A stretch of 64,000 nucleotides of DNA from contig JASEGJ010000002.1 in the NCBI GenBank assembly GCA_030018135.1, positions 31,309-95,308 of the forward strand. Reading direction: 5' to 3'. Below are positions 1 through 64,000 of the stretch, piece by piece. Within the stretch, counting starts at the first letter, position 1; each line of letters begins with the position of its first letter. The notes under the pieces are model-generated. The model was given only the letters and a program-made list of their open reading frames with translations. It did not search any database and was not told the origin of the DNA. Origin of the DNA: Candidatus Hodarchaeaceae archaeon (GTDB taxonomy: Archaea > Hadarchaeota > Hadarchaeia > Hadarchaeales > Hadarchaeaceae). Position numbers and translations under genes: made by a program.

Positions 1-59
1 AAGCGATATATTTATAAGCTGTGCCTACCCTAAAGGCTCAATCAAACTTTGGTGATCAC

Positions 60-308
60 ATGGAATTCTGCCCCAAATGCGGTAGCGTGCTTTTACCCAA
101 AAAGGCGGGGCGCAGCACGAGGCTCGCCTGTCCGCGTTGCGGTTACAAGGGCAAACTAAAGAAGCCCACGGCTTACAAGATCAGCGAGAAGGGAAAGGAA
201 GCCAAGGAAGTCGCAGTTGTGGAGGAGAAAGAAACGAAAAAGAAGAAGCGGCCGGAGCCGGAATACGAGCTTGAGCCGATCGAGTACTACGAGGATCTCT
301 ACGAGTAG
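60..308 (+). CDS. TFS/RpoM-like N-terminal zinc ribbon protein
   Basis: An 82-residue protein that opens with a zinc ribbon of RPB9/TFIIS type, with Cys pairs CPKCG near residues 4-8 and CPRCG near 25-29. It resembles the N-terminal ribbon of archaeal transcription factor S, an RNA polymerase cleavage factor. The usual C-terminal ribbon with the catalytic DE pair is absent; a Lys/Glu-rich tail ending in an acidic EYYEDLYE-type segment replaces it. The ATG at 60 follows a GGTGAT ribosome site, and a TATA-like stretch lies at about 7-17. It converges on the next gene. A cleavage role is doubtful without the second ribbon; an RNA polymerase-associated role is inferred. Confidence 0.72.
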   Translation: MEFCPKCGSVLLPKKAGRSTRLACPRCGYKGKLKKPTAYKISEKGKEAKEVAVVEEKETKKKKRPEPEYELEPIEYYEDLYE

Positions 309-1121
309 CTAAACCTTGACGACCGCCCCCTCCAGGGCCTTTCCGCACGCGCAGGAGCGCGCAGCTGGGATTCGGGAGATTGTGGAGAACAATAGCCTTT
401 TGACCCGCTCTATATTGGTCGCCATCAGCTCCGCTACTTCTGCATGGGTCAGTTTTGCCCTTGAGATGCCCGCCGCAAAATTTGTGACCACCGCAACCGC
501 CGCATAGCAGAGCTCAAGCTCGCGCGCCAGCACGCATTCGGGCACATTCGTCATTCCGACGAGATCGCAACCCAGGCGGCGTAGCGCTCTAATTTCGGCC
601 GCCGTCTCGAAGCGTGGGCCATCCATGCACGCATAAACTGCGCGGGGGTGGAGCTTGATTTTTAACTCGCGCGCCGCCTCGGTTAGGATGCTGCGAAGCT
701 CAGGGCAGTAGGGTTCCGTTACGTCGATGTGCACAACCCCCCTCTCGCCCCCCTCGTAAAACGTCGCAGGGCGCCGCTTGGTGAAGTCCACGAATTGGTC
801 GAGCAATGCAAGTTCGCCCGGTCGCATCTTAGAGTTAATAGAACCGGACGCCGTCGTCGCCAGCACGCGCTTTACGCCGAGCTCGTGAAGCGCCCATAAA
901 TTCGCGCGGTAATTGACCATGTGCGGCGGCACCGTGTGCCCCTTGCCGTGGCGCGGCAAGAAGGCAACCCGGCGATCGTCAAGCTTACCAACGATCACCT
1001 CGGGAGATCTGCCGTACGGCGTGTCGACGACGGTAGCTTCGACATCCTGGAGAAGGTCTAAAGCGTAGACGCCGGAACCGCCTATGACCGCGATCTCCGC
1101 CTTCAGGTCATCACCCCCCAA
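309..1121 (-). CDS. mtnP: S-methyl-5'-thioadenosine/thioinosine phosphorylase family
   Basis: A 270-residue member of the trimeric purine nucleoside/MTA phosphorylase family. The phosphate site GGSGVY lies near the N terminus, followed by FLPRHGKGH, the TTASGSIN loop, MDGPRFET and VGMTNVPE. These enzymes cleave methylthio-nucleosides with phosphate to a base and methylthioribose-1-phosphate. The base-recognition segment reads TNFAAGIS. That resembles 6-oxopurine enzymes (Asn) rather than adenine-specific MTA phosphorylases (Asp), so methylthioinosine may be the substrate, as known for some methanogen enzymes. The start overlaps the end of the upstream prenyltransferase by 11 bases, which suggests co-transcription. 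Confidence 0.88.
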
Positions 1122-1878
1122 ACCTGCGCTCCCTTCCTTGATAAGTACGTATCGCTCGCAAAAAATCTATCCTCGTGAATTCGGGCCAGTTGGCCTCACA
1201 AAAGTAAAGCTCGCTGTACGCCGACTGCCATAGCAGAAAGCCGCTCAACCTCTCCTCCCCACTTGTCCTTATGATTAAGTCCGGGTCCGGCTCGCCAGCC
1301 GTGTAGAGGTGGCTACCGATGAGCGGTTCATCGATGTCCTCAGGCTTCAGCTCGCCGCCCTTGACGCGCTCGCATATCCTCCTGACGGCCGAGACAATCT
1401 CTGCCCTGCCGCCGTAACCTATCGCAACGTTGAGGAAATACGCATCGTGATCCCGGGTCGCTTCCTCGGCCTTCTTTATGGCTGCCACCACCCGCTCCGG
1501 TAGGCGGCTGAGGTCCCCGATCACGCGGATGCGGACCTTGTTTTTATGAACGTCTGTCGCGATCTTCTCGAACCTCTCTGCAAATAGGTCCATTAAGGCC
1601 TCGACCTCCTTGCTCGGCCTATTAAAGTTCTCGGTGGAAAAGGCGTAAACAGTTCCGTATTTGATGCCAAGCTCCTGACACCAGCCGAGGACCTCCTCGA
1701 GCTTTTCGGCGCCGAGGACATGACCCCGCCATTCCTCCAAGCCCGCCTCGCGCGCGAAGCGGCGGTTGCCATCCAGAATAATGGCCACGTGCTTTGGCAT
1801 CTTGTTTTTCCTTACTTCGTCAAGTAAACGTCGCTCATAGTACCTCGCGGCCAAGCGGTACAACCTATCTAAAATCAT
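1111..1878 (-). CDS. uppS: cis-prenyltransferase (polyprenyl diphosphate synthase)
   Basis: A 255-residue Z-type prenyltransferase. It carries the diphosphate-binding motif [11 protein letters not shown], then [11 protein letters not shown], and the C-terminal [17 protein letters not shown] and YSELYF motifs. It condenses isopentenyl diphosphate units in cis to make long polyprenyl diphosphates, the precursors of the dolichol-type lipid carriers used in archaeal glycosylation. A downstream nucleoside phosphorylase overlaps its 3' end. The ATG at 1878 lies 30-odd bases from a palindromic TATA-like element shared with the divergent phosphatase gene, so a very short leader is likely. Confidence 0.93.
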
Positions 1879-1906
1879 TTTTATCCAAGGTTGTTTATGC
1901 GTGCTA

Positions 1907-1914
1907 CTTTAAAC
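1907..1914. promoter_or_regulatory. Shared TATA-like element between divergent genes
   Basis: The sequence CTTTAAAC has a palindromic TTTAAA core. It lies about 25 bases before the ATG of the + strand phosphatase and about 32 bases before the ATG of the - strand prenyltransferase. Archaeal TATA boxes are centred near -26, so one element could serve both directions. This is inferred from spacing only. Confidence 0.45.
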
Positions 1915-1934
1915 CATTTTCAATCATACCTTTT

Positions 1935-2489
1935 ATGCGTGGACAAATGCGCGTTGCGGTCGGCTCCACCAACCCGGTGAAAATAAAAGCGGTGCGCAAT
2001 ATCCTCGGGGAACTGTTTCGAGATTTGAGAGTGGAAGGGATAAACGTGGGTCCGGAAATCCCGCCGCAACCGATCGGTCAGGAGACGGTAATCAAGGGTG
2101 CCGTAGACAGGGCCCGACATGCCATCTCGGCCGGAGGTTTTGATCTCGGAGTTGGCATTGAAGCGGGTTTGGTGCCAATCGAGCAAGCGAACTCTGGTTT
2201 TGTGGACATGCAGTGGTGCGCCATCGTCGATAAATGCGGGCGCGTGACGCTCGGACACAGCGCAGGTTTTGAATACCCGCCGGCGGTGATAGATGAGGTT
2301 CTGGAGAAGAACGTCGAAGTTGGAAAAATTATGGAGCGCTTGACCGGCATAAAACAAATCGGGAAGCGCATGGGCGCAATCGGCTACCTCTCCCACGGCA
2401 AGATAGATCGAGTTCGCCTCACTGAACAAGCCGTGCTGATGGCGATGTTACCGCGGTTGAATCCTGAATTGTACGGGCTTTCTAGGTAA
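1935..2489 (+). CDS. Inosine/xanthosine triphosphatase (YjjX/DUF84 family)
   Basis: A 184-residue protein of the DUF84/YjjX family. These house-cleaning enzymes hydrolyse non-canonical nucleoside triphosphates such as ITP and XTP. The signature VAVGSTNPVKIKAV lies at the N terminus, with GVGIEAGL in the middle and SVGFEYPP-like and GAIGYLSHG segments later. Two ATGs, at 1935 and 1947, are possible. 1935 is chosen because a TATA-like element sits about 25 bases upstream, which fits a leaderless transcript; 1947 gives the more typical family N terminus. It is divergent from uppS. Confidence 0.85.
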   Translation: MRGQMRVAVGSTNPVKIKAVRNILGELFRDLRVEGINVGPEIPPQPIGQETVIKGAVDRARHAISAGGFDLGVGIEAGLVPIEQANSGFVDMQWCAIVDKCGRVTLGHSAGFEYPPAVIDEVLEKNVEVGKIMERLTGIKQIGKRMGAIGYLSHGKIDRVRLTEQAVLMAMLPRLNPELYGLSR

Positions 2490-2563
2490 AAATCTTGACT
2501 AAAATTAATTAAAATGAGCTTATTTTGTTAAATTTAGCCGTATTAATGCTTTAAAAGGAAAAA

Positions 2564-2573
2564 TTTTTATATA
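2564..2573 (+). promoter_or_regulatory. TATA box for the smc-scpA-scpB operon
   Basis: The AT-rich sequence TTTTTATATA sits in an otherwise mixed intergenic region and predicts transcription starting near 2595-2600. That leaves a 5' leader of about 45 bases before the smc start. No other promoter is apparent before scpA or scpB. Confidence 0.55.
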
Positions 2574-2642
2574 AAGGGGCAGAATGAACTTGTGTGGCTG
2601 ACCGAGAAAAGGTGGGGTGAATAATCACATAGGGTAGGAAAA

Positions 2643-4964
2643 GTGGTGCACGTCAGCAAAATAGAGATGCGGGGTTTCAAGTCCTTTGGAAACACAAAAG
2701 TGAGCCTTCCCCTCTCTTCGTGTTTAACGGCGATCGTTGGGCCGAACGGTTCCGGAAAGAGCAACATAATCGAGGCTTTTTGTTTCGTCCTGGGGTGGAT
2801 GAGCGCCAAGACCATGCGCGCCGAGAGGTTTTCCGATTTGTTGTTCAACGGCGGCAACGGTCAACGGCCGGCGCCATTCGCGGAGGTTTCGCTTCACTTC
2901 GACAACAGCGATGGAGTTTTGCCCGTTGACTCGAAAACCGTTGTGATAGCGCGGCGCGTGGATCGCAGCGGCAAATGCGTGTATAGACTTAATAAAAAGC
3001 GCGCGTCGCGACAGGAGATAGTCGACCTGCTCTCGAAAGTCATGTCGAGCCCGGGCGGTTACAATTTCATAATGCAGGGAGATGTCGACCGATTTATAAA
3101 GATGAATCCCCTCGAGCGCAGATCGATCATCGACGACCTCGCGGGAATCGCGGAATACGACGAGAAGAAAGAAAAGTCGCTTGCGGAGCTTCAACGAGTC
3201 GAGACAAATCTTCAGAGCATGGGTGCCATCCTCAACGAGATCGGCATGCAAATGGAAAAGTTGCGCATAGAGAAGGAGGGGGCCATGCGCTACAGGCAAC
3301 TTAAAAATCAGCTCGAGCAGGGGCGCGCAATGCTGCTGCTCGCTCAACAAAACATCTGCGGGCGGAAGCTGTCCGAAATTCAGCGCAAGATAAGTGCTAA
3401 AAACGGTGAACTCTCAGAGCTCCGCGATGAATCGCAAAAAATTGCAGACGCAATAAATCAACACGAAAGAAAAATCAAGCAACTTGATAAACTCATCCAT
3501 GAAAAGCAAAGCGCGGACATCCTCGCCGCGGCCGAGAATTTGCGCGAGCGCATCCGCACCCTGACCGAGATGATAGCGTCCACAAACGACGAGCAAACCG
3601 CGGTTAAAACAAGAATCGCAAACGTCCAAGCTGAGATCAAAAAAGTTAGCGGGGAGGCTCAAAGGGTGGCCGGCGAGGGACCCGAGCGATTGCTGAGAGA
3701 AATAGAAAAAATCTCAACGAAATTTACGGAGCTCCGCGATGAGTTCGATGGCCTGCTCCAAACATTGGATAGGGCCGACCGCAGGTCTTTTACGGATGTG
3801 CGCAAGGTGCTTGGCCGAGCACAAAAGGTGCTTCACGACATGCGCCCCATAATCAACGATTTCGATGGATGCATCAAGCGGACAACGGAGTTATGGAATA
3901 AGTTTCCACAGGTCCCCACAGGTGATTTACGCAAACCAGAATCTGAACTCCAGGGGCTGCAGGCAGATCTGATATCCCTAGAGGGACAGCACGTTCAGCT
4001 CGATAAAAGGTTCGAGGAACTGCAGCGAAAAGTGCAGGAGGCCAGAGTTGCCCTCGAGACCGCTTCTAAGCGAGGGGATGAGGTACAAAAATCCATCCGG
4101 GCAATGTGTGGGGAAAAGGAGAGCTCGCAGCGCAAGATATCGTCCTTGAGGGGAAGGGCCACGCGCATTCAGGAAGAAATTCAGGCCCTCGAGGGCAAGC
4201 TGCAGGAGTACCGCATTGAGGAAGCTCGCCTGCAGACCCAACTTGATGCGACTGAAAGGGAGTCAAAGCGCATTAAGGTAAGAGTGAAGGAAGTCAAACA
4301 TGTCGATCCATCCAAGTTGGAGCGGGAAATAGAAAAGGTGGAGGCCGAACTTGAGACGATTGGGCCAGTTAACGAGCGAGCGATAAGGGACTTCAGAAAC
4401 ACAGAACGCCGTTACAGCGCCCAGAAGGCACAGTACGACAAGCTGGTGGGCGAAAGGCAGTCCATCCTCGATTTCATGCGGGAAATAGATCAAAAGAAGA
4501 CCGAGGTCTTCATGAAGACGTTCAATGAAATATCCAAGAATTTTGGCAAAATCTTCAGCGAGCTCTCCCCGGGCGGCTCGGCGAGGCTGATCCTAGAGAA
4601 CCCCGAGCACCCGCTCGATGGGGGGCTGGAGATAGAGGCAAAGCCCGCCGGCAAGGAGGTCGTACATGTCGGCGCCATGTCGGGCGGCGAGCGGGCCCTG
4701 ACGGCGCTTGCGTTCATCTTCTCGATCCAGCGGGCGAGGCCGACCGCGCTCTACGTGCTCGACGAGATAGACGCTCACCTAGACGACGAAAACCTGCGAC
4801 GTGTTGCGGAGATGCTGCACCGCTCCTCACGGGAAACACAAATAGTAGTCGTCACGCTGAGGGATTCGATGATGTCCGTTGCTGATCGCCTCTTCGGCGT
4901 AAGCATGGATAGCAGCGGGGTTTCGCGCATGGTGTCGGTCGAGCTGGCTGGCTTGGCTGCATGA
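2643..4964 (+). CDS. smc: SMC condensin ATPase, short form without recognisable hinge
   Basis: A 773-residue SMC protein; archaeal SMCs usually have about 1,150-1,200 residues. The N-terminal head has Walker A GPNGSGKS at 33-40 and the Q-loop FIMQGDVDRF at 142-151. The C-terminal head has the ABC signature MSGGERA at 679-685, Walker B ALYVLDEID at 702-710 and a D-loop just after. Two coiled-coil arms span roughly 165-375 and 435-620. Between them lies only a short linker (about 375-435) instead of the glycine-rich hinge of about 150 residues. The reading frame is continuous. The start is GTG at 2643 or the next codon. It is followed at once by scpA and scpB, which supports a true condensin role in chromosome organisation. 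Confidence 0.93.
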   Translation: MVHVSKIEMRGFKSFGNTKVSLPLSSCLTAIVGPNGSGKSNIIEAFCFVLGWMSAKTMRAERFSDLLFNGGNGQRPAPFAEVSLHFDNSDGVLPVDSKTVVIARRVDRSGKCVYRLNKKRASRQEIVDLLSKVMSSPGGYNFIMQGDVDRFIKMNPLERRSIIDDLAGIAEYDEKKEKSLAELQRVETNLQSMGAILNEIGMQMEKLRIEKEGAMRYRQLKNQLEQGRAMLLLAQQNICGRKLSEIQRKISAKNGELSELRDESQKIADAINQHERKIKQLDKLIHEKQSADILAAAENLRERIRTLTEMIASTNDEQTAVKTRIANVQAEIKKVSGEAQRVAGEGPERLLREIEKISTKFTELRDEFDGLLQTLDRADRRSFTDVRKVLGRAQKVLHDMRPIINDFDGCIKRTTELWNKFPQVPTGDLRKPESELQGLQADLISLEGQHVQLDKRFEELQRKVQEARVALETASKRGDEVQKSIRAMCGEKESSQRKISSLRGRATRIQEEIQALEGKLQEYRIEEARLQTQLDATERESKRIKVRVKEVKHVDPSKLEREIEKVEAELETIGPVNERAIRDFRNTERRYSAQKAQYDKLVGERQSILDFMREIDQKKTEVFMKTFNEISKNFGKIFSELSPGGSARLILENPEHPLDGGLEIEAKPAGKEVVHVGAMSGGERALTALAFIFSIQRARPTALYVLDEIDAHLDDENLRRVAEMLHRSSRETQIVVVTLRDSMMSVADRLFGVSMDSSGVSRMVSVELAGLAA

Positions 4965-4974
4965 GGTGTTCGCT

Positions 4975-5634
4975 ATGACCGTAGTGGTGGACCAACCGTT
5001 TCAAATATTGCTTGAGCTCGTCCAATCGCACAAGCTTGACCCGTGGGATGTGGATATCGAGAGGCTTGCTGACATCTTCGCGCGGCGCATAAGGGAGATG
5101 CGGGAGCTCGACCTCCGCGTGTCGGGGCGGACGCTGCTGTCGGCGTCGGTGCTGTTGCGCATAAAGTCCGACTACGTGCTAAATGGCAACGGGCATGAGC
5201 AATCCAGCGAGGAGGAACTCGACGAGGTTTTTGACCTCAACCTGCCTGAGCTGGGCTCCATCATGATGATACAGCGGACACCTCGAAAGATCACGCTTGT
5301 GGACCTAATGGACGCGCTCCGGGGCGCCCTGAAGGAGGCTCCGACGCATGCGCGGCCGTCCAGAGGGGCGATGGAAAAAGTCGTGCGGATGCTGAACGAA
5401 TACCACATCAACATCGAGAAGTACCTCGAGAGGCTACATAAACGGGTAGCCGAGCTGGCAGCCGATGGCCGCAGGATCACGATGTCCGAGCTCATCACGG
5501 AGCGGACCAGGATAGCCGTGGCGCGAACTTTGCTCCTCCTCTTGTTCTTGGGCGTGCAGGGGAAGGTGGCGATATGGCAGGATGAGCCCCTCGGCGAGAT
5601 ATTCGTCTCCCTACTAAAGCCGCCGGGTGCTTAG
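4975..5634 (+). CDS. scpA: Segregation and condensation protein A (kleisin)
   Basis: A 219-residue kleisin subunit. The N-terminal helix region (FQILLELVQSHKLDPWDVDI) binds the SMC neck in known complexes. The C-terminal winged helix (TMSELITERTRIAVARTLLLLL onwards) binds the opposite SMC head. An acidic linker lies near residues 78-90. The ATG at 4975 is preceded by GAGGTG overlapping the smc stop, so translation is probably coupled. It lies between smc and scpB. Confidence 0.92.
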   Translation: MTVVVDQPFQILLELVQSHKLDPWDVDIERLADIFARRIREMRELDLRVSGRTLLSASVLLRIKSDYVLNGNGHEQSSEEELDEVFDLNLPELGSIMMIQRTPRKITLVDLMDALRGALKEAPTHARPSRGAMEKVVRMLNEYHINIEKYLERLHKRVAELAADGRRITMSELITERTRIAVARTLLLLLFLGVQGKVAIWQDEPLGEIFVSLLKPPGA

Positions 5635-5635
5635 C

Positions 5636-6145
5636 ATGGGCATCGAAGAGGATCGCTCGACCATAGAGGCGGCCCTCTACGCCGCCGACCGCCCTTTGAC
5701 CCTGAGTGAGCTCTGCGGGGTGCTCGGCACCTCCTCCGAGACCTACGTACGCAAGCTCATCGATGCGCTCATGGCAAACTACAAGAAGCGCGGGGGACCC
5801 CTCATGCTATCGGAGACTGCTAAGGACACGTTCGCGCTCACCCTCAGCGAGGGTTACATGCCGAAGCTCGAGGGCATCATGCCCAAGACCAAGCTCTCCC
5901 GTAGCACCCTGAAGACGCTCGCGCTCGTAGCGTACAAGCAGCCGATCCAGCAGGCGAGGCTCGCGGAGTTTCGCGGGGGGAGGGTGTACGAGCACGTAAA
6001 GCAGCTCGCGGCCCTCGGCTTCGTCGAGTCGAGGCCGTTTGGCCGCACCCGGGTGCTCCGGACATCGAAAAGGTTCGCTGGCTACTTCGGCTTCGAGGAC
6101 GATATGGACAAGATCCGCGAGCGGCTTGAGGAGTTAATGCGATAG
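5636..6145 (+). CDS. scpB: Segregation and condensation protein B
   Basis: A 169-residue ScpB with two winged-helix domains. The first is marked by RSTIEAALYAADRPLTLSEL, the second by LSRSTLKTLALVAYKQPIQQ and TSKRFAGYFGF. ScpB dimers bind the ScpA linker and complete the prokaryotic condensin. The ATG lies one base after the scpA stop, so the two genes are certainly in one operon. Confidence 0.92.
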   Translation: MGIEEDRSTIEAALYAADRPLTLSELCGVLGTSSETYVRKLIDALMANYKKRGGPLMLSETAKDTFALTLSEGYMPKLEGIMPKTKLSRSTLKTLALVAYKQPIQQARLAEFRGGRVYEHVKQLAALGFVESRPFGRTRVLRTSKRFAGYFGFEDDMDKIRERLEELMR

Positions 6146-6226
6146 CTGTTTTTTGCTTTCCCTTCCGCTGCTCCCGGCCAGAACACTTTTAACCGCTGGC
6201 GTGAAACAGCAAACGATGTGGTTTAT

Positions 6227-6658
6227 ATGGCGAGATGGCAGGGCAGGTCGTTGACCAAGCCAAGCGGCGGGCGAATTTGGGCCAAGCGCAAGAAGCGCAA
6301 GCGGGAGATGGGCAGCGAGTTCGTCGAGACCAAATTGGGCGCAACCAAGCGCGTCGCGCACAGGGCGAGGGGCGGGGCCAGCAAGTTCAGGTTATTGGCG
6401 GTGGACATCGCAAATGTCACGGACCCAAAAACTGGGCAGACAAAAAAGGCGAAAATTATAACCGTGGTCGAAAATCAGGCCGACCCGCACTTCGTGCGCC
6501 GAAACGTACTCACCAAGGGCGCGGTGATCGAGACCGAGCTCGGGCGGGCGCGCGTGACCAGCAGGCCCGGGCAACAGGGCGTCATAAGCGCGGTGCTGCT
6601 TGAGGGGCCCAAGGCACCGGAGGGCAAGCCCGCCGAACCTGAACCCGAAAAATCATAG
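6227..6658 (+). CDS. rps8e: 30S ribosomal protein S8e
   Basis: A 143-residue S8e protein of the small ribosomal subunit, found in archaea and eukaryotes. The N terminus ARWQGRSLTKPSGGRIW and the following Lys/Arg-rich segment are typical, as is TRVTSRPGQQGVISAVLL-like sequence near the C terminus. The ATG at 6227 is chosen because it gives the family N terminus; a weak TATA-like CTTTTAAC lies about 35 bases upstream. The 3' end overlaps the convergent DUF488 gene by six bases. Confidence 0.95.
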   Translation: MARWQGRSLTKPSGGRIWAKRKKRKREMGSEFVETKLGATKRVAHRARGGASKFRLLAVDIANVTDPKTGQTKKAKIITVVENQADPHFVRRNVLTKGAVIETELGRARVTSRPGQQGVISAVLLEGPKAPEGKPAEPEPEKS

Positions 6659-7081
6659 CGTTTGCTGTTTTCCCTTTCCCACGATGTGCACTACCTCCCA
6701 GCCCCGCCTCCGCAGGCGCCGCGCTATGAAGCGGCGGTGGCAGGCGCTGGGGCTCGACTCAACGCACATGATCGTCGCCACCCTCTCGCGGGCCAGCTGC
6801 GTCAGCTTCTCCAGCCCATGTTTGAAATCTGCGGTGTGCATGTGGGCTTCATATCCTCCCCTGCGATAGCCCCCCAGCTCTCGGAGGTGAACGTAATCTA
6901 TGCCCCTAGCCGGCAAGGTCTCCTGCAGATTTTCCTTCACGAACTCCGGCCACTTAGAGGTCGGAAACGAGCGAACGTCGACAACCAGCTCTATGCCGAA
7001 GCGCTCGAGCAACGCCAAGAAATCGTCGAACTTTCGGTTGCCGTAGCCAATGGTGTAAATCCTCGCCGTGGCGACCCCCAA
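6653..7081 (-). CDS. DUF488 family protein
   Basis: A 142-residue DUF488 protein. It starts with the family hallmark IYTIGYGNRKFDDF and contains VVDVRSFPTSKWPEF, GIDYVHLRELGGYR and a C-terminal CVESSPSACHRRFIA segment with the conserved Cys and His-Arg. The biochemical role of the family is unknown. The start is a TTG preceded by GGGGAGAT. It is divergent from the next gene, and its 3' end overlaps S8e. Confidence 0.83.
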   Translation of the reverse strand: MGVATARIYTIGYGNRKFDDFLALLERFGIELVVDVRSFPTSKWPEFVKENLQETLPARGIDYVHLRELGGYRRGGYEAHMHTADFKHGLEKLTQLARERVATIMCVESSPSACHRRFIARRLRRRGWEVVHIVGKGKQQTL

Positions 7082-7137
7082 TTTTTTTATCTCCCCAAAA
7101 CCTTTAAGGTAGCCGAGCGGACCTTCGTGGCGGTAAC

Positions 7138-7938
7138 ATGCAACAAATTCAAATCTCGCTCACCCCCGCAGAGTCGAAGCGCCTGATCTCCAAGGCCGTC
7201 GTCAAGCTACCAGAGGTTCAAAGGGCATTTCAGGAGGGCATCGTGGTCATCAACGTTGGCTCGACCAACGCTTGCGTGGCGGAGGAATTGCTCGGACAAA
7301 AAGTCGAGCACGAGCGTTTTGTGGCGGGCGTGGTCCTACCGAAGGGTACCTGCGTCGTGCCGCGCGAAAAGCGCAGGCGCGAGATCGTCGTTCGCAGGGG
7401 CGAGGTCATCGAAGCAAGGGCGGACGACGTGCTCCCCGAGATGGGCCCGGGCGACGTTTTCATAAAGGGCGCAAATGCGCTCGACGCGAGCGGCATCGCG
7501 GGCGTCTTGCTGGCGGACCCAAGGGGTGGCACGATGGGCAGGTCCATCGGGGCACTGCTTTCGAGGGGCGTTAACATAATCGTCCCAGTCGGACTCGAAA
7601 AATTCATCCCCGGCAGCGTGAATGAAATCGCGGTAATCGCCGGCATGGATAGGATGGCTTTCGCTACCGGTGTGCCCCTCGGCCTCATGCCGGTCGTCGG
7701 CAAGGTCATCACGGAGGTAGAGGCCATTCAAATTCTAACGGGAGGCGAGGCTAAGGTGATGGGCAAGGGCGGCTTATCGGGAGCGGAGGGCAGCGTAACT
7801 TTGCTCGTGCGCGGCACGCCGGAGCAGGTGAAAAAATTCAAGGACATGATGAAATCCATCAAGGGGGAAGGGCCCCCGAAGGTCGAGACCGACTGCAAGG
7901 CCTGCGATCGGCAAAACTGCTGGCTGAGGGCGCGGTAG
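7138..7938 (+). CDS. Conserved archaeal protein of unknown function with C-terminal Cys cluster
   Basis: A 266-residue soluble protein with no family that I can name with certainty. It has glycine-rich segments (VVINVGSTNACVAEELLG, DVFIKGANALDASG, LADPRGGTMGRSIGALLSRGVNI, VGKVITEVEAIQILTGGEAKVMG). It ends in a CKACDRQNC cluster that could bind a metal or act in redox. TATA-like CCTTTAAGG lies about 32 bases upstream and GGCGGTAAC precedes the ATG. The pattern suggests a small-molecule-binding or enzymatic fold, but no function should be assigned. Confidence 0.75.
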   Translation: MQQIQISLTPAESKRLISKAVVKLPEVQRAFQEGIVVINVGSTNACVAEELLGQKVEHERFVAGVVLPKGTCVVPREKRRREIVVRRGEVIEARADDVLPEMGPGDVFIKGANALDASGIAGVLLADPRGGTMGRSIGALLSRGVNIIVPVGLEKFIPGSVNEIAVIAGMDRMAFATGVPLGLMPVVGKVITEVEAIQILTGGEAKVMGKGGLSGAEGSVTLLVRGTPEQVKKFKDMMKSIKGEGPPKVETDCKACDRQNCWLRAR

Positions 7939-8274
7939 CTAACCCTTGCCCTCGTGGGTCCGGAGCTTGAAGCGGTACTCCACGGGCACGGCCTCCTTGA
8001 CGACCTTGGAGCCGGCCACGACCTCGTCGACGCTGTGGACCACGCCCCCCCACTCCTCTATGGCCGAGCGGATCGTGCCGTAGTCCAGCTCGCCGTCTAT
8101 CGTCACCTTGATGGTCTCGGTATCCTTGTCTATCTCGATCAGCGTCACGTTCACCCCCTCTATGCCCCGCATGGAACTCAACTTCATCGCGAACTCTGGC
8201 AGGGTGGGGCTGTGCGGCTTGAGCACATCGAGCACAAGCCGACGGAGCTTCGGAGAATCTGTCTTCTTTGCCAT
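7939..8274 (-). CDS. DUF211 family protein (MTH889-like)
   Basis: A 111-residue protein of the archaeal DUF211 family, which has a ferredoxin-like fold. The N-terminal LRRLVLDVLKPHSPTLPEFA segment and the central GVNVTLIEIDKDTETIKVTI segment match the family. The function is unknown; structural work on a homologue reported metal-ion binding. GGTGAT lies six bases before the ATG. The gene ends one base from its convergent neighbour. Confidence 0.85.
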   Translation of the reverse strand: MAKKTDSPKLRRLVLDVLKPHSPTLPEFAMKLSSMRGIEGVNVTLIEIDKDTETIKVTIDGELDYGTIRSAIEEWGGVVHSVDEVVAGSKVVKEAVPVEYRFKLRTHEGKG

Positions 8275-8285
8275 TAAATTATCAC

Positions 8286-8295
8286 CTTTTATATA
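8286..8295 (+). promoter_or_regulatory. TATA box upstream of gar1-tfb
   Basis: TTATATATTT sits in the divergent spacer and predicts transcription starting near 8318-8322. This gives a leader of about 30 bases before the proposed gar1 start. It lies too close to the - strand ATG at 8274 to serve that gene with standard spacing. Confidence 0.45.
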
Positions 8296-8352
8296 TTTCG
8301 AAATGCTTATTAATTAGTAATAAGGGTTTGACCTAAGCTTTTGGGGGGAAAA

Positions 8353-8637
8353 TTGCGCAGGCTAGGTAAGGTCATGCATGTTACGAAGCGCGGGCTCGTG
8401 CTACGCGTCGAGGGGGTGCCGGAGCTCGGCAGGGCGGTATACGATGGGGAGCGCAGGCGCGTCGGCAGCGTGCTGGACGTATTTGGGCCCATCGGTAGCC
8501 CGTATGCGATGGTAAGGCCGGCCCAGGGCATGAGCCATGAGGACCTGACCGCGCTGATGGATAGGGAGTTGTTCACCAGAGAGAGGGAGTCGCATGGAAA
8601 GGGTGGAAAAGCAAAAGAAATGCCCGGAATGCGGTAG
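8353..8637 (+). CDS. gar1: H/ACA ribonucleoprotein subunit Gar1
   Basis: A 94-residue Gar1-type beta-barrel protein of the pseudouridylation guide RNP, partner of Cbf5. The core [20 protein letters not shown] and [20 protein letters not shown] is typical. The start is taken as TTG at 8353 because GGGGGG lies five bases upstream; an in-frame TTG at 8341 is possible. The 3' end overlaps the tfb start by 44 bases. The gar1-tfb pair is a known conserved arrangement in archaea, which supports both calls. Confidence 0.85.
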
Positions 8638-9514
8638 CGGAAAGCTCGTGCGTGATTACGAGCGGGCCGAACTGGTCTGCGCTACCTGCGGCTTCGTCAT
8701 TTACGACAAGATCATGGACATGGGGCCGGAGTGGCGGGCCTTCGACCAGGAGCAGCGGGACAGGCGAGGGCGGGTAGGGGCCCCCATGACCTACACCATC
8801 CACGATAAGGGCCTGTCGACCATGATCGACTGGCGGGACAGGGACAGCCACGGCAAGAACCTGACACCCAAGCGGAGGGCGCAAATTTACCGCCTTCGCA
8901 AGTGGCAGCGCAGGATCCGCGTTTCGGATGCCACCGAGCGCAACCTAGCCTTCGCGCTGTCCGAACTCGACCGAATGGCGTCGCACCTCGGGCTGCCCCG
9001 CAACGTGCGGGAGGCGGCGGCGGTGATTTACAGGCGGGCGGTTGAGGAGAGGCTGATCCGCGGGCGGTCCATCGAGGGCGTCGCGGCGGCGGCGCTGTAC
9101 GCGGCCTGCAGGGAGTGCAAGGTCCCGCGCACGCTCGACGAGATCGCCGAGGTCTCCCGCGTTGGCAAGAAGGAGATCGGGCGCAGCTACCGCTTCATAG
9201 CCAGGGAGCTGCTGATCCACCTGCGCCCGACGAGCCCGATCGACTACGTCCCGCGCTTCGGGAGCGAGCTGGGCCTGTCAGGCGAGGTTCAGTCCAAGGC
9301 GGTGGAGCTGCTCAAGGAGGCCAGCAATAAGGGGCTGACCTCCGGGCGGGGGCCGACGGGAGTCGCTGCGGCTGCGATTTACATAGCCAGCGTGCTCCAG
9401 GGCGAGAGGCGGACGCAGCGGGATGTGGCCGATGTGGCACGGGTTACTGAGGTCACCGTGAGGAACCGATATAAAGAACTCTGCGAAAAGCTCGGATTAG
9501 ACGTAGAGCTTTAA
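8594..9514 (+). CDS. tfb: Transcription initiation factor B (TFB)
   Basis: A 306-residue archaeal TFIIB. The N-terminal zinc ribbon has CPEC and CATC pairs, followed by the B-reader segment GPEWRAFD. Two cyclin repeats follow; each contains the typical [18 protein letters not shown] and [18 protein letters not shown] type helices, and recognition helices lie near the C terminus. TFB binds TBP-TATA and recruits RNA polymerase. It looks complete and canonical, in contrast to the diverged paralogue at 41.9-42.8 kb. It is co-transcribed with gar1. Confidence 0.96.
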
Positions 9515-9600
9515 ATTTTCCTTCTTTTCATTTAGGATTACTTTCAGTGACCTCTCTCCCCAAAAGACGCTTAAAGCGATGATGAGAGGGCTCCACGGAG

Positions 9601-10776
9601 GTGGTGAGTTTGAAGGAAATCGTTGGAGATCAGGATGGAGTTATCCTCGATACATTGGAGATGGTGCCGAGCGAAATTTCAGGGCGAAAAGTCGTTGCCA
9701 AAAGTTTAAGCAACAAGGTGGCCTTATATCCTCCCGCATCAGGGAAGTGGGGCGGAGGCAGAGAATCTAAAAAAGTCATCCTCAACAGAATCGTGCTATT
9801 GGATAGGCTGTTTTTTGAGGGACTTGGGCTATGGCAAGGTGAAGGAAGCAAGGGCAAGGGTATCTATTTTTGTAACTCTAACTTGCAAATCATGCGCCAT
9901 TTCTTAACGTTCGTCGAAGAAAAGCTAGGGTTACCAAGAGCTGACTTTAAAGTTACAGTCTGCACACCTCGCTCTAGCGAGCAGGATGAAATCAGAGAGA
10001 AATTGTCCGAAGTGCTCGGAGTTCCGATCAACAATTTCACAGCTGTGTGCGTCGATCCCAGAATCAATAAGGAAAACGTTCAGGTATACATTAACTCGAT
10101 TGTACTAGTTGAACTGCTAAAGAATTTACATGAAAAGTTGAAGCCGTTGATCAGATCGAATACAGAGTTCGCGGCAGCTTACCTACGGGGCATATTTGCT
10201 GGAGAAGGCTCCGTGTTATTGAAAAAGTCCGGGGTTTTATTCCACGTTGACTTCGCTACCAAAGATGAAAGCTCAGTTGAGTTCTATAAACAATGCCTCG
10301 ATCTTCTCGGAATTGCACATGGCAAATATATGGAACGGAGTCTAAAATTTCAAATCTATGGCCGGCGAAATTTCCAACGCTTCAAGGAGCTCGACATCCA
10401 CACCCTGCACCCGGAGAAGCATGTAAAGTTTGAACAAGGATTCGCAAACTACAAACGCACAAATGTGTTGGATGGTGAGGAAGCCCGATCGCTCATCATA
10501 CAGCAACTCGCCTCGGGTCCGAAAACCTACGACGAGCTTGCGGCAGCGTTGGGTAAGGCTAGGACGACGATTCAAGCCCACCACATCCCGATCCTCGAAC
10601 GCCGAGGCCTCTTGAAATGTGTCGGGAAGCGTGGTCAAGCTTCGCTCTGGGCCCTTACGGAAGGCAAAATAACTCCACCGCCAAATGTTAATCGAGCCCC
10701 ATGCGAGGAACCTACGCCCTGCTCGTGCACGTGCCCTACGACCTCGCCGTCAGCGTGGGCGAGCTCGGCACGCTGA
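9601..10776 (+). CDS. LAGLIDADG homing endonuclease with C-terminal winged helix
   Basis: A 391-residue free-standing LAGLIDADG-type protein. The two motif helices are FEGLGLWQGEGS (about 72-83) and LRGIFAGEGS (about 195-204), so it should act as a monomer with pseudo-symmetry. Residues 290-350 resemble a winged helix (IQQLASGPKTYDELAAAL...LERRGLLKCV). No intein splice residues or intron boundaries were seen. GGAGGTG precedes the GTG and TTG codons at 9601-9612, so the exact start is uncertain. The last 25 codons run into the next gene in another frame and have a Pro/Ser/Cys-rich composition that looks unlike the rest. The source of the insertion is unknown. Confidence 0.8.
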   Translation: MVSLKEIVGDQDGVILDTLEMVPSEISGRKVVAKSLSNKVALYPPASGKWGGGRESKKVILNRIVLLDRLFFEGLGLWQGEGSKGKGIYFCNSNLQIMRHFLTFVEEKLGLPRADFKVTVCTPRSSEQDEIREKLSEVLGVPINNFTAVCVDPRINKENVQVYINSIVLVELLKNLHEKLKPLIRSNTEFAAAYLRGIFAGEGSVLLKKSGVLFHVDFATKDESSVEFYKQCLDLLGIAHGKYMERSLKFQIYGRRNFQRFKELDIHTLHPEKHVKFEQGFANYKRTNVLDGEEARSLIIQQLASGPKTYDELAAALGKARTTIQAHHIPILERRGLLKCVGKRGQASLWALTEGKITPPPNVNRAPCEEPTPCSCTCPTTSPSAWASSAR

Positions 10777-11126
10777 GCTTCAACGCAGGCTACTACGCCT
10801 ACATCGGCTCGGCGCTGGGCGGCCTCAAGGCGCGAGTGGGGCGCCACCTCCGAGCTGAGAAGAGGCCCCACTGGCACATCGACTTCCTCCTGGCGAGGAG
10901 CAGGGCTGTGGACATCGTCGCAGCCCCCTCTCGAACGCGAAGGGAGTGCGCGGTCGCGGGGGAGCTGGCAAAAAAACTCCAAAGCGTCAGAGGATTCGGC
11001 TCCAGCGATTGTGCCTGCCAGTCGCACCTTTTCTACAGCCCCGACTTCAACGAGCTCCTCAGGCGGGTGCTGCTGGGCTTCAGGGCGTGCGGGTTGAAGC
11101 CCGCCAAGGGTGGTCCGCTTGGGTAG
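10701..11126 (+). CDS. DUF123 GIY-YIG-type nuclease domain protein
   Basis: A 141-residue DUF123 protein related to GIY-YIG nucleases. The signature GYYAYIGSALGGLKARVGRHL is followed by KRPHWHIDFLL and a Cys-containing segment (SSDCACQSHLFY). In some archaea and bacteria this domain is fused to endonuclease III, which suggests a DNA repair link. The ATG is at 10701. It overlaps the endonuclease ORF by 76 bases and the rlmE start by 17 bases, so it is probably translated as a unit with rlmE. Confidence 0.85.
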   Translation: MRGTYALLVHVPYDLAVSVGELGTLSFNAGYYAYIGSALGGLKARVGRHLRAEKRPHWHIDFLLARSRAVDIVAAPSRTRRECAVAGELAKKLQSVRGFGSSDCACQSHLFYSPDFNELLRRVLLGFRACGLKPAKGGPLG

Positions 11127-11733
11127 GCGGTGGCAGCTCGAGCGGGGGCGGGACCACTTCTACCGCATGGCCAAGCGCGAGCGCTACAGGTCACGTGCGG
11201 CCTTCAAGCTGAAGCAGTTGGACGAACGCTACAACCTCCTGCGCCGCGGGCATGTCGTCGTCGATTTGGGCGCCGCACCAGGGGGCTGGCTCCAGGTGGC
11301 CCGCGAGCGCGTGGGGGGCGAGGGCTTCGTGCTGGGCATCGACCTACAGGCGATAGCCGAGCTGCCGCACGAGAACGTCGCCACGCTCGTCGCCGACATC
11401 ACCGACGCCTCCACGCCCGAGCTCATCATGGCGAAGTTGCCCAGGGCTGCTGACGTCGTGCTCTCCGACGCCTCACCCAAAATCTCAGGCGTTTGGGACG
11501 TCGACCAAGCGAGGTCGGTCGAGCTCGCCCGCTCCGCGCTGGCGATCGCAGATGCAATCCTAGCTCCCGGAGGAAAGTTGCTCGTCAAGGTCTTTCAGGG
11601 AGGGATGTTCGAGGAGCTGGTCGCCGAGGTGAGGCGGAGGTTCAGCTCCCTCAAGGTCACCAAGCCCGCCGCCTCGCGCAGGGGGAGCGCCGAGGTCTAC
11701 GTCGTGGCGAAGGGCTTCAGGCGATCTCGATAG
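11110..11733 (+). CDS. rlmE: 23S rRNA 2'-O-ribose methyltransferase RlmE/FtsJ family
   Basis: A 207-residue SAM-dependent RNA methyltransferase. The RSRAAFKLKQLDE segment gives the first catalytic Lys, VVDLGAAPGGWLQVA is the SAM site, LSDASPKISG gives the Asp, KLLVKVFQGG the second Lys and SAEVYVVAKGF the Glu of the K-D-K-E tetrad. The family methylates a uridine in the peptidyl transferase A-loop of 23S rRNA. The start overlaps DUF123. The 3' end overlaps the hsp20 pseudogene on the other strand by 17 bases. Confidence 0.93.
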   Translation: MVRLGRRWQLERGRDHFYRMAKRERYRSRAAFKLKQLDERYNLLRRGHVVVDLGAAPGGWLQVARERVGGEGFVLGIDLQAIAELPHENVATLVADITDASTPELIMAKLPRAADVVLSDASPKISGVWDVDQARSVELARSALAIADAILAPGGKLLVKVFQGGMFEELVAEVRRRFSSLKVTKPAASRRGSAEVYVVAKGFRRSR

Positions 11734-12108
11734 CCCGCCCCGCGGCCTTCGGCAGGGTTACCTTGAGCACGCCGTTTTCCTGCTTCGTTGCCACCTGCTC
11801 GACCCTCACCGCACAGGGCAGCGCGACCACGCGATAGAAGCGGTCGACCCGCTCCCTCAGCAATGCTTCCTTCGGCGTCTCCCTCTTTGCCCCGAGCTCA
11901 AGCGAGTCGCCGAACGCCCTGAGCTTGACGTCCCCCTCCGCACGCCGGGCAGGTCGGCGTGCACCACCAGCCTTTCTCCCTCGTCGCAGATGTCCACGCG
12001 CGGCTCGTACGGGAGTTCGAACGGGATGCGCTAGGGCCTCGGGCCGCGAGGGATGAGCGGCGGGCGCGGGTAGCCGAAGTCCCACTCCCATGGGCTAGGG
12101 CGCGACAT
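11717..12108 (-). pseudogene. Hsp20/alpha-crystallin small heat-shock protein, broken
   Basis: From the ATG at 12108 the product begins MSRPSPWEWDFGYPRPP, a typical archaeal Hsp20 N terminus. An in-frame TAG at 12031-12033 then stops it. After the stop the frame continues with a beta-strand segment ending VVHADLPGV. Near 11938-11945 the reading frame shifts by one base before the C-terminal alpha-crystallin half (GDVKLRAFGDSLEL...NGVLKVTLPKAAGRAIEIA). Adding one G to a GG run would repair the shift but not the stop. A complete hsp20 exists at 58.7 kb, so loss may be tolerated. The TAG could also be a sequence error. Confidence 0.8.
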
Positions 12109-12145
12109 AGCACCACCGACTTAAACTATGTACTGAGGACAAAAA

Positions 12146-13309
12146 TCATTTCGCGAGCGAGCGGATCATCTCACCCAGGGGCGCGTCCGTCCGCAGGCCG
12201 GTGGGCGAGAAGTGCGTTCTGGACGCGAAGTAGCCCCGCCCCTTGAGCTCGGCTATGAAATCTGCGATCTTCGGCGGCGGCGCCTTCGCGCGCCTGGCCA
12301 CCTCGTGGATGTCGTAAAATGTCGGCGGTCCGTCCGCCTCCTCGACGCAGCGGTTCAACAGCGTTAGGGCGCTATGTCTAAGCTTGAAGTCGCGACTATG
12401 AAGGTCGGCGATCACCCTTTGGACGAACGCCTCGTCCATCAGTTGCCCTAACCAGAGCGGGCCAGCGTGGGTGAGCTTACCCCCGCATTCGCAGGTGCTG
12501 GGCAGCTCCGCGGTGATGCCCCTCGAAATCGCCCGACGCCCGCAGGCGTGGCAATGCGACACGTAGCCCTGCCTTGCCAAGACATCGTCCGAGGCTCTGG
12601 CTCCTGCTCCGGCGCGAAGGTAGACTCTGAAGTAGTGCAGGGTGCTGTGAGCTAAAAGCGGGATGAGCGCGAACTCGTGTCTGCCGCCGACCCGCTGGCA
12701 GAAGCTGACGAGGATCCTGACTCCAAGCTCGTGGCAGTACTCCGTCCGAAGCGGGCGGGCGCCGTACCTCCGCAGGCATGCCCTCGCGTGCGTGCCGCTG
12801 AGGGGTGCCGTATCGGTCGCGGTCAGCATCAGGACGCCGCGGTTCACGAGCGCGGCGCAGGCGGCGTCCACGAATGGCGCGGGGGAGCCGAATGGATCGA
12901 GGTCGACGACGTGAAACCTCGGCCTGTGGCTCCAGAGCAGGGCGTTCGCGTCCTCGTTTCTGACCTCGACCAGCCTCGCCAGCCCATTGAGCTCGGCGTT
13001 CCTGCGGATGAGCTCGAAGGCCTCGGGGGAGCGGTCGTTGAGCACGACGTTTGAGACGCCCTCCACCTCCTTGGCATAGCGAAGCCCCCTAGCCCCAACT
13101 CCCGCGAGCGGGTCGCATATGCGGAGGCCGCCAACCTCCTTGGCCAAGACTTGCATCGCGGAGACCGAGATGTCTCGGCAGAGCTCCATCAGCGGGTTGT
13201 AGAACACTCGCGTGAGCGAGGGGGCGTAGTCGCCCGCCGGCGTTCGAAACCGCTCGAGCTCTGGGACCTCGAGCCTGGTGGCGCCCTCGGTTATGAACTG
13301 CGTCGGCAT
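12146..13309 (-). CDS. trm1: tRNA (guanine26-N2)-dimethyltransferase
   Basis: A 387-residue Trm1. The N terminus PTQFITEGATRLEVPE and RVFYNPLMELCRDIS are typical. The SAM motif is DPLAGVGARGLRYAKEV, the catalytic motif DLDPFGSPAPFVDAA, and a zinc-binding CHACG...CECGG segment lies in the C-terminal domain. The enzyme makes N2,N2-dimethylguanosine at position 26 of tRNAs. The ATG at 13309 is preferred over upstream in-frame codons because it gives the family N terminus and follows GAGAG. It is transcribed alone, convergent with rlmE. Confidence 0.94.
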   Translation of the reverse strand: MPTQFITEGATRLEVPELERFRTPAGDYAPSLTRVFYNPLMELCRDISVSAMQVLAKEVGGLRICDPLAGVGARGLRYAKEVEGVSNVVLNDRSPEAFELIRRNAELNGLARLVEVRNEDANALLWSHRPRFHVVDLDPFGSPAPFVDAACAALVNRGVLMLTATDTAPLSGTHARACLRRYGARPLRTEYCHELGVRILVSFCQRVGGRHEFALIPLLAHSTLHYFRVYLRAGAGARASDDVLARQGYVSHCHACGRRAISRGITAELPSTCECGGKLTHAGPLWLGQLMDEAFVQRVIADLHSRDFKLRHSALTLLNRCVEEADGPPTFYDIHEVARRAKAPPPKIADFIAELKGRGYFASRTHFSPTGLRTDAPLGEMIRSLAK

Positions 13310-13553
13310 GCTCTCAAAACTGGTACGTCGGCGGGCGTCTAATCTCTTACGGGCCCGCGGCCAACGGTTCGTCATTATCCCGACTTGGTCACAGATCTAA
13401 GGTTGGATGGCGGGTCGTCAGTTGAGCGGGGGCGGTTTATATGGGAAAAAAACGTCATCGAGATCACAAAGCCATCCTGCTCGCCGAAGAATTGAGCTAT
13501 AATTCTCCCCCTCCGATATATGCTGGGCAAAAAAAAATGGACGGCGGTGGGTT

Positions 13554-14222
13554 ATGGTTCTAAAGGGGGATGCGCTTAGAAGGGCCGCGCTGAGGGCCGT
13601 GCTTACCTTGCTGCTCCTCAGTTTGCCCCTGATGCTCGCGGACCTAATCCAGCGCCTCCGAATTACGTACCTGCCGGAATTGAGGGTGGACGAAATCCTC
13701 GCCCTGTCCGGCATGACCTTGTTCGGGCTGTTCGCGGTCTTGAAGCTGACAGATAGGAGGGCGCTGGTCAGGCCGGGGAAGCGGAACTCCGCCCGGGAAT
13801 TCGCCGCCGGGACCGCGATCTTGGCGTGCATGGACGTCCTCGGCCTCCTGGCGGCCAACTTGATACTCTTCGAGGGCGTCGTCTCCACCGGCGCGGGCGT
13901 AGGATTGTTCTTCCTTTGGTTCGCGGTGATAATCGGCCCCCTGGGCGAGGAGTGGATTTTCAGGCACGTCCTCATCAGCGGGTTGAGGCGGGTCGGAAGG
14001 GGGCTCAAGCGTTTGCCGCCCATCTATGTTTGCGTCGCCGCCTCCGCCCTGATATTCGGCCTCGCGCACCTATTTGATCCGACCATAAAGAGATCGCTCG
14101 CGGACATCCCACCCATCGCCTACTCCGGCGCCCTCTACGGCGTGGGCTACGTTAAGTACGGCCTGGCGAGCGCGATCCTGCTTCACGCGTTGGGCAACCT
14201 CGCGGTCGCACTCCTTTTATGA
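13554..14222 (+). CDS. CPBP family intramembrane metalloprotease
   Basis: A 222-residue polytopic membrane protein of the CAAX protease/bacteriocin-processing (CPBP, Abi) family. Motif 1 is GEEWIFR (Glu 132-133, Arg 137), motif 2 is FGLAHLF (His 172) and the last helix has LLHALGN. All expected metal-binding residues are present. TATA-like GGTTTATATG lies at about 13433-13442. The substrate is unknown. It is followed by decayed genes and has no obvious operon partner. Confidence 0.88.
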   Translation: MVLKGDALRRAALRAVLTLLLLSLPLMLADLIQRLRITYLPELRVDEILALSGMTLFGLFAVLKLTDRRALVRPGKRNSAREFAAGTAILACMDVLGLLAANLILFEGVVSTGAGVGLFFLWFAVIIGPLGEEWIFRHVLISGLRRVGRGLKRLPPIYVCVAASALIFGLAHLFDPTIKRSLADIPPIAYSGALYGVGYVKYGLASAILLHALGNLAVALLL

Positions 14223-14321
14223 CGGCAAATTTTGCCGATCGGGTAGGTAAAACAACACTGAAGATGTAAAGGCTATATTGTAGACGGCTAGGGTATTTAT
14301 AAACATCCGAAAAGCTGGGGG

Positions 14322-14844
14322 GTGAAAACCCACGCCAGAAAATTCAGGGAAGAGCGCCTGGGGGAGGTGAAGAAGCACAGGAATGAAACGAATATCGGGC
14401 TGCTCTTTCGCGGTCCCCTCTATCGTGGGGGCAGGGAGAACCTCTGTTTCATCCCCTGAACGTCAGCACGAGGGAAAGGGTGGCCTTGGACCCGGAGCGC
14501 ATGACCATCAGTTCGATGTACCGCGAGATCCCGAGCTTCGATGTGTTCTCGATGCGCGCCGAGGAGATGCTGGCCGAAAAGGCGAGGGCAATCTTCACGA
14601 GAAACAAGCCCCGGATCTTTACGATATGTGGTTCCTGCTCGAGAAGGGAATCCGGCTGGACCTGAAGCTGGTGAACCGAAAACTCGCGGCGTGCGGGATG
14701 AAGTTCGACGCGAAAAAATTCGTTGAGCGGATTGAGGGAATGGCCAAACTCTGGAGGGTCGACCTAAAAAATTTGATCATCGGGGAGCTACCGGAGTTCG
14801 AGGCGATAAAAGACAGCGTCATCAAAAGTGTTTGGCAGTTGTAA
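14322..14844 (+). pseudogene. AbiEii/AbiGii-type nucleotidyltransferase remnant
   Basis: Three segments in different frames join into the middle and C-terminal part of an AbiEii-type protein. They are GLLFRGPLYRGGRENL (frame A), LDPERMTISSMYREIPSFDV and MLAEKARAIFTRNKPR (frame B), and DLYDMWFLLEKGIRLDL up to KDSVIKSVWQL (frame C). The shifts lie near 14447-14453 and 14607-14612; each is mended by one extra C in a CCCC run. The catalytic N-terminal GG(S/T)-DLDF part is not present upstream, and no AbiEi partner was seen. This is probably a dead toxin-type gene. Confidence 0.68.
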
Positions 14845-15134
14845 TGTGGCGACTTTTAGATGGATGACGGGTACGTCGCCCCCCTCACACCCAGCAGGCT
14901 TCCGTACCCCCACACCGCTCTACTCCGAAACCGTGCTTCGCTTTGCTGGGAACACGACGAGGAGGATTGCCCGCCGCAGTTAGAGGTCATAGAACTCAAG
15001 GTAGTGAAAGGACCAAAAGCTGAAGTCAGTTGGCGGGGCTGCTGCCCCTGCCCAAGGAGGATGTGGTCGAGTCCGTGATAGCGTCCCACCTGTCGAGGGT
15101 GCAGAAACTTATTTTTGGGGAGACAGGTCTGTTT

Positions 15135-15818
15135 ATGCGCAATTTGAAAAAGGCCCTAGGTGGGGAGCTGGACCTCAAGGGAAATATGGGAACGCTGACG
15201 ATAATGTCCCTACTTTTTGGGGCATCCTTCAGCATGTTTCTCGCCGTGTGGCAGCCCTTCGTAATAAGCCTGGGGGTCTCGATGACATTCCTCGGCCTAC
15301 TTCAAAGTTTATGGGGCTGGTATGGCATCGTTCCATCGATTTTCGGGCCCATAGGAGGATGGGCTTCCGATAGGCTCGGCAGAAAGCTACTCATAATGTT
15401 GGGGGGGATGTTGACCCTAGCCGCGCTTTTTACATACTTTTTAGCTTGGATGATGGGCAGTTATCTGATCCTTATTCCGGGCGCGATCGCGATGGGGCTT
15501 GGAGCCATATCTTGGGCGGCTAGAGATTCCGCAATAGCTGAGTCAGTTGAGAGGGAGAGGTGGGGAAGCGCTTATAGCCTGATAATTTTTTTTGGATTGA
15601 TGCCGGGAATTTTCCTTCCGTTGACGGGGGGCTACATCGCTGAGAGATTCGGCTTCGGCGCGGTATTCCTCATCACCGTGGCCATCCAGGGCGGATATTT
15701 GGCCATGGCTTTCTTCCGACTGAAGGAGACCGTCCGCAGGTCCGTCAAAGGTGTGACATCGTTTTTTAGGGAGCTCAAATGCTCCCTGCGGAGGATATTC
15801 ATCCGCCCACGAGCTTGA
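15135..15818 (+). CDS. MFS transporter, N-terminal half (frameshifted gene)
   Basis: The first half of a major facilitator transporter, with about six membrane helices and the loop 2-3 signature GWASDRLGRKLLIM. The ATG at 15135 is chosen because the hydrophobic domain begins shortly after; GGGGAGA lies upstream. The frame ends at 15818, while the rest of the protein continues in another frame from about 15806. One extra C in the CCC run near 15806-15808 would join the halves (RPTSLRTFYLV). The substrate cannot be predicted. Either the gene is a recent pseudogene or the sequence has a one-base error. Confidence 0.75.
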   Translation: MRNLKKALGGELDLKGNMGTLTIMSLLFGASFSMFLAVWQPFVISLGVSMTFLGLLQSLWGWYGIVPSIFGPIGGWASDRLGRKLLIMLGGMLTLAALFTYFLAWMMGSYLILIPGAIAMGLGAISWAARDSAIAESVERERWGSAYSLIIFFGLMPGIFLPLTGGYIAERFGFGAVFLITVAIQGGYLAMAFFRLKETVRRSVKGVTSFFRELKCSLRRIFIRPRA

Positions 15819-16366
15819 GGACCTTTTACCTTGTGATGGCATTCGATGCATTTTCATGGGGTTTGGGGGCGACGATCCTTTACGGCATGCTCGTGAAAAC
15901 ATATGGCTTCACGACTTTTCAGATAGGCATCCTTTGGAGCATCTTCAACATCTCGTGGGTGGCGACTCAGTTGCCAATAGGGAGGCTCGTCGACAAGTAT
16001 GGAAGCAAGGCCCTTTTGCTGGCCTCTGAAACCATAGGAATCCTAACCATCTCGGGATGGCTCCTGTCAGCGAGGTTCTTGGCCTTCGCGACATTGGCGA
16101 TATTTCACGGGATCGTGGCGGCTGGTTGGGTTCCAGCCATGCAGACGATGCTGGCATCGGGCGCGGTTTCAACGGAGCGAGGTGAGGTGATGGGCAGGCT
16201 CTCCGCATTTCAAGGAAGTGCTGGATTTTCGGCCCCACTTATAGGGGGCGCTCTCTACGACAAGTTCGGATTTTGGGCCCCCCTGCTGGCGAACTTGGTT
16301 GGAGCTTTGATCGTGCTATTTTTAATCGCAGTTAAAATTCGCGAACCGAGGGCCCCGCAGCCCTAA
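15779..16366 (+). CDS. MFS transporter, C-terminal half (frameshifted gene)
   Basis: The second half of the same transporter as the preceding entry. It begins around LRTFYLVMAFDAFSWG and has about six helices, a second MFS-type loop (GRLVDKYGSKALLL) and the end KIREPRAPQP. The ATG at 15779 in this frame is probably not a real start, because it lies inside the inter-domain loop coded in the other frame. The two halves together would give a normal MFS protein of about 410 residues. Confidence 0.7.
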   Translation: MLPAEDIHPPTSLRTFYLVMAFDAFSWGLGATILYGMLVKTYGFTTFQIGILWSIFNISWVATQLPIGRLVDKYGSKALLLASETIGILTISGWLLSARFLAFATLAIFHGIVAAGWVPAMQTMLASGAVSTERGEVMGRLSAFQGSAGFSAPLIGGALYDKFGFWAPLLANLVGALIVLFLIAVKIREPRAPQP

Positions 16367-16538
16367 GATCCTCTCAAGTTTTATTCGGAATGTTGATGCG
16401 GGTGAGCTGAGCGATAAGCAGATAGGCTTGCTGGCCGACTTTTGACGAACCGGGGCTCCGAAATTCGGTTATGCGTGGGGTGGCCCACCGAAGCGCATAC
16501 TTTATGCCATGGATAAAAAAGAAAAGATGTTTCAATGG

Positions 16539-16950
16539 CTACGGACCTAAGCAAGTTCTGAGCGGAACCCGCTCCAGGTCAGGGACGCGATCGAATGCCT
16601 CGTCGCTTGAGATTACCTTTCGATCGAGGAGAGCGCGGCGGCAGCGACCAAGCCGTCGAAATAGCTAAGGCCATACTTTTCCTCGAGCTCGCACCGAAGT
16701 GCCAGCAGGCCCGCGCCGAGCGTCTGCGCCTCCTTTACTTGGTGGCGCCTCAAGACCTCGCGGAGCGCGAGCAATGCAACTTTCACCTGCGCCGGCCTCC
16801 TGCCTCTCGCCCGGAGGACGACCTGAAACTCCAACACCACCACATCCGGGGCAACCACATCCGAGCGATCCTTGAGGAGCTGCAGTGCCTTAGCATGCTT
16901 TGGGTCCCTTGGGTTGACGCGAATAGGACCCCCGTATCAGCGACCGGCAT
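16539..16950 (-). pseudogene. VapC-type PIN-domain toxin, frameshifted
   Basis: Three frame segments together give a full PIN-domain protein. MPVADTGVLFA carries the first catalytic Asp. The middle runs from VNPRDPKHAKALQLL to YGLSYFDGLVAAAAL, with a late Asp. The end is KVISSDEAFDRVPDLERVPL. Shifts lie near 16914-16921 and 16622-16630, and each is mended by one added G. PIN toxins are RNases that cleave tRNA or rRNA. Its ATG overlaps the end of a small upstream gene, as in vapBC operons. Confidence 0.68.
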
Positions 16951-17062
16951 GCCTCATCACCCACCTCTCGGCCCGTCTTTCCTCCTTGGCCTCGTCGTAG
17001 GGCTCCCGTACAACATCCCCCAAGCGCTCAATTGCGTTAGCCCTTAAGACGTTCTTCGTCAC
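16937..17062 (-). CDS. Small VapB-like antitoxin candidate
   Basis: A 41-residue charged protein (N terminus MTKNVLRANAIERLGDVV, then a Lys/Glu/Arg-rich tail). It starts with GTG at 17062 and overlaps the ATG of the PIN-domain gene, the usual vapB-vapC layout. No DNA-binding motif can be assigned with certainty at this length. The call rests on position and composition only. Confidence 0.4.
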   Translation of the reverse strand: MTKNVLRANAIERLGDVVREPYDEAKEERRAERWVMRHAGR

Positions 17063-17079
17063 ACATCTGAAATGTGTAA

Positions 17080-17628
17080 TCACCGCGTTCGGGGTAATGC
17101 CTCCATCACGAGTTCCGCGAGCATGCTGGGCAGCTTCGCTCGATTGCCCGGCGTGACCTCGAACAACTTGACGTCGGGCCTAGACTTGACCGCGCCTATG
17201 AAGCCGCTAGCCGTTCGCTGGTGGATGACCGCAAGCAGCGGCTTGGGCGAGTCAAGCGCCGCCAGCACAGCGCGCCTGAAGCCCTCGCTGTGCACCTCCA
17301 TCGGGGCGATCTCGTCTATCACCACGAAGTCCGCCTCCCTTAGCGCCCGCCCGATCGAGGCCTCGCTCATCTCGTCCACGTTCGCAACGTTCACGCGGTA
17401 CTTGCTCACCTGGAGGCCCGAGGGCTGATCGACATGTGCTAAAATGCGCTCCTCGCCCGTCACGAGGTCGACCATCTTGAAGCCGAGCCTCTCGCCCCGC
17501 TCCCTGATCTCCGGGCAGTAAAGCCCCCCCGCTTTAAAGCCGCGCGCGCGCAGGAGTTCGACCGCGCCCTCGATGACCGATGTCTTGCCGCTGCCGGGGC
17601 GCCCGGTGATCAGGAAGTTGTTCGGCAT
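17080..17628 (-). CDS. Nucleoside-triphosphatase THEP1 family
   Basis: A 182-residue P-loop NTPase of the THEP1 (COG1618) family. Walker A is TGRPGSGKTS, Walker B is VVIDEIAPMEV, and the segment ERGERLGFKMVDLVTGE is typical. Family members hydrolyse ATP, GTP and related nucleotides; the cellular role is unclear. The ATG at 17628 follows GGTGG and starts directly before the P-loop. It is divergent from the cyclo-ligase-like gene. Confidence 0.9.
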   Translation of the reverse strand: MPNNFLITGRPGSGKTSVIEGAVELLRARGFKAGGLYCPEIRERGERLGFKMVDLVTGEERILAHVDQPSGLQVSKYRVNVANVDEMSEASIGRALREADFVVIDEIAPMEVHSEGFRRAVLAALDSPKPLLAVIHQRTASGFIGAVKSRPDVKLFEVTPGNRAKLPSMLAELVMEALPRTR

Positions 17629-17704
17629 TCCACCACATCGCTTGAAATATCCGCGACCAAACTTGTATGAGGGTGATTTGATAATAACGCTGTCGGGGGA
17701 GCGG

Positions 17705-18415
17705 GTGAGCAAGCAGCAACTGAGGGAGCGGGTGTGGCGGGAGCTGGAGGCCAAGGGCGTCGTCGCGTTTCCTAGGCCGGCTTGCGGGCGCATCCCGAAC
17801 TTCATAGGCAGCGAGCTCGCCGCCGAACGCCTGCGCTCGCTTCCGGCCTACGCCTCGGCTAGGACGATCATGGCCAACCCAGATGCCGCGCAGCTTGCCG
17901 TTCGAGAACTCGCGCTGCGGGACGGCAAGCGCCTGCTGATGGCATCGCCCCGCCTTCGAGCCGGCTTCATCCTGCTCGACCCGAGGACCATCCGGGACCC
18001 GAGGCGAGCTGCGACGATCCGAGGGGCCCTCAAGCACGGGCGCAAAGTAAATGTCAGGCAAGTGAAAGTTGACTTGATCGTCGAAGGATCCGTCGCGGTC
18101 GATTTGAAGGGGGGTCGAGTGGGCAAGGGCGGAGGCTTCGGCGACCTCGAGGTGGCCATCCTCAGGGAGGTCGGCGCGGCGACGGACGACACGCCGATCC
18201 TCACAACCGTCCACGAGCTACAGATCGTCGAAAGCGTCCCCATGACCGAGCACGACGCGCCGGTCGACTTCATCATCACCCCCGGAAGGACGATCGAGGT
18301 AAAACGTGTTCATCGGAAGCCCAAGGGCATCCTCTGGGAGCTTTTGCCCCCCGATGGATTTAAGCGGATGCCAATCCTTGGCGAGATCAGGGCAAGTCGC
18401 CAACAGCCTCCTTAA
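17705..18415 (+). CDS. 5-formyltetrahydrofolate cyclo-ligase family protein
   Basis: A 236-residue protein of the archaeal branch of the 5-formyl-THF cyclo-ligase (MTHFS, COG0212) family. Recognisable parts are LRERVWRELEAKGVVAFP, IPNFIGSELAAERL, the AQLAVRELALRDGKRLLMA segment and the GKGGGFGDLEVAIL loop that matches the family GKGGGYYD motif. Bacterial members convert 5-formyl-THF to 5,10-methenyl-THF; the archaeal substrate could be a different pterin or another compound. GTG at 17705 is chosen because GGGGGAG precedes it. Confidence 0.82.
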   Translation: MSKQQLRERVWRELEAKGVVAFPRPACGRIPNFIGSELAAERLRSLPAYASARTIMANPDAAQLAVRELALRDGKRLLMASPRLRAGFILLDPRTIRDPRRAATIRGALKHGRKVNVRQVKVDLIVEGSVAVDLKGGRVGKGGGFGDLEVAILREVGAATDDTPILTTVHELQIVESVPMTEHDAPVDFIITPGRTIEVKRVHRKPKGILWELLPPDGFKRMPILGEIRASRQQPP

Positions 18416-18465
18416 AATTTGGCGTTCTAAATTATGGAAGTGTGAATTAAGGCGAGGTCGGAAAG

Positions 18466-18573
18466 TTGAAATGTCCTAGATGCGGGGCCCGTGATGCGCC
18501 CCCACACGCCTGCGCGATGGTCCCAAAGGTCATTTGGGCGTGCTCTAAGTGCGGATACTTCATCGGGGAGTAA
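18466..18573 (+). CDS. Small zinc ribbon protein
   Basis: A 35-residue protein with two Cys pairs (CPRCG near the start and CSKCG near the end) separated by about 22 residues, a minimal zinc ribbon. The start is a TTG preceded by a weak GGTCGG. Conservation cannot be judged. It lies just before the disrupted rnhB gene. It could instead be a remnant of a larger gene. Confidence 0.45.
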   Translation: MKCPRCGARDAPPHACAMVPKVIWACSKCGYFIGE

Positions 18574-18749
18574 TCCTTTCCCCAAAGAAGGGGGTGTTTG
18601 CTTTAGGCCTGCCCACCGGAGGTTAAAAGAGCTAGAAAAACTTGGATTAGTCATAAGAACTCCAAAAAAAAGTGGGAACTATGTGCGAGAAACAAGCGCA
18701 TAATGCCAACAAACCGCAAGAAATCGCGGGCGTGGACGAGGCGGGTAGA

Positions 18750-18778
18750 GTACCGAGGTCATGCTTGGTGCGCCCATA
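18750..18778 (+). other. rnhB: 29-base insertion within the start of rnhB
   Basis: The frame from ATG 18681 reads MCEKQAHNANKPQEIAGVDEAGR up to 18749, the expected RNase HII N terminus with the catalytic Asp-Glu. From 18779 another frame resumes with GPVFGPMVLCGAMF. Removing the 29 bases between them restores DEAGR-GPVFGPMV exactly as in the family. No copy of the segment and no clear bulge-helix-bulge splice structure was recognised. Confidence 0.6.
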
Positions 18779-19447
18779 GGCCCAGTGTTTGGCCCGATGG
18801 TTCTTTGCGGTGCGATGTTTGAAAAAAAAGCGCTCGACGAACTCAAAGTTGCCGGCGTCAGGGATTCGAAGCTCCTGAGCCCGAGCAAGCGTGAAGCACT
18901 CGCCAAACTGATAGCCAAAAAGGCGTTGAAAATCGAGGTCGTCGAGCTCTCGCCTGCGGAAATTGACGAGTTGCGGCTCGTAAGAAAAATAAACCTCAAC
19001 GAGGTTGAGGCCATGAATTTCGCCCGGATCTTGGATCGCCTGAAGCCGGAGATCGCCTACGTCGACTCCGCGGACCCGGACCCAAAGATGTTTGAGGGGA
19101 GGATCAGGCGCCACATGGGGGGTAAGCCAGAACTTGTGGTGGAAAACTTCGCCGACCGCAAATATCCGGCGGTCGCTGCGGCCTCCATCGTTGCGAAGGT
19201 CCGGCGCGACCAGCGCGTCGCGGAGCTGCGCCAGCGCTACGGCGACTTCGGCTCCGGCTACTCGTCGGACCCGAGGACCATCCGATTCCTCGAGCGATGG
19301 GTCCGCGAGCACGGAGAGCTGCCGGAGTTCTCCCGCCGCTCGTGGGAGACGGCGCGGCGCGTCGGGAAACAGATGAAACAGAAGTCGTGCGGCAAAGCGA
19401 AAGGGACTAAAAAATGTGAAAATTTTCACGATCGAGGGCGGGCTTGA
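18761..19447 (+). CDS. rnhB: Ribonuclease HII (5' end disrupted)
   Basis: The body of RNase HII, which removes RNA from RNA-DNA hybrids. It includes VRDSKLLSPSKREALAKLI, YVDSADPDPKMFEGRI with a catalytic Asp, and KYPAVAAASIVAKVRRDQ with GDFGSGYSSDP. The first catalytic motif (AGVDEAGRG) lies upstream in another frame, at 18681-18749, separated by a 29-base insertion. The protein from ATG 18761 would lack the first catalytic Asp and should be inactive. A sequence error, a mutation, or removal of the segment from the RNA could each explain this. Confidence 0.82.
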   Translation: MLGAPIGPVFGPMVLCGAMFEKKALDELKVAGVRDSKLLSPSKREALAKLIAKKALKIEVVELSPAEIDELRLVRKINLNEVEAMNFARILDRLKPEIAYVDSADPDPKMFEGRIRRHMGGKPELVVENFADRKYPAVAAASIVAKVRRDQRVAELRQRYGDFGSGYSSDPRTIRFLERWVREHGELPEFSRRSWETARRVGKQMKQKSCGKAKGTKKCENFHDRGRA

Positions 19448-19454
19448 AACCGTT

Positions 19455-19722
19455 TAAAATTGGCCCCCGATGTCCCCGACACAACTAACAACGAGCTTCA
19501 TCGACTGTCTTTTCGACGTTCTTCGCTCGCTAACCCTCGATGGCGGGTTTTCTCGGGAGCCACCCACCTGTTTCACACCAGGGTTGGCTTCAAGGTCATC
19601 GTTAGGTGTTTCCGCCAGTTACTCCCCGAAGGACCCAATTTTGGTGTGTTTTTCGGTGGGCTTGCTCAGATGTGCCCGCGGTGATGCACCGGTGTTCACG
19701 AGTCGCACCAGCTCTCGATTCC
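19455..19722 (-). ncRNA. Structured non-coding RNA candidate
   Basis: This 1 kb spacer has no convincing protein gene. On the - strand a strong TATA box (19742-19755, AATTTATATCG in RNA sense) predicts a start near 19722. There a CCGCGG stem strand (19722-19727) can pair with 19676-19681. Further stems are CACCGGTG (19687-19694), a bulged 11-12 bp hairpin 19558-19570/19579-19589, AACCC/GGGTT at 19532-19536/19544-19548, and a UUCG-capped hairpin near 19621-19634. An ACA triplet follows the first stem, as in H/ACA guides, but no family is assigned. RNase P and SRP signature sequences were not found. Confidence 0.45.
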
Positions 19723-20065
19723 CGCGGATATCCCTTCATCGCGATATAAATTTGGCTTTTGGTGATTATAAGGTTTAGACCATTGGTCCCCCCTTTTATA
19801 GGCCGCCTTGTCCAGCCAACCTGAGCGGGAGTTCCGGGGCGGGCTCCCTGTACAAAATCGTCAACACGGCGAGGAGCGCCCCGACGAGGACAAGCGGGCC
19901 AAACTTTAATCACGGCGTAAGATAATGCTTTCAACGATATTAGGCGGATTGTAGTAGATACTAGAAATATGTCAAAAATATTCGGTGAAAATCTTATTAT
20001 TCTTATAAAGTGGCTTGTTCAAGAAAAATAAGTGCAATTAAAGCTGCATTGAACTAAAAAGCGAA

Positions 20066-20075
20066 AATTTTATAT
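20066..20075 (+). promoter_or_regulatory. TATA box of the 20.1 kb RNA candidate
   Basis: AATTTTATAT, preceded by GCGAAA, predicts transcription from about 20098. No protein start with a ribosome site follows at a suitable distance, which favours a non-coding transcript. Confidence 0.5.
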
Positions 20076-20097
20076 GGGGCTGAAATGAAGTATTATT

Positions 20098-20350
20098 GCG
20101 CCGAGAGGGTGAAACCGGGAAGGCCTCTAGAACCGACCCCTGTGGATCCCACTGGTAGGAACCCTAAGAGATATAGGCCAGTCTGGAGGGGTTCCGAACA
20201 GCAGGCTGTGGAGGTAGGTTCGAAAACGCTTGACGGGCTACAGCGTGGAAAGCCCGTAAGGGTAATCCGCACGATCCGTGATGGATCGGAACGACGTGGT
20301 TCGGCGGGCTGTCTGAAAAGGCGGTTCGCGCGGGCTACGTCGTCTGCAGC
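20098..20350 (+). ncRNA. Structured non-coding RNA candidate
   Basis: A GC-rich stretch inside an AT-rich spacer, preceded by a TATA box. It holds several perfect stems: GGAACCC/GGGTTCC (20158-20164/20189-20195), ACGGGCT/AGCCCGT (20233-20239/20251-20257), CGATCC/GGATCG (20272-20277/20283-20288) and ACGACGT/ACGTCGT (20291-20297/20337-20343). A frame stays open through it, but the product is Arg/Pro-rich without a recognisable domain. SRP and RNase P hallmarks were not seen. A transposon-associated RNA is another possibility. The radical SAM gene follows with its own promoter. Confidence 0.5.
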
Positions 20351-20458
20351 CATCGAGTGGCTGAGGTTTGGGCCTTTATCTCGGCGCCTTTTATCCGTCT
20401 AATTAACGGAAACTTAAATTTCGATAAAATTCAAACGAAAATTGATCGTGGTGTCCGC

Positions 20459-21334
20459 GTGAGCGTCATCCGTAGTTTTGATCCGTGGGGGGATCCTCTT
20501 TGTACCTGCCCGAAAAAATACAGCTTCGACCCCTACACCGGCTGTCCGCATTCCTGTTTGTACTGCTACATCACCTCTTACGTGCCTCGCGCCTTCGATT
20601 GTAGACCAAAGGAGAACTTGATCAAACGCGTCGAGCGGGACCTGGGTAAGATCGACAAACGTTGCGCCATAAGCATGTCCAACAGCTCCGATCCGTATCC
20701 GCCCATGGAGGCGAAGCTAAAGTTGACTCGATCTTGCCTCGAGCTTTTTGCACGCGAGTGCTGCCGCGTGCTCGTGATAACCAAGTCTGACCTCGTCGCG
20801 AGGGACGTTGACCTCCTCGCTCAAATGTCGGTTGCGGTGAGCGTGACGATCACAACGATGGATGAGGAGTTGAACAGGAAGCTCGAGCCCGGCGCACCGA
20901 GTTCAAGACGGCGGCTAACCGCCATGAGAGAGCTTGCCAACCATCAAGTATCGGTTACCCTGCGCCTCGATCCAATTATCCCATTCGTAAACGATGCTCA
21001 GTTCGAGGATGTAATCGAAGCCGCTGCTGCGTGCGGGATCGAGCACGTGACCTCCTCGACGTTCAAGTTGCGGCCCGACAACTGGCGGCGGATTCGAGAT
21101 GCCTTTCCCGATGCCGCGGCTCGCATGGGGCCGCTTTATTTTAAACATGGTGGGCGATATCGCAACAGCTGGTATCTGCCCATTGATCTCAGGCGAAGGT
21201 TGATGACCCGAGCAAAGGCAACGTGCGATAGACTTGGGCTTACGTTCGCCACATGCCGCGAGGGGATACCCGAGTTGATGTCCGGGATGAGCTGCGATGG
21301 CAGCCACCTCGTCCGCATGCCCAGCTCCAACTAA
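20459..21334 (+). CDS. Radical SAM protein, spore photoproduct lyase-like (SplB family)
   Basis: A 291-residue radical SAM protein of COG1533. The 4Fe-4S motif is CPHSCLYCY. SMSNSSDPYPPMEAKLKLTR and the later TLRLDPIIPF segment are typical of SPL-like archaeal members, whose substrate is unknown. The start is set at GTG 20459: a TATA-like AACTTAAATT at 20409-20418 puts transcription near 20440, downstream of an earlier in-frame GTG. It converges with ogg. Confidence 0.85.
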   Translation: MSVIRSFDPWGDPLCTCPKKYSFDPYTGCPHSCLYCYITSYVPRAFDCRPKENLIKRVERDLGKIDKRCAISMSNSSDPYPPMEAKLKLTRSCLELFARECCRVLVITKSDLVARDVDLLAQMSVAVSVTITTMDEELNRKLEPGAPSSRRRLTAMRELANHQVSVTLRLDPIIPFVNDAQFEDVIEAAAACGIEHVTSSTFKLRPDNWRRIRDAFPDAAARMGPLYFKHGGRYRNSWYLPIDLRRRLMTRAKATCDRLGLTFATCREGIPELMSGMSCDGSHLVRMPSSN

Positions 21335-21335
21335 G

Positions 21336-21974
21336 CTACTTTAGAACCTCCCCAGTTTTCAAATACCACAGGTAGAGGTCCAACTCAGCTAAGGATATGC
21401 CGAGTCTCTTCGCCAGCTTCGCCAGCTTCCCCTCGATCTCCAAATATTTTTTCCCTGTCAGAGTTTTCGGTGCCCGATCTATCATTCCGTGCTCGTGCAT
21501 GACCGAGAGGATATGCCTATCCAAAATTGCTATGTCATCGAAGCCAACGTTCCTCAAAAAATGACTTGCCTCTTTGTAGCCGATGCCTTTTACATTTTTG
21601 ACCAACCACTCCCTCGCGCTTTTGGCGTCCGAGAACTTTTTGATGATGTTTTTTATGTTTCTAAACCTTCTCGCCTCGCAGATGAACTCCGCCCTGTTGC
21701 TGTAAAATCTATGCCCCATTTTTCTGAGCCTGTTCATGAGCTCAATTTTTGATAATGTTGAGAACCCTTCGCTGCCCAACTCCCGCTGAATCTTTACTCC
21801 CAACTTGGCGGAGGAGTTGGCGGTTAGGATGCAAAAACAAAGCTCCGAGAACCATTCGTCCGTGCCTCTCCTCCCGAGCCCATTGAACATCCGCATTCTT
21901 TCGCCGACTATTCTGCTAACATCGCCCGAGCTCAGCGCCTTCACTTGCTCGACAAGCGCGTCTGCGTCCATCAA
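21336..21974 (-). CDS. ogg: 8-oxoguanine DNA glycosylase/AP lyase (Ogg2 type)
   Basis: A 212-residue archaeal Ogg2. The helix-hairpin-helix segment VKGIGYKEASHFLRNVGF carries the catalytic Lys (about residue 134), and ILDRHI carries the catalytic Asp (about 152). The N-terminal LCFCILTANSSAK segment is typical. The enzyme excises 8-oxoguanine and cuts the abasic site. ATG 21974 or the next codon is the start. It converges closely on the radical SAM gene, with one base between stops. Confidence 0.92.
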   Translation of the reverse strand: MMDADALVEQVKALSSGDVSRIVGERMRMFNGLGRRGTDEWFSELCFCILTANSSAKLGVKIQRELGSEGFSTLSKIELMNRLRKMGHRFYSNRAEFICEARRFRNIKNIIKKFSDAKSAREWLVKNVKGIGYKEASHFLRNVGFDDIAILDRHILSVMHEHGMIDRAPKTLTGKKYLEIEGKLAKLAKRLGISLAELDLYLWYLKTGEVLK

Positions 21975-22112
21975 ACCACGCTTTAGCCTAAGTTGCTACT
22001 TTATCCTCCAAAATTGTTGCTGGGTAAACCCTTGAGATTCAATCGGACGCATCTATTTTTAACCCTTGATGGGCCCCTTAAAATCATCAAAATCGTGATA
22101 CCATTGAGCAGC

Positions 22113-22943
22113 CTACGGCGCGGTCGCTTCCACCGCCGCATCGAGCTGCCCTTGCGTGAATTTTAGCAACTCGTGCGCAGTACATGGGGGTATCTTCCAA
22201 TCGTGCATCGCTGCATCTACTGGGCTTGCATCGAGCACTGAAAAGTTTGCCACCTGTTCGGGCGCGAGCGGCAGCGATACCAAGCCCGACTTCGGATTGA
22301 GGCTCATCGGTGCCAACAAAAGACCTCGCCTCAACCGAAGTTCGGAGAGGAGGCAGGTGTCCAATCCCATTTTAACAATAATCTGGGGGCCAGTTGCATC
22401 GATGCAAAAACTAGAGCATCGCTCGATCAAATAGCCCGCAATATATCTCGTTAGCGTTCCCTGAATGTCGCTTAATACTTCCACGTTATCGAACCCCGCG
22501 TCGTAGGGGATCGCCTCGAGGGGGATGATGAGATCGAAGCCGAGTTCGCCGGAGTACTTGACCCATGGCTCGGAAAGCCCACCATCTGATAGCGCATCCA
22601 ACACGGCGATCGTAACCTTTTTGGCGAAATTTAATCCGCCATTGGTCGAGCGAATGGTCCAAACCAAATCATGGCCGAGCGAATGGTGTGGCTCCCGCGG
22701 CTGCGCGTAGCGCCAGTAGGATGCGTAAAAGGCCGTTGCGCCAGCGCGCAAAGCCAACTCTATCGTTGCCTCTGAGTCGAAAACCACCGGGCGCCCGCGC
22801 TCGGCATCCTCTGAGGTGAGGTAACGCTGTACGCTCTTGGTGCGTCGGTTGAAGAATGCGCACTCTCGCACGGCGGTGCCGTTGCCTGCACGCGCGAAAT
22901 CCAGGATCGCCCGTTTGACGTCCGATCGTCTGTAGTAGTTCAT
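22113..22943 (-). CDS. PriS-like (primase small subunit superfamily) protein, apparently inactive
   Basis: A 276-residue protein that resembles a PriS-like archaeo-eukaryotic primase family. It opens with MNYYRRSDVKRAILDFAR, has ATAFYASYWRY at about 70-79 and ends with a NPKSGLVSLPL segment at 216-226. The metal-binding motif expected as D-x-D reads HDLVWTI (91-97), and the SG-x-x-G-(F/M)-H motif reads SGELGFDLIIP (131-141). Both the second Asp and the His are therefore missing. It is probably a non-catalytic paralogue. The ATG at 22943 follows GGGGAGCG. The gene upstream on the same strand encodes an unknown 188-residue protein; both starts have the same short upstream repeat. Confidence 0.65.
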   Translation of the reverse strand: MNYYRRSDVKRAILDFARAGNGTAVRECAFFNRRTKSVQRYLTSEDAERGRPVVFDSEATIELALRAGATAFYASYWRYAQPREPHHSLGHDLVWTIRSTNGGLNFAKKVTIAVLDALSDGGLSEPWVKYSGELGFDLIIPLEAIPYDAGFDNVEVLSDIQGTLTRYIAGYLIERCSSFCIDATGPQIIVKMGLDTCLLSELRLRRGLLLAPMSLNPKSGLVSLPLAPEQVANFSVLDASPVDAAMHDWKIPPCTAHELLKFTQGQLDAAVEATAP

Positions 22944-23014
22944 TCCGCTCCCCTCGAACGGTTGGAGGGTGCTTTTAAGCGGTTTTGGGGGAGAGAGGTC
23001 ACCGAAAGTAATCG

Positions 23015-23036
23015 TTTTTTTATACATATGCAACAA
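23015..23036 (-). repeat. Upstream repeat copy 3 (CATATGTATAAAA type)
   Basis: In the sense of the - strand genes this reads TTGTTGCATATGTATAAAAA. It lies about 72-93 bases before the PriS-like start, in the spacer between the two genes. Two similar copies precede the upstream gene. It could be a promoter element or a regulator site. Confidence 0.4.
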
Positions 23037-23047
23037 AAAAATAAGGA

Positions 23048-23614
23048 TTAAACGGATTTTCTCAATATCGCAAGCTGAGTCTCGAGCTTGTTCGAGAATT
23101 CCTGATCATCAGACCAATCGAGGCGCACCAGTTCCTCCGCCGCCCGAAGTGTGCGATGGATGCGCTCGGTGACCTCTGGGCTAAGCCCGCCCCGCCCCGC
23201 AAGGCCGCAAAGTTCGGCGATCTCGCTGGTGAGCGAGGTCTGCTCCCCATGTCCCACCAATATAGACCTGCCCAGCGCTTCTTCCATCGCCCTCAACCTC
23301 AGATCCGCTGGCAGTATTGCATCAAAGCTATGGAGTTCCATCGGTTGCCAAGCCGGGCTTGAGAAGAATGAACTGAGCTTGGGTGCGGCTGCTGCTGGAA
23401 CCGCTATGACGCTTTTTCCGAGCTTGAGGTGGGGGATGCCCGTGAGCAAGCCCGGGCTGATGTGCTGGTAAGTCTTCGTCGAGCCATCCCTGCCGAGGTA
23501 CCTCACTCGGGTGGAAAAGCCGAAGAGTTTACGGTAAAACGATGTCCGCCTAGTGCCCGTGAACTTGATGTCAAAACTAAATACGTGGGCAAGGGTTTGG
23601 AGCCTTTTCGACAT
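23048..23614 (-). CDS. Uncharacterised protein paired with the PriS-like gene
   Basis: A 188-residue protein. The N-terminal part is basic (FTGTRRTSFYRKLFGFSTRV...TYQHISPGLLTGIPHLKLGKSVIAVP) and could bind nucleic acid. The C-terminal part is acidic and helical (EVTERIHRTLRAAEELVRLD). I do not recognise the family with certainty. It lies 104 bases upstream of the PriS-like gene on the same strand. No Shine-Dalgarno site precedes the ATG; a repeat lies directly upstream. A joint role in DNA replication or repair is only inferred from the partner. Confidence 0.7.
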   Translation of the reverse strand: MSKRLQTLAHVFSFDIKFTGTRRTSFYRKLFGFSTRVRYLGRDGSTKTYQHISPGLLTGIPHLKLGKSVIAVPAAAAPKLSSFFSSPAWQPMELHSFDAILPADLRLRAMEEALGRSILVGHGEQTSLTSEIAELCGLAGRGGLSPEVTERIHRTLRAAEELVRLDWSDDQEFSNKLETQLAILRKSV

Positions 23615-23636
23615 GTTTGATACATATGTAGCACAA
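23615..23636 (-). repeat. Upstream repeat copy 2, next to the start codon
   Basis: In sense orientation this reads TTGTGCTACATATGTATCAAAC, directly followed by the ATG of the 188-residue protein. It overlaps where a leader or ribosome site would be, so a bound protein would block initiation. It contains the palindrome TACATATGTA. Confidence 0.42.
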
Positions 23637-23696
23637 AATTTAACTCTTCTCCTACCCCTTTATTTCCAGTGGAAGTTTATTGTAAAACTATAACTC

Positions 23697-23717
23697 TTTT
23701 TTGATACATGTGTACAA
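23697..23717 (-). repeat. Upstream repeat copy 1
   Basis: In sense orientation this reads TTGTACACATGTATCAAAA. It lies about 85 bases upstream of the 188-residue protein gene. Together with copies at 23615 and 23015 it gives a consensus of roughly TTGT-n-ACAYATGTATMAAA. The spacer of about 250 bases around it holds no gene. Confidence 0.4.
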
Positions 23718-23920
23718 TAATAACTATCTACTCAAAAATTAATTAAAAGTCCTCCAGAGGAAATGAAGGGTGGAGAATGACTCGATCTTAAAATGTGGTC
23801 GAATCCAAGATTGATGATGTCATGCTCACAAAGCTTTTAGCGTTTTAACCCCCCTTCTCCAGTGGTGGTTGCACGCCCCTTGGCGAAAAGCTCGAGCCCG
23901 CGACGCGCGGCACGAGCGAG

Positions 23921-24877
23921 GTGGTGACGGAACAAGAGCTACGCGACCTGCTCGAGCGGAAGGTCCCGACAGTTTATTGCGGCTATGAGCCTTCCGGCAA
24001 GATCCACTTCGGCCATGCGTTGACGGTACGAAAGCTCATAGATTTCCAGGAGCTTGGGGCTCGGGTGATAGTCCTGCTAGCGGACCTGCACGCGTACCTA
24101 AACGACAAGGGCACGCTGGACGAGATCCGCCGCATAGCCGACTACAACCGTCACTGCTTCATCGCCCTCGGACTCGACCCCAAACGCACCGAGTTCGTGG
24201 TGGGCTCCGACTTCCAGCTTCAGCCCAAGTATTTCATGGACGTTTTGCGGATGGCGGTCGACACCACGTTGCTCCGCGCGAGGCGGTCCATGGACATGAT
24301 CGCGCGGCACCTCGAAAACCCGGATGTCGCGCAGGTGCTGTATCCCCTGATGCAGGCCGTCGACATGGCTTGGCTGGGCGTCGATGTCGCGGTCGGGGGG
24401 ATCGACCAGCGAAAGGTTCACATGGTGGCGCGGGAGAAGCTCCCAGCCTTGGGCTATAAAAAGCCCGTCTGCGTGCACATGCCGCTGCTCCACGGCTTGG
24501 ACGGCGCGGTGAAGATGTCCTCGAGCAAGGGGAACTTCATCGCGGTCGACGATGAGCCGGCAACAATCGAGGAGAAAATCGAGAAGGCCTTTTGTCCGCC
24601 GAAGCAGGTGAGGGACAATCCCGTCATCGAGTACGCGGAGCACGTCGCGCTCCCCGCCCTAGGTCACCTCGAGGTAAAAAGGTCGCCGCGCCATGGCGGA
24701 CCGATTGAGCTCAAGGATTCGAGCGAGCTTGAAAGGCTGTACGCCGCAGGCGGGCTTCATCCAGCCGACCTGAAGGCGGCTCTCTCCGAGGCGCTCATCG
24801 AACTCTTGGCGCCGGTCAGGCGATATTTTAAAGAACACCCCAACGCTCGGCCGCCGGGGCCATCACGGGTGCTCTGA
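23921..24877 (+). CDS. tyrS: Tyrosyl-tRNA synthetase (5' end probably frameshifted)
   Basis: A class I aminoacyl-tRNA synthetase of archaeal TyrRS type. It contains the HIGH-like GKIHFGHAL motif, LADLHAYLNDKG, the tyrosine pocket segment YPLMQAVDMAWLGVDVAVGG, and the KMSSSKGNFIAVDD loop. From GTG 23921 the protein has 318 residues but lacks the usual first helix. Just upstream the same frame encodes LGEKLEPATRGTSE, which matches that helix but has no start codon. One extra C in the CCCC run at 23876-23879 would join it to GTG 23865. Either a sequence error or a shortened N terminus is likely. Confidence 0.93.
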   Translation: MVTEQELRDLLERKVPTVYCGYEPSGKIHFGHALTVRKLIDFQELGARVIVLLADLHAYLNDKGTLDEIRRIADYNRHCFIALGLDPKRTEFVVGSDFQLQPKYFMDVLRMAVDTTLLRARRSMDMIARHLENPDVAQVLYPLMQAVDMAWLGVDVAVGGIDQRKVHMVAREKLPALGYKKPVCVHMPLLHGLDGAVKMSSSKGNFIAVDDEPATIEEKIEKAFCPPKQVRDNPVIEYAEHVALPALGHLEVKRSPRHGGPIELKDSSELERLYAAGGLHPADLKAALSEALIELLAPVRRYFKEHPNARPPGPSRVL

Positions 24878-24936
24878 ACCGACATTTGCAATGTTTTTAA
24901 GAGGAGGCGCCCCAACCAAGGTGAGGAGGCTGAGAA

Positions 24937-25638
24937 ATGAGAGCCAAGCCGCGCTCGATAAGCATCACCTCCGGCAAAGGAGGAACCGGCAAGACCACGC
25001 TGACCGCGAACCTCGGCATCGCCCTCGCCAGCCTCGGCCGCGAAACCACCATTTTGGACGGCGACTTGGCGATGGCGAACCTCGCCCTAGTTCTTGGGAT
25101 GCACAAATATGAGATGTCGTTTCTCGATGTGTTGGCGGGCAGGGCAGATGTCGCCGACGCGATATACGAGAATTACGGCGTCAAGGTCGTCCCGACGGGA
25201 TTTCGCTTCGAAGATATCCACGATGCGCTCTCGAAGGTCAAGCGCGAGCGCGTTGAGGAGGTCGTCAGCGAACTCCTGCGGCAGACCGAGTTTTTGCTCA
25301 TAGACGCGCCGGCAGGAATTGCCGACTCGACGATAATATCCATAGCAGCTGCTCGGGAGATGCTGCCCGTGACGAACCCGACTTACGCCAGCTTGGTGGA
25401 CTGCTACAAGACGATCAGGCTTGCCAACGTGCTCGGTGCTTGGACCCGGGGTCTAGTGGTGAACCGCACGGGAAGATCAGCCGATCTTTCGCTCGCCGAT
25501 GTGGAGCACTTAATGGGTAGGACCTTGGGGGCAATGCCCATCTTGGCAGCCCCGACGATCAAAAGGTGCTCGAAGCTGAGCGCGAGAGCGTGCCAGTTGT
25601 GGTGTACGAGCCTGAGTGCCCAGCTTCCGTCGCCATAA
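24937..25638 (+). CDS. minD: MinD/ParA-like ATPase (3' end frameshifted)
   Basis: A deviant Walker ATPase of the MinD family. The P-loop is TSGKGGTGKTTLTANLG, the switch region TTILDGDLAMANLALVLG, and LLIDAPAGIADSTI the Walker B. The ATG at 24937 follows GAGGAGG. After GAMPILAAP the frame breaks near 25551-25556. The true C terminus (KVLEAERESVPVVVYEPECP...VRRLTRALTGRRA) continues in the next frame to 25757. One extra base in the GCCCCG run restores it. The last 27 residues as encoded are therefore spurious. The corrected end overlaps the convergent SpoIIM gene by about 20 bases. The role is probably membrane-associated positioning; the partner is unknown. Confidence 0.87.
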   Translation: MRAKPRSISITSGKGGTGKTTLTANLGIALASLGRETTILDGDLAMANLALVLGMHKYEMSFLDVLAGRADVADAIYENYGVKVVPTGFRFEDIHDALSKVKRERVEEVVSELLRQTEFLLIDAPAGIADSTIISIAAAREMLPVTNPTYASLVDCYKTIRLANVLGAWTRGLVVNRTGRSADLSLADVEHLMGRTLGAMPILAAPTIKRCSKLSARACQLWCTSLSAQLPSP

Positions 25639-25737
25639 ACGGGCTTGCCAAGATCATCGCGGGCGACGGCGACCTGCCATACGCGCCATCCGCCGAGGAT
25701 GAGGTCAGCGAGACCGTCCGGAGGCTGACGCGCGCCC

Positions 25738-26475
25738 TCACCGGCCGACGCGCCTGATTCCACCGGCGAACCAAAGCAGCATCAGCGAGAAAAGTGCGGC
25801 AGATAGAGCGAGCTTCACGTACTCAATGCCGGTCCCTCCAGCCGGGCTAATGAAGCCTTCGACGAAACCGGCGATGACCAAGAGCATCAACGAGGCCGGC
25901 AGCAGGTTCTTCACATCGCGCCCGGCGGCCTTCAGGTCGATAAGATTACCTCGCTTGATCAGGGCTTTGGCAGCGCCTAGACCCAACCTTATCCCGCAGG
26001 TTGCTGCGACCAAGATCGCCGATAGCTCGATGAGCCCGTGGGGCAAGATCAACGAGAAGAACTCGAGCGAAGAGAAGTCCGTCGCTCTCCCCGCTAGATA
26101 AAACGGAAGATAGCCGAGCGCCAACCCATTTACGATGAGGACGAAGACCGGGAATATCCCGAATACCAACCCGAGCCCCACGATTTCTACGGTTATCGAG
26201 ACGTTGTTCGCGATGACATGCGCCGCCAGCTCGAGTCCATTGGATATTCCAGACGCTTCGTTTTCCATCCTCTCCAGCTTTGGCTCGACCTCCCCCCTTA
26301 TGACCCGGCCAGCAGCGCTCTCCCCGTAGATGCCCGCAAGAGCGCCGACCGCGATAGCGCACGCGAACGCGACCGTCACCAACGCAAGCAGGTGAAAGTT
26401 TCGGTGAAGCGACTTGATAAAATCCACCGCCAAATAGCGCCCAAGCCGCCTGCCCAGCGACATTTTGACAGGCAT
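25738..26475 (-). CDS. SpoIIM (DUF95) family integral membrane protein
   Basis: A 245-residue polytopic membrane protein with about five hydrophobic helices. The central IVGLGLVFGIFPVFVLIVNGLALGY and ILPHGLIELSAILVAATCGIRLG segments are hallmarks of the SpoIIM/DUF95 family. Bacterial SpoIIM acts in engulfment during sporulation; archaeal members are widespread and of unknown role. ATG 26475 follows a GGGGC. A small membrane protein gene lies just upstream on the same strand, and minD ends against it. Confidence 0.85.
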   Translation of the reverse strand: MPVKMSLGRRLGRYLAVDFIKSLHRNFHLLALVTVAFACAIAVGALAGIYGESAAGRVIRGEVEPKLERMENEASGISNGLELAAHVIANNVSITVEIVGLGLVFGIFPVFVLIVNGLALGYLPFYLAGRATDFSSLEFFSLILPHGLIELSAILVAATCGIRLGLGAAKALIKRGNLIDLKAAGRDVKNLLPASLMLLVIAGFVEGFISPAGGTGIEYVKLALSAALFSLMLLWFAGGIRRVGR

Positions 26476-26484
26476 GTAAAGCCC

Positions 26485-26832
26485 CTAATTCATGAACTCA
26501 TTTTTTGTCATGGTGGCGGCCAGTGAAATGAAGATAATACTCGCCACTAGGAAAGCCCTGTAAAGACCAAACTTGGGTAGGCAGAGGTACAGCGCCATGG
26601 CGAAACCAACGTTTGCTATCATGGCGAGAACGGCGCCCCGCGCCACCTGCGTTGCGAACTCCTCGCCCCGGTGGAGGCCGGCGAGAAATATTGTGCCACC
26701 CGCCCTGATCGGCGCCCCCGCGATCAAGCCGCCGTACAATGGGCCTAGCAAGGAGGCCATCAGTAGAGCCCCGGCCACGATGATGCCGCCGAAGATGAAG
26801 TCGAATGCGATTGTTTTTATTCTCGAGTCCAT
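26485..26832 (-). CDS. Small integral membrane protein, four predicted helices
   Basis: A 115-residue hydrophobic protein with about four membrane segments (FIFGGIIVAGALLMASLLG, LYGGLIAGAPIRAGGTIFLAG, AVLAMIANVGFAMALYL and FLVASIIFISLAAT). The APIRAGGT segment resembles small GlpM-like membrane proteins, but this is not certain. ATG 26832 follows GTGGGG. It lies nine bases before the SpoIIM gene, so the two form an operon. Confidence 0.7.
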   Translation of the reverse strand: MDSRIKTIAFDFIFGGIIVAGALLMASLLGPLYGGLIAGAPIRAGGTIFLAGLHRGEEFATQVARGAVLAMIANVGFAMALYLCLPKFGLYRAFLVASIIFISLAATMTKNEFMN

Positions 26833-26949
26833 GGTTTGACCCCACTTCTTTTTACTTTCAGGACATTAAACTGTTGTCATAACTTCGTAACCACCGCGGC
26901 AACCCCTTTTGTACACCACTTGAGGGCCCAGCGAGCGAGCATATCCGAC

Positions 26950-27507
26950 TTAGCGCAGATAAATATTGCCACCGTGCAGGTCGACGGCCACGACGAGGGG
27001 CCCGAAGTCACGAACTCGCAACACCCAAATCGCCTCCGCCGTCCCGAGGTCCTGCCATAACATCTTCTCGACTCCTTTGATGGCCCGTGCAGCTAGGACA
27101 CCGGCACCGCCCGTGAAAGCGAGATATATGCAGCCCAATCGCCTAAGCTCCGACGCAACGTCCTCCCCAACTCCCCCCTTGCCGATCAGCGCGCGCACGC
27201 CAGTCAATTCGACAAATTCTGCCTGCATGCTATCGAGGCGGGCGCTGGTGGTGGGCCCGGCGGACAAAACTTGCCAGCCCCCCCTCGTTTTCATCGCCAA
27301 AGGCCCACAATGATAAATCGCCGCGCCGCGTAGGTCGAGCGGCAACCGTTTACCCGAGCGGAGGGACTCCAGCGCTCGGGCGTACGCTTTATCGCGAGCA
27401 GTGATGATCCGCTCGCTGATGCTGACGAAGTCGCCAACTCGAAGTCGCTTTATCTGTCGCTCATCAAGCGGCGGTCTCAGTTTTGTAGCATGGGGGACGA
27501 AAATCAC
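26950..27507 (-). CDS. fumB: Fumarate hydratase class I, beta subunit
   Basis: A 185-residue C-terminal-type subunit of the two-part class I (iron-sulfur) fumarase/tartrate dehydratase family. LRVGDFVSISERIITARDKAYARAL, GAAIYHCGPL, SAGPTTSARLDSMQ and ALIGKGGVGEDV are typical. It forms the fumarate-malate hydration enzyme with the alpha subunit. The GTG start overlaps the alpha stop by four bases, so translation is coupled. Confidence 0.92.
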   Translation of the reverse strand: MIFVPHATKLRPPLDERQIKRLRVGDFVSISERIITARDKAYARALESLRSGKRLPLDLRGAAIYHCGPLAMKTRGGWQVLSAGPTTSARLDSMQAEFVELTGVRALIGKGGVGEDVASELRRLGCIYLAFTGGAGVLAARAIKGVEKMLWQDLGTAEAIWVLRVRDFGPLVVAVDLHGGNIYLR

Positions 27508-28361
27508 GGAACTTCCACCACCAGTCGATCGTCGACAAGCCTAGCTGATGCCCGGCGCGCGGCCCAGCATTGAAAGTTGATCGCGACTGGCAGGCTGGCC
27601 ATATGGCATGCTGCCTTCTCGACGTGGACCCCAAGGACCGTCGTCCTGCCGCCTAGACCCATGGGTCCAATGCCGAACTCGTTGGCCGCGTCAGCGAGGC
27701 GGAGCTCAAGGTCGGCGAGCCCCCGATCTCTGTTCGAGGTGCCCAACGGGCGCAGGAGCGCCCTTTTGGCGAGCAGGCAGGCAACGTCCGCGGAGCCCCC
27801 CACGCCGACCCCCACAATCGTAGGCGGACAGGGCTTGCCCCCGGATTCAGCGACGGCGAACAAGACGGCGCGCTTAATTGCCGCTTGGCCGTCGGTGGGT
27901 CTGAGCATATAGAGCCTGCTCCAGTTTTCGCTACCGGCGCCCTTGATAAGGATGTCGATTTGTAAGTGTTTGCCGCGGATTAGGTCAATATGGACGATCG
28001 GCTGGCCCGCATTAGATTTTTTTCCGGTGAGTGGATCGACTGCATTCTGACGAAGTGGCACAGCCCGTGCCGCCCTTTTGATGGCATCCGATAACGCCCG
28101 AACTAAATCGAAGCCGAGATCGAGCTCCGAGCCCAGTTTGACGAAGAAAATTGGGATGCCGGTGTCTTGGCAAATCGGCACCCCGAGTTTTCGCGCGAGT
28201 TCTAGGTTCTTGAGCATGCAGTCGAATTGCACCGTGGCAATTTTATTTCGCTCACGTTTTCTTGATCGCTCAATCGCATCAACGATGTCTTTTGGTAGCG
28301 TCGTCGCGGCTCGCTGAAGCATCTCGACTACGACATCACGGAACTCGTTTTTAAGTGGCAT
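27504..28361 (-). CDS. fumA: Fumarate hydratase class I, alpha subunit
   Basis: A 285-residue N-terminal-type subunit of class I fumarase. It carries cluster-binding Cys residues in PICQDTGIPIFFVKLG, KPCPPTIVGVGVGGSADVAC, and the late segment EKAACHMASLPVAINFQCW. It converts fumarate and malate in a partial or full citric acid cycle. ATG 28361 is chosen because GGAG lies eight bases upstream and it gives the family N terminus; ATG 28391 is also possible. It is divergent from the DUF192 gene. Confidence 0.93.
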   Translation of the reverse strand: MPLKNEFRDVVVEMLQRAATTLPKDIVDAIERSRKRERNKIATVQFDCMLKNLELARKLGVPICQDTGIPIFFVKLGSELDLGFDLVRALSDAIKRAARAVPLRQNAVDPLTGKKSNAGQPIVHIDLIRGKHLQIDILIKGAGSENWSRLYMLRPTDGQAAIKRAVLFAVAESGGKPCPPTIVGVGVGGSADVACLLAKRALLRPLGTSNRDRGLADLELRLADAANEFGIGPMGLGGRTTVLGVHVEKAACHMASLPVAINFQCWAARRASARLVDDRLVVEVP

Positions 28362-28438
28362 GCGATCGACTCCAAATAGGTTTGATAACATTAAAACACC
28401 TTCGCGAGAATGCTTTTTGTTTGAGATGTGGGCCTACC

Positions 28439-28807
28439 ATGCTCCTAGTCGACTTAACAACTGGCAAAACCTTGGCGAACGAGGTCAAATTAGCGGGCAC
28501 AATTTGGCAGATGTTTCTCGGTCTGATGTTTAAGGGCGGATTTCCAGCCGACCGAGCTTTGCTTTTTAAGCTGCCGAGGCCCGGCAAATACAGCGTTCAC
28601 ACATTTTTTGTCGCGGTTCCGATCGACTTGATATATCTCGACTCCGGTTTCACTGTTGTTGAGCTTCGCGCGCATCTTAAGCCTTGGCGCATCTACAGAC
28701 CGAAATCTATCGCAAATTATATCATCGAGCTTCCAGTGGGCAGCATCGCACGTGCAGGCGCTGAGATCGGGCATAAGGTGGCTCTGAAGGAGGACACCGA
28801 TGCATAA
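28439..28807 (+). CDS. DUF192 family protein
   Basis: A 122-residue DUF192 (COG1430) protein, a small beta-barrel family of unknown role. IWQMFLGLMFKG, ALLFKLPRPGKYSVHTFFVAVPIDLIYLD and the ELPVGSIARAGAEIGHKV segment match. Many members carry a signal peptide; this one does not. ATG 28439 gives the family start. Confidence 0.83.
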   Translation: MLLVDLTTGKTLANEVKLAGTIWQMFLGLMFKGGFPADRALLFKLPRPGKYSVHTFFVAVPIDLIYLDSGFTVVELRAHLKPWRIYRPKSIANYIIELPVGSIARAGAEIGHKVALKEDTDA

Positions 28808-28910
28808 AAAATTTCATGCCTCATAGGAATGCTGGTGCATAACAGCCCAATAGTAACACATAAATTATAGGAAAAACGACAAAAAATGGGCTGGCCGAGC
28901 TGGCGAGGGG

Positions 28911-29837
28911 GTGACATCAGGCGGTGAGCAGGTGGAAATCCCCGAAGCGCTGGCGGCGGCAGCGGCATACTTGGCTTCTGAAATAAATGCCGATGCGATG
29001 CTTGCATTGATGGAAGATGGGAGGGCATACAACCCGACATTTCAGGAGATTTTCGACAGATTCATGATCCGAAATACGACAAATTCTCACAAAAAGAGGA
29101 TCAAATTTGTTATAGCAACGTCAGATCAGGAAACTTACGAAAAGCTAAGTACTCGCTCACAGACCAAAGTTATTAAACTCGCTTTGCAGCCCCCAGGCAG
29201 GATTAGCAAAATTCAACACGCGATATGCAGTGGCGTACAAAAGGGTGTTTTCTGGCCAGGCGAGCTCATAGTATGTTTAACTGGAGACGGTTTCTTGGGT
29301 GGAATCGATACACTTTTTGTTCATCGAGTCGTGGGGTCCGAGTCAACGTTTGCAGAAATGATCGAATCAGATCCGGTACTATGCGCGGTCGTCGAGATAG
29401 CGATGGAACTGGGCCGAGATGGTTACCACGGCCAACCGATAGGCACGGCATTCATGGTAGGCGACAGCAAGGCGGTTCTGAGACTCTCAAATCAACTCAT
29501 GTTAAACCCGTTTAGGGGCCATCCTCCAGCAATAGTCACGGATAGGAAAGACAAGGAAATCATTAAGAAGTATGCAGTATTCGATGGCGCATTTATCGTG
29601 AACGATGATGGGCGAGTTTTGGCGGCGGGACGATATCTAAGCGCGAACGCCAAGGTTGACATCCCTCGCGGCCTCGGAACCCGCCACACAGCGGTAGCGG
29701 CGATGACCGCGGCGACAAATGCCAAAGGGGTCACAGTTTCCGGGGAGGATGGCGCAGTGAGGATTTTCGAGCACGGCGAACTCAAGGCGAAGATCAATCC
29801 CAAGAGCAAGACATTAACCGAGATATTGATAGAGTAG
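28911..29837 (+). CDS. dacZ: Diadenylate cyclase (archaeal DacZ type)
   Basis: A 308-residue protein with a C-terminal DAC domain that makes cyclic di-AMP from two ATP. The DGA motif is FDGAFIVNDDG and the second catalytic motif is GLGTRHTAVAAMTAAT. The N-terminal domain (about 1-160) is the one found in archaeal DacZ enzymes. Cyclic di-AMP controls osmotic balance in the archaea studied. The GTG at 28911 follows GAGGGG; other nearby GTGs are possible. Confidence 0.9.
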   Translation: MTSGGEQVEIPEALAAAAAYLASEINADAMLALMEDGRAYNPTFQEIFDRFMIRNTTNSHKKRIKFVIATSDQETYEKLSTRSQTKVIKLALQPPGRISKIQHAICSGVQKGVFWPGELIVCLTGDGFLGGIDTLFVHRVVGSESTFAEMIESDPVLCAVVEIAMELGRDGYHGQPIGTAFMVGDSKAVLRLSNQLMLNPFRGHPPAIVTDRKDKEIIKKYAVFDGAFIVNDDGRVLAAGRYLSANAKVDIPRGLGTRHTAVAAMTAATNAKGVTVSGEDGAVRIFEHGELKAKINPKSKTLTEILIE

Positions 29838-29841
29838 GCCG

Positions 29842-30705
29842 CTAGCCAGTTACATATTCAAGCGTTTGCGGAAGGCCCCACTTTAGCTTGAATTTACGCC
29901 GGAAATATTTCAGGACATTTTCGACATCGCGCCCCAACAGCTCTTTTGCATTACGATGGCTGGTCGGTACCCATTGGGGCCAATCTATGATCAACACTTC
30001 ACCGCTGGGCTTGACGACGATATTATGTTCGCTAAGGTCTGCGTGCACGATGCCCAGTTGATATGCTCGCTTAACGTTTTCGATTACATCCTCGAGCACG
30101 ATACCGGGCTCGGTTATACCTGCAACGTTTGCAAGCTCCACACCATCTATTAGCCCCATCACCACGACGTGACGATCAATTGCGATCGGTTTCGGCACCG
30201 AGACATGTGGGTGAAGCCTTTGTAGCGCGTCGAACTCGCGTTTAGCAGCCGATCGCGAGGCGTAAACCCAACTGCAACTGGGTGCATAAGGGCGAAGTTT
30301 TTTGACACGGGTAAAGCTCGTCCGCCCCAGGCGATTAAACTTAACCGCAACTTTTGTACCATCCGGCATGAGCGCATCGTAAATGTCGGCTTCCTTGCCT
30401 ATGCCGAGTGGGTTACCAAAGGCCTCGAGCACGCTTCTTTCGACCAGTGCCCTAAGCGCTAGTGCATCGTATCCAGCTGGCAGAAGCCTATAGCCGACAT
30501 AGCCGGTCGTTCGGCGCACTATCAGCTTGAACTTGCTTAGTCTGTCGAGTAGGTAATCCACATCTTTTGATGCAAGCCCGCTTAATACGGACAGTTTGTC
30601 AACTGGGACGAACTCATAGTGGCGCATCCCTCGCTCCATTACGGCGAGCATTTTGAAGTCATCAGGCCGCAGCTGCTTGAACACATTGATTGCTTGCAGG
30701 ATCAT
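29842..30705 (-). CDS. rio2: Rio2-type serine kinase/ATPase
   Basis: A 287-residue Rio2. The N-terminal winged helix spans about 1-85, and the kinase domain follows with the nucleotide loop LGIGKEADIYDA, the catalytic loop VHADLSEHNIVV and the metal loop LIIDWPQWV. Rio2 acts in maturation of the small ribosomal subunit. The stop lies close to the convergent dacZ stop. It is divergent from the DNA ligase gene. Confidence 0.94.
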   Translation of the reverse strand: MILQAINVFKQLRPDDFKMLAVMERGMRHYEFVPVDKLSVLSGLASKDVDYLLDRLSKFKLIVRRTTGYVGYRLLPAGYDALALRALVERSVLEAFGNPLGIGKEADIYDALMPDGTKVAVKFNRLGRTSFTRVKKLRPYAPSCSWVYASRSAAKREFDALQRLHPHVSVPKPIAIDRHVVVMGLIDGVELANVAGITEPGIVLEDVIENVKRAYQLGIVHADLSEHNIVVKPSGEVLIIDWPQWVPTSHRNAKELLGRDVENVLKYFRRKFKLKWGLPQTLEYVTG

Positions 30706-30758
30706 TTTCTCAAAAAGCTATATTTGTTCAGCGGCTAAAACAGTTTGAGGGGACATCG

Positions 30759-32471
30759 GTGCGTTATGCGACCTTGGCCGAGGCCTTTGAGAAGCTCGAG
30801 AAAACCTCAGCGTATCTTGAGAAGAATGCCATTATCGCAGATCTGTTGAGGAAGACACCTGCCAAAGACATGGAGATGGTCGTCTCACTTTTGTTGGGCA
30901 AAACATACCCAACCTATGTGTCTAAGGAGACGGGCGTTGGTCCGCAGCAGCTAAAAAAGGCGTTGGCCCAAGCCTCGGGCTACTCATCCGCGGATATAGA
31001 TAGGCTTTTGAAAAAAGTCGGCGATTTGGGCGAAGTTGCCCGACAGCTGCAGGAGAAGAAAAAACAGGTGACATTGTTCGCGGGACACTTAACAGTAGAG
31101 AAAGTTTTCAATAACATCAAGGCGCTGCCTGAGATCGCAGGCGAGGGCTCAGTTGATAAGAAGATATCCGCGATCGCTGAACTCTTGGCCAGCGCGTCTC
31201 CGCTTGAGGCTAAGTACGTGGTTCGCACAGTGTTGGGGGACCTCAGAATAGGCGTGGCAGAGGGGCGTCTCCGCGATGCAATAGCCAGCGCATTCAACGT
31301 TTCCCCAGATGTTGTTGAACATGCATACATGCTGACAACAGATTATGCCGTTGTTGCTAAAGCCGCCGCAGCTCGAGGCGAGCGGGGTTTGGAGGAACTT
31401 GGGTTAGAGGTCGGTCACCCAGTCAATCCGATGCTGGCGCAGCGCGCTGAAACTCTGGAGGAGATACTCGAACGCATGGGTGGCAAAGCTGCATTTGAGA
31501 TCAAGCTCGATGGTATTAGGATTCAAGCCCATAAGGACGGAGATCAGATAAGTTTGTTCACACGCCGTATGGAGGATTACACGTCCATGTTCCCAGACTT
31601 GATAGAACCGCTGCGTCAAGCGCTGAAGCCCAAACGCGTGATCGTCGATGGGGAACTCGTCGCGATCGACAAGCGGACGGGCAAGCCAATGCCGTTTCAG
31701 GAGGTCCTAAAGCGGCGCCGTAAGTACGAGATCAAGGAAGCCATAGAGCAACTCCCAATCGAGATGCACATATTTGATGTGATGTTTTGCGAAAAGGAGT
31801 CCATGCTCGACCGACCGTACACCGAGCGCAGAACGGTACTCGAGAAAATCGTCGAACCGATAGCCGGCAAGGTTCTAGTGGTCGAACAGATAGTCAGCGG
31901 TGATCCAGACGAAATTAAGACCTTCATGAACAAGTCCATCGGCATGGGACATGAGGGGCTGTTAGCAAAGGATTTAAAGGCAAATTATCGCGCCGGCAGA
32001 CGCGAGTTCGTCTGGTTGAAGTTAAAGCCGACAGTTGAAACCCTTGATCTTGCGGTAGTTGGTTCGTTCGCGGGCAGGGGCAAGCGCGCCGGCACGTTTG
32101 GCAGCTATTTACTTGCTGCCCGCGATTCAAAGACCGATAAGCTTTACACGGTGACGAAGCTTGGTAGCGGGTTCACCGATGAGCAACTTGAAGAGTTTAC
32201 GAAAGAATTTAAACCACTAATAGTAGATAAGAAACCCGCGAACGTAGTCGCCGAAATTGAGCCAGACCTTTGGCTAAAACCCAAAATCGTTTTTGAGATT
32301 ATATACGAGGAAATCCAGAAGTCGCCGGCAGAAAAACATACGAGCGGATTCGGCCTGAGATTTCCGAGGTTTGTGAAGTTGCGCGAGGACAAAAGCGCCG
32401 ACGAGGTAAACACGGTCGAGGAGATAGAACATCTTTACCTTGAGCAGCAAAAAAGAAAAACGAGGAAATAA
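30759..32471 (+). CDS. lig: ATP-dependent DNA ligase
   Basis: A 570-residue archaeal DNA ligase I type enzyme. The N-terminal DNA-binding domain is followed by the adenylation motif EIKLDGIRIQ with the nucleotidyl Lys at about 249. Later motifs include VDGELVAID, EGLLAKDLKANYRAGRR and WLKLKP, and an OB domain follows. It joins Okazaki fragments. GTG 30759 gives the typical MRYATLAEAFEKLE start and follows GAGGGG. It is divergent from rio2 and convergent with the RecJ-like gene. Confidence 0.95.
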   Translation: MRYATLAEAFEKLEKTSAYLEKNAIIADLLRKTPAKDMEMVVSLLLGKTYPTYVSKETGVGPQQLKKALAQASGYSSADIDRLLKKVGDLGEVARQLQEKKKQVTLFAGHLTVEKVFNNIKALPEIAGEGSVDKKISAIAELLASASPLEAKYVVRTVLGDLRIGVAEGRLRDAIASAFNVSPDVVEHAYMLTTDYAVVAKAAAARGERGLEELGLEVGHPVNPMLAQRAETLEEILERMGGKAAFEIKLDGIRIQAHKDGDQISLFTRRMEDYTSMFPDLIEPLRQALKPKRVIVDGELVAIDKRTGKPMPFQEVLKRRRKYEIKEAIEQLPIEMHIFDVMFCEKESMLDRPYTERRTVLEKIVEPIAGKVLVVEQIVSGDPDEIKTFMNKSIGMGHEGLLAKDLKANYRAGRREFVWLKLKPTVETLDLAVVGSFAGRGKRAGTFGSYLLAARDSKTDKLYTVTKLGSGFTDEQLEEFTKEFKPLIVDKKPANVVAEIEPDLWLKPKIVFEIIYEEIQKSPAEKHTSGFGLRFPRFVKLREDKSADEVNTVEEIEHLYLEQQKRKTRK

Positions 32472-32483
32472 AGATCGGATTCA

Positions 32484-33884
32484 TCAGCCAACGAGTTCGG
32501 CGAATACATGGTTCTCGAACTCTTCTAAAAATTTTTGTAATTTGCTTTCCTCAACTTGTGCGCCGCAAGCAACGGCGTGTCCGCCGCCCTCGCCCCCCAC
32601 GGCTTTGGCTGCTTTACGGATGGCTTGTGCCATGTCCAAACCCTTTAGAAATAAGAGCTTTGAACATCGCGCCGAAATCCTTGCCACGCCTTGGCTTCGA
32701 ACGATGCCCAAAATCGGTTTATACGGGTCACATGCGCGATGTCCAAGTGCCATACTAGCTACTGTTCCGATGAACGTATCCTTTAGTACGCCAGTAGCAT
32801 CAAAGTACTGCAAATAGCCGCGGGGCGTTTTCATGAGCCCTTCTTGTTCGACGAATTCCATGCCTTCAGCTATGCATCGCCTATAATACCTGATTAGGTT
32901 TAGCATCGCTCTGTAGTAAACCTTACGGTCTCCTCTGGCAACCTCAAAACCGATCAACGGTTGCTCATGGCGCGCAGTCGAGTTAATGCACGTTGCAAAT
33001 TCATCAGCACCCCTGAGCATCGACCGCTCGTTTTCCTTTAAGAGGGTGTGGGCTTCTCCTATTATCAACCCTGGTACGTAAGCGACTAGCTCCTCCGGTA
33101 CGTGCATGAAGGCCCTTGTGATGAGTTCGGTCGCCAGCCGCCGTTTCTCCTCATCGGTAAGGTCAACGGGGCGCCTCCAACCATACTCGCCTTTGATTGG
33201 AATGTTCAGATCCTTGAGCAACGTTATGCAGCCAGCAGCCGAGTTGCTTACGCCGGGTATAGGGGGATCGGTGAGGGTTTCAAGCGCCTTGAAAATCGGT
33301 CTAGTATGGCGGCCATAGAGTAACAGGTCAGTTTTGTGCATCAAAACTCCAGCTTTGACCCCATCTTGCGCAATCTGGCGGTTGTAGCCCTTTAACTTAC
33401 CCCATGCATTTTGGATGTCACCGATCGCCCCGACGATGGCAAGCGCAGAAAGATCAGTGTTAGCAGGATCTAGTTCGCAAGCGATCGTGTACGCTACGCC
33501 AGCCCCACTTATCTCCTGAACGCCATCAAGGCCGCAGCTATGCGCGTTTATATGGATGAGTTCAGGCCAGTCATCCGCCTTTTCTGGCTCATGGTGATCA
33601 GCAACGATGACATCGTGCCCCCTGAACTTCTCTCCGACATTTCGTAATTGTGAACTACCGAGATCGGTAAATACGGTTAGATCAGCGGGGTCAAGTTGAT
33701 CAGTAACGTCGCGGTATAGCATGTGGACGAATTTTGTATGATGTTCGATATTCATACGTTTGAGTGCAGTTGAGATAATTGCGGCGGCACAAACGCCGTC
33801 CGCATCCATATGCGAAATTACGGCCACGGAATCATTGCGGTGAGCGCGAATTAATCGAGCGGCATCCCTTGCTAAATTAAGCAT
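32484..33884 (-). CDS. DHH-family exonuclease (archaeal RecJ/GAN-like)
   Basis: A 466-residue DHH phosphoesterase. Motif I is SHMDADGVCAAAI (about 24-36), the DHH motif is VADHHEPEKA (96-98), and the DHHA1 domain ends with GGEGGGHAVACGA. Archaeal RecJ homologues degrade single-stranded DNA; GAN associates with the GINS replicative complex. Its neighbour is DNA ligase, which fits a replication or repair role. All metal ligands look intact. Confidence 0.88.
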   Translation of the reverse strand: MLNLARDAARLIRAHRNDSVAVISHMDADGVCAAAIISTALKRMNIEHHTKFVHMLYRDVTDQLDPADLTVFTDLGSSQLRNVGEKFRGHDVIVADHHEPEKADDWPELIHINAHSCGLDGVQEISGAGVAYTIACELDPANTDLSALAIVGAIGDIQNAWGKLKGYNRQIAQDGVKAGVLMHKTDLLLYGRHTRPIFKALETLTDPPIPGVSNSAAGCITLLKDLNIPIKGEYGWRRPVDLTDEEKRRLATELITRAFMHVPEELVAYVPGLIIGEAHTLLKENERSMLRGADEFATCINSTARHEQPLIGFEVARGDRKVYYRAMLNLIRYYRRCIAEGMEFVEQEGLMKTPRGYLQYFDATGVLKDTFIGTVASMALGHRACDPYKPILGIVRSQGVARISARCSKLLFLKGLDMAQAIRKAAKAVGGEGGGHAVACGAQVEESKLQKFLEEFENHVFAELVG

Positions 33885-33960
33885 CCACGACCCTCAATCG
33901 TAAACTTTTATGATGCTTGTCACTTTTAAGCAGTTGCAACAATTATCAACTGGCGTTTGG

Positions 33961-35067
33961 ATGCGCACGATCGAGCTTCGAGGAAAAAGTGTGGTGTTAA
34001 TAGATCAGACGAGATTGCCGCACGAGCTAAAGCTAGTTAGATGCAAAAGTGCGGATGAAATAGTTCGCGCCATAAAAACGATGCGGATAAGAGGCGCGCC
34101 AGCATTGGGTGTAGCCGCTGCGATGGCCTTGGCCATAACGGCCCTGCGCAGTCGAGCTCGCAACAGGGAAACTTTATTGCGTGAACTCGAGCGCGCCGCA
34201 AATAAGATCAGACTGACGCGCCCAACTGCCATCAACCCCTTTGTTAGCTTGGAACGCGTGTTAAGCTTGGCCCATGCCACATCTGGAGATGCGAAGGGGG
34301 TACGCAAAGCCATTGTGAACGAGGCCCGAAGGATTGCGGATGAGGATGTCGAAACTAATAGGCGGATAGGCAAGCACGGCGCAAGTTTGCTCACAGATGG
34401 CAGCGTGGTGCTGACACATTGTAACACCGGAGCTCTTGCGTGCGTCGATTATGGAACGGCTTTAGGCGTTATTCGGGCCGCACAGGATCAGGGTAAAAAA
34501 ATAAGTGTGCTAGCAACCGAAACTCGACCGCTGCTACAAGGGGCAAGGTTAACGGCGTGGGAGTTGATGAGGGACGACATTCCGGTCACCTTGATAACGG
34601 ATAATATGGTCGGCTATTGCCTTTCAAAAAAACTTGTCGACGCGGTAATCGTGGGCGCCGATCGTATCCTATCAGATGGGCATTTGATAAATAAGATTGG
34701 CACGTACGTACTCGCAGTCTTGGCAAAGCACCACTCAATCCCATTTTACAGCGTCGCGCCGACATCCACATTCGACCTCAATAGCAAAGTTGAAGACGAG
34801 GTTATCGAAGAAAGAAAGGCCGAGGAAGTCACAACAATTGGGGGGCGTAGGATCGCACCGAGGGGGGTGCCAGTATTAAATCCGGCTTTTGACATTACCC
34901 CGCCTAAATTGGTAAGCGCATTTGTGACGGAAAAGGGCATCATATGGCCACCATTTGAGAAAAATATTCGTGAAACTATTGGGGATAGACAACATTTTCA
35001 AAATATGATTATCGGAGTTTTAAGCGCCAGCAAGAATAGCAAGAATAATTTCACCGGATGTAACTGA
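33961..35067 (+). CDS. mtnA: Methylthioribose-1-phosphate isomerase (MtnA/aIF2B family)
   Basis: A 368-residue isomerase of the eIF2B-like family. IRGAPALGVAAAMALA, THCNTGALACVDYGTALG with the catalytic Cys, TETRPLLQGARLTAWEL and VGADRILSDGHLINKIGTY are the MtnA motifs; the Asp in GADRI is catalytic. It converts methylthioribose-1-phosphate to methylthioribulose-1-phosphate, the step after the phosphorylase at the window start. ATG 33961 gives the family N terminus. The last 30 residues form an unusual Asn/Ser/Lys-rich tail. The end overlaps the convergent PAC2 gene. Confidence 0.9.
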   Translation: MRTIELRGKSVVLIDQTRLPHELKLVRCKSADEIVRAIKTMRIRGAPALGVAAAMALAITALRSRARNRETLLRELERAANKIRLTRPTAINPFVSLERVLSLAHATSGDAKGVRKAIVNEARRIADEDVETNRRIGKHGASLLTDGSVVLTHCNTGALACVDYGTALGVIRAAQDQGKKISVLATETRPLLQGARLTAWELMRDDIPVTLITDNMVGYCLSKKLVDAVIVGADRILSDGHLINKIGTYVLAVLAKHHSIPFYSVAPTSTFDLNSKVEDEVIEERKAEEVTTIGGRRIAPRGVPVLNPAFDITPPKLVSAFVTEKGIIWPPFEKNIRETIGDRQHFQNMIIGVLSASKNSKNNFTGCN

Positions 35068-35785
35068 CCTCTTCTTCGCTAGCTCGTAGCAATCTTGGCT
35101 TTGGCGGTTTAAGCTTTGGCAGGGCAGGAGCATATCTATGGAGGTTCGTTAAGTCCAGTTTGAAACTCAGAACCTTTGAGAGAACTTGTAAAACAGCCTC
35201 CGTGGCGCTAACGTCGAGAAGTCCGCCCCCCGTGGCGCCGAGCAGGCAAAATCCTCGTAGGCCCCTTGCCCTTGCCAGCCCAAGGAGTAGGCCGTTCATC
35301 CCCACTATCGTGCCACCGTCCAAGAGTTCAATGCCATGCTTGTGAAGCAGTTCAGCCATTTCGGCGTCTGTGGCGGTACCGACCACGGACGATCTTGATT
35401 CGTAAGGCGAAAGCATGTACGCTGCCATTGTGACTACCGTATCGCTCTCGTGCCGCATGGCGACATCTAAAATTTCGCTGGATAACTTATAGTGTCCAAT
35501 TGATGAGGTCGCTTGGGCATCCGCAGTGGCTAGGATAACGTCTTTCTCGGTTCCATCCGGTCTGCAGTAGCAAAAATCAACTTTGAGCGTCTTGACAAGT
35601 CCATCCTCGCGGACGACCCACTCCGGAAAATGCTCAGAGTAGAGTTCCGCGAACCTCTTCGCATGAAGCTCATGCATGAGGTACTCAACCGCAAGTTTGC
35701 CTATGTGCGCAATGCCCGGCAAGCCAGCGATAAGCAGGGATTTTTTGAGCTTTGGTTTTTCTAGATAGTTCAGGTATGCAGACAT
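35051..35785 (-). CDS. PAC2 family proteasome assembly chaperone-like protein
   Basis: A 244-residue PAC2-family protein. SLLIAGLPGIAHIGKLAVEYLMHEL and the GGTIVGMNGLLLGLARARG and CLLGATGGG segments are characteristic. Archaeal homologues (PbaA/PbaB) bind proteasome components or related ATPases. ATG 35785 is chosen over an upstream codon because a TATA-like element lies about 28 bases away, implying a leaderless transcript. A basic tail follows the domain. Confidence 0.87.
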   Translation of the reverse strand: MSAYLNYLEKPKLKKSLLIAGLPGIAHIGKLAVEYLMHELHAKRFAELYSEHFPEWVVREDGLVKTLKVDFCYCRPDGTEKDVILATADAQATSSIGHYKLSSEILDVAMRHESDTVVTMAAYMLSPYESRSSVVGTATDAEMAELLHKHGIELLDGGTIVGMNGLLLGLARARGLRGFCLLGATGGGLLDVSATEAVLQVLSKVLSFKLDLTNLHRYAPALPKLKPPKPRLLRASEEEVSYIR

Positions 35786-35808
35786 AATTGTTAGTATGCG
35801 GTGCTGGG

Positions 35809-35815
35809 ATTTAAG
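35809..35815. promoter_or_regulatory. Shared TATA-like element for two leaderless divergent genes
   Basis: ATTTAAG with the palindromic core TTAA lies about 28 bases from the ATG of the PAC2 gene on one strand and about 30 bases from the ATG of the UPF0282 gene on the other. Neither gene has a Shine-Dalgarno site. One TATA element firing in both directions fits the geometry. Confidence 0.5.
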
Positions 35816-35842
35816 TGTCACGACTAACTCAAGTGTAATCAT

Positions 35843-36820
35843 ATGAAGCTCGTGCCCATTGGAAATGGCGAAATTCGAGTTTTGCCGCTTGCATTTGAGA
35901 GCTTTGGTGTTCGCGGCATGGCGACGCTAGTCGAAACCGATGATATTAAGTTAGTTATCGACCCAAGCTCCGCGCTTGGGCCGCGGTTCAGACTCAATCC
36001 ACATGAGCGCGAGTATGTGGCACTTTCCAAGACGCGGAGAATGATATTGGATTTTGCACGCGATGCCGATGCATTAACAATTAGCCATTACCATTTTGAC
36101 CACTACCTACCAAACTTTGAAAATTGGTTATGGATATGGAGTTCTCCTGAGCTAGCAGAGGAGCTCTACTCGAACAAGCTAATCCTAGCTAAGGACATAA
36201 GCGCGAACATCAACCCCAGTCAGCGCAAGCGAGGCTACATGTTCAGGAAGCTCAACCTCAATTTCGCGAAGGAGATTCGGGTCGCAGACAGGCGGAGCTT
36301 TAGATTTGGTGGCACGACGCTCGAGTTCTCCAAACCAATTTACCATGGCCCAACTGGTTCTAAGCTAGGATACGTGCTAATGTTAACAGTTCGGACGCAA
36401 AACAGCTGTTTTTTGCATGCGCCCGATATTCAAGGTCCCATGTACGACGAGTCACTTCGGCTCATCTTGGCACAAAAACCGGATATGATGTTTATGGGCG
36501 GTCCACCGATTTATCTTAGCTTTAAGTTCAATAGCGATGACCTTGCGATCGCACAGCGCAACCTAACAACGCTGGCGCAACATGTGCATCAGCTCGTCGT
36601 CGACCACCACCTATTGCGCTCGCTTGACTATCCTGAGTATTTGAGGCCCGTAGCAAACGTCGCTGAGAGAGCCGGCAATCGGGTGCTCACAGCTGCGGAG
36701 CTAATCGGTCAGGAACCATTGCCGCTAGAGGCAAAACGTAAGGAGCTGCATCAGCGGGAGCCCGTCGCACGCGAGTGGTATGAGCGCTTAGAGCGAGGCG
36801 AGTTCAGGCGCGGATTTTGA
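35843..36820 (+). CDS. UPF0282 metallo-beta-lactamase fold protein
   Basis: A 325-residue protein of the UPF0282 (COG2248) family, a metallo-beta-lactamase-like fold. The metal-binding motif is SHYHFDHYLP; further parts are GPTGSKLGYVLMLTV, LHAPDIQGP and VVDHHLLRSLDYPE. The substrate is unknown, though a hydrolase on nucleic acid or phosphoesters is typical of the fold. The ATG lies without a ribosome site, about 30 bases from a TATA element, so it is probably leaderless. Confidence 0.9.
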   Translation: MKLVPIGNGEIRVLPLAFESFGVRGMATLVETDDIKLVIDPSSALGPRFRLNPHEREYVALSKTRRMILDFARDADALTISHYHFDHYLPNFENWLWIWSSPELAEELYSNKLILAKDISANINPSQRKRGYMFRKLNLNFAKEIRVADRRSFRFGGTTLEFSKPIYHGPTGSKLGYVLMLTVRTQNSCFLHAPDIQGPMYDESLRLILAQKPDMMFMGGPPIYLSFKFNSDDLAIAQRNLTTLAQHVHQLVVDHHLLRSLDYPEYLRPVANVAERAGNRVLTAAELIGQEPLPLEAKRKELHQREPVAREWYERLERGEFRRGF

Positions 36821-36899
36821 ACAGCAGCCCAGTCGATCGATGATTTGCAAAGTTAATCGAGTTCCCAATATTCATCGCACAAGGTCCAGCGTTGTATCA

Positions 36900-38750
36900 T
36901 CACATGCTTTTGGGCGCAATAATGCCCAACAAGTTAAGAGCGTTACGCAAAACTATTCTAGCGCAGTTGACCAAATGCAGGCGAGCCCCTCGGAGTTCGA
37001 CCGTTTCCGCCTCTATTACGGGTGCAACCTCGTAGAACTTATTGAATTCTAATGCAAGTTCCGCCGCATATAACGCCGGCATGTTTGGCTGCAGTTTCTC
37101 GCCAGCAGTTCGCACTACCTCCGGCATTTTTGCCAGAAGTTTTATTAGCTTCTGCTCCTCCGGTAACTCAAATTTGTCGTACGGATGTTTGCCGCCGAGC
37201 TTTCCCGCCTTGCGCAGGATGCTACACGCGCGCGCATGCGAATACTGAACTGCGGGCGCGCTATTTTGTTCAAAGTTGAGCGCTTCTTCCCACTTGAAGA
37301 CGACTTTTTTTTCTGGAGACGTTTGGATAAGCGAAAAACGCACAGCCCCAACGCCGACAAGCTCGGCCACACATCGCTTGAATTTTTCACTTGCATCGGG
37401 GTTGCGTTTATCGACCTCAACATAAGCCCTCTGGACAGCTTCCTCGATCACCTCATCGACGGAATACCCCACCCAAGTTCCGCGCCGACCCGAAAATTTT
37501 CCAGTTGGCAACCACACATGCTCATAAGCGAGATGGTGAGAGTTTTGATACTCGCTCTTCAGACCGAGTGCCATCAATGTCGAGAATACAACTTGTTGCG
37601 GAAACTTTTGCTCTGCTCCTATGACATTGATAACCTCATCTGCCTGCCCAAACTTGCGGCTGAGCTTGCCCCCCCGAGATGTAGTGTAAGTTCGGGTACC
37701 ATCAGGACGCTTCGAGTGATACTTAAAGAGAAGGCCAGCTTTGGTCCGCCCGAACTTCCAGAGCTGATAAGCTATGTCCCTGGCGGTGTAAACAGCAGTG
37801 CCATCGGAGCGCACGAGTACCTTATCCTCGATCCCGAAGTCTGACAACCTCAAGATTAGAGTGCCGGCGCGCTCCCCGGTGCCCTCGACAATGTAAGGTG
37901 TCTGGCGCAATCTGGCAAGCACCTCTTGGAGGATGCCGGAACGGGCGATATCGCTCTCCCACACAAGTAGGTCGTAGCTGATGTTTAGGCGATCCGTCGT
38001 TTGCAGGTTAGCTTTAACACATCGCTCGGAGAGTTGCCTCGCCATCCGTGCTAGCCTGCCCTCGCCGCGCTCGAGTTCCATTAGGATTTCCCGCACGTAT
38101 CGCTCAAGTTCGGGCTCACCCCCCAATCGACGATGGATATCAATGTAGAGCATGCCAAGTGTATGGTCGAATTTTGCGCGCGGTTTCTTTTTGATAGTTT
38201 GGTAGGCGCATAGCGTTTGCGCGACCTGCAGCCCCATGTCGTCGATGTAATTTTGAACTTCGACCTCGTATCCCAAGGCGCGCAGGATTCTAGCCATGGT
38301 ATCCCCGATCACCGCGTTGCGCCCGTGGCCAATGTGAAGTGGCTTCGTGGGGTTTACGCTGGTATGCTCGATGATGGCTTTCCGCCCCCGACCTATCGGT
38401 AAGTGACCATACTTAACGTCGGCTTGTTCAATCGCCCGCAAAGTTAGCTTAGCAAGCTTTGAGATATCGACGAAAAAATTTACGTAGCCGTTGGTTGCCC
38501 TGACTTGTGCGATGAGGCCAGATGGTTTGATGGCCTGAGCGATTTCTGCAGCAAGCCATGTGGGCGACTTGTGTAGAGTTCGGGCTAACTCGAAGCAAAC
38601 CGTCGTCGCGAGGTCGCCGAGGGAGGGGTCGGGGGGCTCCTCGAGCATTTGTTTGAGTTCCTTAGGTGGCTGCCAGCCCAGTTGAGAAAGTGCCGCCGCG
38701 AGGGCTTTTAAGACTTCATCCTTGAATTCTCCCCAGGGATTAGCTGTCAT
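36900..38750 (-). CDS. argS: Arginyl-tRNA synthetase
   Basis: A 616-residue class I ArgRS. It has the N-terminal additional domain, the HIGH motif NPTKPLHIGHGRNAVIGD, the later segment GAEQKFPQQVVFSTLMALG, a loop SRKFGQADEVINV, and a C-terminal anticodon-binding helical domain. ATG 38750 (MTANPWGEFKDEVLKALAAAL) is chosen because GAGG lies just before it; in-frame starts further upstream exist. It is divergent from tiaS. Confidence 0.95.
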   Translation of the reverse strand: MTANPWGEFKDEVLKALAAALSQLGWQPPKELKQMLEEPPDPSLGDLATTVCFELARTLHKSPTWLAAEIAQAIKPSGLIAQVRATNGYVNFFVDISKLAKLTLRAIEQADVKYGHLPIGRGRKAIIEHTSVNPTKPLHIGHGRNAVIGDTMARILRALGYEVEVQNYIDDMGLQVAQTLCAYQTIKKKPRAKFDHTLGMLYIDIHRRLGGEPELERYVREILMELERGEGRLARMARQLSERCVKANLQTTDRLNISYDLLVWESDIARSGILQEVLARLRQTPYIVEGTGERAGTLILRLSDFGIEDKVLVRSDGTAVYTARDIAYQLWKFGRTKAGLLFKYHSKRPDGTRTYTTSRGGKLSRKFGQADEVINVIGAEQKFPQQVVFSTLMALGLKSEYQNSHHLAYEHVWLPTGKFSGRRGTWVGYSVDEVIEEAVQRAYVEVDKRNPDASEKFKRCVAELVGVGAVRFSLIQTSPEKKVVFKWEEALNFEQNSAPAVQYSHARACSILRKAGKLGGKHPYDKFELPEEQKLIKLLAKMPEVVRTAGEKLQPNMPALYAAELALEFNKFYEVAPVIEAETVELRGARLHLVNCARIVLRNALNLLGIIAPKSM

Positions 38751-38824
38751 GGGCCTCAAAACCATGTAGTTCGCACAGCTCAATAATTTAATGGCCCCCC
38801 TCCCAATTATCTTTTGGGACATTT

Positions 38825-40114
38825 ATGATCCTTCACGTCGGCATCGATGATACAGATTCTAGAGCCGGGATGTGCACAACTTACGTTGGTGCGGCAGTCG
38901 TGGATAGGTTAAAGGGGCGGGGCATCAACGTCCTCGACTTTCCTCGATTGATTCGGTTAAACCCTCAGTGTAAGTTTAAGACAAGGGGGAATTGCGCGAT
39001 CGCCTTAAAGGTCGAAGTTTCAGATGACCAACTCCCCATGGTGAAGCGAGTGGTCCTGGACACGGTAAGCGAGCTCGCCGAACTCCACCATGATACCACC
39101 AATCCAGGGGTCGTTTTTTACCAAGCGGACAAGGTCCCGCCCAAGCTCAGAGCCTTCTCAAAAAAAGTGGTGCAGGATATCGTGACGATCGAGGATGCGG
39201 AGGCCCTCGCCCGAGAGCTTGGGGCGGAGGCGCATAAGTTCAAGTTGGGTCGGGGCATAATCGGTGCGCTGGCCGCGATAGGCAACACGTTAGAGCGAGA
39301 TCGGACATTTGAGCTCGTCGCATATCGAACGCGCGAGAACTGGGGCACGCCCAGAAGGGTGGACGTTGCGTCCGTCGAGGAGATGAACGCCAAAACCTTT
39401 CCCAATACCTTTGACAACCTTGATCCCACGACTGACGAAATCAGGATCACGCCTCACACGCCATGCCCCGTCCTTTACGGCATTCGGGGGGAGAACCCCG
39501 AGGCGGTGGCGGAGGCGCACGGGCTAATTAAAGCGCTGGAGCCGATCGAGCGCTGGATCATCTACAAGACAAACCAGGGGACGGACGAGCATCTGAGGCG
39601 AGCAAAGGTCGCCGAGATCAAGCCGTTTTGGTCGGTTATCGTCGAGGGCGTCGTATGTGAAAGGCCAAGGGTCATCGCTGGGGGGCATGTAATTTTCAGG
39701 ATCCGCGATGACACGGGAGAAATCGATTGCGCCGCCTACGAGCCCACCCGCCAGTTCAGGGAGGTCGTGAAAAAGCTGCAGGCCGGAGATGGGGTGAGGG
39801 CTTACGGCGGGGTCAAGGAAAAGCCAGGATTACCGTTGACGATAAACCTAGAGAAAATTTCGATTTTGGGGCTTATGCCCATCTTAAGGAAGGTCAACCC
39901 AACCTGCCCAAGATGCGGCAAGCGGATGAAATCCGAGGGTAGGGGCAAGGGATATTCGTGTAAGCGATGCAAAACTAAGGCACCTGTGGAGGCGGCTAAG
40001 CTGGTGAAATTGCCGCGTGAGATCGGGCCGGGCACATTTGAGGTTCCTCCCAGAGCCCGCCGCCACTTGGCTCGTCCTCTTATAAGGGTCAAGCCGGAGG
40101 AGCGCGAGTACTGA
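38825..40114 (+). CDS. tiaS: tRNA(Ile2) 2-agmatinylcytidine synthetase
   Basis: A 429-residue TiaS, an archaeal-only enzyme that attaches agmatine to cytidine 34 of tRNA-Ile2 so that it reads AUA. The N-terminal GIDDTDSRAGMCTTYVG and the KFKLGRGIIGALAAIGN segment are typical. An OB domain (WSVIVEGVVCERPRVIAGGHVIF-like) and a zinc ribbon (CPRCG...CKRC) follow. The stop overlaps the dys start in TGATG, so the two genes are co-transcribed. Confidence 0.96.
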   Translation: MILHVGIDDTDSRAGMCTTYVGAAVVDRLKGRGINVLDFPRLIRLNPQCKFKTRGNCAIALKVEVSDDQLPMVKRVVLDTVSELAELHHDTTNPGVVFYQADKVPPKLRAFSKKVVQDIVTIEDAEALARELGAEAHKFKLGRGIIGALAAIGNTLERDRTFELVAYRTRENWGTPRRVDVASVEEMNAKTFPNTFDNLDPTTDEIRITPHTPCPVLYGIRGENPEAVAEAHGLIKALEPIERWIIYKTNQGTDEHLRRAKVAEIKPFWSVIVEGVVCERPRVIAGGHVIFRIRDDTGEIDCAAYEPTRQFREVVKKLQAGDGVRAYGGVKEKPGLPLTINLEKISILGLMPILRKVNPTCPRCGKRMKSEGRGKGYSCKRCKTKAPVEAAKLVKLPREIGPGTFEVPPRARRHLARPLIRVKPEEREY

Positions 40115-41058
40115 TGCGCGAGCACAGGAAGATCGAGCACGTTGGGATCAAGCCCAGCATGAGGGTTGGGGAGCTCGTGCGCGAGATGGGTAAGTCCGGG
40201 GTGTTTGGCGCTGGCCGCATAGCCGAAGCCGCCGATGTCTACCGCGGGATGGTCGATTCGGATGCCACCATCTTCATGGGCTTAGGTGGGGCGCTCGTGG
40301 CGGGCGGCCTTCGTCAGGTCATTACAAAGGCCATAAAACATGAGCTCGTCGATGTGATCGTCACCACCGGCGCAAATGTCGTGCATGACCTAATCGAGGC
40401 ATTCGGCGGCCACCACCTACGCGGTGAGCCGTTCGTCGACGACGCTAGGCTTCGAGAGCGCGGGGTAAGTCGCATATACGATACCTATGTGCCACAGCGT
40501 GCGTTTGAACTGTTTGAGGATCGCATCCAACCCCTGCTTCGTGAAGTAACAAAACATGACACGCGCATGTCATCGGCCAAGCTCCTGCGCGAGATAGGGC
40601 TGCGCCTCCGGGACAGGGACTCGTTCATAGGGGCAGCCGCCAAGCGTGGCGTGCCCGTCTTCGCCCCGGCGCTGGTGGACTCTATTTTTGGGATCCAAGC
40701 TTGGCTTTTTGCCCAAGATCATGAGATAGTCCTCGACGGCCTGCTCGATATGAAGGAGATGATCGAACTCGCGCATCGGGCGGAGAATTCTGGGGCATTG
40801 CTCTTGGGCGGCGGGGTGCCAAAGAATTTCATCTTCCAAAGTAAGTTATTGGCGCCTACGCCCTTCAGGTATGCGATTCAGATTACCATGGATCGCCCAG
40901 AACACGGCGGGTTAAGCGGCGCGACCCTCGAGGAGGCCAAATCTTGGGGCAAGGTCGCCCCCGACGCGAGGCTCGTGACGGTGATAGGCGATGCCACAGC
41001 CATATTCCCGATGTTGATCGCCGCGGTGCTTGCGAGAGGAAAGAGAAAAAAGCCCTAA
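40114..41058 (+). CDS. dys: Deoxyhypusine synthase
   Basis: A 314-residue deoxyhypusine synthase, which transfers a butylamine group from spermidine to a lysine of aIF5A. FMGLGGALVAGGLRQVI, VTTGANVVHDLIEAFGGHH, the catalytic Lys in LGGGVPKNFIFQ, and RPEHGGLSGATLEEAKSWGK are present. The ATG overlaps the tiaS stop. Agmatine and polyamine chemistry links it loosely with tiaS. Complete. Confidence 0.95.
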   Translation: MREHRKIEHVGIKPSMRVGELVREMGKSGVFGAGRIAEAADVYRGMVDSDATIFMGLGGALVAGGLRQVITKAIKHELVDVIVTTGANVVHDLIEAFGGHHLRGEPFVDDARLRERGVSRIYDTYVPQRAFELFEDRIQPLLREVTKHDTRMSSAKLLREIGLRLRDRDSFIGAAAKRGVPVFAPALVDSIFGIQAWLFAQDHEIVLDGLLDMKEMIELAHRAENSGALLLGGGVPKNFIFQSKLLAPTPFRYAIQITMDRPEHGGLSGATLEEAKSWGKVAPDARLVTVIGDATAIFPMLIAAVLARGKRKKP

Positions 41059-41124
41059 AACGTTAAGTTGAGCTTTCACTATAAGGCCTTAAATCCCAGC
41101 TATTTTGGTTTCCACCTTCTACAA

Positions 41125-41349
41125 TTAGAAGGCACCCGCCACAGAGGCGATGGTGACCATGGCGCCGATCAGCGGGAGCAAATCGTGGGTGTTCCCCGTC
41201 AAATTTCGAATTTCGGAGCCGAGTCGAAATCGGAAAAGCACCACCCTTCCGCCAACCGAGATCTCGAACGCCGAGTGCCCGAGCCATCTTATTGAGTAAG
41301 CAGTCACCTTTCGACCCCAAAACCCTTCGATCGAGAAGTTATAAGACAT
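41125..41349 (-). pseudogene. Metallo-beta-lactamase-fold hydrolase remnant
   Basis: The first residues up to IRWLGHSAFEISVGGRVVLF match the N terminus of UPF0173-type metallo-beta-lactamase proteins. The frame then loses similarity and stops after 74 codons. A second frame nearby encodes HGHH followed by a Leu/Cys segment, which resembles the lost metal-binding motif. The rest of the gene, about 150 codons, is missing. It is a decayed fragment between dys and the DUF429 gene. Confidence 0.5.
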
Positions 41350-41370
41350 TTGAGGCTGGCAGGTTAACTT

Positions 41371-41919
41371 ATGAGAGTTGTAGGCCTCGATCTAGCGGGC
41401 GTTCCCACAAACCCCACTGGTTTTGCATCGCTCTCCGATCGCGCGTTCGAGACGAGGCTCGTTTACCCCGACGACGAGATTTTGGATCCGTGCACGCGTG
41501 ATCGGCCAGCAGCAGTTGCGATCGACGCCCCGCTCAGCCTGCCTCTGCGCGGCAATCTCAGGCAGGCGGATGCTTCGCTCATCGCCCGAGGATTTCGGGT
41601 CTTCCCGCCGACATTCGCCGGCATGAAGGCCCTCACCGCGCGCGGCATGCGCATCGCAGACGAACTTCGCGCCAAGGGGATTAAAGTCATCGAGATCCAT
41701 CCGCGAACCTCTGGCGCGATACTGTTCGGCAGCCCAGATAGGCAGGTCTGGGTTTCGGAGCTTCAAAAAGGGGGCTGGAAGCTGAAATCGGAGGCAAGCG
41801 AACACGAGATCGATGCGATCGTGGCAGCGTTGACCGGCTGGCTTTGGTTGAGGGGAAAATCAGAGGCCGTGGGAAACTCGCAGGAAGGTGTTGTAGTTAT
41901 CCCGCGCGGTCGGCTATGA
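41371..41919 (+). CDS. DUF429 family protein (RNase H-like fold)
   Basis: A 182-residue DUF429 (COG2410) protein. MRVVGLDLAGVPTNPTGFA, AVAIDAPLSLPLRGNLRQAD with an Asp, GFRVFPPTFAGMKALTARG, VIEIHPRTSGAILF and EHEIDAIVAALTG are typical of this predicted nuclease-like family. The function is unproven. The 3' end overlaps the convergent TFB paralogue by 23 bases. Confidence 0.88.
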   Translation: MRVVGLDLAGVPTNPTGFASLSDRAFETRLVYPDDEILDPCTRDRPAAVAIDAPLSLPLRGNLRQADASLIARGFRVFPPTFAGMKALTARGMRIADELRAKGIKVIEIHPRTSGAILFGSPDRQVWVSELQKGGWKLKSEASEHEIDAIVAALTGWLWLRGKSEAVGNSQEGVVVIPRGRL

Positions 41920-42793
41920 GCTCGCGGACGCGCGCAATTGTATGACAAAGGCTAGAAACCCCCACCCCGAGGGTGCTCGCAAGCTTTCGTATGGTGGTCC
42001 TCTCACCGGTGGCCTCCGCCGCAACATAAAGAATCGCGGCCGTCAACAATGGTGCGGGTTTTGTTTGCTTTAAGTTGCCGGGGAGCATGCCGCAGAGCTC
42101 ATGCGCGCGCATGACCGTCGATCTCGGCAAATCGAGCTTTGATGCAAATCTGTCGATATAATCCTCCGCTAGGGGGCGCGGTACCTCTAATCTCAGCTTT
42201 CTCATGAGCAGTTTGGTGATGTGCCGCATGCTCCTTAGGGCTACTCGATCCTGTAGATTGGCGCGCGATGCTAGAGCGCGCACTATTTCACCCTCCGTGC
42301 GGGCCACGCCTCGTCGTCTGCACGTTATGAACGTGAGCGCAGCCAAAACCTGCCAAGTACCCCTGCCCATCGTCAGTCTAGCTGTTTTCGCCTTTCGATA
42401 GAGAGTGCTTATCTCCGCCTTTACAGCCTTTGGCAGCGTAAGGTCCTCGCATAACTTATCCAGCTCGATCAGCGCCTCGCGTAAGCTCTTCTCCTCATAG
42501 CTACTTGCGCGGGAGCGCCGTTGCCATAGGCGCAGGCGGCGCAATCTTGCCCGCCAGCTAGGTGAGAGGTCCTCCGACCAGTCCAGTTTGCTGCCGAGGC
42601 CCAAATCGTGCTGGGTGATGTCTATGCCAGCCGTGACGTCCGCTCGCGCCGCCCCTTCGCTTGGTTTAAACCTCCACTCCGGACCCGGTTCAAGCAGCCT
42701 TTCCATGATTACGAGCCCGCAGCGCGTGCAGATCTGCTCGCCCCTGATTTGGTCATGAAGCACAGCCGAGCTGCCGCAGGAGGGGCAGCGCAA
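41897..42793 (-). CDS. Diverged TFB paralogue
   Basis: A 298-residue TFIIB-like factor. The zinc ribbon has CPSC and CTRC pairs and a B-reader segment GPEWRFKP. Two cyclin repeats are present, but the first carries GRGTWQVLAALTFITCRRR instead of the canonical [12 protein letters not shown]-type helix, and the C terminus is diverged. Multiple TFBs are common in some archaea and can serve distinct promoter sets. It is divergent from a geranylgeranyl-reductase-like gene with a TATA element between them, which may be shared. Confidence 0.9.
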   Translation of the reverse strand: MRCPSCGSSAVLHDQIRGEQICTRCGLVIMERLLEPGPEWRFKPSEGAARADVTAGIDITQHDLGLGSKLDWSEDLSPSWRARLRRLRLWQRRSRASSYEEKSLREALIELDKLCEDLTLPKAVKAEISTLYRKAKTARLTMGRGTWQVLAALTFITCRRRGVARTEGEIVRALASRANLQDRVALRSMRHITKLLMRKLRLEVPRPLAEDYIDRFASKLDLPRSTVMRAHELCGMLPGNLKQTKPAPLLTAAILYVAAEATGERTTIRKLASTLGVGVSSLCHTIARVRELIADRAG

Positions 42794-42825
42794 ATTTGGG
42801 CCTCAAGCTTAAGGGAAATTTTGCA

Positions 42826-42833
42826 TTTATAAA
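42826..42833. promoter_or_regulatory. Palindromic TATA box between TFB paralogue and reductase gene
   Basis: TTTATAAA is a perfect palindrome about 36 bases from the proposed starts on either side (42793 and 42866). It puts the + strand transcript start near 42855. That argues against the in-frame GTG at 42848 and for the TTG at 42866. It could direct both genes. Confidence 0.5.
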
Positions 42834-42865
42834 ATACAACCGACCAAGTGGATTGGGGCCCAAAT

Positions 42866-44071
42866 TTGACCGAGCGTTACGACATCATTGTCATCGGCGG
42901 TGGACCGGCGGGCCTATCAGCTGCGAAGGCCGCCGCAGCGGAGGGCGGAAAGGTACTCTTGCTAGAAATGCAGTCCCAAATAGGCGGCCAAACGAGGTCT
43001 GCAACTTGGGCACGAGCAAACACCGTTGACCAAGCGCTAGAAGAAGCCGTGGTAAATGAGGTCCACGCGTTAAAGTTACATTCACCCCATCAGCAGTTGG
43101 CGATAAGCGGTGATTTTGGCGTTATTCTCGACCGGCGCATATTTGATAAGCTACTCGCTGCAGAAGCCGCTGCCAGCGGTGCCGAAATTTGGTTGAGTTG
43201 CCCAGTTAAAGAACTGCTCGTTAGCAACGGCGCCGTCAGGGGAGTCTACGCGGAGGCAGGCGCGTGGGCTGAGCGAGTTGAGTGCGGGATGGTTATCGAT
43301 GCATCAGGTGCCCAAGGTCAGTGGTCGAGCTTGTTGTTGCGAAAGGTGTTTAAGCGAGATTGGGACAGGGAGCAGCTCGCGCTCAGCAGCGAGTATCTGA
43401 TGACAAATGCGTCCGCGCGAGATGTGGAGCTGTTCTTTACCTCTTATTTCGCCCCGCTCGGCCATGTTTGGATTTACTCGTTTGGCAGACGCTTTGCGAT
43501 AGCGGGCATCAGGGGCATTAGAATTCAATCAGATGCCGCTCTTGACGAGTTCATCGGTCGCCGGGTGACACCATCGCTCGAACAAGCTGTACCCGTCGCT
43601 GCATTTCGCGGTCAACAGCCGATAGGTGGGGCATTGATTCCAACATGCGCGAACGGCATTCTTGCCGCAGGGGGTGCCGCTGGGCAGGTCTACGCTTTAT
43701 CGGGAGAGGGGTTGCAATACGCACTCGCGTGCGGCGAGCTAGCGGGCAAGATCGCGGTCGAGGCGGTAGTAGAAGGCGATACCTCTGGGCAGGCATTATC
43801 AGGCTACGATCGGGCTTGGCGCGGGAAGTTCGAGGGCGAGCTAAAGGTTGGACAATTACTACATGCCGCCTTCAGGACCTCATTTGACCAAAAAATGGAT
43901 AGACTTTTCAATGCCTTGGCAGGCGATGTCGAGCTGCAGCAGGCCTTCGCGAACGCATTCAGGGGCATTGACTTAACAAGAGCGCTAAAGTTGTTTTTGA
44001 CCAGTGATGAAATACTAGGTATCTTCGGACGTGAAACGATCGAGAAGGCAATCGCAGCGTGCAGACTCTAG
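42866..44071 (+). CDS. Geranylgeranyl reductase family flavoprotein
   Basis: A 401-residue FAD-dependent protein of the geranylgeranyl reductase family. It has the dinucleotide site IIVIGGGPAGLSAAKAAA, the segment MVIDASGAQGQWSS and a late GGAAGQVYALSGEGLQYALACGELA segment that resembles the second FAD motif. Members saturate archaeal lipid chains or related prenyl groups; the exact substrate cannot be read from sequence. The start is TTG 42866, preceded by GGGG and by a TATA box at 42826. The C-terminal 100 residues are helical. Confidence 0.85.
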   Translation: MTERYDIIVIGGGPAGLSAAKAAAAEGGKVLLLEMQSQIGGQTRSATWARANTVDQALEEAVVNEVHALKLHSPHQQLAISGDFGVILDRRIFDKLLAAEAAASGAEIWLSCPVKELLVSNGAVRGVYAEAGAWAERVECGMVIDASGAQGQWSSLLLRKVFKRDWDREQLALSSEYLMTNASARDVELFFTSYFAPLGHVWIYSFGRRFAIAGIRGIRIQSDAALDEFIGRRVTPSLEQAVPVAAFRGQQPIGGALIPTCANGILAAGGAAGQVYALSGEGLQYALACGELAGKIAVEAVVEGDTSGQALSGYDRAWRGKFEGELKVGQLLHAAFRTSFDQKMDRLFNALAGDVELQQAFANAFRGIDLTRALKLFLTSDEILGIFGRETIEKAIAACRL

Positions 44072-44180
44072 CATCGGTATAAACCTCCCTTTAGCTTGAT
44101 AAAAACCCGCTACCTAAAAATTCGCAGCGCGGACAAAAATTCTTATACCATTTGCATGTCAAATATCACCCGGTGCTTAC

Positions 44181-44312
44181 TTGCGGAGGTTTAAGCGCCG
44201 CTCAAAAGAACGAAAAGGGAGCGAGAAGGATAGGGAGTTTCAGCGGAGATTGCTTAAACAGATTATCGAGGAGGGTATAGAGGACGAGAAAGCGCTTGAA
44301 TATGAGGAGTAG
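44181..44312 (+). CDS. Small charged protein
   Basis: A 43-residue Lys/Arg- and Glu-rich protein (MRRFKRRSKERKGSEKDRE, then RLLKQIIEEGIEDEKALEYEE). It starts with TTG at 44181 after GGTGC, and a TATA-like TTCTTATACC at about 44140-44150 fits transcription from near 44173. It has no recognised family. The composition resembles small helical nucleic-acid-binding proteins, but function and even expression are unproven. Confidence 0.35.
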   Translation: MRRFKRRSKERKGSEKDREFQRRLLKQIIEEGIEDEKALEYEE

Positions 44313-44679
44313 TTAAGTCTTGACATACTCGGGCGGCACGGTAAAGCAGATCATGCCAGGCTTAGGCTCGTAAATTCGGCCAGCATCTTTCTCCTCTCTT
44401 AGAACGTCGTTGACCGTTTCTCGCGTGAGCCCAACCTTCTCAGCTAGGTCTAACTATATCCTCGATCTCCACCATGCCACTTGGTTCCTTACTCGCGAGC
44501 GCCCGCATCGCGCGGAGCACGAAGTCGACCTTTGTCTCACGGCTTCTCAGTATCGTTGTGATATCACGTTTTCCCGTTGCAGGCGTGGCAGTTTCTGCCG
44601 TAATGTATGTACTTATTTCAAGCTCGACGGCAAAGGGCTTCCCACATATTGGACAAGTGACTTCGATGCGCTGACGCAA
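44313..44679 (-). pseudogene. Zinc-binding plus winged-helix regulator, frameshifted
   Basis: The first frame starts with an ATG at 44679 and encodes VTCPICGKPFAVELEISTYI, then FVLRAMRALASKEPSGMVEIEDI. It stops at 44440. The next frame continues with DLAEKVGLTRETVNDVLREE and ends PPEYVKT at 44313, completing a helix-turn-helix. Only one base (an extra T or A near 44448-44452) separates the two. This would give a small regulator-like protein of about 121 residues. Either a recent mutation or a sequencing error is possible. Confidence 0.6.
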
Positions 44680-44825
44680 ACTATCATCCTATAAAACTTA
44701 CTATTCACGATTTATTTAACTGTTTGAGTGCGTGGCGATATGATGAGCTCAAACTACCTTCGCCAGCCAGACCTAAGCGCCCTAACCACCGGAATTTAAA
44801 CGTTTAGGGGCAAAATAAGCAAACG

Positions 44826-45323
44826 ATGGCCGGCATGAAATTCATCGCGGACGGCATGCTTGGCAAACTTGCACGCTGGCTTCGACTGGCTGGCTACAAC
44901 GTAAAATATGTCGGCGATCTTCAAGTGCCTGCAAGGGAACAGGATGAAGTCCTGCTTTCGCAGGCACAAGCTGAAAATTATATATTGCTTACTTGCGATA
45001 TAGACCTTCACCGACGTGCTAAGCGGGCAGGGGTTAAGAGCACGTTTATTCAAAGCAATGACGTTGTTGAGCAGTTGGCTGAGGTGTCGAAGCGCTGTGG
45101 CCGCAGGATCCGAATTCGGCCCGAAAATTCTCGCTGCCCGATGTGTAACGGCTTGCTGGAACTCGCTAGTAAGTCAGATGTCGAAAGCGAAGTGCCGGCG
45201 ACCGTACTTAAAATTCAACGTGAGTTTTGGCGTTGCTCGAGTTGCGGGAAGATTTATTGGAAAGGTAGCCATTGGAAGACCATCGTCGAGATGGCGGCGC
45301 GCTATAACCGCATGTTGAGGTGA
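44826..45323 (+). CDS. Mut7-C RNase domain protein
   Basis: A 165-residue Mut7-C (DUF82) protein, a PIN-like RNase domain with a zinc ribbon. [23 protein letters not shown] and [13 protein letters not shown] carry the expected acidic residues; C-terminal CPMC and CSSC pairs form the ribbon. Leaderless transcription is likely: TATA-like AATTTAAACG at 44794-44803 lies 26 bases before the ATG. The stop overlaps the next gene's ribosome site. Confidence 0.9.
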
Positions 45324-45328
45324 TCGTT

Positions 45329-45937
45329 GTGATTTCACATAAAGAGGGAGAATTTTTAGTCAAGCTCGCAAGGCAAGCGATTGAAACTTACCTGCTTTCG
45401 GGCAAAAAGCTACCCGTGCCTAAGGTCGACGCAAAGTTGCGCGAGCGGAGGGGGGTCTTTGTTACTCTTACGAAGCATGGCGAACTTCGAGGTTGCATTG
45501 GTCATCCATCGCCCACTTTGCCGCTCGTGGAGGCGGTGATGGACGCAGCCGTAAGTTCGGCGGTTGATGACCCACGGTTTTCACCCATGATGCTTGATGA
45601 ACTTTCAGACACTCAAATCGAGGTCAGCGTACTCACCCCGCCTGAACTCGTAGAGGTCAAAAATCCGTGCGATTATCCAAAGCATATAGAAATAGGCAGG
45701 CACGGCCTAATAGTGGAATACGCGGGCCATGCTGGCCTGTTGTTGCCACAGGTGCCGATCGAGTGGGGCTGGGATGCTGAGGAGTTCCTGTCGCAAACTT
45801 GTATGAAAGCTGGCTTGATGCCGGACTGTTGGCTACGTGAGGGCGTGCGAATAAGTAGATTTTCAGCACAAATCTTCTCGGAAAAAGGGCCAAGCGGCCC
45901 CATAGAGGAACGGATACTTAGACAGTCTAAGGGATAA
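45329..45937 (+). CDS. AMMECR1 domain protein
   Basis: A 202-residue AMMECR1 family protein. The invariant [18 protein letters not shown] motif, the VDDPRFSPM segment and [27 protein letters not shown] are present. The family occurs in all domains of life and its activity is unknown. GTG 45329 follows GAGGTGAT overlapping the stop of the Mut7-C gene, so the two are one operon. Confidence 0.9.
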
Positions 45938-46030
45938 TAAGTTACAAATCGAAATTTTTTTCGTGTTTAGGGCGGGCGGGAATAAAGATATTTATATCAG
46001 AACCTTAAAAAATTAGCGAGAGGTGACAAT

Positions 46031-46279
46031 TTGAAGCAAATAGCTAAAGAAGACCGCATTTTATCATTTGAGGGTCAATTAAACGCATTAATGCGACAAA
46101 TGGCGGAGTTTGAACGCCGATTGAGCATTTTAGAGAGATCTATTGGGGCAATGAAAAAACCGAGCACTTTACCCAACCCGCCTCCTCGATCGCACCATCC
46201 TCAGCCTCAGATAAACCACAATTACCTTAAGCGAACTATTAGTGCGGCTAGGCGCGAATACGAGCGAAACCACAGATAG
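46031..46279 (+). CDS. Small coiled-coil protein of unknown function
   Basis: An 82-residue protein that starts with TTG after GAGGTGAC. Residues 12-42 form a probable coiled coil (FEGQLNALMRQMAEFERRLS). A Pro/His-rich linker and a basic tail (LKRTISAARREYERNHR) follow. A TATA box (ATATTTATATCA at about 45987-45998) lies upstream. It precedes a membrane protein gene by 20 bases, so the two probably form an operon. Confidence 0.6.
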   Translation: MKQIAKEDRILSFEGQLNALMRQMAEFERRLSILERSIGAMKKPSTLPNPPPRSHHPQPQINHNYLKRTISAARREYERNHR

Positions 46280-46299
46280 TCCCGCCTCGCGGTGACGCT

Positions 46300-46866
46300 A
46301 TGCGCGAGGAGTACTGGCGAGCCGCATTTTGGTTATTCGTCATTGGTAGTTGGGTATTTGGCATTTCGTACGGTCGATGGTCGGGCGGCGGCAAGGGCTT
46401 TTTCCTAGAACTTAGCAGGGCTGTGCGAATACCCAGTCCAATGCAGCTCAATGTTTGGTGGGAACCGCTGGTATATTTCGTGTTCACAGTCATTGCGATT
46501 TTTGTGCTGTCTCAGTTATTCTTTGGCGTGGGTGCAGCAGTATTCCTATTTTCAAGAGGCGTCTACGATAGCGCCATGATAGCTGAGCTTGAAGCGATGA
46601 TGCGAGGTTGGTCATTTCCAGACATTCCGATGAACGAGGTCTGGACTGCATTGCTCATCGTGCTCATCCTTGTCGTCAACTTGCCGCTTTGCCTCTGGGC
46701 AGCACACATCGGCACTCAACGGTCGATGTATATGTGGTACCGCTTAACTGGAAAACCCGTAAGGCCAGAGGCCAGCATGAAACCCATAACAAGCCTTTTA
46801 CTAATTCTCGCCGCTTCGATTGCCGTTGGTTTGGCGGCAGCATTCATATTCTCGTACATACAGTAA
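46300..46866 (+). CDS. Membrane protein of unknown function
   Basis: A 188-residue protein with about four hydrophobic helices: FWLFVIGSWVFGISYG near the start, LVYFVFTVIAIFVLSQLFFG, ALLIVLILVVNLPLCLWAAH, and a C-terminal LLLILAASIAVGLAAAFIFS. It matches no family I recognise. It shares an operon with the upstream coiled-coil protein. Confidence 0.65.
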   Translation: MREEYWRAAFWLFVIGSWVFGISYGRWSGGGKGFFLELSRAVRIPSPMQLNVWWEPLVYFVFTVIAIFVLSQLFFGVGAAVFLFSRGVYDSAMIAELEAMMRGWSFPDIPMNEVWTALLIVLILVVNLPLCLWAAHIGTQRSMYMWYRLTGKPVRPEASMKPITSLLLILAASIAVGLAAAFIFSYIQ

Positions 46867-46898
46867 AAGTTTAAGAAAGGCCGGGCAATAGTGAAATC

Positions 46899-48002
46899 GT
46901 GAATCAAATGCGAACTACGATAAGCGTCATTAAGGCGGATATCGGCAGTTTGGCGGGCCATGTCAAGGTACCAAGGGAGTTGTTGGATGTCTGTGGTGAT
47001 TCCTTATCTCGCGCGCTTAAGAGGGGCATAATCAAAGATTTTCATGTCACCAGCTGTGGTGATGATATCGATTTGATCATAGCCCATAATAAGGGGGTGG
47101 ATAGCAGTGTCGTCCATGAGTTAGCATGGCGCATTTTTAGGGCGGCAGCTAACCTAGCTAAGGAGCGACACTATTATGCGGCAGGGCAGGATCTATTGGT
47201 TGAGGCTTTTTCGGGCAATATCCGCGGTATGGGGCCGGGAATAGCCGAGTTCGAGTTTCAAGAGCGTCCGAGTGAGCCGATCATAGTATTCGCATGCGAT
47301 AAGACTTCGCCATCGGCATTCAACTTACCATTTTTCAAGATATTCGCCGACCCGTTCAACTCCGCGGGCTTGGTGATCGATCCAAAGCTTCACGGTGGGT
47401 TCAAGTTTGAGGTGCACGATGTTAAGCAAGCTAAAAGGATTTTCCTAGGTTGTCCGGAGGAGCTTTACGATCTTTTGGCCTTGATCGGCGTTTCAAGTCG
47501 CTATCTCATCAAGCGCGTGTTTAGAAAAGATGGTGAGATCGCGGCTGTCGTGAGCACCGAGAGGCTGAGCCAAATTGCGGGGCGCTACGTCGGAAAGGAC
47601 GATCCCGTTGCGATAGTGCGCACGCAATCCGGCTTCCCCGCTACTGGCGAAGCGCTTGAGGCGTTTGTCATGCCACAACTAGTGCCCGGTTGGATGCGCG
47701 GTTCACACCGGGGGCCGCTGATGCCCGTAGCGCAACGCGATGCCCACCCAACGCGTTTCGACGGCCCGCCCCGCGCAATGGCGCTGGGCTTCCAAGTTAG
47801 CGACGGCAAGCTCCTCGGACCAGCGGATCTATTCGATGATGTAGCTTTCGATGAATCGCGTAGAATGGCATTGGAGATAAGCGATTACATGAGGAGTCAT
47901 GGGCCATTTGAGCCACATTTGCTCTCCCCTGAGGAGCTAGAATACACCACGCTGCCCCAAGTTGTTGAGAGGCTTAAAAAGCGTTTCGAACCCATCGAGT
48001 GA
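46899..48002 (+). CDS. fbp: Fructose-1,6-bisphosphate aldolase/phosphatase (archaeal type V)
   Basis: A 367-residue archaeal FBP aldolase/phosphatase, the bifunctional ancestral gluconeogenic enzyme. ISVIKADIGSLAGHVKVP at the N terminus, DFHVTSCGDDIDLIIAH with metal ligands, VFACDKTSPSAFNLP, DPKLHGGFKFEVHDV and GSHRGPLMPV are conserved. TATA-like AAAAGTTTAAG lies near 46866-46876, which fits GTG 46899 or ATG 46908 as a near-leaderless start. Its presence shows a gluconeogenic capability. Confidence 0.95.
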   Translation: MNQMRTTISVIKADIGSLAGHVKVPRELLDVCGDSLSRALKRGIIKDFHVTSCGDDIDLIIAHNKGVDSSVVHELAWRIFRAAANLAKERHYYAAGQDLLVEAFSGNIRGMGPGIAEFEFQERPSEPIIVFACDKTSPSAFNLPFFKIFADPFNSAGLVIDPKLHGGFKFEVHDVKQAKRIFLGCPEELYDLLALIGVSSRYLIKRVFRKDGEIAAVVSTERLSQIAGRYVGKDDPVAIVRTQSGFPATGEALEAFVMPQLVPGWMRGSHRGPLMPVAQRDAHPTRFDGPPRAMALGFQVSDGKLLGPADLFDDVAFDESRRMALEISDYMRSHGPFEPHLLSPEELEYTTLPQVVERLKKRFEPIE

Positions 48003-48010
48003 TGGTGTTG

Positions 48011-49222
48011 ATGCGCGCGAGCTATGTGAAGGCCGCGTGTGCTATTGCGATATTGGTATTGGTCAATGTATTCCCCGCGAGTTTGGGTTCGCCCATGCCC
48101 GCCAAGGTAGCTTTGGCACTCTATCCACAGAGCCCCCATAACGCATTTTATTTATGCACAGACACTACGATTACCGTTTGCATCAATAATATCGGCACTA
48201 CAAAAGACGTGGAGTTGCGCTTGAAAAACTTGCCACAAAATACAGCCGTAAATGGGCGGGATGGTTTGGCGTTGCCGCTTCGGGTGCAAATCAGGGAAAA
48301 TGAAAATTTTTATTACAGCATCGCACTCATTGCGTTGGATGATGCTCAAGGAGGCAATATTGAATTTTTAGTGGTTGATGCAGAAAACGAAGAAGTATTA
48401 TGCAAACAATCGCTTTTGATGCACAAAATTGCGCCTCGCATGATTTTGGATCAATTGATATCGGTGGCTAAAGCGTATGGGCTTTCTGGAAACGTGGTGG
48501 CGTTTGCCATCCCAAAATATCGACGTTATTGGCATCCTGAACTTGGTGAGTTCGACGATGCCGTGCTCGGATACGTTTGGCTTCTCGTCAGCCCCCAAGG
48601 CAATGTCCTCCTCGACGACAACTCGGGTAAGATGATAGCAGAAAACCTCGTGGTGCCTTGGCAAATCGAGGCCATCGATTATGGCACCGCGCGCATCTGG
48701 AGCGGCGATGGTTTTAAAGATATACGCGTTCCGACTGTGCAGGTGGTTGGTGACCTTAGCTTCAATTTTAACAGATTTGAACTCTACTATGCAAGCTGGT
48801 ATGGCAGCCCTATTTGGGTGACGCGCCAATCGTTTTATTGGACTCATGGAGAGGAAATAGATGAGATCCCAGACACCGAGCGCATCGAACTTTGGCTTTC
48901 GGCGGAAAATGGGGAGAAATTATTCACGGTTAGTGATTATCACCATCACGCGTTCCGTTACGATCCAGTCGATAGCTACACTATCTTGGCTTACTTTCAT
49001 TGCCCGCTTGCATCAGATTTGCCCCAATCTTGGTTCAATTTTCTTGTTGCAGAATATGAAAACGTTTACCCGATGTCTAATACCCCATACGATCACATGG
49101 GTTTCTTTCTAGATGTGCACCCCATCGGCAGAGCCATGCAAGAATACAAGATATTGATCGAACGCAATTTCATCGGCTTGGCGCTAGTGGGTATTCTCTA
49201 CCTCGCTCCAAAAATCAAATAG
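48011..49222 (+). CDS. Exported, membrane-anchored protein of unknown function
   Basis: A 403-residue protein with an N-terminal signal peptide (hydrophobic core ACAIAILVLVNVFPASLG) and a C-terminal membrane segment (FIGLALVGILYLAP). The exterior part is rich in aromatic and beta-type sequence and starts with CTDTTITVCINNIGTTKDVELRL, which resembles an Ig-like or CARDB-type fold. No enzyme motif is visible. ATG 48011 is chosen because GGTG precedes it; ATG 48002 overlaps the fbp stop. It may be a cell-surface protein. Confidence 0.7.
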   Translation: MRASYVKAACAIAILVLVNVFPASLGSPMPAKVALALYPQSPHNAFYLCTDTTITVCINNIGTTKDVELRLKNLPQNTAVNGRDGLALPLRVQIRENENFYYSIALIALDDAQGGNIEFLVVDAENEEVLCKQSLLMHKIAPRMILDQLISVAKAYGLSGNVVAFAIPKYRRYWHPELGEFDDAVLGYVWLLVSPQGNVLLDDNSGKMIAENLVVPWQIEAIDYGTARIWSGDGFKDIRVPTVQVVGDLSFNFNRFELYYASWYGSPIWVTRQSFYWTHGEEIDEIPDTERIELWLSAENGEKLFTVSDYHHHAFRYDPVDSYTILAYFHCPLASDLPQSWFNFLVAEYENVYPMSNTPYDHMGFFLDVHPIGRAMQEYKILIERNFIGLALVGILYLAPKIK

Positions 49223-49240
49223 GTTTACAAACGCAAGCAT

Positions 49241-49876
49241 TCAGAAGGCAAGCGCCACCATCGTTAGTAAAAAATAAGATGTATGCGCCGTCAGGGGTGC
49301 GACCAACGACCTCTTTTTTTGATACAGAAACCCAAACACGAGTGCCGCGATTACAATCATGGCCGGATCAAAAACTTTGTACTCCAGAAAATCAAGTCCG
49401 CAAAGGAGGGACGTTACAATCAATCCGGGGGCAAGCCCTATTGTCGCTTCAAGTTGCGGTTGAATGTATCCTCTATAGAAAACTTCGATCGCCACAACGT
49501 TAACAAAAATAAAGATAACTGCGTAGAAAATAATCAATGAACCAAGCCTCTCTGGCATTTTTGGTTGAAGCCATGTCAAGTATAGTGGCGCAAGTCCCAT
49601 GGTTAACAATATGCCAGCGAGGGCACCGAGTTCCATACATCGGAAAAAATTTTTCCGGGTTAATCCCAAACTTTCGAGCGATCTGTGCTGCAGTAAAACA
49701 GCCGCGATTGGAAAGAAGAGTTGAGGAATGCGCCACACCCACTCAATTTTCATGGAGGTTTCAAAGGCGAGAACGGTGATGATTGCGTACAGACCCAGCG
49801 CAGCCGCAAGTTCAATTTTGCCGTATTTACTCTTCTTGACCCCTCGAAATTTTTGTTTTACTTTTGTAGCACCCAA
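49241..49876 (-). CDS. CPBP protease family protein, degenerate active site
   Basis: A 211-residue polytopic membrane protein with about six hydrophobic helices. It has the CPBP motif in altered form: AIEVFYRGYIQ (only one of the two Glu remains) and CGLDFLEY where FGLxH is expected. The final helix LTAHTSYFLLT keeps a His. It is probably inactive as a protease, or another residue serves. It is the only gene on its strand between the secreted protein and the sugar nucleotidyltransferase. Confidence 0.65.
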   Translation of the reverse strand: MGATKVKQKFRGVKKSKYGKIELAAALGLYAIITVLAFETSMKIEWVWRIPQLFFPIAAVLLQHRSLESLGLTRKNFFRCMELGALAGILLTMGLAPLYLTWLQPKMPERLGSLIIFYAVIFIFVNVVAIEVFYRGYIQPQLEATIGLAPGLIVTSLLCGLDFLEYKVFDPAMIVIAALVFGFLYQKKRSLVAPLTAHTSYFLLTMVALAF

Positions 49877-49913
49877 GCTATCAGATGTCCCCCAATCGCC
49901 GACCGACCGCCGT

Positions 49914-50912
49914 TCACCTCACTTCGTAAAAATCTTTCACCCTGACCACATCTTCGGGATGTGGCGTTGAAACTTCTTTGATGGTAGTATTCTCAATGGC
50001 GACTATACTGTGTGTGGTATTGGGCTTGATCCGAATTGCGGCACCCTTTTTAAACTCCTCTTTACGGTCTTCAAATTCGACGTATCCAGAACCATCTAAA
50101 ATATGTAGGGCCTCATCTCTTTCCTTATGATAGTGCAGCGAGGTTCGGTAGCCCCTCATAATGAAGAGTTCCTTCTCAAGGCGGTCCTTCGTGAGCATGA
50201 GCACTTTTTCATATCCCCAGGGTTTATCCGTACGATTCGCGTATTCCTTCCTTACCTCCTCCAAGTCCTTTGAGGTGTCGACCGCTATCCAGAAGAGTGA
50301 GTCCTCCTTGTAATGGGCAATCTGTTTCATGTCGGCGAGCCTTGGAAAGGCCGTTTTTTCGATATTGCCTATCCTGAATTCCTGAAGCAAATCGAGAATC
50401 TCCTTCGATAGACAGTAGAAGCCACCATTGATGTAATAATCAAGCAAAGGCTTTTCCTTAAAGGATTTGATGTACCCATTGCCGAGTTCAACAATACCGT
50501 AGGGGCTCCGCATTCGCACCACGAACATCGATGCCAAACAGCCCGAGCTCTCGAACTCCTGCTTCATGCGTTTTAGGTTCAAGTCCGTGACCACATCGCC
50601 ATTACTCACCATGGCGTCCCCATCCGCTTTTTCCATGCCCAAACGAATCGCGTTGAGCGTGCCGAGCGGCTCTTCCTCCGCCACGTATTCGATCTCAAGT
50701 CCCATGTGTTCTGAGCCGTACCTTTCCTCGATCTTCTCGCCCAAGTAGCCCGTGAGCAAAAATATCCGATCAAACCCTGCGCTCTTGTAGGCGAAAAGTT
50801 GCCTGTCCAAAATAGTGTAGCCAGACTTGATTTCGAGCAATACTTTCGGCACTTCTTCCGTCAAGGGGCGAAAGCGCTTGCCGTAACCGCCGCAGAGGAT
50901 CATCCCTATCAT
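49914..50912 (-). CDS. Sugar-1-phosphate nucleotidyltransferase fused to a cupin domain
   Basis: A 332-residue protein. Residues 1-220 are a nucleotidyl transferase: MILCGGYGKRFRPLTEEVPKVLL is the nucleotide site, followed by DAMVSNGDVVTDLNL and INGGFYCLSKEIL. Residues 225-332 form a cupin (FIMRGYRTSLHYHKERDEALHIL with His ligands, and KPNTTHSIVAIENTTIKEVSTPH), as in mannose-1-phosphate guanylyltransferase/isomerase fusions. ATG 50912 is used because a TATA-like ATTTTAATAC lies near 50950. It is the first gene of a glycan cluster running to 56.2 kb. Confidence 0.85.
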   Translation of the reverse strand: MIGMILCGGYGKRFRPLTEEVPKVLLEIKSGYTILDRQLFAYKSAGFDRIFLLTGYLGEKIEERYGSEHMGLEIEYVAEEEPLGTLNAIRLGMEKADGDAMVSNGDVVTDLNLKRMKQEFESSGCLASMFVVRMRSPYGIVELGNGYIKSFKEKPLLDYYINGGFYCLSKEILDLLQEFRIGNIEKTAFPRLADMKQIAHYKEDSLFWIAVDTSKDLEEVRKEYANRTDKPWGYEKVLMLTKDRLEKELFIMRGYRTSLHYHKERDEALHILDGSGYVEFEDRKEEFKKGAAIRIKPNTTHSIVAIENTTIKEVSTPHPEDVVRVKDFYEVR

Positions 50913-51197
50913 AGGCTTGCCCAATATGCGGGTAACATTTGGATGTGTATTAAAATTGTGGGCGGGTGAAGGGTCACGATTTTTGGGATGCTGATTGACT
51001 TTCGGGCTTAGTTGGAGCGCCGCACTATCCATTTTCGGGCAGGGCCATCTTCTCTCAGATTTACCGCTAGGGAGCTGATATTTAAATTTCGTCTGATCAC
51101 ACTAGGTCGTGCTACCGTCTCATCTGCCTTGTTTTGAGATGAATGGAGTAATTGCGAAATTACTTGGTTGCAGGTCATTTACGTGGGGACACCCATA

Positions 51198-51233
51198 CAC
51201 TTATGTTGCTTAAAGCCTTCGCTTACATAAGTG
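51198..51233 (+). promoter_or_regulatory. Inverted repeat flanking a TATA-like box
   Basis: CACTTATGT at 51198-51206 and its exact reverse complement ACATAAGTG at 51225-51233 flank CTTAAAG (51209-51215). The TATA-like element predicts a transcript start near 51240, before the membrane protein ATG at 51253. The layout is that of an operator covering a core promoter. The rest of the spacer from 50913 holds the opposite promoter and no gene. Confidence 0.5.
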
Positions 51234-51252
51234 GGCAGTTTGGGTGATATCA

Positions 51253-51810
51253 ATGACTCCATTGGAACCCTTCGTCGAGCAGTACGGGCTTCTAGGCTTA
51301 TTTGTGGCATCGCTGATTTCGTCCACCATCGTCCCCTTTTCGACGGAGGCCTTGCTTCTTTTGGCCATCGGCTTGGGGATGTCAACCGTTGAGGTTATCG
51401 GGGTTGTGACCATAGCTTCGGCAATCGGCGGTTTTACTACGTACGGAATTGGAAGGGCGGGCAGCATTCTCGTAAGACGCAGGGTTAAACAAGCAAAACT
51501 GAAAGTTTATGAAAAAGTCGCCTCTAGGAGCGGGGCACCCATGATCTTTGCAGCATCGTTTACACCTTTACCCTACGAGCTTTTCGCAGTAGTAGCAGGC
51601 ATCCTCAAAATGAGCGTACCAATATTTTTTGCTTCAACCCTCTGCGGTCGAGCACTGAGGTTTTTAATAATGGGGGCATTCACCAAAAAAGGATTTGAAC
51701 TCGCCCAAGTTGGCGAGTGGGGGATAGTGACAGTTTTACTCATCATAGGGTTGACAATCCTTTTGATTTCAATCTACTTCAGCTGGGGGTTGATTAAGGA
51801 ATTCAAGTAA
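51253..51810 (+). CDS. DedA/YqaA-type membrane protein (VTT domain)
   Basis: A 185-residue protein with about five membrane helices. The PFSTEALLLLAIGLG motif, GIGRAGSILVRRRVKQAK, and the FTPLPYELFAVVAGILKM loop are typical of the YqaA/DedA (VTT) family, some of which act as lipid scramblases or flippases. ATG 51253 follows GGTGAT. A palindrome in its promoter suggests regulation. It converges on the NodB gene with a small overlap. Confidence 0.83.
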   Translation: MTPLEPFVEQYGLLGLFVASLISSTIVPFSTEALLLLAIGLGMSTVEVIGVVTIASAIGGFTTYGIGRAGSILVRRRVKQAKLKVYEKVASRSGAPMIFAASFTPLPYELFAVVAGILKMSVPIFFASTLCGRALRFLIMGAFTKKGFELAQVGEWGIVTVLLIIGLTILLISIYFSWGLIKEFK

Positions 51811-52537
51811 CACTGGGGAAAACGCTAGCACGGATCAAGCCCGCAACCTCCTGCATCTGCATGAATTTTGCCCCCTTATTGAGTAAATACGATAACACGC
51901 TATCTAATCGGTGCAGCGCGACCTCACCAGTAGCAAACCTACAATCGAATCTAACGCCTTTTATCTCAACAACTTCCCACACGTGAAAATCTAAGACTGT
52001 TAGCGGGAGGGCGACCAAGCATAAATGCAAAACACGTGTGGAAAGACTAGGTGGCAGCCTGAGAAAGCTCGAAGGTAAAGTATTTGGTATCTCAGCCAAT
52101 TTGAAACGATTTGCGTTCGGGCCGATTTTGTAACTAGCATTCGAGGCATCGTAGACATAGCCTAAGCGCTCCAAGGCCTCAAAGGTATGAACGTTTGGTT
52201 TAAAGTTAGGCGCCCTAAACCCGAGCACTTTTAATCCGGTAGTATTTACTAAGGTCTTCGTCGCCAAGTCTATTATTCTGAGCTGCTCCCTCGCGCCTAG
52301 CTTGTCGATCCGTTCATGCCTATATCCGTGGCAAGCGACTTCGTGCCTGCGCGATATTTCCTTAACCAGTTTCGGGAATCTTTCGGCTACTTGTCCCGTT
52401 ATAAAGAACGTCGCGCGGATATCGTGTTTCGATAACAACTCAAGCAAAGTTGGCAATCCATTCTCCACGCCCCGCCATGTGCCTAAGGAGGGGGGCACAT
52501 CTTGTTCCACATCAATAGTGAGGGCGATATTTCGCAT
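51803..52537 (-). CDS. Polysaccharide deacetylase (NodB-type)
   Basis: A 244-residue carbohydrate esterase family 4 protein. It has ALTIDVEQD with the catalytic Asp pair region, RATFFITGQVAERFP, the metal motif HEVACHGYRHERID with two His, and LGFRAPNFKPN. It removes acetyl groups from N-acetylated sugars. ATG 52537 follows GGAG and overlaps the end of the upstream glycosyltransferase by 26 bases. It belongs to the glycan cluster; a cytoplasmic location is likely since no signal peptide is seen. Confidence 0.88.
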   Translation of the reverse strand: MRNIALTIDVEQDVPPSLGTWRGVENGLPTLLELLSKHDIRATFFITGQVAERFPKLVKEISRRHEVACHGYRHERIDKLGAREQLRIIDLATKTLVNTTGLKVLGFRAPNFKPNVHTFEALERLGYVYDASNASYKIGPNANRFKLAEIPNTLPSSFLRLPPSLSTRVLHLCLVALPLTVLDFHVWEVVEIKGVRFDCRFATGEVALHRLDSVLSYLLNKGAKFMQMQEVAGLIRASVFPSVT

Positions 52538-53666
52538 GTTCTCCACACATCGTTTCGTATAACGTGAGCGTCTCTCTCGCCGTTTTCTCCCAGCTGAATT
52601 TCTCGCGCGCGACCCTCAAACCATTTGCTCGGAGCTTTTTCGCCAGCTCGCCGTCATCGAGAACTCGAAGGATCGCATCAGCTAGAGCATCGGCATCTGC
52701 AGGCGGAACCATCAACCCATTTATCTCATCTTCGACGATTTCTGGTACGCCACCCACGCGCGTGCATACTATGGAGACTCCCGCTGCCATGGCTTCCAAC
52801 AACACCAAACCGAATGATTCCATCAAAGAGGGCAAAACGAATATATCCGCCGCCACTATTAGTTTTATCACTTGTTCACGTGACAAAGTGCCCAGCATAA
52901 ATGTTGAATTTTCAATTCCTAACTTCTTTATTAATGCATGCAAATTTGCAGCTTCCGAACCTCCTCCTGCTATGGCTAACTTTGCGTCGGGTACCCTTTG
53001 AAGCACTTTTGGGAAGGCGGCCACGAGATGTTCTGCCCCCTTGCGTTTTACTAATCGAATGGCGGTTACGACGAGCGGTTCAGACCCTAGGCCTAGGCGG
53101 GTTCGCATCCACGAGCCGTCGGCCGGGTTGAACTTCGACGGATCGACGCCATTCATAATGACTTTTATCTTACGATTAGAAACACCAAGCTCGCGGCAAA
53201 ACTCAGCCGTAGCATTGCTGACCGCTATTATGCGGTCCGCGATTTTCATTGTAATCACGAGCGGTTGGTGAATGAGCTTCCAAAACCAACCCGTTTTATG
53301 GACGGAGTGGCATGTTAATACGGACGGTACACCGCACTTATACGCCGAATGTATTGACTGCAACGCCATAGACGAGTAAATATCCTGACCGTGGACTATG
53401 TCAAATCTACCAAATTTGATATCCCTATGTAAGTCACGAGCGATTCGGAATGACAAAGCACGATCAAGACGGGGCGCCACAAAGCCATTCAGGCGCTTGA
53501 CTCTTAGTCCGCCAATCTCCTCTTCTTCGGGTCGACCTAGATGGGCATGGGTGAACAGGATCGGTTCGACATCTAACTTGGCCAATGCTTCTCCCAGCCC
53601 CCAAGTGTAAGTTGGGACCCCGCCGGTGTCCGGATAAAATTCATCACCAACCATCGCAACGCGCAT
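52512..53666 (-). CDS. Glycosyltransferase family 4
   Basis: A 384-residue GT-B glycosyltransferase. MRVAMVGDEFYPDTGGVPTY is the acceptor-side start; AVSNATAEFCRELGV lies mid-protein; VTAIRLVKRKGAEHLVAAFP begins the nucleotide-sugar domain; and PSLMESFGLVLLEAMAAG carries the E-x7-E motif. ATG 53666 follows GGAGG. It probably builds a surface or lipid-linked glycan together with the neighbouring flippase and deacetylase. Confidence 0.92.
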   Translation of the reverse strand: MRVAMVGDEFYPDTGGVPTYTWGLGEALAKLDVEPILFTHAHLGRPEEEEIGGLRVKRLNGFVAPRLDRALSFRIARDLHRDIKFGRFDIVHGQDIYSSMALQSIHSAYKCGVPSVLTCHSVHKTGWFWKLIHQPLVITMKIADRIIAVSNATAEFCRELGVSNRKIKVIMNGVDPSKFNPADGSWMRTRLGLGSEPLVVTAIRLVKRKGAEHLVAAFPKVLQRVPDAKLAIAGGGSEAANLHALIKKLGIENSTFMLGTLSREQVIKLIVAADIFVLPSLMESFGLVLLEAMAAGVSIVCTRVGGVPEIVEDEINGLMVPPADADALADAILRVLDDGELAKKLRANGLRVAREKFSWEKTARETLTLYETMCGEHAKYRPHY

Positions 53667-53712
53667 GATTTTCGTCGCCTCCATAGCCTATCGCGTCAGG
53701 CGTATTAATCAT

Positions 53713-54735
53713 TCACCGGGCCCATACTCGAATTCCGAGGTATGAGAGCACACCAGCGCCTACCAGGGTGCTAAAAACGTAGGAAATCGCCCGCTCGATG
53801 AGTGTTGCAGCGATCGCGATATTGAGGGGGAAGAAAAGCCTGAAAATCGAAATGAAGGTTGCATCGACCACTCCCAGCCCGCCCGGCAGCAATGGTACCA
53901 AGCCGGCTATCGTGGGTAAAGTTGAGGCCAACAGCAACATGACGAGTGGGGCATCGTAACCGAGTGCCTTGAAGATAAAGAATAAGCGCAACATATCGAA
54001 GGCCCCGAGTATGGCCGAAAACGTGATTATAAGGAGTGCATTCTTCCATCGATTGATCACGATGTGGGTCCCTTTATAGAAACTTTCAATGTTCCTCGTT
54101 ATACCGACTCTGCTAGCGCGCCTGCGCAACGACTTAAGCACGCGAATCAAGATGTTGATAATCCGATTTGCCGCCACCCTTTTGCCGAATACGCGAGAAA
54201 ACAGGGGTATCAACAGGATCGCCGCAGTAATCCAAATTCCCACCACAATAAATGCCGGTAGGAATGATGCCATCCCCAAGTATGCCAATAGACCAAGCGC
54301 CAAAAATGAAAGGAAAACCGGCACATCTAGAATATACTCGCTCGTGATTGTCGCCAAACTGTGCGAATAAGGCACCCCTTTCACCTTCCGTAGTAGGTAC
54401 GCGCGCCCAATCGGATCTCCGCCTCCGCGAGTTAGCGGTGTGACATTGTTGATGAATATACTGCCATAAATTACCAAGTAAAGATCGCGCAGACCAACCC
54501 TATGACCGATAGCGGAAAGTGCCGTGTGCCATCGGGCCGACCAAAGTATCGTGCTAAGGGTGTATGCGCTCAAAGCCAAGAGCACGAATTTATAGTCAGC
54601 GTTTAGTAAGGCGCGTAACATCTCATGAAGGTCTTCACGGGCAAGCAAAACTAGGGTAATCGCGCCAACGATGACCAAGAAAGATATTACGACAAAAACT
54701 TTTCGTAAATTTAGCCTCATCCTTTGCCTAACCAT
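53713..54735 (-). CDS. Lysylphosphatidylglycerol synthase-type/AglD-like flippase family protein
   Basis: A 340-residue integral membrane protein (COG0392/UPF0104) with about eight helices. Hallmarks are SARWHTALSAIGHRVGL, FINNVTPLTRGGGDPIGRAYLL and LPLLPGGLGVVDATFISIF. Bacterial members are the membrane part of MprF lysylphosphatidylglycerol synthase; archaeal members are often in glycan loci and may act as lipid flippases. It is upstream of the GT4 gene on the same strand, so the two are probably co-transcribed. Confidence 0.88.
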   Translation of the reverse strand: MVRQRMRLNLRKVFVVISFLVIVGAITLVLLAREDLHEMLRALLNADYKFVLLALSAYTLSTILWSARWHTALSAIGHRVGLRDLYLVIYGSIFINNVTPLTRGGGDPIGRAYLLRKVKGVPYSHSLATITSEYILDVPVFLSFLALGLLAYLGMASFLPAFIVVGIWITAAILLIPLFSRVFGKRVAANRIINILIRVLKSLRRRASRVGITRNIESFYKGTHIVINRWKNALLIITFSAILGAFDMLRLFFIFKALGYDAPLVMLLLASTLPTIAGLVPLLPGGLGVVDATFISIFRLFFPLNIAIAATLIERAISYVFSTLVGAGVLSYLGIRVWAR

Positions 54736-54801
54736 TTAAATCTAACCTTCCAATCGTTAATTACACCAGCTAGGGAATTAAAAGCATGGAGGGAGCAAGA
54801 A

Positions 54802-56190
54802 ATGTCGTTCGTGCTCTTCATTTACCCACCCATAAGTTTCAGCGAAAAAAGTGAGCTTGCAGCATACTCTCCCCCCTTGGGTATACTCTACTTAGGGACC
54901 GTCCTTAAAAATGAAGGACATGAAGTCCACGTAATTGACGCGGAGGCGGAGCAGCTATCGCTTGCACAGATAAGAAAGAGGATAGAGTCAATCGACCCTG
55001 AGGTCATCGGACTAACTTGCCTCACATTTACCCTAGAATCCTGCAAGGCCATAATAAAAGGAATAAGGAGGATCTCGGACGCGTACATCGTTGTGGGCGG
55101 CCCCCATGTATCGGTTGCCCCGCAGGCATCTCTCAAAGATATCGGAGCCGATGCATATGTCATCGGGGAAGCGGAATCTGTCGTGCGGGACATAGTTAGG
55201 GATAGGCCCCGAGGCATGGTGCATGCCCAAGAGATTCGAGACATAGAAAGCATACCCTTCCCGGACAGGAGTTTGGTTAAGCACATAGAATACGGCAACT
55301 TCTATGGCATGAAGATTCGCGAGAACATGACTGGGATCCTCACCACGAGGGGTTGCAAGTACGGATGCACATATTGCAATCGGCCAAAGAAGTTGTGTTT
55401 TAGGACAAGATCTCCGAAGAACATCGTTCAAGAGCTGAAGGAAATAGATAGGATGGGATTCGAGTCCGTTTGGTTGGCTGACGACAATTTTACAAACGAT
55501 CCAAAAAACGTGATGAAGTTGGCTAGGTTGGTTAGGAGGGAGAGGCTGAAGTTTGACTTTTATGGTCAGGCCAGGGTGGACGTTCCGAGCAGGGCCCTCT
55601 ATAGAAGCATGAGGGACATGGGCGTGATGGGCCTTAGCTTCGGCGTAGAGTCCCTTAACCCCGAGGTTATAAAATGGTATAATAAGACCAGATATCCGCA
55701 AAAATGGCCTCAAAACGTTAAGAAAACACTTGATTTGTGTAACGAATATGGAATCGTCTTTTTGGGTAGCTTGATTTTTGGGGCACCAATGGAGACGATG
55801 GAAGACATGGAATACTCAATTGAGTTCCTCGATAAAAATGGGGCGGATTTAATGAACGGGAATGTCCTATTGTATCTTTTAGGTTCGGCGATCTGGTACC
55901 GGGCAGTAAAAATGGGCAAGATTAAACCTGACCAATTTGTGATTTCGGCCCCCCAGATCGGAATGACTCCTTACTCATATGAGGAGCTCACCGAATTGTG
56001 CGACCGATGCACTAACATATCAAAAAAGGAAGGATGGAAAAGGGTCGTCCGAAAAGTGTTGAAAAGGCGACAGTTTGGGATGATTTATTCTGGGATGAAG
56101 GAATTTGTCAAGCATTACTGGCGAGTGAGGAAGGTGCGCCGAGAGGTTTATGATTACGGTTATGGAAAGGGACACACGATAAAAATATAG
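54802..56190 (+). CDS. B12-binding domain radical SAM protein
   Basis: A 462-residue protein. Residues 1-140 form a B12-binding-like domain (PPLGILYLGTVLKNEGHEVH, GGPHVSVAPQA). The radical SAM domain follows, with CKYGCTYC (Cys 185, 189, 192). Members of this family carry out methylations or rearrangements on lipids, sugars or natural products; the substrate is unknown. ATG 54802 follows GGAGGG. Codon use is more AT-rich than its neighbours, which hints at a different history. It leads a short operon with a Trm112 gene. Confidence 0.88.
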   Translation: MSFVLFIYPPISFSEKSELAAYSPPLGILYLGTVLKNEGHEVHVIDAEAEQLSLAQIRKRIESIDPEVIGLTCLTFTLESCKAIIKGIRRISDAYIVVGGPHVSVAPQASLKDIGADAYVIGEAESVVRDIVRDRPRGMVHAQEIRDIESIPFPDRSLVKHIEYGNFYGMKIRENMTGILTTRGCKYGCTYCNRPKKLCFRTRSPKNIVQELKEIDRMGFESVWLADDNFTNDPKNVMKLARLVRRERLKFDFYGQARVDVPSRALYRSMRDMGVMGLSFGVESLNPEVIKWYNKTRYPQKWPQNVKKTLDLCNEYGIVFLGSLIFGAPMETMEDMEYSIEFLDKNGADLMNGNVLLYLLGSAIWYRAVKMGKIKPDQFVISAPQIGMTPYSYEELTELCDRCTNISKKEGWKRVVRKVLKRRQFGMIYSGMKEFVKHYWRVRKVRREVYDYGYGKGHTIKI

Positions 56191-56198
56191 GTGGTTCC

Positions 56199-56369
56199 AT
56201 GTCGAGGGAGGCCATCAACCCGGAATTGTTGGAAATACTGGTTTGCCCCATATGCAAACAAAAGATCGAGCTTAAGGGCGAAGAACTCGTCTGCGTTAAC
56301 TGCGGCAGGCACTATCCGATAATAAACGGGATCCCAAACCTGATTCCATGGGAAGCCAAAAGTGGCTAA
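56199..56369 (+). CDS. Trm112 family zinc protein
   Basis: A 56-residue protein. LLEILVCPICKQKIELKGEELVC and a second CxxC (CVNCG) form a zinc ribbon, and HYPIINGIPNLIP is the Trm112 signature. Trm112 proteins activate methyltransferases in translation. ATG 56199 lies nine bases after the radical SAM stop, so the two may be co-transcribed. The gene is short but convincing. Confidence 0.8.
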   Translation: MSREAINPELLEILVCPICKQKIELKGEELVCVNCGRHYPIINGIPNLIPWEAKSG

Positions 56370-56424
56370 ATCCTCTCTTTGGTTCAAAGACGCACCCCCG
56401 TAGCCGTTGGACAAACTTTTGCGG

Positions 56425-56847
56425 CTACTCAAAAGCTTCTATTCTTATCCTAACTTGGTTGGCCGGATTCCGTAGACGCTTTACGAGAGCTCGTGGCAAA
56501 TCGGCCGCGGCCTTGTTGGAATTGATCGCAAGCGTGCGCCCACATCTGAATGCGCTTTTTCGAATAACAACATCAGTTGGGTGAGTTAAGGTCAAATCGT
56601 GATGTCCAATACCACGTATCGTCTCGGCTACACCCCCCGCCTCTAGCATTATTGAAACTACACAATTTGACTTGATAGTTCGCTTAAGGGCTTCGCTGAG
56701 GTCCGCCGCACCCTTGTCCGTTGCCACCGCCACAATGCAATCTCCCCTCGGCCCGATTTTCTCATCCTTTGTTATCATCAAGGTGGTCGGATGGGTAGCT
56801 TTCACCTGTACATGCCCCCTAGCGAGTATGACTTCCTCCACTTTCAT
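56425..56847 (-). CDS. DUF371 family protein
   Basis: A 140-residue protein of the archaeal DUF371 (COG2090) family, of unknown function. MKVEEVILARGHVQVKATHPTTL, TKDEKIGPRGDCIVAVATDKGAADLSE and IRGIGHHDLTLTHPTDVVIRKS match. The gene is divergent from pcm, with 47 bases between the starts. Confidence 0.87.
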   Translation of the reverse strand: MKVEEVILARGHVQVKATHPTTLMITKDEKIGPRGDCIVAVATDKGAADLSEALKRTIKSNCVVSIMLEAGGVAETIRGIGHHDLTLTHPTDVVIRKSAFRCGRTLAINSNKAAADLPRALVKRLRNPANQVRIRIEAFE

Positions 56848-56894
56848 TTAGCCGCCTCTTTAAGGTTTGAAGCACATAATTAATATTGATCGCG

Positions 56895-57551
56895 ATGTAC
56901 GAGAAAGAACGCGAGGAGCTACTAGAGCGATTGGTCAAATGGGGTTACCTTTCAAAGCCGGAGGTTATCGAGGCGTTTAAAAAAGTCCCTCGGCATGAAT
57001 TCGTTCCAAACAACCTCAAAAATTATGCATACGTCGACCAGCCCTTGCCAATCGGCCATGGCCAGACGATATCCGCGCCGAGCATGATAGCGATAATGTT
57101 GGAATCGCTGGAACTAGAGCTTGACCAAAAGGTCCTAGAAATAGGTGCTGGATCGGGTTACAACGCAGCGTTGATCGCCGAGCTTGTCGGCCCCAAAGGG
57201 AGGGTCTTCACGATCGAGAGAATAGCCGAGCTGGCTGAATTCGGGCGCGCCAACCTTAAAAAAACGGGTTATGAGCGCGTGCATGTGGTGGTCGGCGATG
57301 GGACCTGTGGTTACAAAAGGGAGGCCCCTTGGGATAGGATCCTCGTCACGGCTTGTGCGCCCGAAATACCAAAGCCGCTTGTCGAACAGCTAAAGACTGG
57401 CGGAAAGCTTGCAGCCCCCGTTGGCCAGCACTATATGTTTCAAACTTGGATGGTAGTTGAAAAACGCAGCGGGAAGGAAATCCGCGTACGAGAGTGCGGA
57501 AGTTGCTCCTTCGTGCCATTGGTTGGCAAGTATGGTTGGAAGGAGGATTAA
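56895..57551 (+). CDS. pcm: Protein-L-isoaspartate O-methyltransferase
   Basis: A 218-residue PCMT, which repairs isoaspartyl residues in aged proteins, useful at high temperature. VPRHEFVPNNLKNYAYVDQPLPIGHGQTISAPSM spans the substrate site; VLEIGAGSGYNAALIAE is the SAM motif; ILVTACAPEIPKPLVEQL follows. ATG 56895 gives the family start. Its end overlaps the convergent fen1 stop by four bases. Confidence 0.95.
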   Translation: MYEKEREELLERLVKWGYLSKPEVIEAFKKVPRHEFVPNNLKNYAYVDQPLPIGHGQTISAPSMIAIMLESLELELDQKVLEIGAGSGYNAALIAELVGPKGRVFTIERIAELAEFGRANLKKTGYERVHVVVGDGTCGYKREAPWDRILVTACAPEIPKPLVEQLKTGGKLAAPVGQHYMFQTWMVVEKRSGKEIRVRECGSCSFVPLVGKYGWKED

Positions 57552-58576
57552 CCAAACCAATGCTCAAGTTTCACCTGTTTTTGCTCGTGCAATCCCTTGA
57601 GCAACTTGTCAATCCCGCTCTGGACCCGCTGCTCCGAAAAATCATGTTTTTCGCATAGGAACTCCTTGATCTTTTCCGACTCAGGTTCGCGCCACTTTAA
57701 CTCATATTTGGAGGTCACGTTTGGGTTGAGGAATATCTCTTGAACCTCGCGCGGATCAACTTCAAATTTATCCCCTAGCTCGGTTTGCATTATCTTTTCC
57801 ATAGATCCACGCTTTTTCACTAGCTCGAGTGCCTTCTTAGGCCCAATCCCCTTTACGCCAGCATTGTAGTCAGTGCCTATTAGGACGCCGATACACACGA
57901 GCTGTTCACGCGTTATTTCAAGCTCATCGAGCAGTTTTTGGAGTTCAATCACCTCCGGCATAACCTCGATAAAAACATCCTTGCCCGGCAGCTTGCGTCG
58001 TCCGGTTATCGCTAAGTTTCGGAGTAAAATTGGGGCACCAAAAAGCAAGCTATCGAAGTCTTGGCTGGCCGCCGCCCAAGCATCCCCCCGCCGCACCAGA
58101 TATGCCGCTTGAGCCTCGCCCTCACCTGGTGCCTGAACCCAAGCAACCCCCATGCAGTCCAAAAGTGTTTTAGCATCACTAATCATCTCACTAGTAAGCT
58201 GACCCGCGCGCTGGGCAAATTTTCTAGCCTCCTCCAGCTCGCCCGCCTCGAGTGCGGCCGCCCATTCCTCTGCTGCCTCTGCTCTGAAGGCCCGGCGCTC
58301 CTCAACAGTACGCCGTTTCAGCTTTGGGGGCTCACCGTCGAACACATAAGCAGGGCGAATTCCAAGTTCGATGAAGTTTGAAGTCCGATAAAAGAGGCCC
58401 GAAAGGTGGGACGTGATCCTTCCCCTTGAATCCCTGAGCAATTCCCCTCCCCGTTGTCTGATGATCGCTAAAAACTGGTATAGCGAGTTCATGGCGTCAA
58501 TAGCTATTATTCTACCTCGCAACTGCTCGAGCTCGATCGTCTGCTTTGGAACGATGTCGCCGAGCTGGACCCCCAC
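57548..58576 (-). CDS. fen: Flap endonuclease 1
   Basis: A 342-residue archaeal FEN1, which cleaves 5' flaps during Okazaki fragment maturation. RGRIIAIDAMNSLYQF, YVFDGEPPKLKR, APGEGEAQAAYLV, ASQDFDSLLFG and VLIGTDYNAGVKGIGPKKAL carry the acidic metal ligands and helix-hairpin-helix. The C-terminal QVKLEHWF is a PCNA-binding box. GTG 58576 (MGVQLGDIVPKQ) is chosen because the conserved Gly at position 2 follows; it lies 12 bases downstream of an in-frame TTG. Confidence 0.95.
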   Translation of the reverse strand: MGVQLGDIVPKQTIELEQLRGRIIAIDAMNSLYQFLAIIRQRGGELLRDSRGRITSHLSGLFYRTSNFIELGIRPAYVFDGEPPKLKRRTVEERRAFRAEAAEEWAAALEAGELEEARKFAQRAGQLTSEMISDAKTLLDCMGVAWVQAPGEGEAQAAYLVRRGDAWAAASQDFDSLLFGAPILLRNLAITGRRKLPGKDVFIEVMPEVIELQKLLDELEITREQLVCIGVLIGTDYNAGVKGIGPKKALELVKKRGSMEKIMQTELGDKFEVDPREVQEIFLNPNVTSKYELKWREPESEKIKEFLCEKHDFSEQRVQSGIDKLLKGLHEQKQVKLEHWFG

Positions 58577-58691
58577 CCTTGACACCAAAAATTAAATCGT
58601 CTTTTAAACTTAAATAATCGGATTTTAGCTGAGTTCGAAAATTTTCGTAAAAAATAAAATACGTGGTGGTGGGCCGCGATTTTTTTAATAT

Positions 58692-59129
58692 TTACTCGAT
58701 TTCAACCTCATGTCCGCGGCGAATCTCCGCTTTTGGCAATCTGACCTCTAAAACACCATCGACGTACTTTGCCTTCGCTTCTTCGGGCTTGATCTTACAT
58801 GGTAGAGGCAGTGAGCGATAGAACTTACCCACGCGACGCTCCCTGCGTAGAACACCCGGACGCTCTTCTGCTGCCTCTTTGCGCCCCTCGGCTGAGATTT
58901 CGATCATGTCTTCGGTAACGTTCAATTTTATGTCTTTCTTTTTTATGCCCGGGAGTTCAGCTGTGACAAGCACTTCGGTCGGCGTTTCGTAAATATCAAT
59001 GTATGGTTCAAAATAGCTGGGGCGCATGAACCTAGAGCGGTAAAATGCTTCGCCCAGCATCCTATCTATCTCTGACCTTAGGTCCGCTGCAAATTCAAAC
59101 GGATCCCAAATCCTACGACGCCTCCACAT
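58692..59129 (-). CDS. hsp20: Hsp20/alpha-crystallin small heat-shock protein
   Basis: A 145-residue intact Hsp20. After MWRRRRIWDPFEFAADLR the alpha-crystallin domain follows, with YIDIYETPTEVLVTAELPGIKKKDIKL, the FYRSLPLPCKI strand and DGVLEVRLPKA. It prevents aggregation of unfolded proteins. ATG 59129 follows GGGGTGG. It overlaps the end of rpo6 and is the third gene of an operon with the chaperonin. Confidence 0.93.
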   Translation of the reverse strand: MWRRRRIWDPFEFAADLRSEIDRMLGEAFYRSRFMRPSYFEPYIDIYETPTEVLVTAELPGIKKKDIKLNVTEDMIEISAEGRKEAAEERPGVLRRERRVGKFYRSLPLPCKIKPEEAKAKYVDGVLEVRLPKAEIRRGHEVEIE

Positions 59130-59334
59130 TTTTACCACCCCTTTTTTCACCCGGCAACCTGCGAACTACCGTGATCGGGATCGCGCCCTTCTCAAATTCT
59201 AGGAGTGCGATATCGATTGGATTTACAACTCCCTCAGGCAAGTTGATCAATACTGGCGCGCCCATGGACACCTGTAGTACCCTAGCGCCTATAATCCTAG
59301 CCTTCTCGAATCGGGTGTACTTTTTAGGGAAAAT
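59113..59334 (-). CDS. rpoK: DNA-directed RNA polymerase subunit K (Rpo6)
   Basis: An RPB6/omega homologue. PKKYTRFEKARIIGARVLQVSMGAPVL and INPIDIALLEFEKGAIPITVVRRLP match the family. No ATG, GTG or TTG lies in the right place. ATT at 59334, seven bases after GGGGG, gives a 73-residue product and is taken here. Alternatively ATG at about 59349, overlapping the chaperonin stop, would work if one A is missing from the AAAAA run. It assembles and stabilises RNA polymerase. It lies between the thermosome and hsp20 genes. Confidence 0.88.
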   Translation of the reverse strand: MFPKKYTRFEKARIIGARVLQVSMGAPVLINLPEGVVNPIDIALLEFEKGAIPITVVRRLPGEKRGGKNVEAS

Positions 59335-59347
59335 GGGCGAGCCCCCA

Positions 59348-60994
59348 TCACATAGGCGGCATACCGCCCATCTCTTCCTCAGCCCCGGCTCCCTTCTCCT
59401 CTTTCTCCAGCTTGCCAGCCGCGATGACATCGTCGATGCGCAATATCATTTCAGCTGCTTCACCCGCCGATTTAATCGCCTGGGTCTTGACGCGAAGTGG
59501 TTCGACGATACCCAGCTTTGAGGTGTTGGTCACCCTGCCGCTTATCACATCTACTCCGATATCTTTTCCACCCTGCTTTCCGTGCTCAGCCCGAAGCTGG
59601 ACTAAAATATCTATCGGGTCCAGACCGGCATTTTCGGCAAGCGTGCGTGGCACTATTTCAACAGCATCTGCAAAGGCATTGATGGCGAGCGCCTCTCGCC
59701 CACCAACGGTTTCAGCGTATTCGCGCAATTGTCTAGCCACCTCGATCTCTGGGGCGCCTCCGCCGGCCACGATTTTACCGTCCTCGATGGCTGCGGATAT
59801 CACACATATGCCATCGTGCACTGCTCGCTCAACCTCGTCGACCACATGTTCTGTGCCGCCCCGCACGAGCAAGCTTACGGCCCTTGGATCCTTGCAGCCC
59901 TCGACAAATATCATCTCATCACCAGCCACCTTGCGCTCTTCTACGAGGGCCGCATGGCCGAGGTCGTCGCTAGTCAGATCTTTCAAATTCGTTACCACCT
60001 TACCGCCCGTAGCGCGCGCCAGCTTTTCCATGTCTGACTCCTTGACTCGCCGCGCCGCCGAAATGCCGGATTTTGCGAGGAAGTGTTGTGCCACATCATC
60101 TATGCCCTTTTGGCAGAAGACGACATTAGCACCAGTTTCCTTGACGCGTTCAACCATCTCGCGCAACATTCGTTCCTCCTCTTCCAGGAAAGCCTTGAGT
60201 TGCTCTGGGTCCGTTATACGGATTTCAGCGTCCGTTTCGGTTTCCTTTACCTCGAGCGCACAATTTAACAGGGCAATTTTTGGGTTTTCGACCCGCTTCG
60301 GCATGCCCGGGTGGACGACCTCCTTGTCTATGATTATCCCCTTAATGAGTTGAGAGTCAGCTGAGCTGCCGCCGCTTTTCTTCTCGACCTTGATGTTGTC
60401 GATGTCCGCCACAAGCTTGCCGTTTTCTTCCTCAACTATCTGCTTGACCGCTTGAACGCATAGCTCAGCAAGCCCTCCCCCATGCATCTCCGACCCCTTG
60501 CTGCTCATGGATGTCATGGCAATTTGCTTCAGCATCCCGCCGTCGTCCTTGGAGACTTTTATTGCCATTCCATTCAAGATCTCTTGGGCCTTTTCTGCAG
60601 CTTTTCTGTAGCCCATCGCGATAACCGTGGCGTGTATGTCCTGGTCGAGCATTTCCTCGGCCTTTTTGAGGAGTTCACCTGCCAGCATAACGGCGGTGGT
60701 TGTACCATCGCCCACTTCGTCCTCTTGTGCCTTGGCGATTTCCACCATCATCTTGGCGGCGGGGTGTTCCACATCCATCTCATCTAGGATTGTAACGCCG
60801 TCGTTGGTTATGATGACATCACCGAGGTTGTCGACTAACATCTTGTCCATGCCTCGAGGCCCCAAGGTCGTGCGTATGGCCTCAGCAATTATACGGGCTG
60901 CCATGATGTTCATTCGCTGGGCATCCCGGCCGATGTACCTATGGGCTTTCTCCGGCAAAATCAAAATTGGCGTACCACCTAATTGGCCTGCCAT
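59348..60994 (-). CDS. thsA: Thermosome (group II chaperonin) subunit
   Basis: A 548-residue group II chaperonin. [49 protein letters not shown], and [19 protein letters not shown] and the acidic EEMGGMPPM tail are typical. It folds proteins in a double ring under ATP hydrolysis. GGAGGG precedes the ATG and a TATA box lies at 61045-61056. It is first in the operon with rpo6 and hsp20. Confidence 0.97.
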
Positions 60995-61044
60995 AATAAT
61001 CCCTCCCCGCAGTTCTTGCTAACTTTTGCCTGTGGTCAATCGCT

Positions 61045-61056
61045 ACTATAAATAAC
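61045..61056 (-). promoter_or_regulatory. TATA box of the thermosome operon
   Basis: In sense orientation the sequence is GTTATTTATAGT. Transcription would start near 61024, giving a leader of about 30 bases with a GGAGGG ribosome site before the thermosome ATG. Heat-shock control by a known regulator cannot be read from this region. Confidence 0.5.
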
Positions 61057-61088
61057 TTACCTATTTTTAAAATTTTTCCCTCCCCCTT

Positions 61089-62594
61089 TTACCCACCACA
61101 TTTGTCCAGCGGCATCCCCAGTTTCCGTTCGATCGTCGGCCTATGGATGGAATTCATGCTGCAAAATGGTACTATGCGCCCATCCGGCACGGCATAGTGA
61201 ATGCCACATCTTTCTATTCTATCTTGGGAGAAGTTATACGGATCCATGAAATGCATGCAGCCTATCATCAGCGCCCGCTCATGAAACTCGGCGAGCGCGG
61301 AATAGTCGCCCGTTCGAAGGATATTTAAAATTACTTTAAGTAGGTTAAGCCCCTTGGGTGCGTTTCGCATGTTTATGGTTCCGGGTATATCTTTGATGGC
61401 TTTTGCCACGACCTTCGCCTTCGCTCCAAATCTGCCCCGCTTGAGATCGGCCGCATATTTTTCAAGTAACTCGAATAACTTTTCAACATTCACGAACCGC
61501 GTTATGGGGATCATCTTGCCATCGTCGACAAAAATGTAAGTCGCAGCACCGCAGTGTTCATGACAGGTGAACTCGACGTGTGGTTTACCCTTGTAAGCCT
61601 CAACGAATAAAGAAATCGGGACTACGCACGGTACAGGATAGAAATCCGAGACCGCAATCTGTCCACTCGTCTGTTCCTCAACGGCTTTCAAAAAGTCCGG
61701 AATGGTTATCCGCCACTTTTCCCGCTGTCGCTGAGAGATGCGCCCCGCAAACGAAACTGGCTGCACGTTTACGCACCTGACTACATCCATATTCTCGATC
61801 GCGAAACGGATGATGTCGCCAACTTGATGGTCGTTTACCCCCCTGACGAGGGTCACGACGAGTACCACACTGTGAAGGCCAGCCCTGCGGCAGTTCTCAA
61901 TAGCTTTCAATTTATATTCAAGGACATTCTGCCCCCTCGTGATCTTGTACGGCTCAGGCGTGACACCGTCGAATTGAAGGTATATCGTGCTCACGCCGGC
62001 ATTCACGAGCCTCTTTACGAAGTCCAGGTCTTGGGCGAGGCGCAGCCCATTGGAGTTTACCTCTACGTGGGGAAAACCTGCCTCTTTGGCTGCACGCACG
62101 ATATCCGGGAGGTCGTCGCGGACCGTTGGTTCACCGCCCGAGAGCTGTAGCCCCGGTGCTGGCACTGGCCTATTTTCGCGAAGATTACGTATCATTTCGA
62201 CGATTTGCTTGAACGTGGGTTCGTAGACATAGCCAGCAGCTGCGGCATTCGCAAAACACACCGGACAACGCATGTTACAACGGTTGGTGACATCGATTAT
62301 ACCCAAAATCGTATGCGACTTGTGATTTGGGCATATCCCGCAGTCGAGGGGGCACCCCTTGCTTTCCTTCGTGCGGGGGTTCTCGATCCCTTTGCCGATC
62401 CGTCCAAATTTTTCGGCCCACCTGTAAAGCCATGCATCCGACCAGTAAACATCCTCAAAATCGCCGTGTTCGGGACACTTCTTGCGGATCAGCGCTTTGT
62501 CTTCTTTCTCGACCACCTCTGCCTCTATTACCCGCATGCACTCCGGACACAAACTTCTCGTTTTCTTAAGCAAATTTTCGCCCATCCGAATCAT
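61089..62594 (-). CDS. tes: Tetraether lipid synthase (radical SAM, Tes)
   Basis: A 501-residue radical SAM protein that matches the archaeal tetraether (GDGT) synthase family. The family joins two C20 chains tail to tail to make membrane-spanning lipids. The N-terminal Cys-rich part has CPEC (16-19), CPEH (40), and CPLDCGICPNHKSH (81-94). The radical SAM motif is CNMRCPVC (Cys 106, 110, 113). ATG 62594 lies 25 bases from the TATA-like AATATTTAAAG, so it is probably leaderless. It is divergent from a TrmB-type regulator. Confidence 0.9.
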   Translation of the reverse strand: MIRMGENLLKKTRSLCPECMRVIEAEVVEKEDKALIRKKCPEHGDFEDVYWSDAWLYRWAEKFGRIGKGIENPRTKESKGCPLDCGICPNHKSHTILGIIDVTNRCNMRCPVCFANAAAAGYVYEPTFKQIVEMIRNLRENRPVPAPGLQLSGGEPTVRDDLPDIVRAAKEAGFPHVEVNSNGLRLAQDLDFVKRLVNAGVSTIYLQFDGVTPEPYKITRGQNVLEYKLKAIENCRRAGLHSVVLVVTLVRGVNDHQVGDIIRFAIENMDVVRCVNVQPVSFAGRISQRQREKWRITIPDFLKAVEEQTSGQIAVSDFYPVPCVVPISLFVEAYKGKPHVEFTCHEHCGAATYIFVDDGKMIPITRFVNVEKLFELLEKYAADLKRGRFGAKAKVVAKAIKDIPGTINMRNAPKGLNLLKVILNILRTGDYSALAEFHERALMIGCMHFMDPYNFSQDRIERCGIHYAVPDGRIVPFCSMNSIHRPTIERKLGMPLDKCGG

Positions 62595-62669
62595 TTACCA
62601 CTAAAAGGGGAAAATATTTAAAGGTTCCTCAACTTTTCTTAATACGAAACGTCGAACAGAGGCGCGTGC

Positions 62670-63443
62670 GTGGTAAGCGAGAAACTCCTCAGAGCCCTGA
62701 AGGATGTGGGCTTAACTGAATACGAGGCTAGGGCTTACGTCGTGTTAGTCTCCCGCGGGCCGAGTACAGCTGGCGATGTGGGCTCGGCCGCAAATGTGCC
62801 GTACTCGAGAGTTTATGACATCATCTCAAAACTTGAGCGGAGAGGATGGGTGGAGGTTCAGCCAGGGAGGCCCGCCCACTACCGTGCAAAACCACCGGCC
62901 GAAGCCATCGAGCACTCCAAAATTGAACAAGAGCAAAAATTCAAGGAGACCAGCGCGATCATCATTAAAGAACTGGAGCCGGTCTACGAGCGTAGGGCCG
63001 AAGTCAAAAGGCCAGATATCTGGGTCATCCGCGGCGAGCGAAACCTCCTTGGCAAGATCGGCGAAATGCTCGCCCGTGCCCAAGTCGAGGCATTGATCAC
63101 AGTTCCGGCCCTCATGGGTTCGATCGAACTCGAGCCTTTCGTGCAGATATTGAGCGCGAAGAACTTGGTGCTTCACGTGCTAACGGCCGAAAAACCAAGA
63201 TTAAAACTTGCACTGCCGAATCTAGAGATCCGTTGCCGCAAACCGCTCTTCGGTGGCGGGGTCATCGTTGACGGGAAGGAGGTCCTGCTCCTTCTCACGA
63301 GCGGCGAGGAAAAGCTGGGCATATGGTCGGACGAGGTCGGACTGGCGAAATTCGCGAAGGAGTACTTTGAATATCTATGGAGGGACTCCAGCATTCCCAG
63401 AGCACATCGTCAAGAAAGAAGTGCAAGGGCGGAGCGTAGGTAA
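62670..63443 (+). CDS. TrmB-type transcriptional regulator
   Basis: A 257-residue TrmB-family regulator. The N-terminal helix-turn-helix spans LTEYEARAYVVLVSRGPSTA and ANVPYSRVYDIISKLERRGWV. A coiled coil (about 80-115) and an effector domain with LFGGGVIVDGKEVLLLL follow. Most members sense sugars; the ligand here is unknown. GTG 62670 lies about 30 bases from TATA-like TCTTAATAC. Its divergence from tes suggests it could control that gene. Confidence 0.88.
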   Translation: MVSEKLLRALKDVGLTEYEARAYVVLVSRGPSTAGDVGSAANVPYSRVYDIISKLERRGWVEVQPGRPAHYRAKPPAEAIEHSKIEQEQKFKETSAIIIKELEPVYERRAEVKRPDIWVIRGERNLLGKIGEMLARAQVEALITVPALMGSIELEPFVQILSAKNLVLHVLTAEKPRLKLALPNLEIRCRKPLFGGGVIVDGKEVLLLLTSGEEKLGIWSDEVGLAKFAKEYFEYLWRDSSIPRAHRQERSARAERR

Positions 63444-63493
63444 CTTATAATTTGGGAAAGTTGTGAGTATAAACAAATCGTGAGGGCGGCAAA

Positions 63494-63724
63494 TTGGAAA
63501 GGACTACGCGATTTTTGAGGGACGATAAGGAAATCCATAGAGATGTTGAAATAAATCGTAGGTATCTGGACGAAACTAAGAGGGTGCGGGACGCTAAGTT
63601 AAGAGCCCTACTTATCGAATTCGTTCGCGAGGAGGAAGAGCATCAGAAGCGGAAAATTGACCTCATCAGACGGGCACTTCGTAGGATCGAGGAGATTGGG
63701 ACAATTAGCAAAGGCAAGCCGTGA
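63494..63724 (+). CDS. Small helical protein of unknown function
   Basis: A 76-residue, highly charged helical protein that starts with TTG after GAGGGCGG. The central IEFVREEEEHQKRKIDLIRR segment could form a coiled coil or a ferritin-like metal site (E-x4-H spacing), but it is too short for either to be called. It overlaps the next small gene by one base. Confidence 0.5.
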   Translation: MERTTRFLRDDKEIHRDVEINRRYLDETKRVRDAKLRALLIEFVREEEEHQKRKIDLIRRALRRIEEIGTISKGKP

Positions 63725-63909
63725 TGGACTCAAAAGCGGCAGAAAAAGGGCTCGAGGCCGCAGACGTGATGAGTTCTGGAGATTTTGTAATTTTGAATTA
63801 CAAAGGGCAATGGACGGAAATCTTTACAAGATATTTTTCAACATCGGAATTATCATATCCCGCCGTCTTTTTAGCGTTTTCCATAGTTCTTTGGGTGCCG
63901 TTCAAATAA
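63724..63909 (+). CDS. Small protein with C-terminal membrane segment
   Basis: A 61-residue protein whose ATG overlaps the stop of the preceding gene (TGATG). The first 40 residues are soluble; the last 16 (YPAVFLAFSIVLWVPF) form one hydrophobic segment. It could be a tail-anchored protein and would be co-translated with the small helical protein. No family is recognised. Confidence 0.4.
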   Translation: MDSKAAEKGLEAADVMSSGDFVILNYKGQWTEIFTRYFSTSELSYPAVFLAFSIVLWVPFK

Positions 63910-63972
63910 GGCTTTAATTTTTGAACCATAATCCATCGTCAATGAAGATTTGACCGGGAGGAGGGGTGAACA

Positions 63973-64000
63973 ATGCAAAGGAGGTTTGATCCATGCAACC
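63973..64000 (+). CDS. Possible start of a gene cut by the window end
   Basis: An ATG at 63973 follows GGAGGAGGGGTGA, a strong ribosome site, and the frame stays open for nine codons to the window end. No product can be predicted. Confidence 0.3.

Follow-up and report, generated by a model that had tools for sequence, protein, structure and literature searches.

The hinge domain is the part that normally joins the two arms of an SMC protein into a ring. Bacillus subtilis Smc carrying the zinc hook of Rad50 at the hinge site, known as Smc(Zh), is functional (PMC5344682), and the Rad50 hook can in turn be exchanged for the hinge of MukB or SMC (PMC6969161). Hinge-less SMCs were described in 2025 from marine Actinobacteria, recovered from marine sequence catalogues (PMC12153180). 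Here we analyzed a window of 64,000 nucleotides from an archaeon that its named relatives (Hadesarchaea, Candidatus Hadarchaeum) place in the Hadarchaeota/Hadesarchaea, and which encodes an SMC ATPase without a hinge next to scpA and scpB (Table 1); our searches found no literature on the SMC of Hadarchaeota. We read this protein as an ordinary archaeal Smc-ScpA(-ScpB) SMC that lost its hinge once, before the order diversified, and that would now use a hairpin of about 60 residues at the arm tip as its dimerization module, a reading to which we give a probability of roughly 0.57.

Table 1. Features of the smc-scpA-scpB locus (positions are those of the window)
Feature	Position	Strand	Evidence
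smc, SMC ATPase without hinge, 773 aa	2643..4964	+	continuous ORF, SMC_N, TIGR02169, Foldseek
N-terminal half-head, residues 1-168, Walker A 33-40	2643..3146	+	motif, AF2, column conservation 0.70-0.87
N-terminal coiled-coil arm, residues 169-335	3147..3647	+	AF2 helices 169-289 / 292-335; length 158-167 (22 sequences)
Flexible linker 1, residues 336-349	3648..3689	+	pLDDT < 50 at 336-347; length range 1-15
Predicted apex helical hairpin at hinge site, helices 350-376 / 383-420	3690..3902	+	AF2 (two distant members), core length, order-specific profile
Flexible linker 2, residues 421-435	3903..3947	+	pLDDT < 50 at 419-433; residues 413-436 length range 4-24
C-terminal coiled-coil arm, distal part, residues 436-543	3948..4271	+	AF2
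C-terminal half-head, residues 606-773, signature 680-683, Walker B 702-710	4458..4961	+	motifs, conservation
scpA, kleisin	4966..5634	+	PF02616 E 9.7e-15; adjoins smc in relatives
scpB, kite-type subunit	5627..6145	+	PF04079 E 2.4e-32; adjoins scpA in relatives

Inspection of the reading frame showed that smc is a single unbroken frame of 773 codons from its GTG start to its stop, and both ATPase half-heads are intact, with Walker A (GPNGSGKS), the signature (SGGE), and Walker B (ALYVLDEID) in place; an earlier note on this DNA, made from the sequence alone, was right on both counts. The protein matched SMC_N at E = 2.7e-69 and TIGR02169 at E = 2e-188, the latter with a score of 628.6 bits, under the curated cut-off of 729.4, as is expected if the middle of the SMC is absent. 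A Foldseek search with the AF2 model (mean pLDDT 79.8) returned as its top match the Pyrococcus Smc head with joint (5xei; E = 3.6e-40, 34% identity), followed by an Smc head bound to ScpA (5xns). Head motifs, arms, a joint-type fold, and the kleisin operon are all kept. In the model, the C-terminal arm extends past its distal part to about residue 605, with loops at 544-555 and 574-579.

At E <= 10, Pfam SMC_hinge (PF06470) matched neither the 773-aa protein nor any reading frame of the genome (1.1 Mb); as a positive control, it matched in 12 of 14 control genomes. A hinge profile made from archaeal SMCs gave a probability of 0.7% against the alignment of the hinge-less clade (hhalign) and, as a control, of 100% against its own full-length relatives. 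No hinge rose above noise in any of the 27 genomes of the order, in which the two weak hits are Hel308-type helicases. These searches uphold the central claim of the earlier note, that the hinge is truly missing and that the SMC must dimerize in another way or depend on its heads and kleisin. The note's description of the apex needs correcting: the odd region is not about 60 residues of unclear structure at 375-435 but residues 336-436, for which a helical hairpin is the predicted fold. A diverged hinge, which the note had allowed might lie in residues 330-480, is ruled out by Pfam, our own HMM, and hhalign, all with positive controls. A hinge on a separate gene is ruled out by the lack of PF06470 in the genomes, the helicases aside, and a zinc hook at the apex by the lack of any CxxC in the SMC. 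It has also to be asked whether the short gene is an assembly or annotation error, such as the omission of about 1.2 kb that the note had considered, or whether its hinge is encoded elsewhere. Nothing was found in favor of either, and both are refuted by these results: the short SMC is common to all 27 genomes, relatives that are complete and just as short come from many independent genomes at 35 to 70% identity, and no hinge domain exists elsewhere in them.

The SMC of all 27 genomes is about 725 to 780 aa long (complete in most, contig-end pieces in the rest), with identities that run from 70% down to about 35%. The sole outgroup from the same phylum (G027) has a 1,144-aa SMC in which the hinge is strongly matched (E = 1e-27). 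In trees of the ATPase head, the hinge-less SMCs form one clade (support, 97-98) that sits inside the hinge-bearing archaeal SMCs (support, 96-100); there was no specific grouping with G027, the placement of which was weakly supported. From this nesting, the simplest reading of the trees is a single loss of the hinge within SMC proper, with no tie to Rad50 or ASRP. The heads are under strong purifying selection (dN/dS, 0.05 to 0.13). The earlier note had presented a single unusual enzyme; the hinge loss is real, but it is lineage-wide and apparently happened once, so that it is not the oddity of one protein. Nor was a second full-length SMC found in the genome (93% complete), where the note had advised looking for one, and a paralogue alongside a full SMC is ruled out on that ground; weaker SMC_N matches are also present. 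The other full-size SMC-superfamily proteins of the genome are a Rad50 with a CPVC hook and an SMC-related ATPase of about 620 to 660 aa (L057:437-2422, contig C2), whose arms are very short and which lacks a CxxC hook. This ATPase scores nearer to SMC than to ASRP, and similar proteins of about 630 to 690 aa occur across the order.

Each of the phylum's 28 genomes has both scpA and scpB. They adjoin smc on the same contig in the genomes of the order that we examined, and the genes around smc are also conserved in the loci examined; in G027, scpA and scpB are neighbors on a different contig from smc. The gene order of a complete smc-scpA-scpB operon is present, as the earlier note had claimed, but an operon alone is no proof of a three-part complex. 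Neither such a complex nor ScpB binding should be assumed, given that none of six archaeal ScpAs tested elsewhere bound its ScpB (PMC7055376).

In the AF2 model of the window SMC, the two arms (169-335 and 436-543) are separated by disordered linkers and, between these, two helices (350-376 and 383-420). The model of a 727-aa SMC from the most distant family (L055) has the same layout, with helices at 332-355 and 361-390, and the two proteins share 43% identity. In an alignment of 22 sequences, the hairpin core is 59 to 62 residues long and the flanking linkers vary from 1 to 15 and from 4 to 24 residues. Both helices show a heptad spacing of hydrophobic positions, to which helix 2 adds a further stripe; the conserved-hydrophobic fraction of helix 2 is 0.37, versus a maximum of 0.30 in any 27-residue window of the distal arms, and its hydrophobic surface appears to be more than a simple hairpin would need. 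A profile of the hairpin matched the SMC of this order only (26 of 27 genomes versus 0 of 74 other archaea) and recovered held-out members at E = 1e-13 and 3e-10; in the 27th genome (G017), smc is split over contigs. In informative pairs, the dN/dS of the hairpin was roughly 0.35 to 0.42, which is similar to the arms and a weaker constraint than on the heads, and just three columns (F361, F368, and L371) are near-invariant. Comparison with solved structures gave only weak matches, to designed bundles, HP0062, and generic helical proteins, which reflect general coiled-coil character. Replacement of the hinge at the apex by a two-helix hairpin is well supported by the models and alignments. The predicted hairpin is real and lineage-specific yet not an intensely constrained surface; it is roughly as free to change as the arms are and so gives no sign of a tightly fixed interface.

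A wider survey covered 178 archaeal genomes, with SMC called at E <= 1e-20. SMC was found in 154 of them, and 38 of these had no detectable hinge: the 27 of the order and 11 others. Some of these 11 have diverged apices, and others, from the phylum of G067, carry a CPxC hook. In that phylum, a Rad50-like C-P-x-C hook replaces the hinge near residue 490 (16 of 16 loci read; L106, L110-L125), and the head of L106 matches TIGR02169 at E = 1e-160, far better than it matches Rad50. Judged by sequence, these proteins are the natural counterpart of the engineered Smc(Zh); we know of no description of natural zinc-hook SMCs and found none in the literature searched. The same phylum includes a 932-aa SMC with neither a detectable hinge nor CxxC (L103, from G087), and the SMCs of G205, G179 (831 aa), and G189 (793 aa) are similar to it by length; all four are possible further hinge-less forms. 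Length was ruled out as a marker of hinge loss, as SMCs of 758 to 872 aa elsewhere retain the hinge: another archaeal family keeps a diverged hinge in SMCs of 758 to 773 aa; L088 and L089 (family f19), at just 758 to 764 aa, have such a hinge. Several long archaeal SMCs (L104, L105, and L108 of family f22, L102, and L107) have no hinge-profile match and a globular apex, which is probably a strongly diverged domain. An intein with a LAGLIDADG endonuclease occupies residues 49-586 of one archaeal SMC (L109, from G046; Pfam E = 1e-25), at the Walker A region, and G196 and L070 probably have a similar one, a call made from length and a split match only.

The most likely role of the hairpin is that of a small helical dimerization module in place of the hinge. 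That two hairpins dimerize is argued by analogy, the precedents being the engineered Smc with a zinc hook and Rad50 given the hinge of MukB or SMC; these swaps, together with the natural archaeal SMCs that carry CPxC hooks, suggest that the hinge slot is exchangeable. The globular hinge would have been lost once, before the order diversified, the arm tip now carries the two-helix hairpin, and two hairpins, one per SMC, would pack as a small antiparallel four-helix bundle that joins the tips and that the flexible linkers allow to move. Head engagement would still be driven by ATP, ScpA would still bridge both heads, and the usual DNA work would fall to a ring or rod of reduced size, its arms about 25 nm long. 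Against a dimerization module, a two-helix hairpin can merely cap an antiparallel coiled coil, and the arm-like dN/dS and small number of near-invariant columns also count against it.

A rival reading is a protein that does not dimerize at its apex at all, with each single arm ending in a capping hairpin and the SMCs pairing via their ATP-engaged heads and one ScpA only, which predicts an open V-shaped or transient complex in place of a ring. The missing hinge, a tip without any strongly conserved feature, relaxed selection on the hairpin, flexible linkers, and a retained kleisin all speak for such a protein. However, a fixed length, a hydrophobic pattern conserved in 22 sequences, and presence in 26 of 27 genomes are more than a disposable cap needs, and Rad50 function is abolished when hook dimerization is lost (PMC6969161). 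We regard single arms as unlikely, though a serious competitor, and are equally doubtful that the only Smc-kleisin system of a whole archaeal order lacks a dimerizing domain at the tip and that heads and kleisin suffice. It is more improbable still that the tips dimerize via the distal arms or another protein, for example the 620- to 660-aa ATPase, in which case the hairpin would be where a partner or DNA docks. A match to an SMC-related protein of about 630 to 690 aa, which in this genome is without a CxxC hook, does occur in most of the order's genomes, and helix 2 does present a broad hydrophobic face, but no genetic linkage was seen between smc and the gene of this second ATPase, their pairing is hypothetical, and the operon holds ScpA and ScpB only.

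Evolution appears to have swapped out a part long treated as essential. A lineage with its hinge replaced and its SMC-kleisin operon in place is a natural experiment on whether the hinge fold, any link between the tips, or no link is needed; should no tip dimerizer exist, SMC function in the order would need heads and kleisin alone. The hairpin of this order and the zinc-hook SMCs of the other phylum suggest several swaps at the hinge slot, which makes the question testable with small soluble proteins.

Among known systems, Pyrococcus yayanosii Smc (5xei, 5xns) resembles the SMC of the order in its head, signature, Walker motifs, neck and joint, and kleisin neighbor, whereas the SMC of the order has no hinge, arms of about half the length, and a hairpin at the tip. 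Of the marks of a canonical SMC, it has the two half-heads with their motifs, archaeal-SMC descent by head phylogeny, and an adjacent scpA; the central hinge (PF06470) is missing, and the score stays under the TIGR02169 cut-off. The actinobacterial hinge-less SMCs, as presented in the available text (PMC12153180), have SMC heads and a coiled coil with neither hinge nor CxxC hook, and the window SMC agrees with them in being an SMC by descent without hinge or CxxC, but they are bacterial, and that text mentions neither a kleisin operon nor a conserved hairpin at the apex. The archaeal and actinobacterial losses were probably independent, because the hinge-less SMCs of the order nest within archaeal SMCs. 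In Smc(Zh) (PMC5344682), a small dimerizing module replaces the hinge, as the hairpin is proposed to do here, although that protein is engineered and uses zinc, whereas the window SMC is natural and has no CxxC. ASRP, ClsN, and Sph (PMC9389158) are ATPases of the SMC superfamily that are likewise archaeal and lack an SMC hinge, but they carry a zinc hook, and the ASRP model (NF045487) scores the CxxC-less window SMC at 118 bits against a cut-off of 300. Rad50 shares the head, the antiparallel coiled coil, and a small apex module; the window SMC differs in having no zinc hook, and the genome encodes its separate, CPVC-bearing Rad50. What is new here is an archaeal order in which a hinge-less SMC is the only full-sized SMC found, with a conserved kleisin operon and a defined, predicted apex hairpin.
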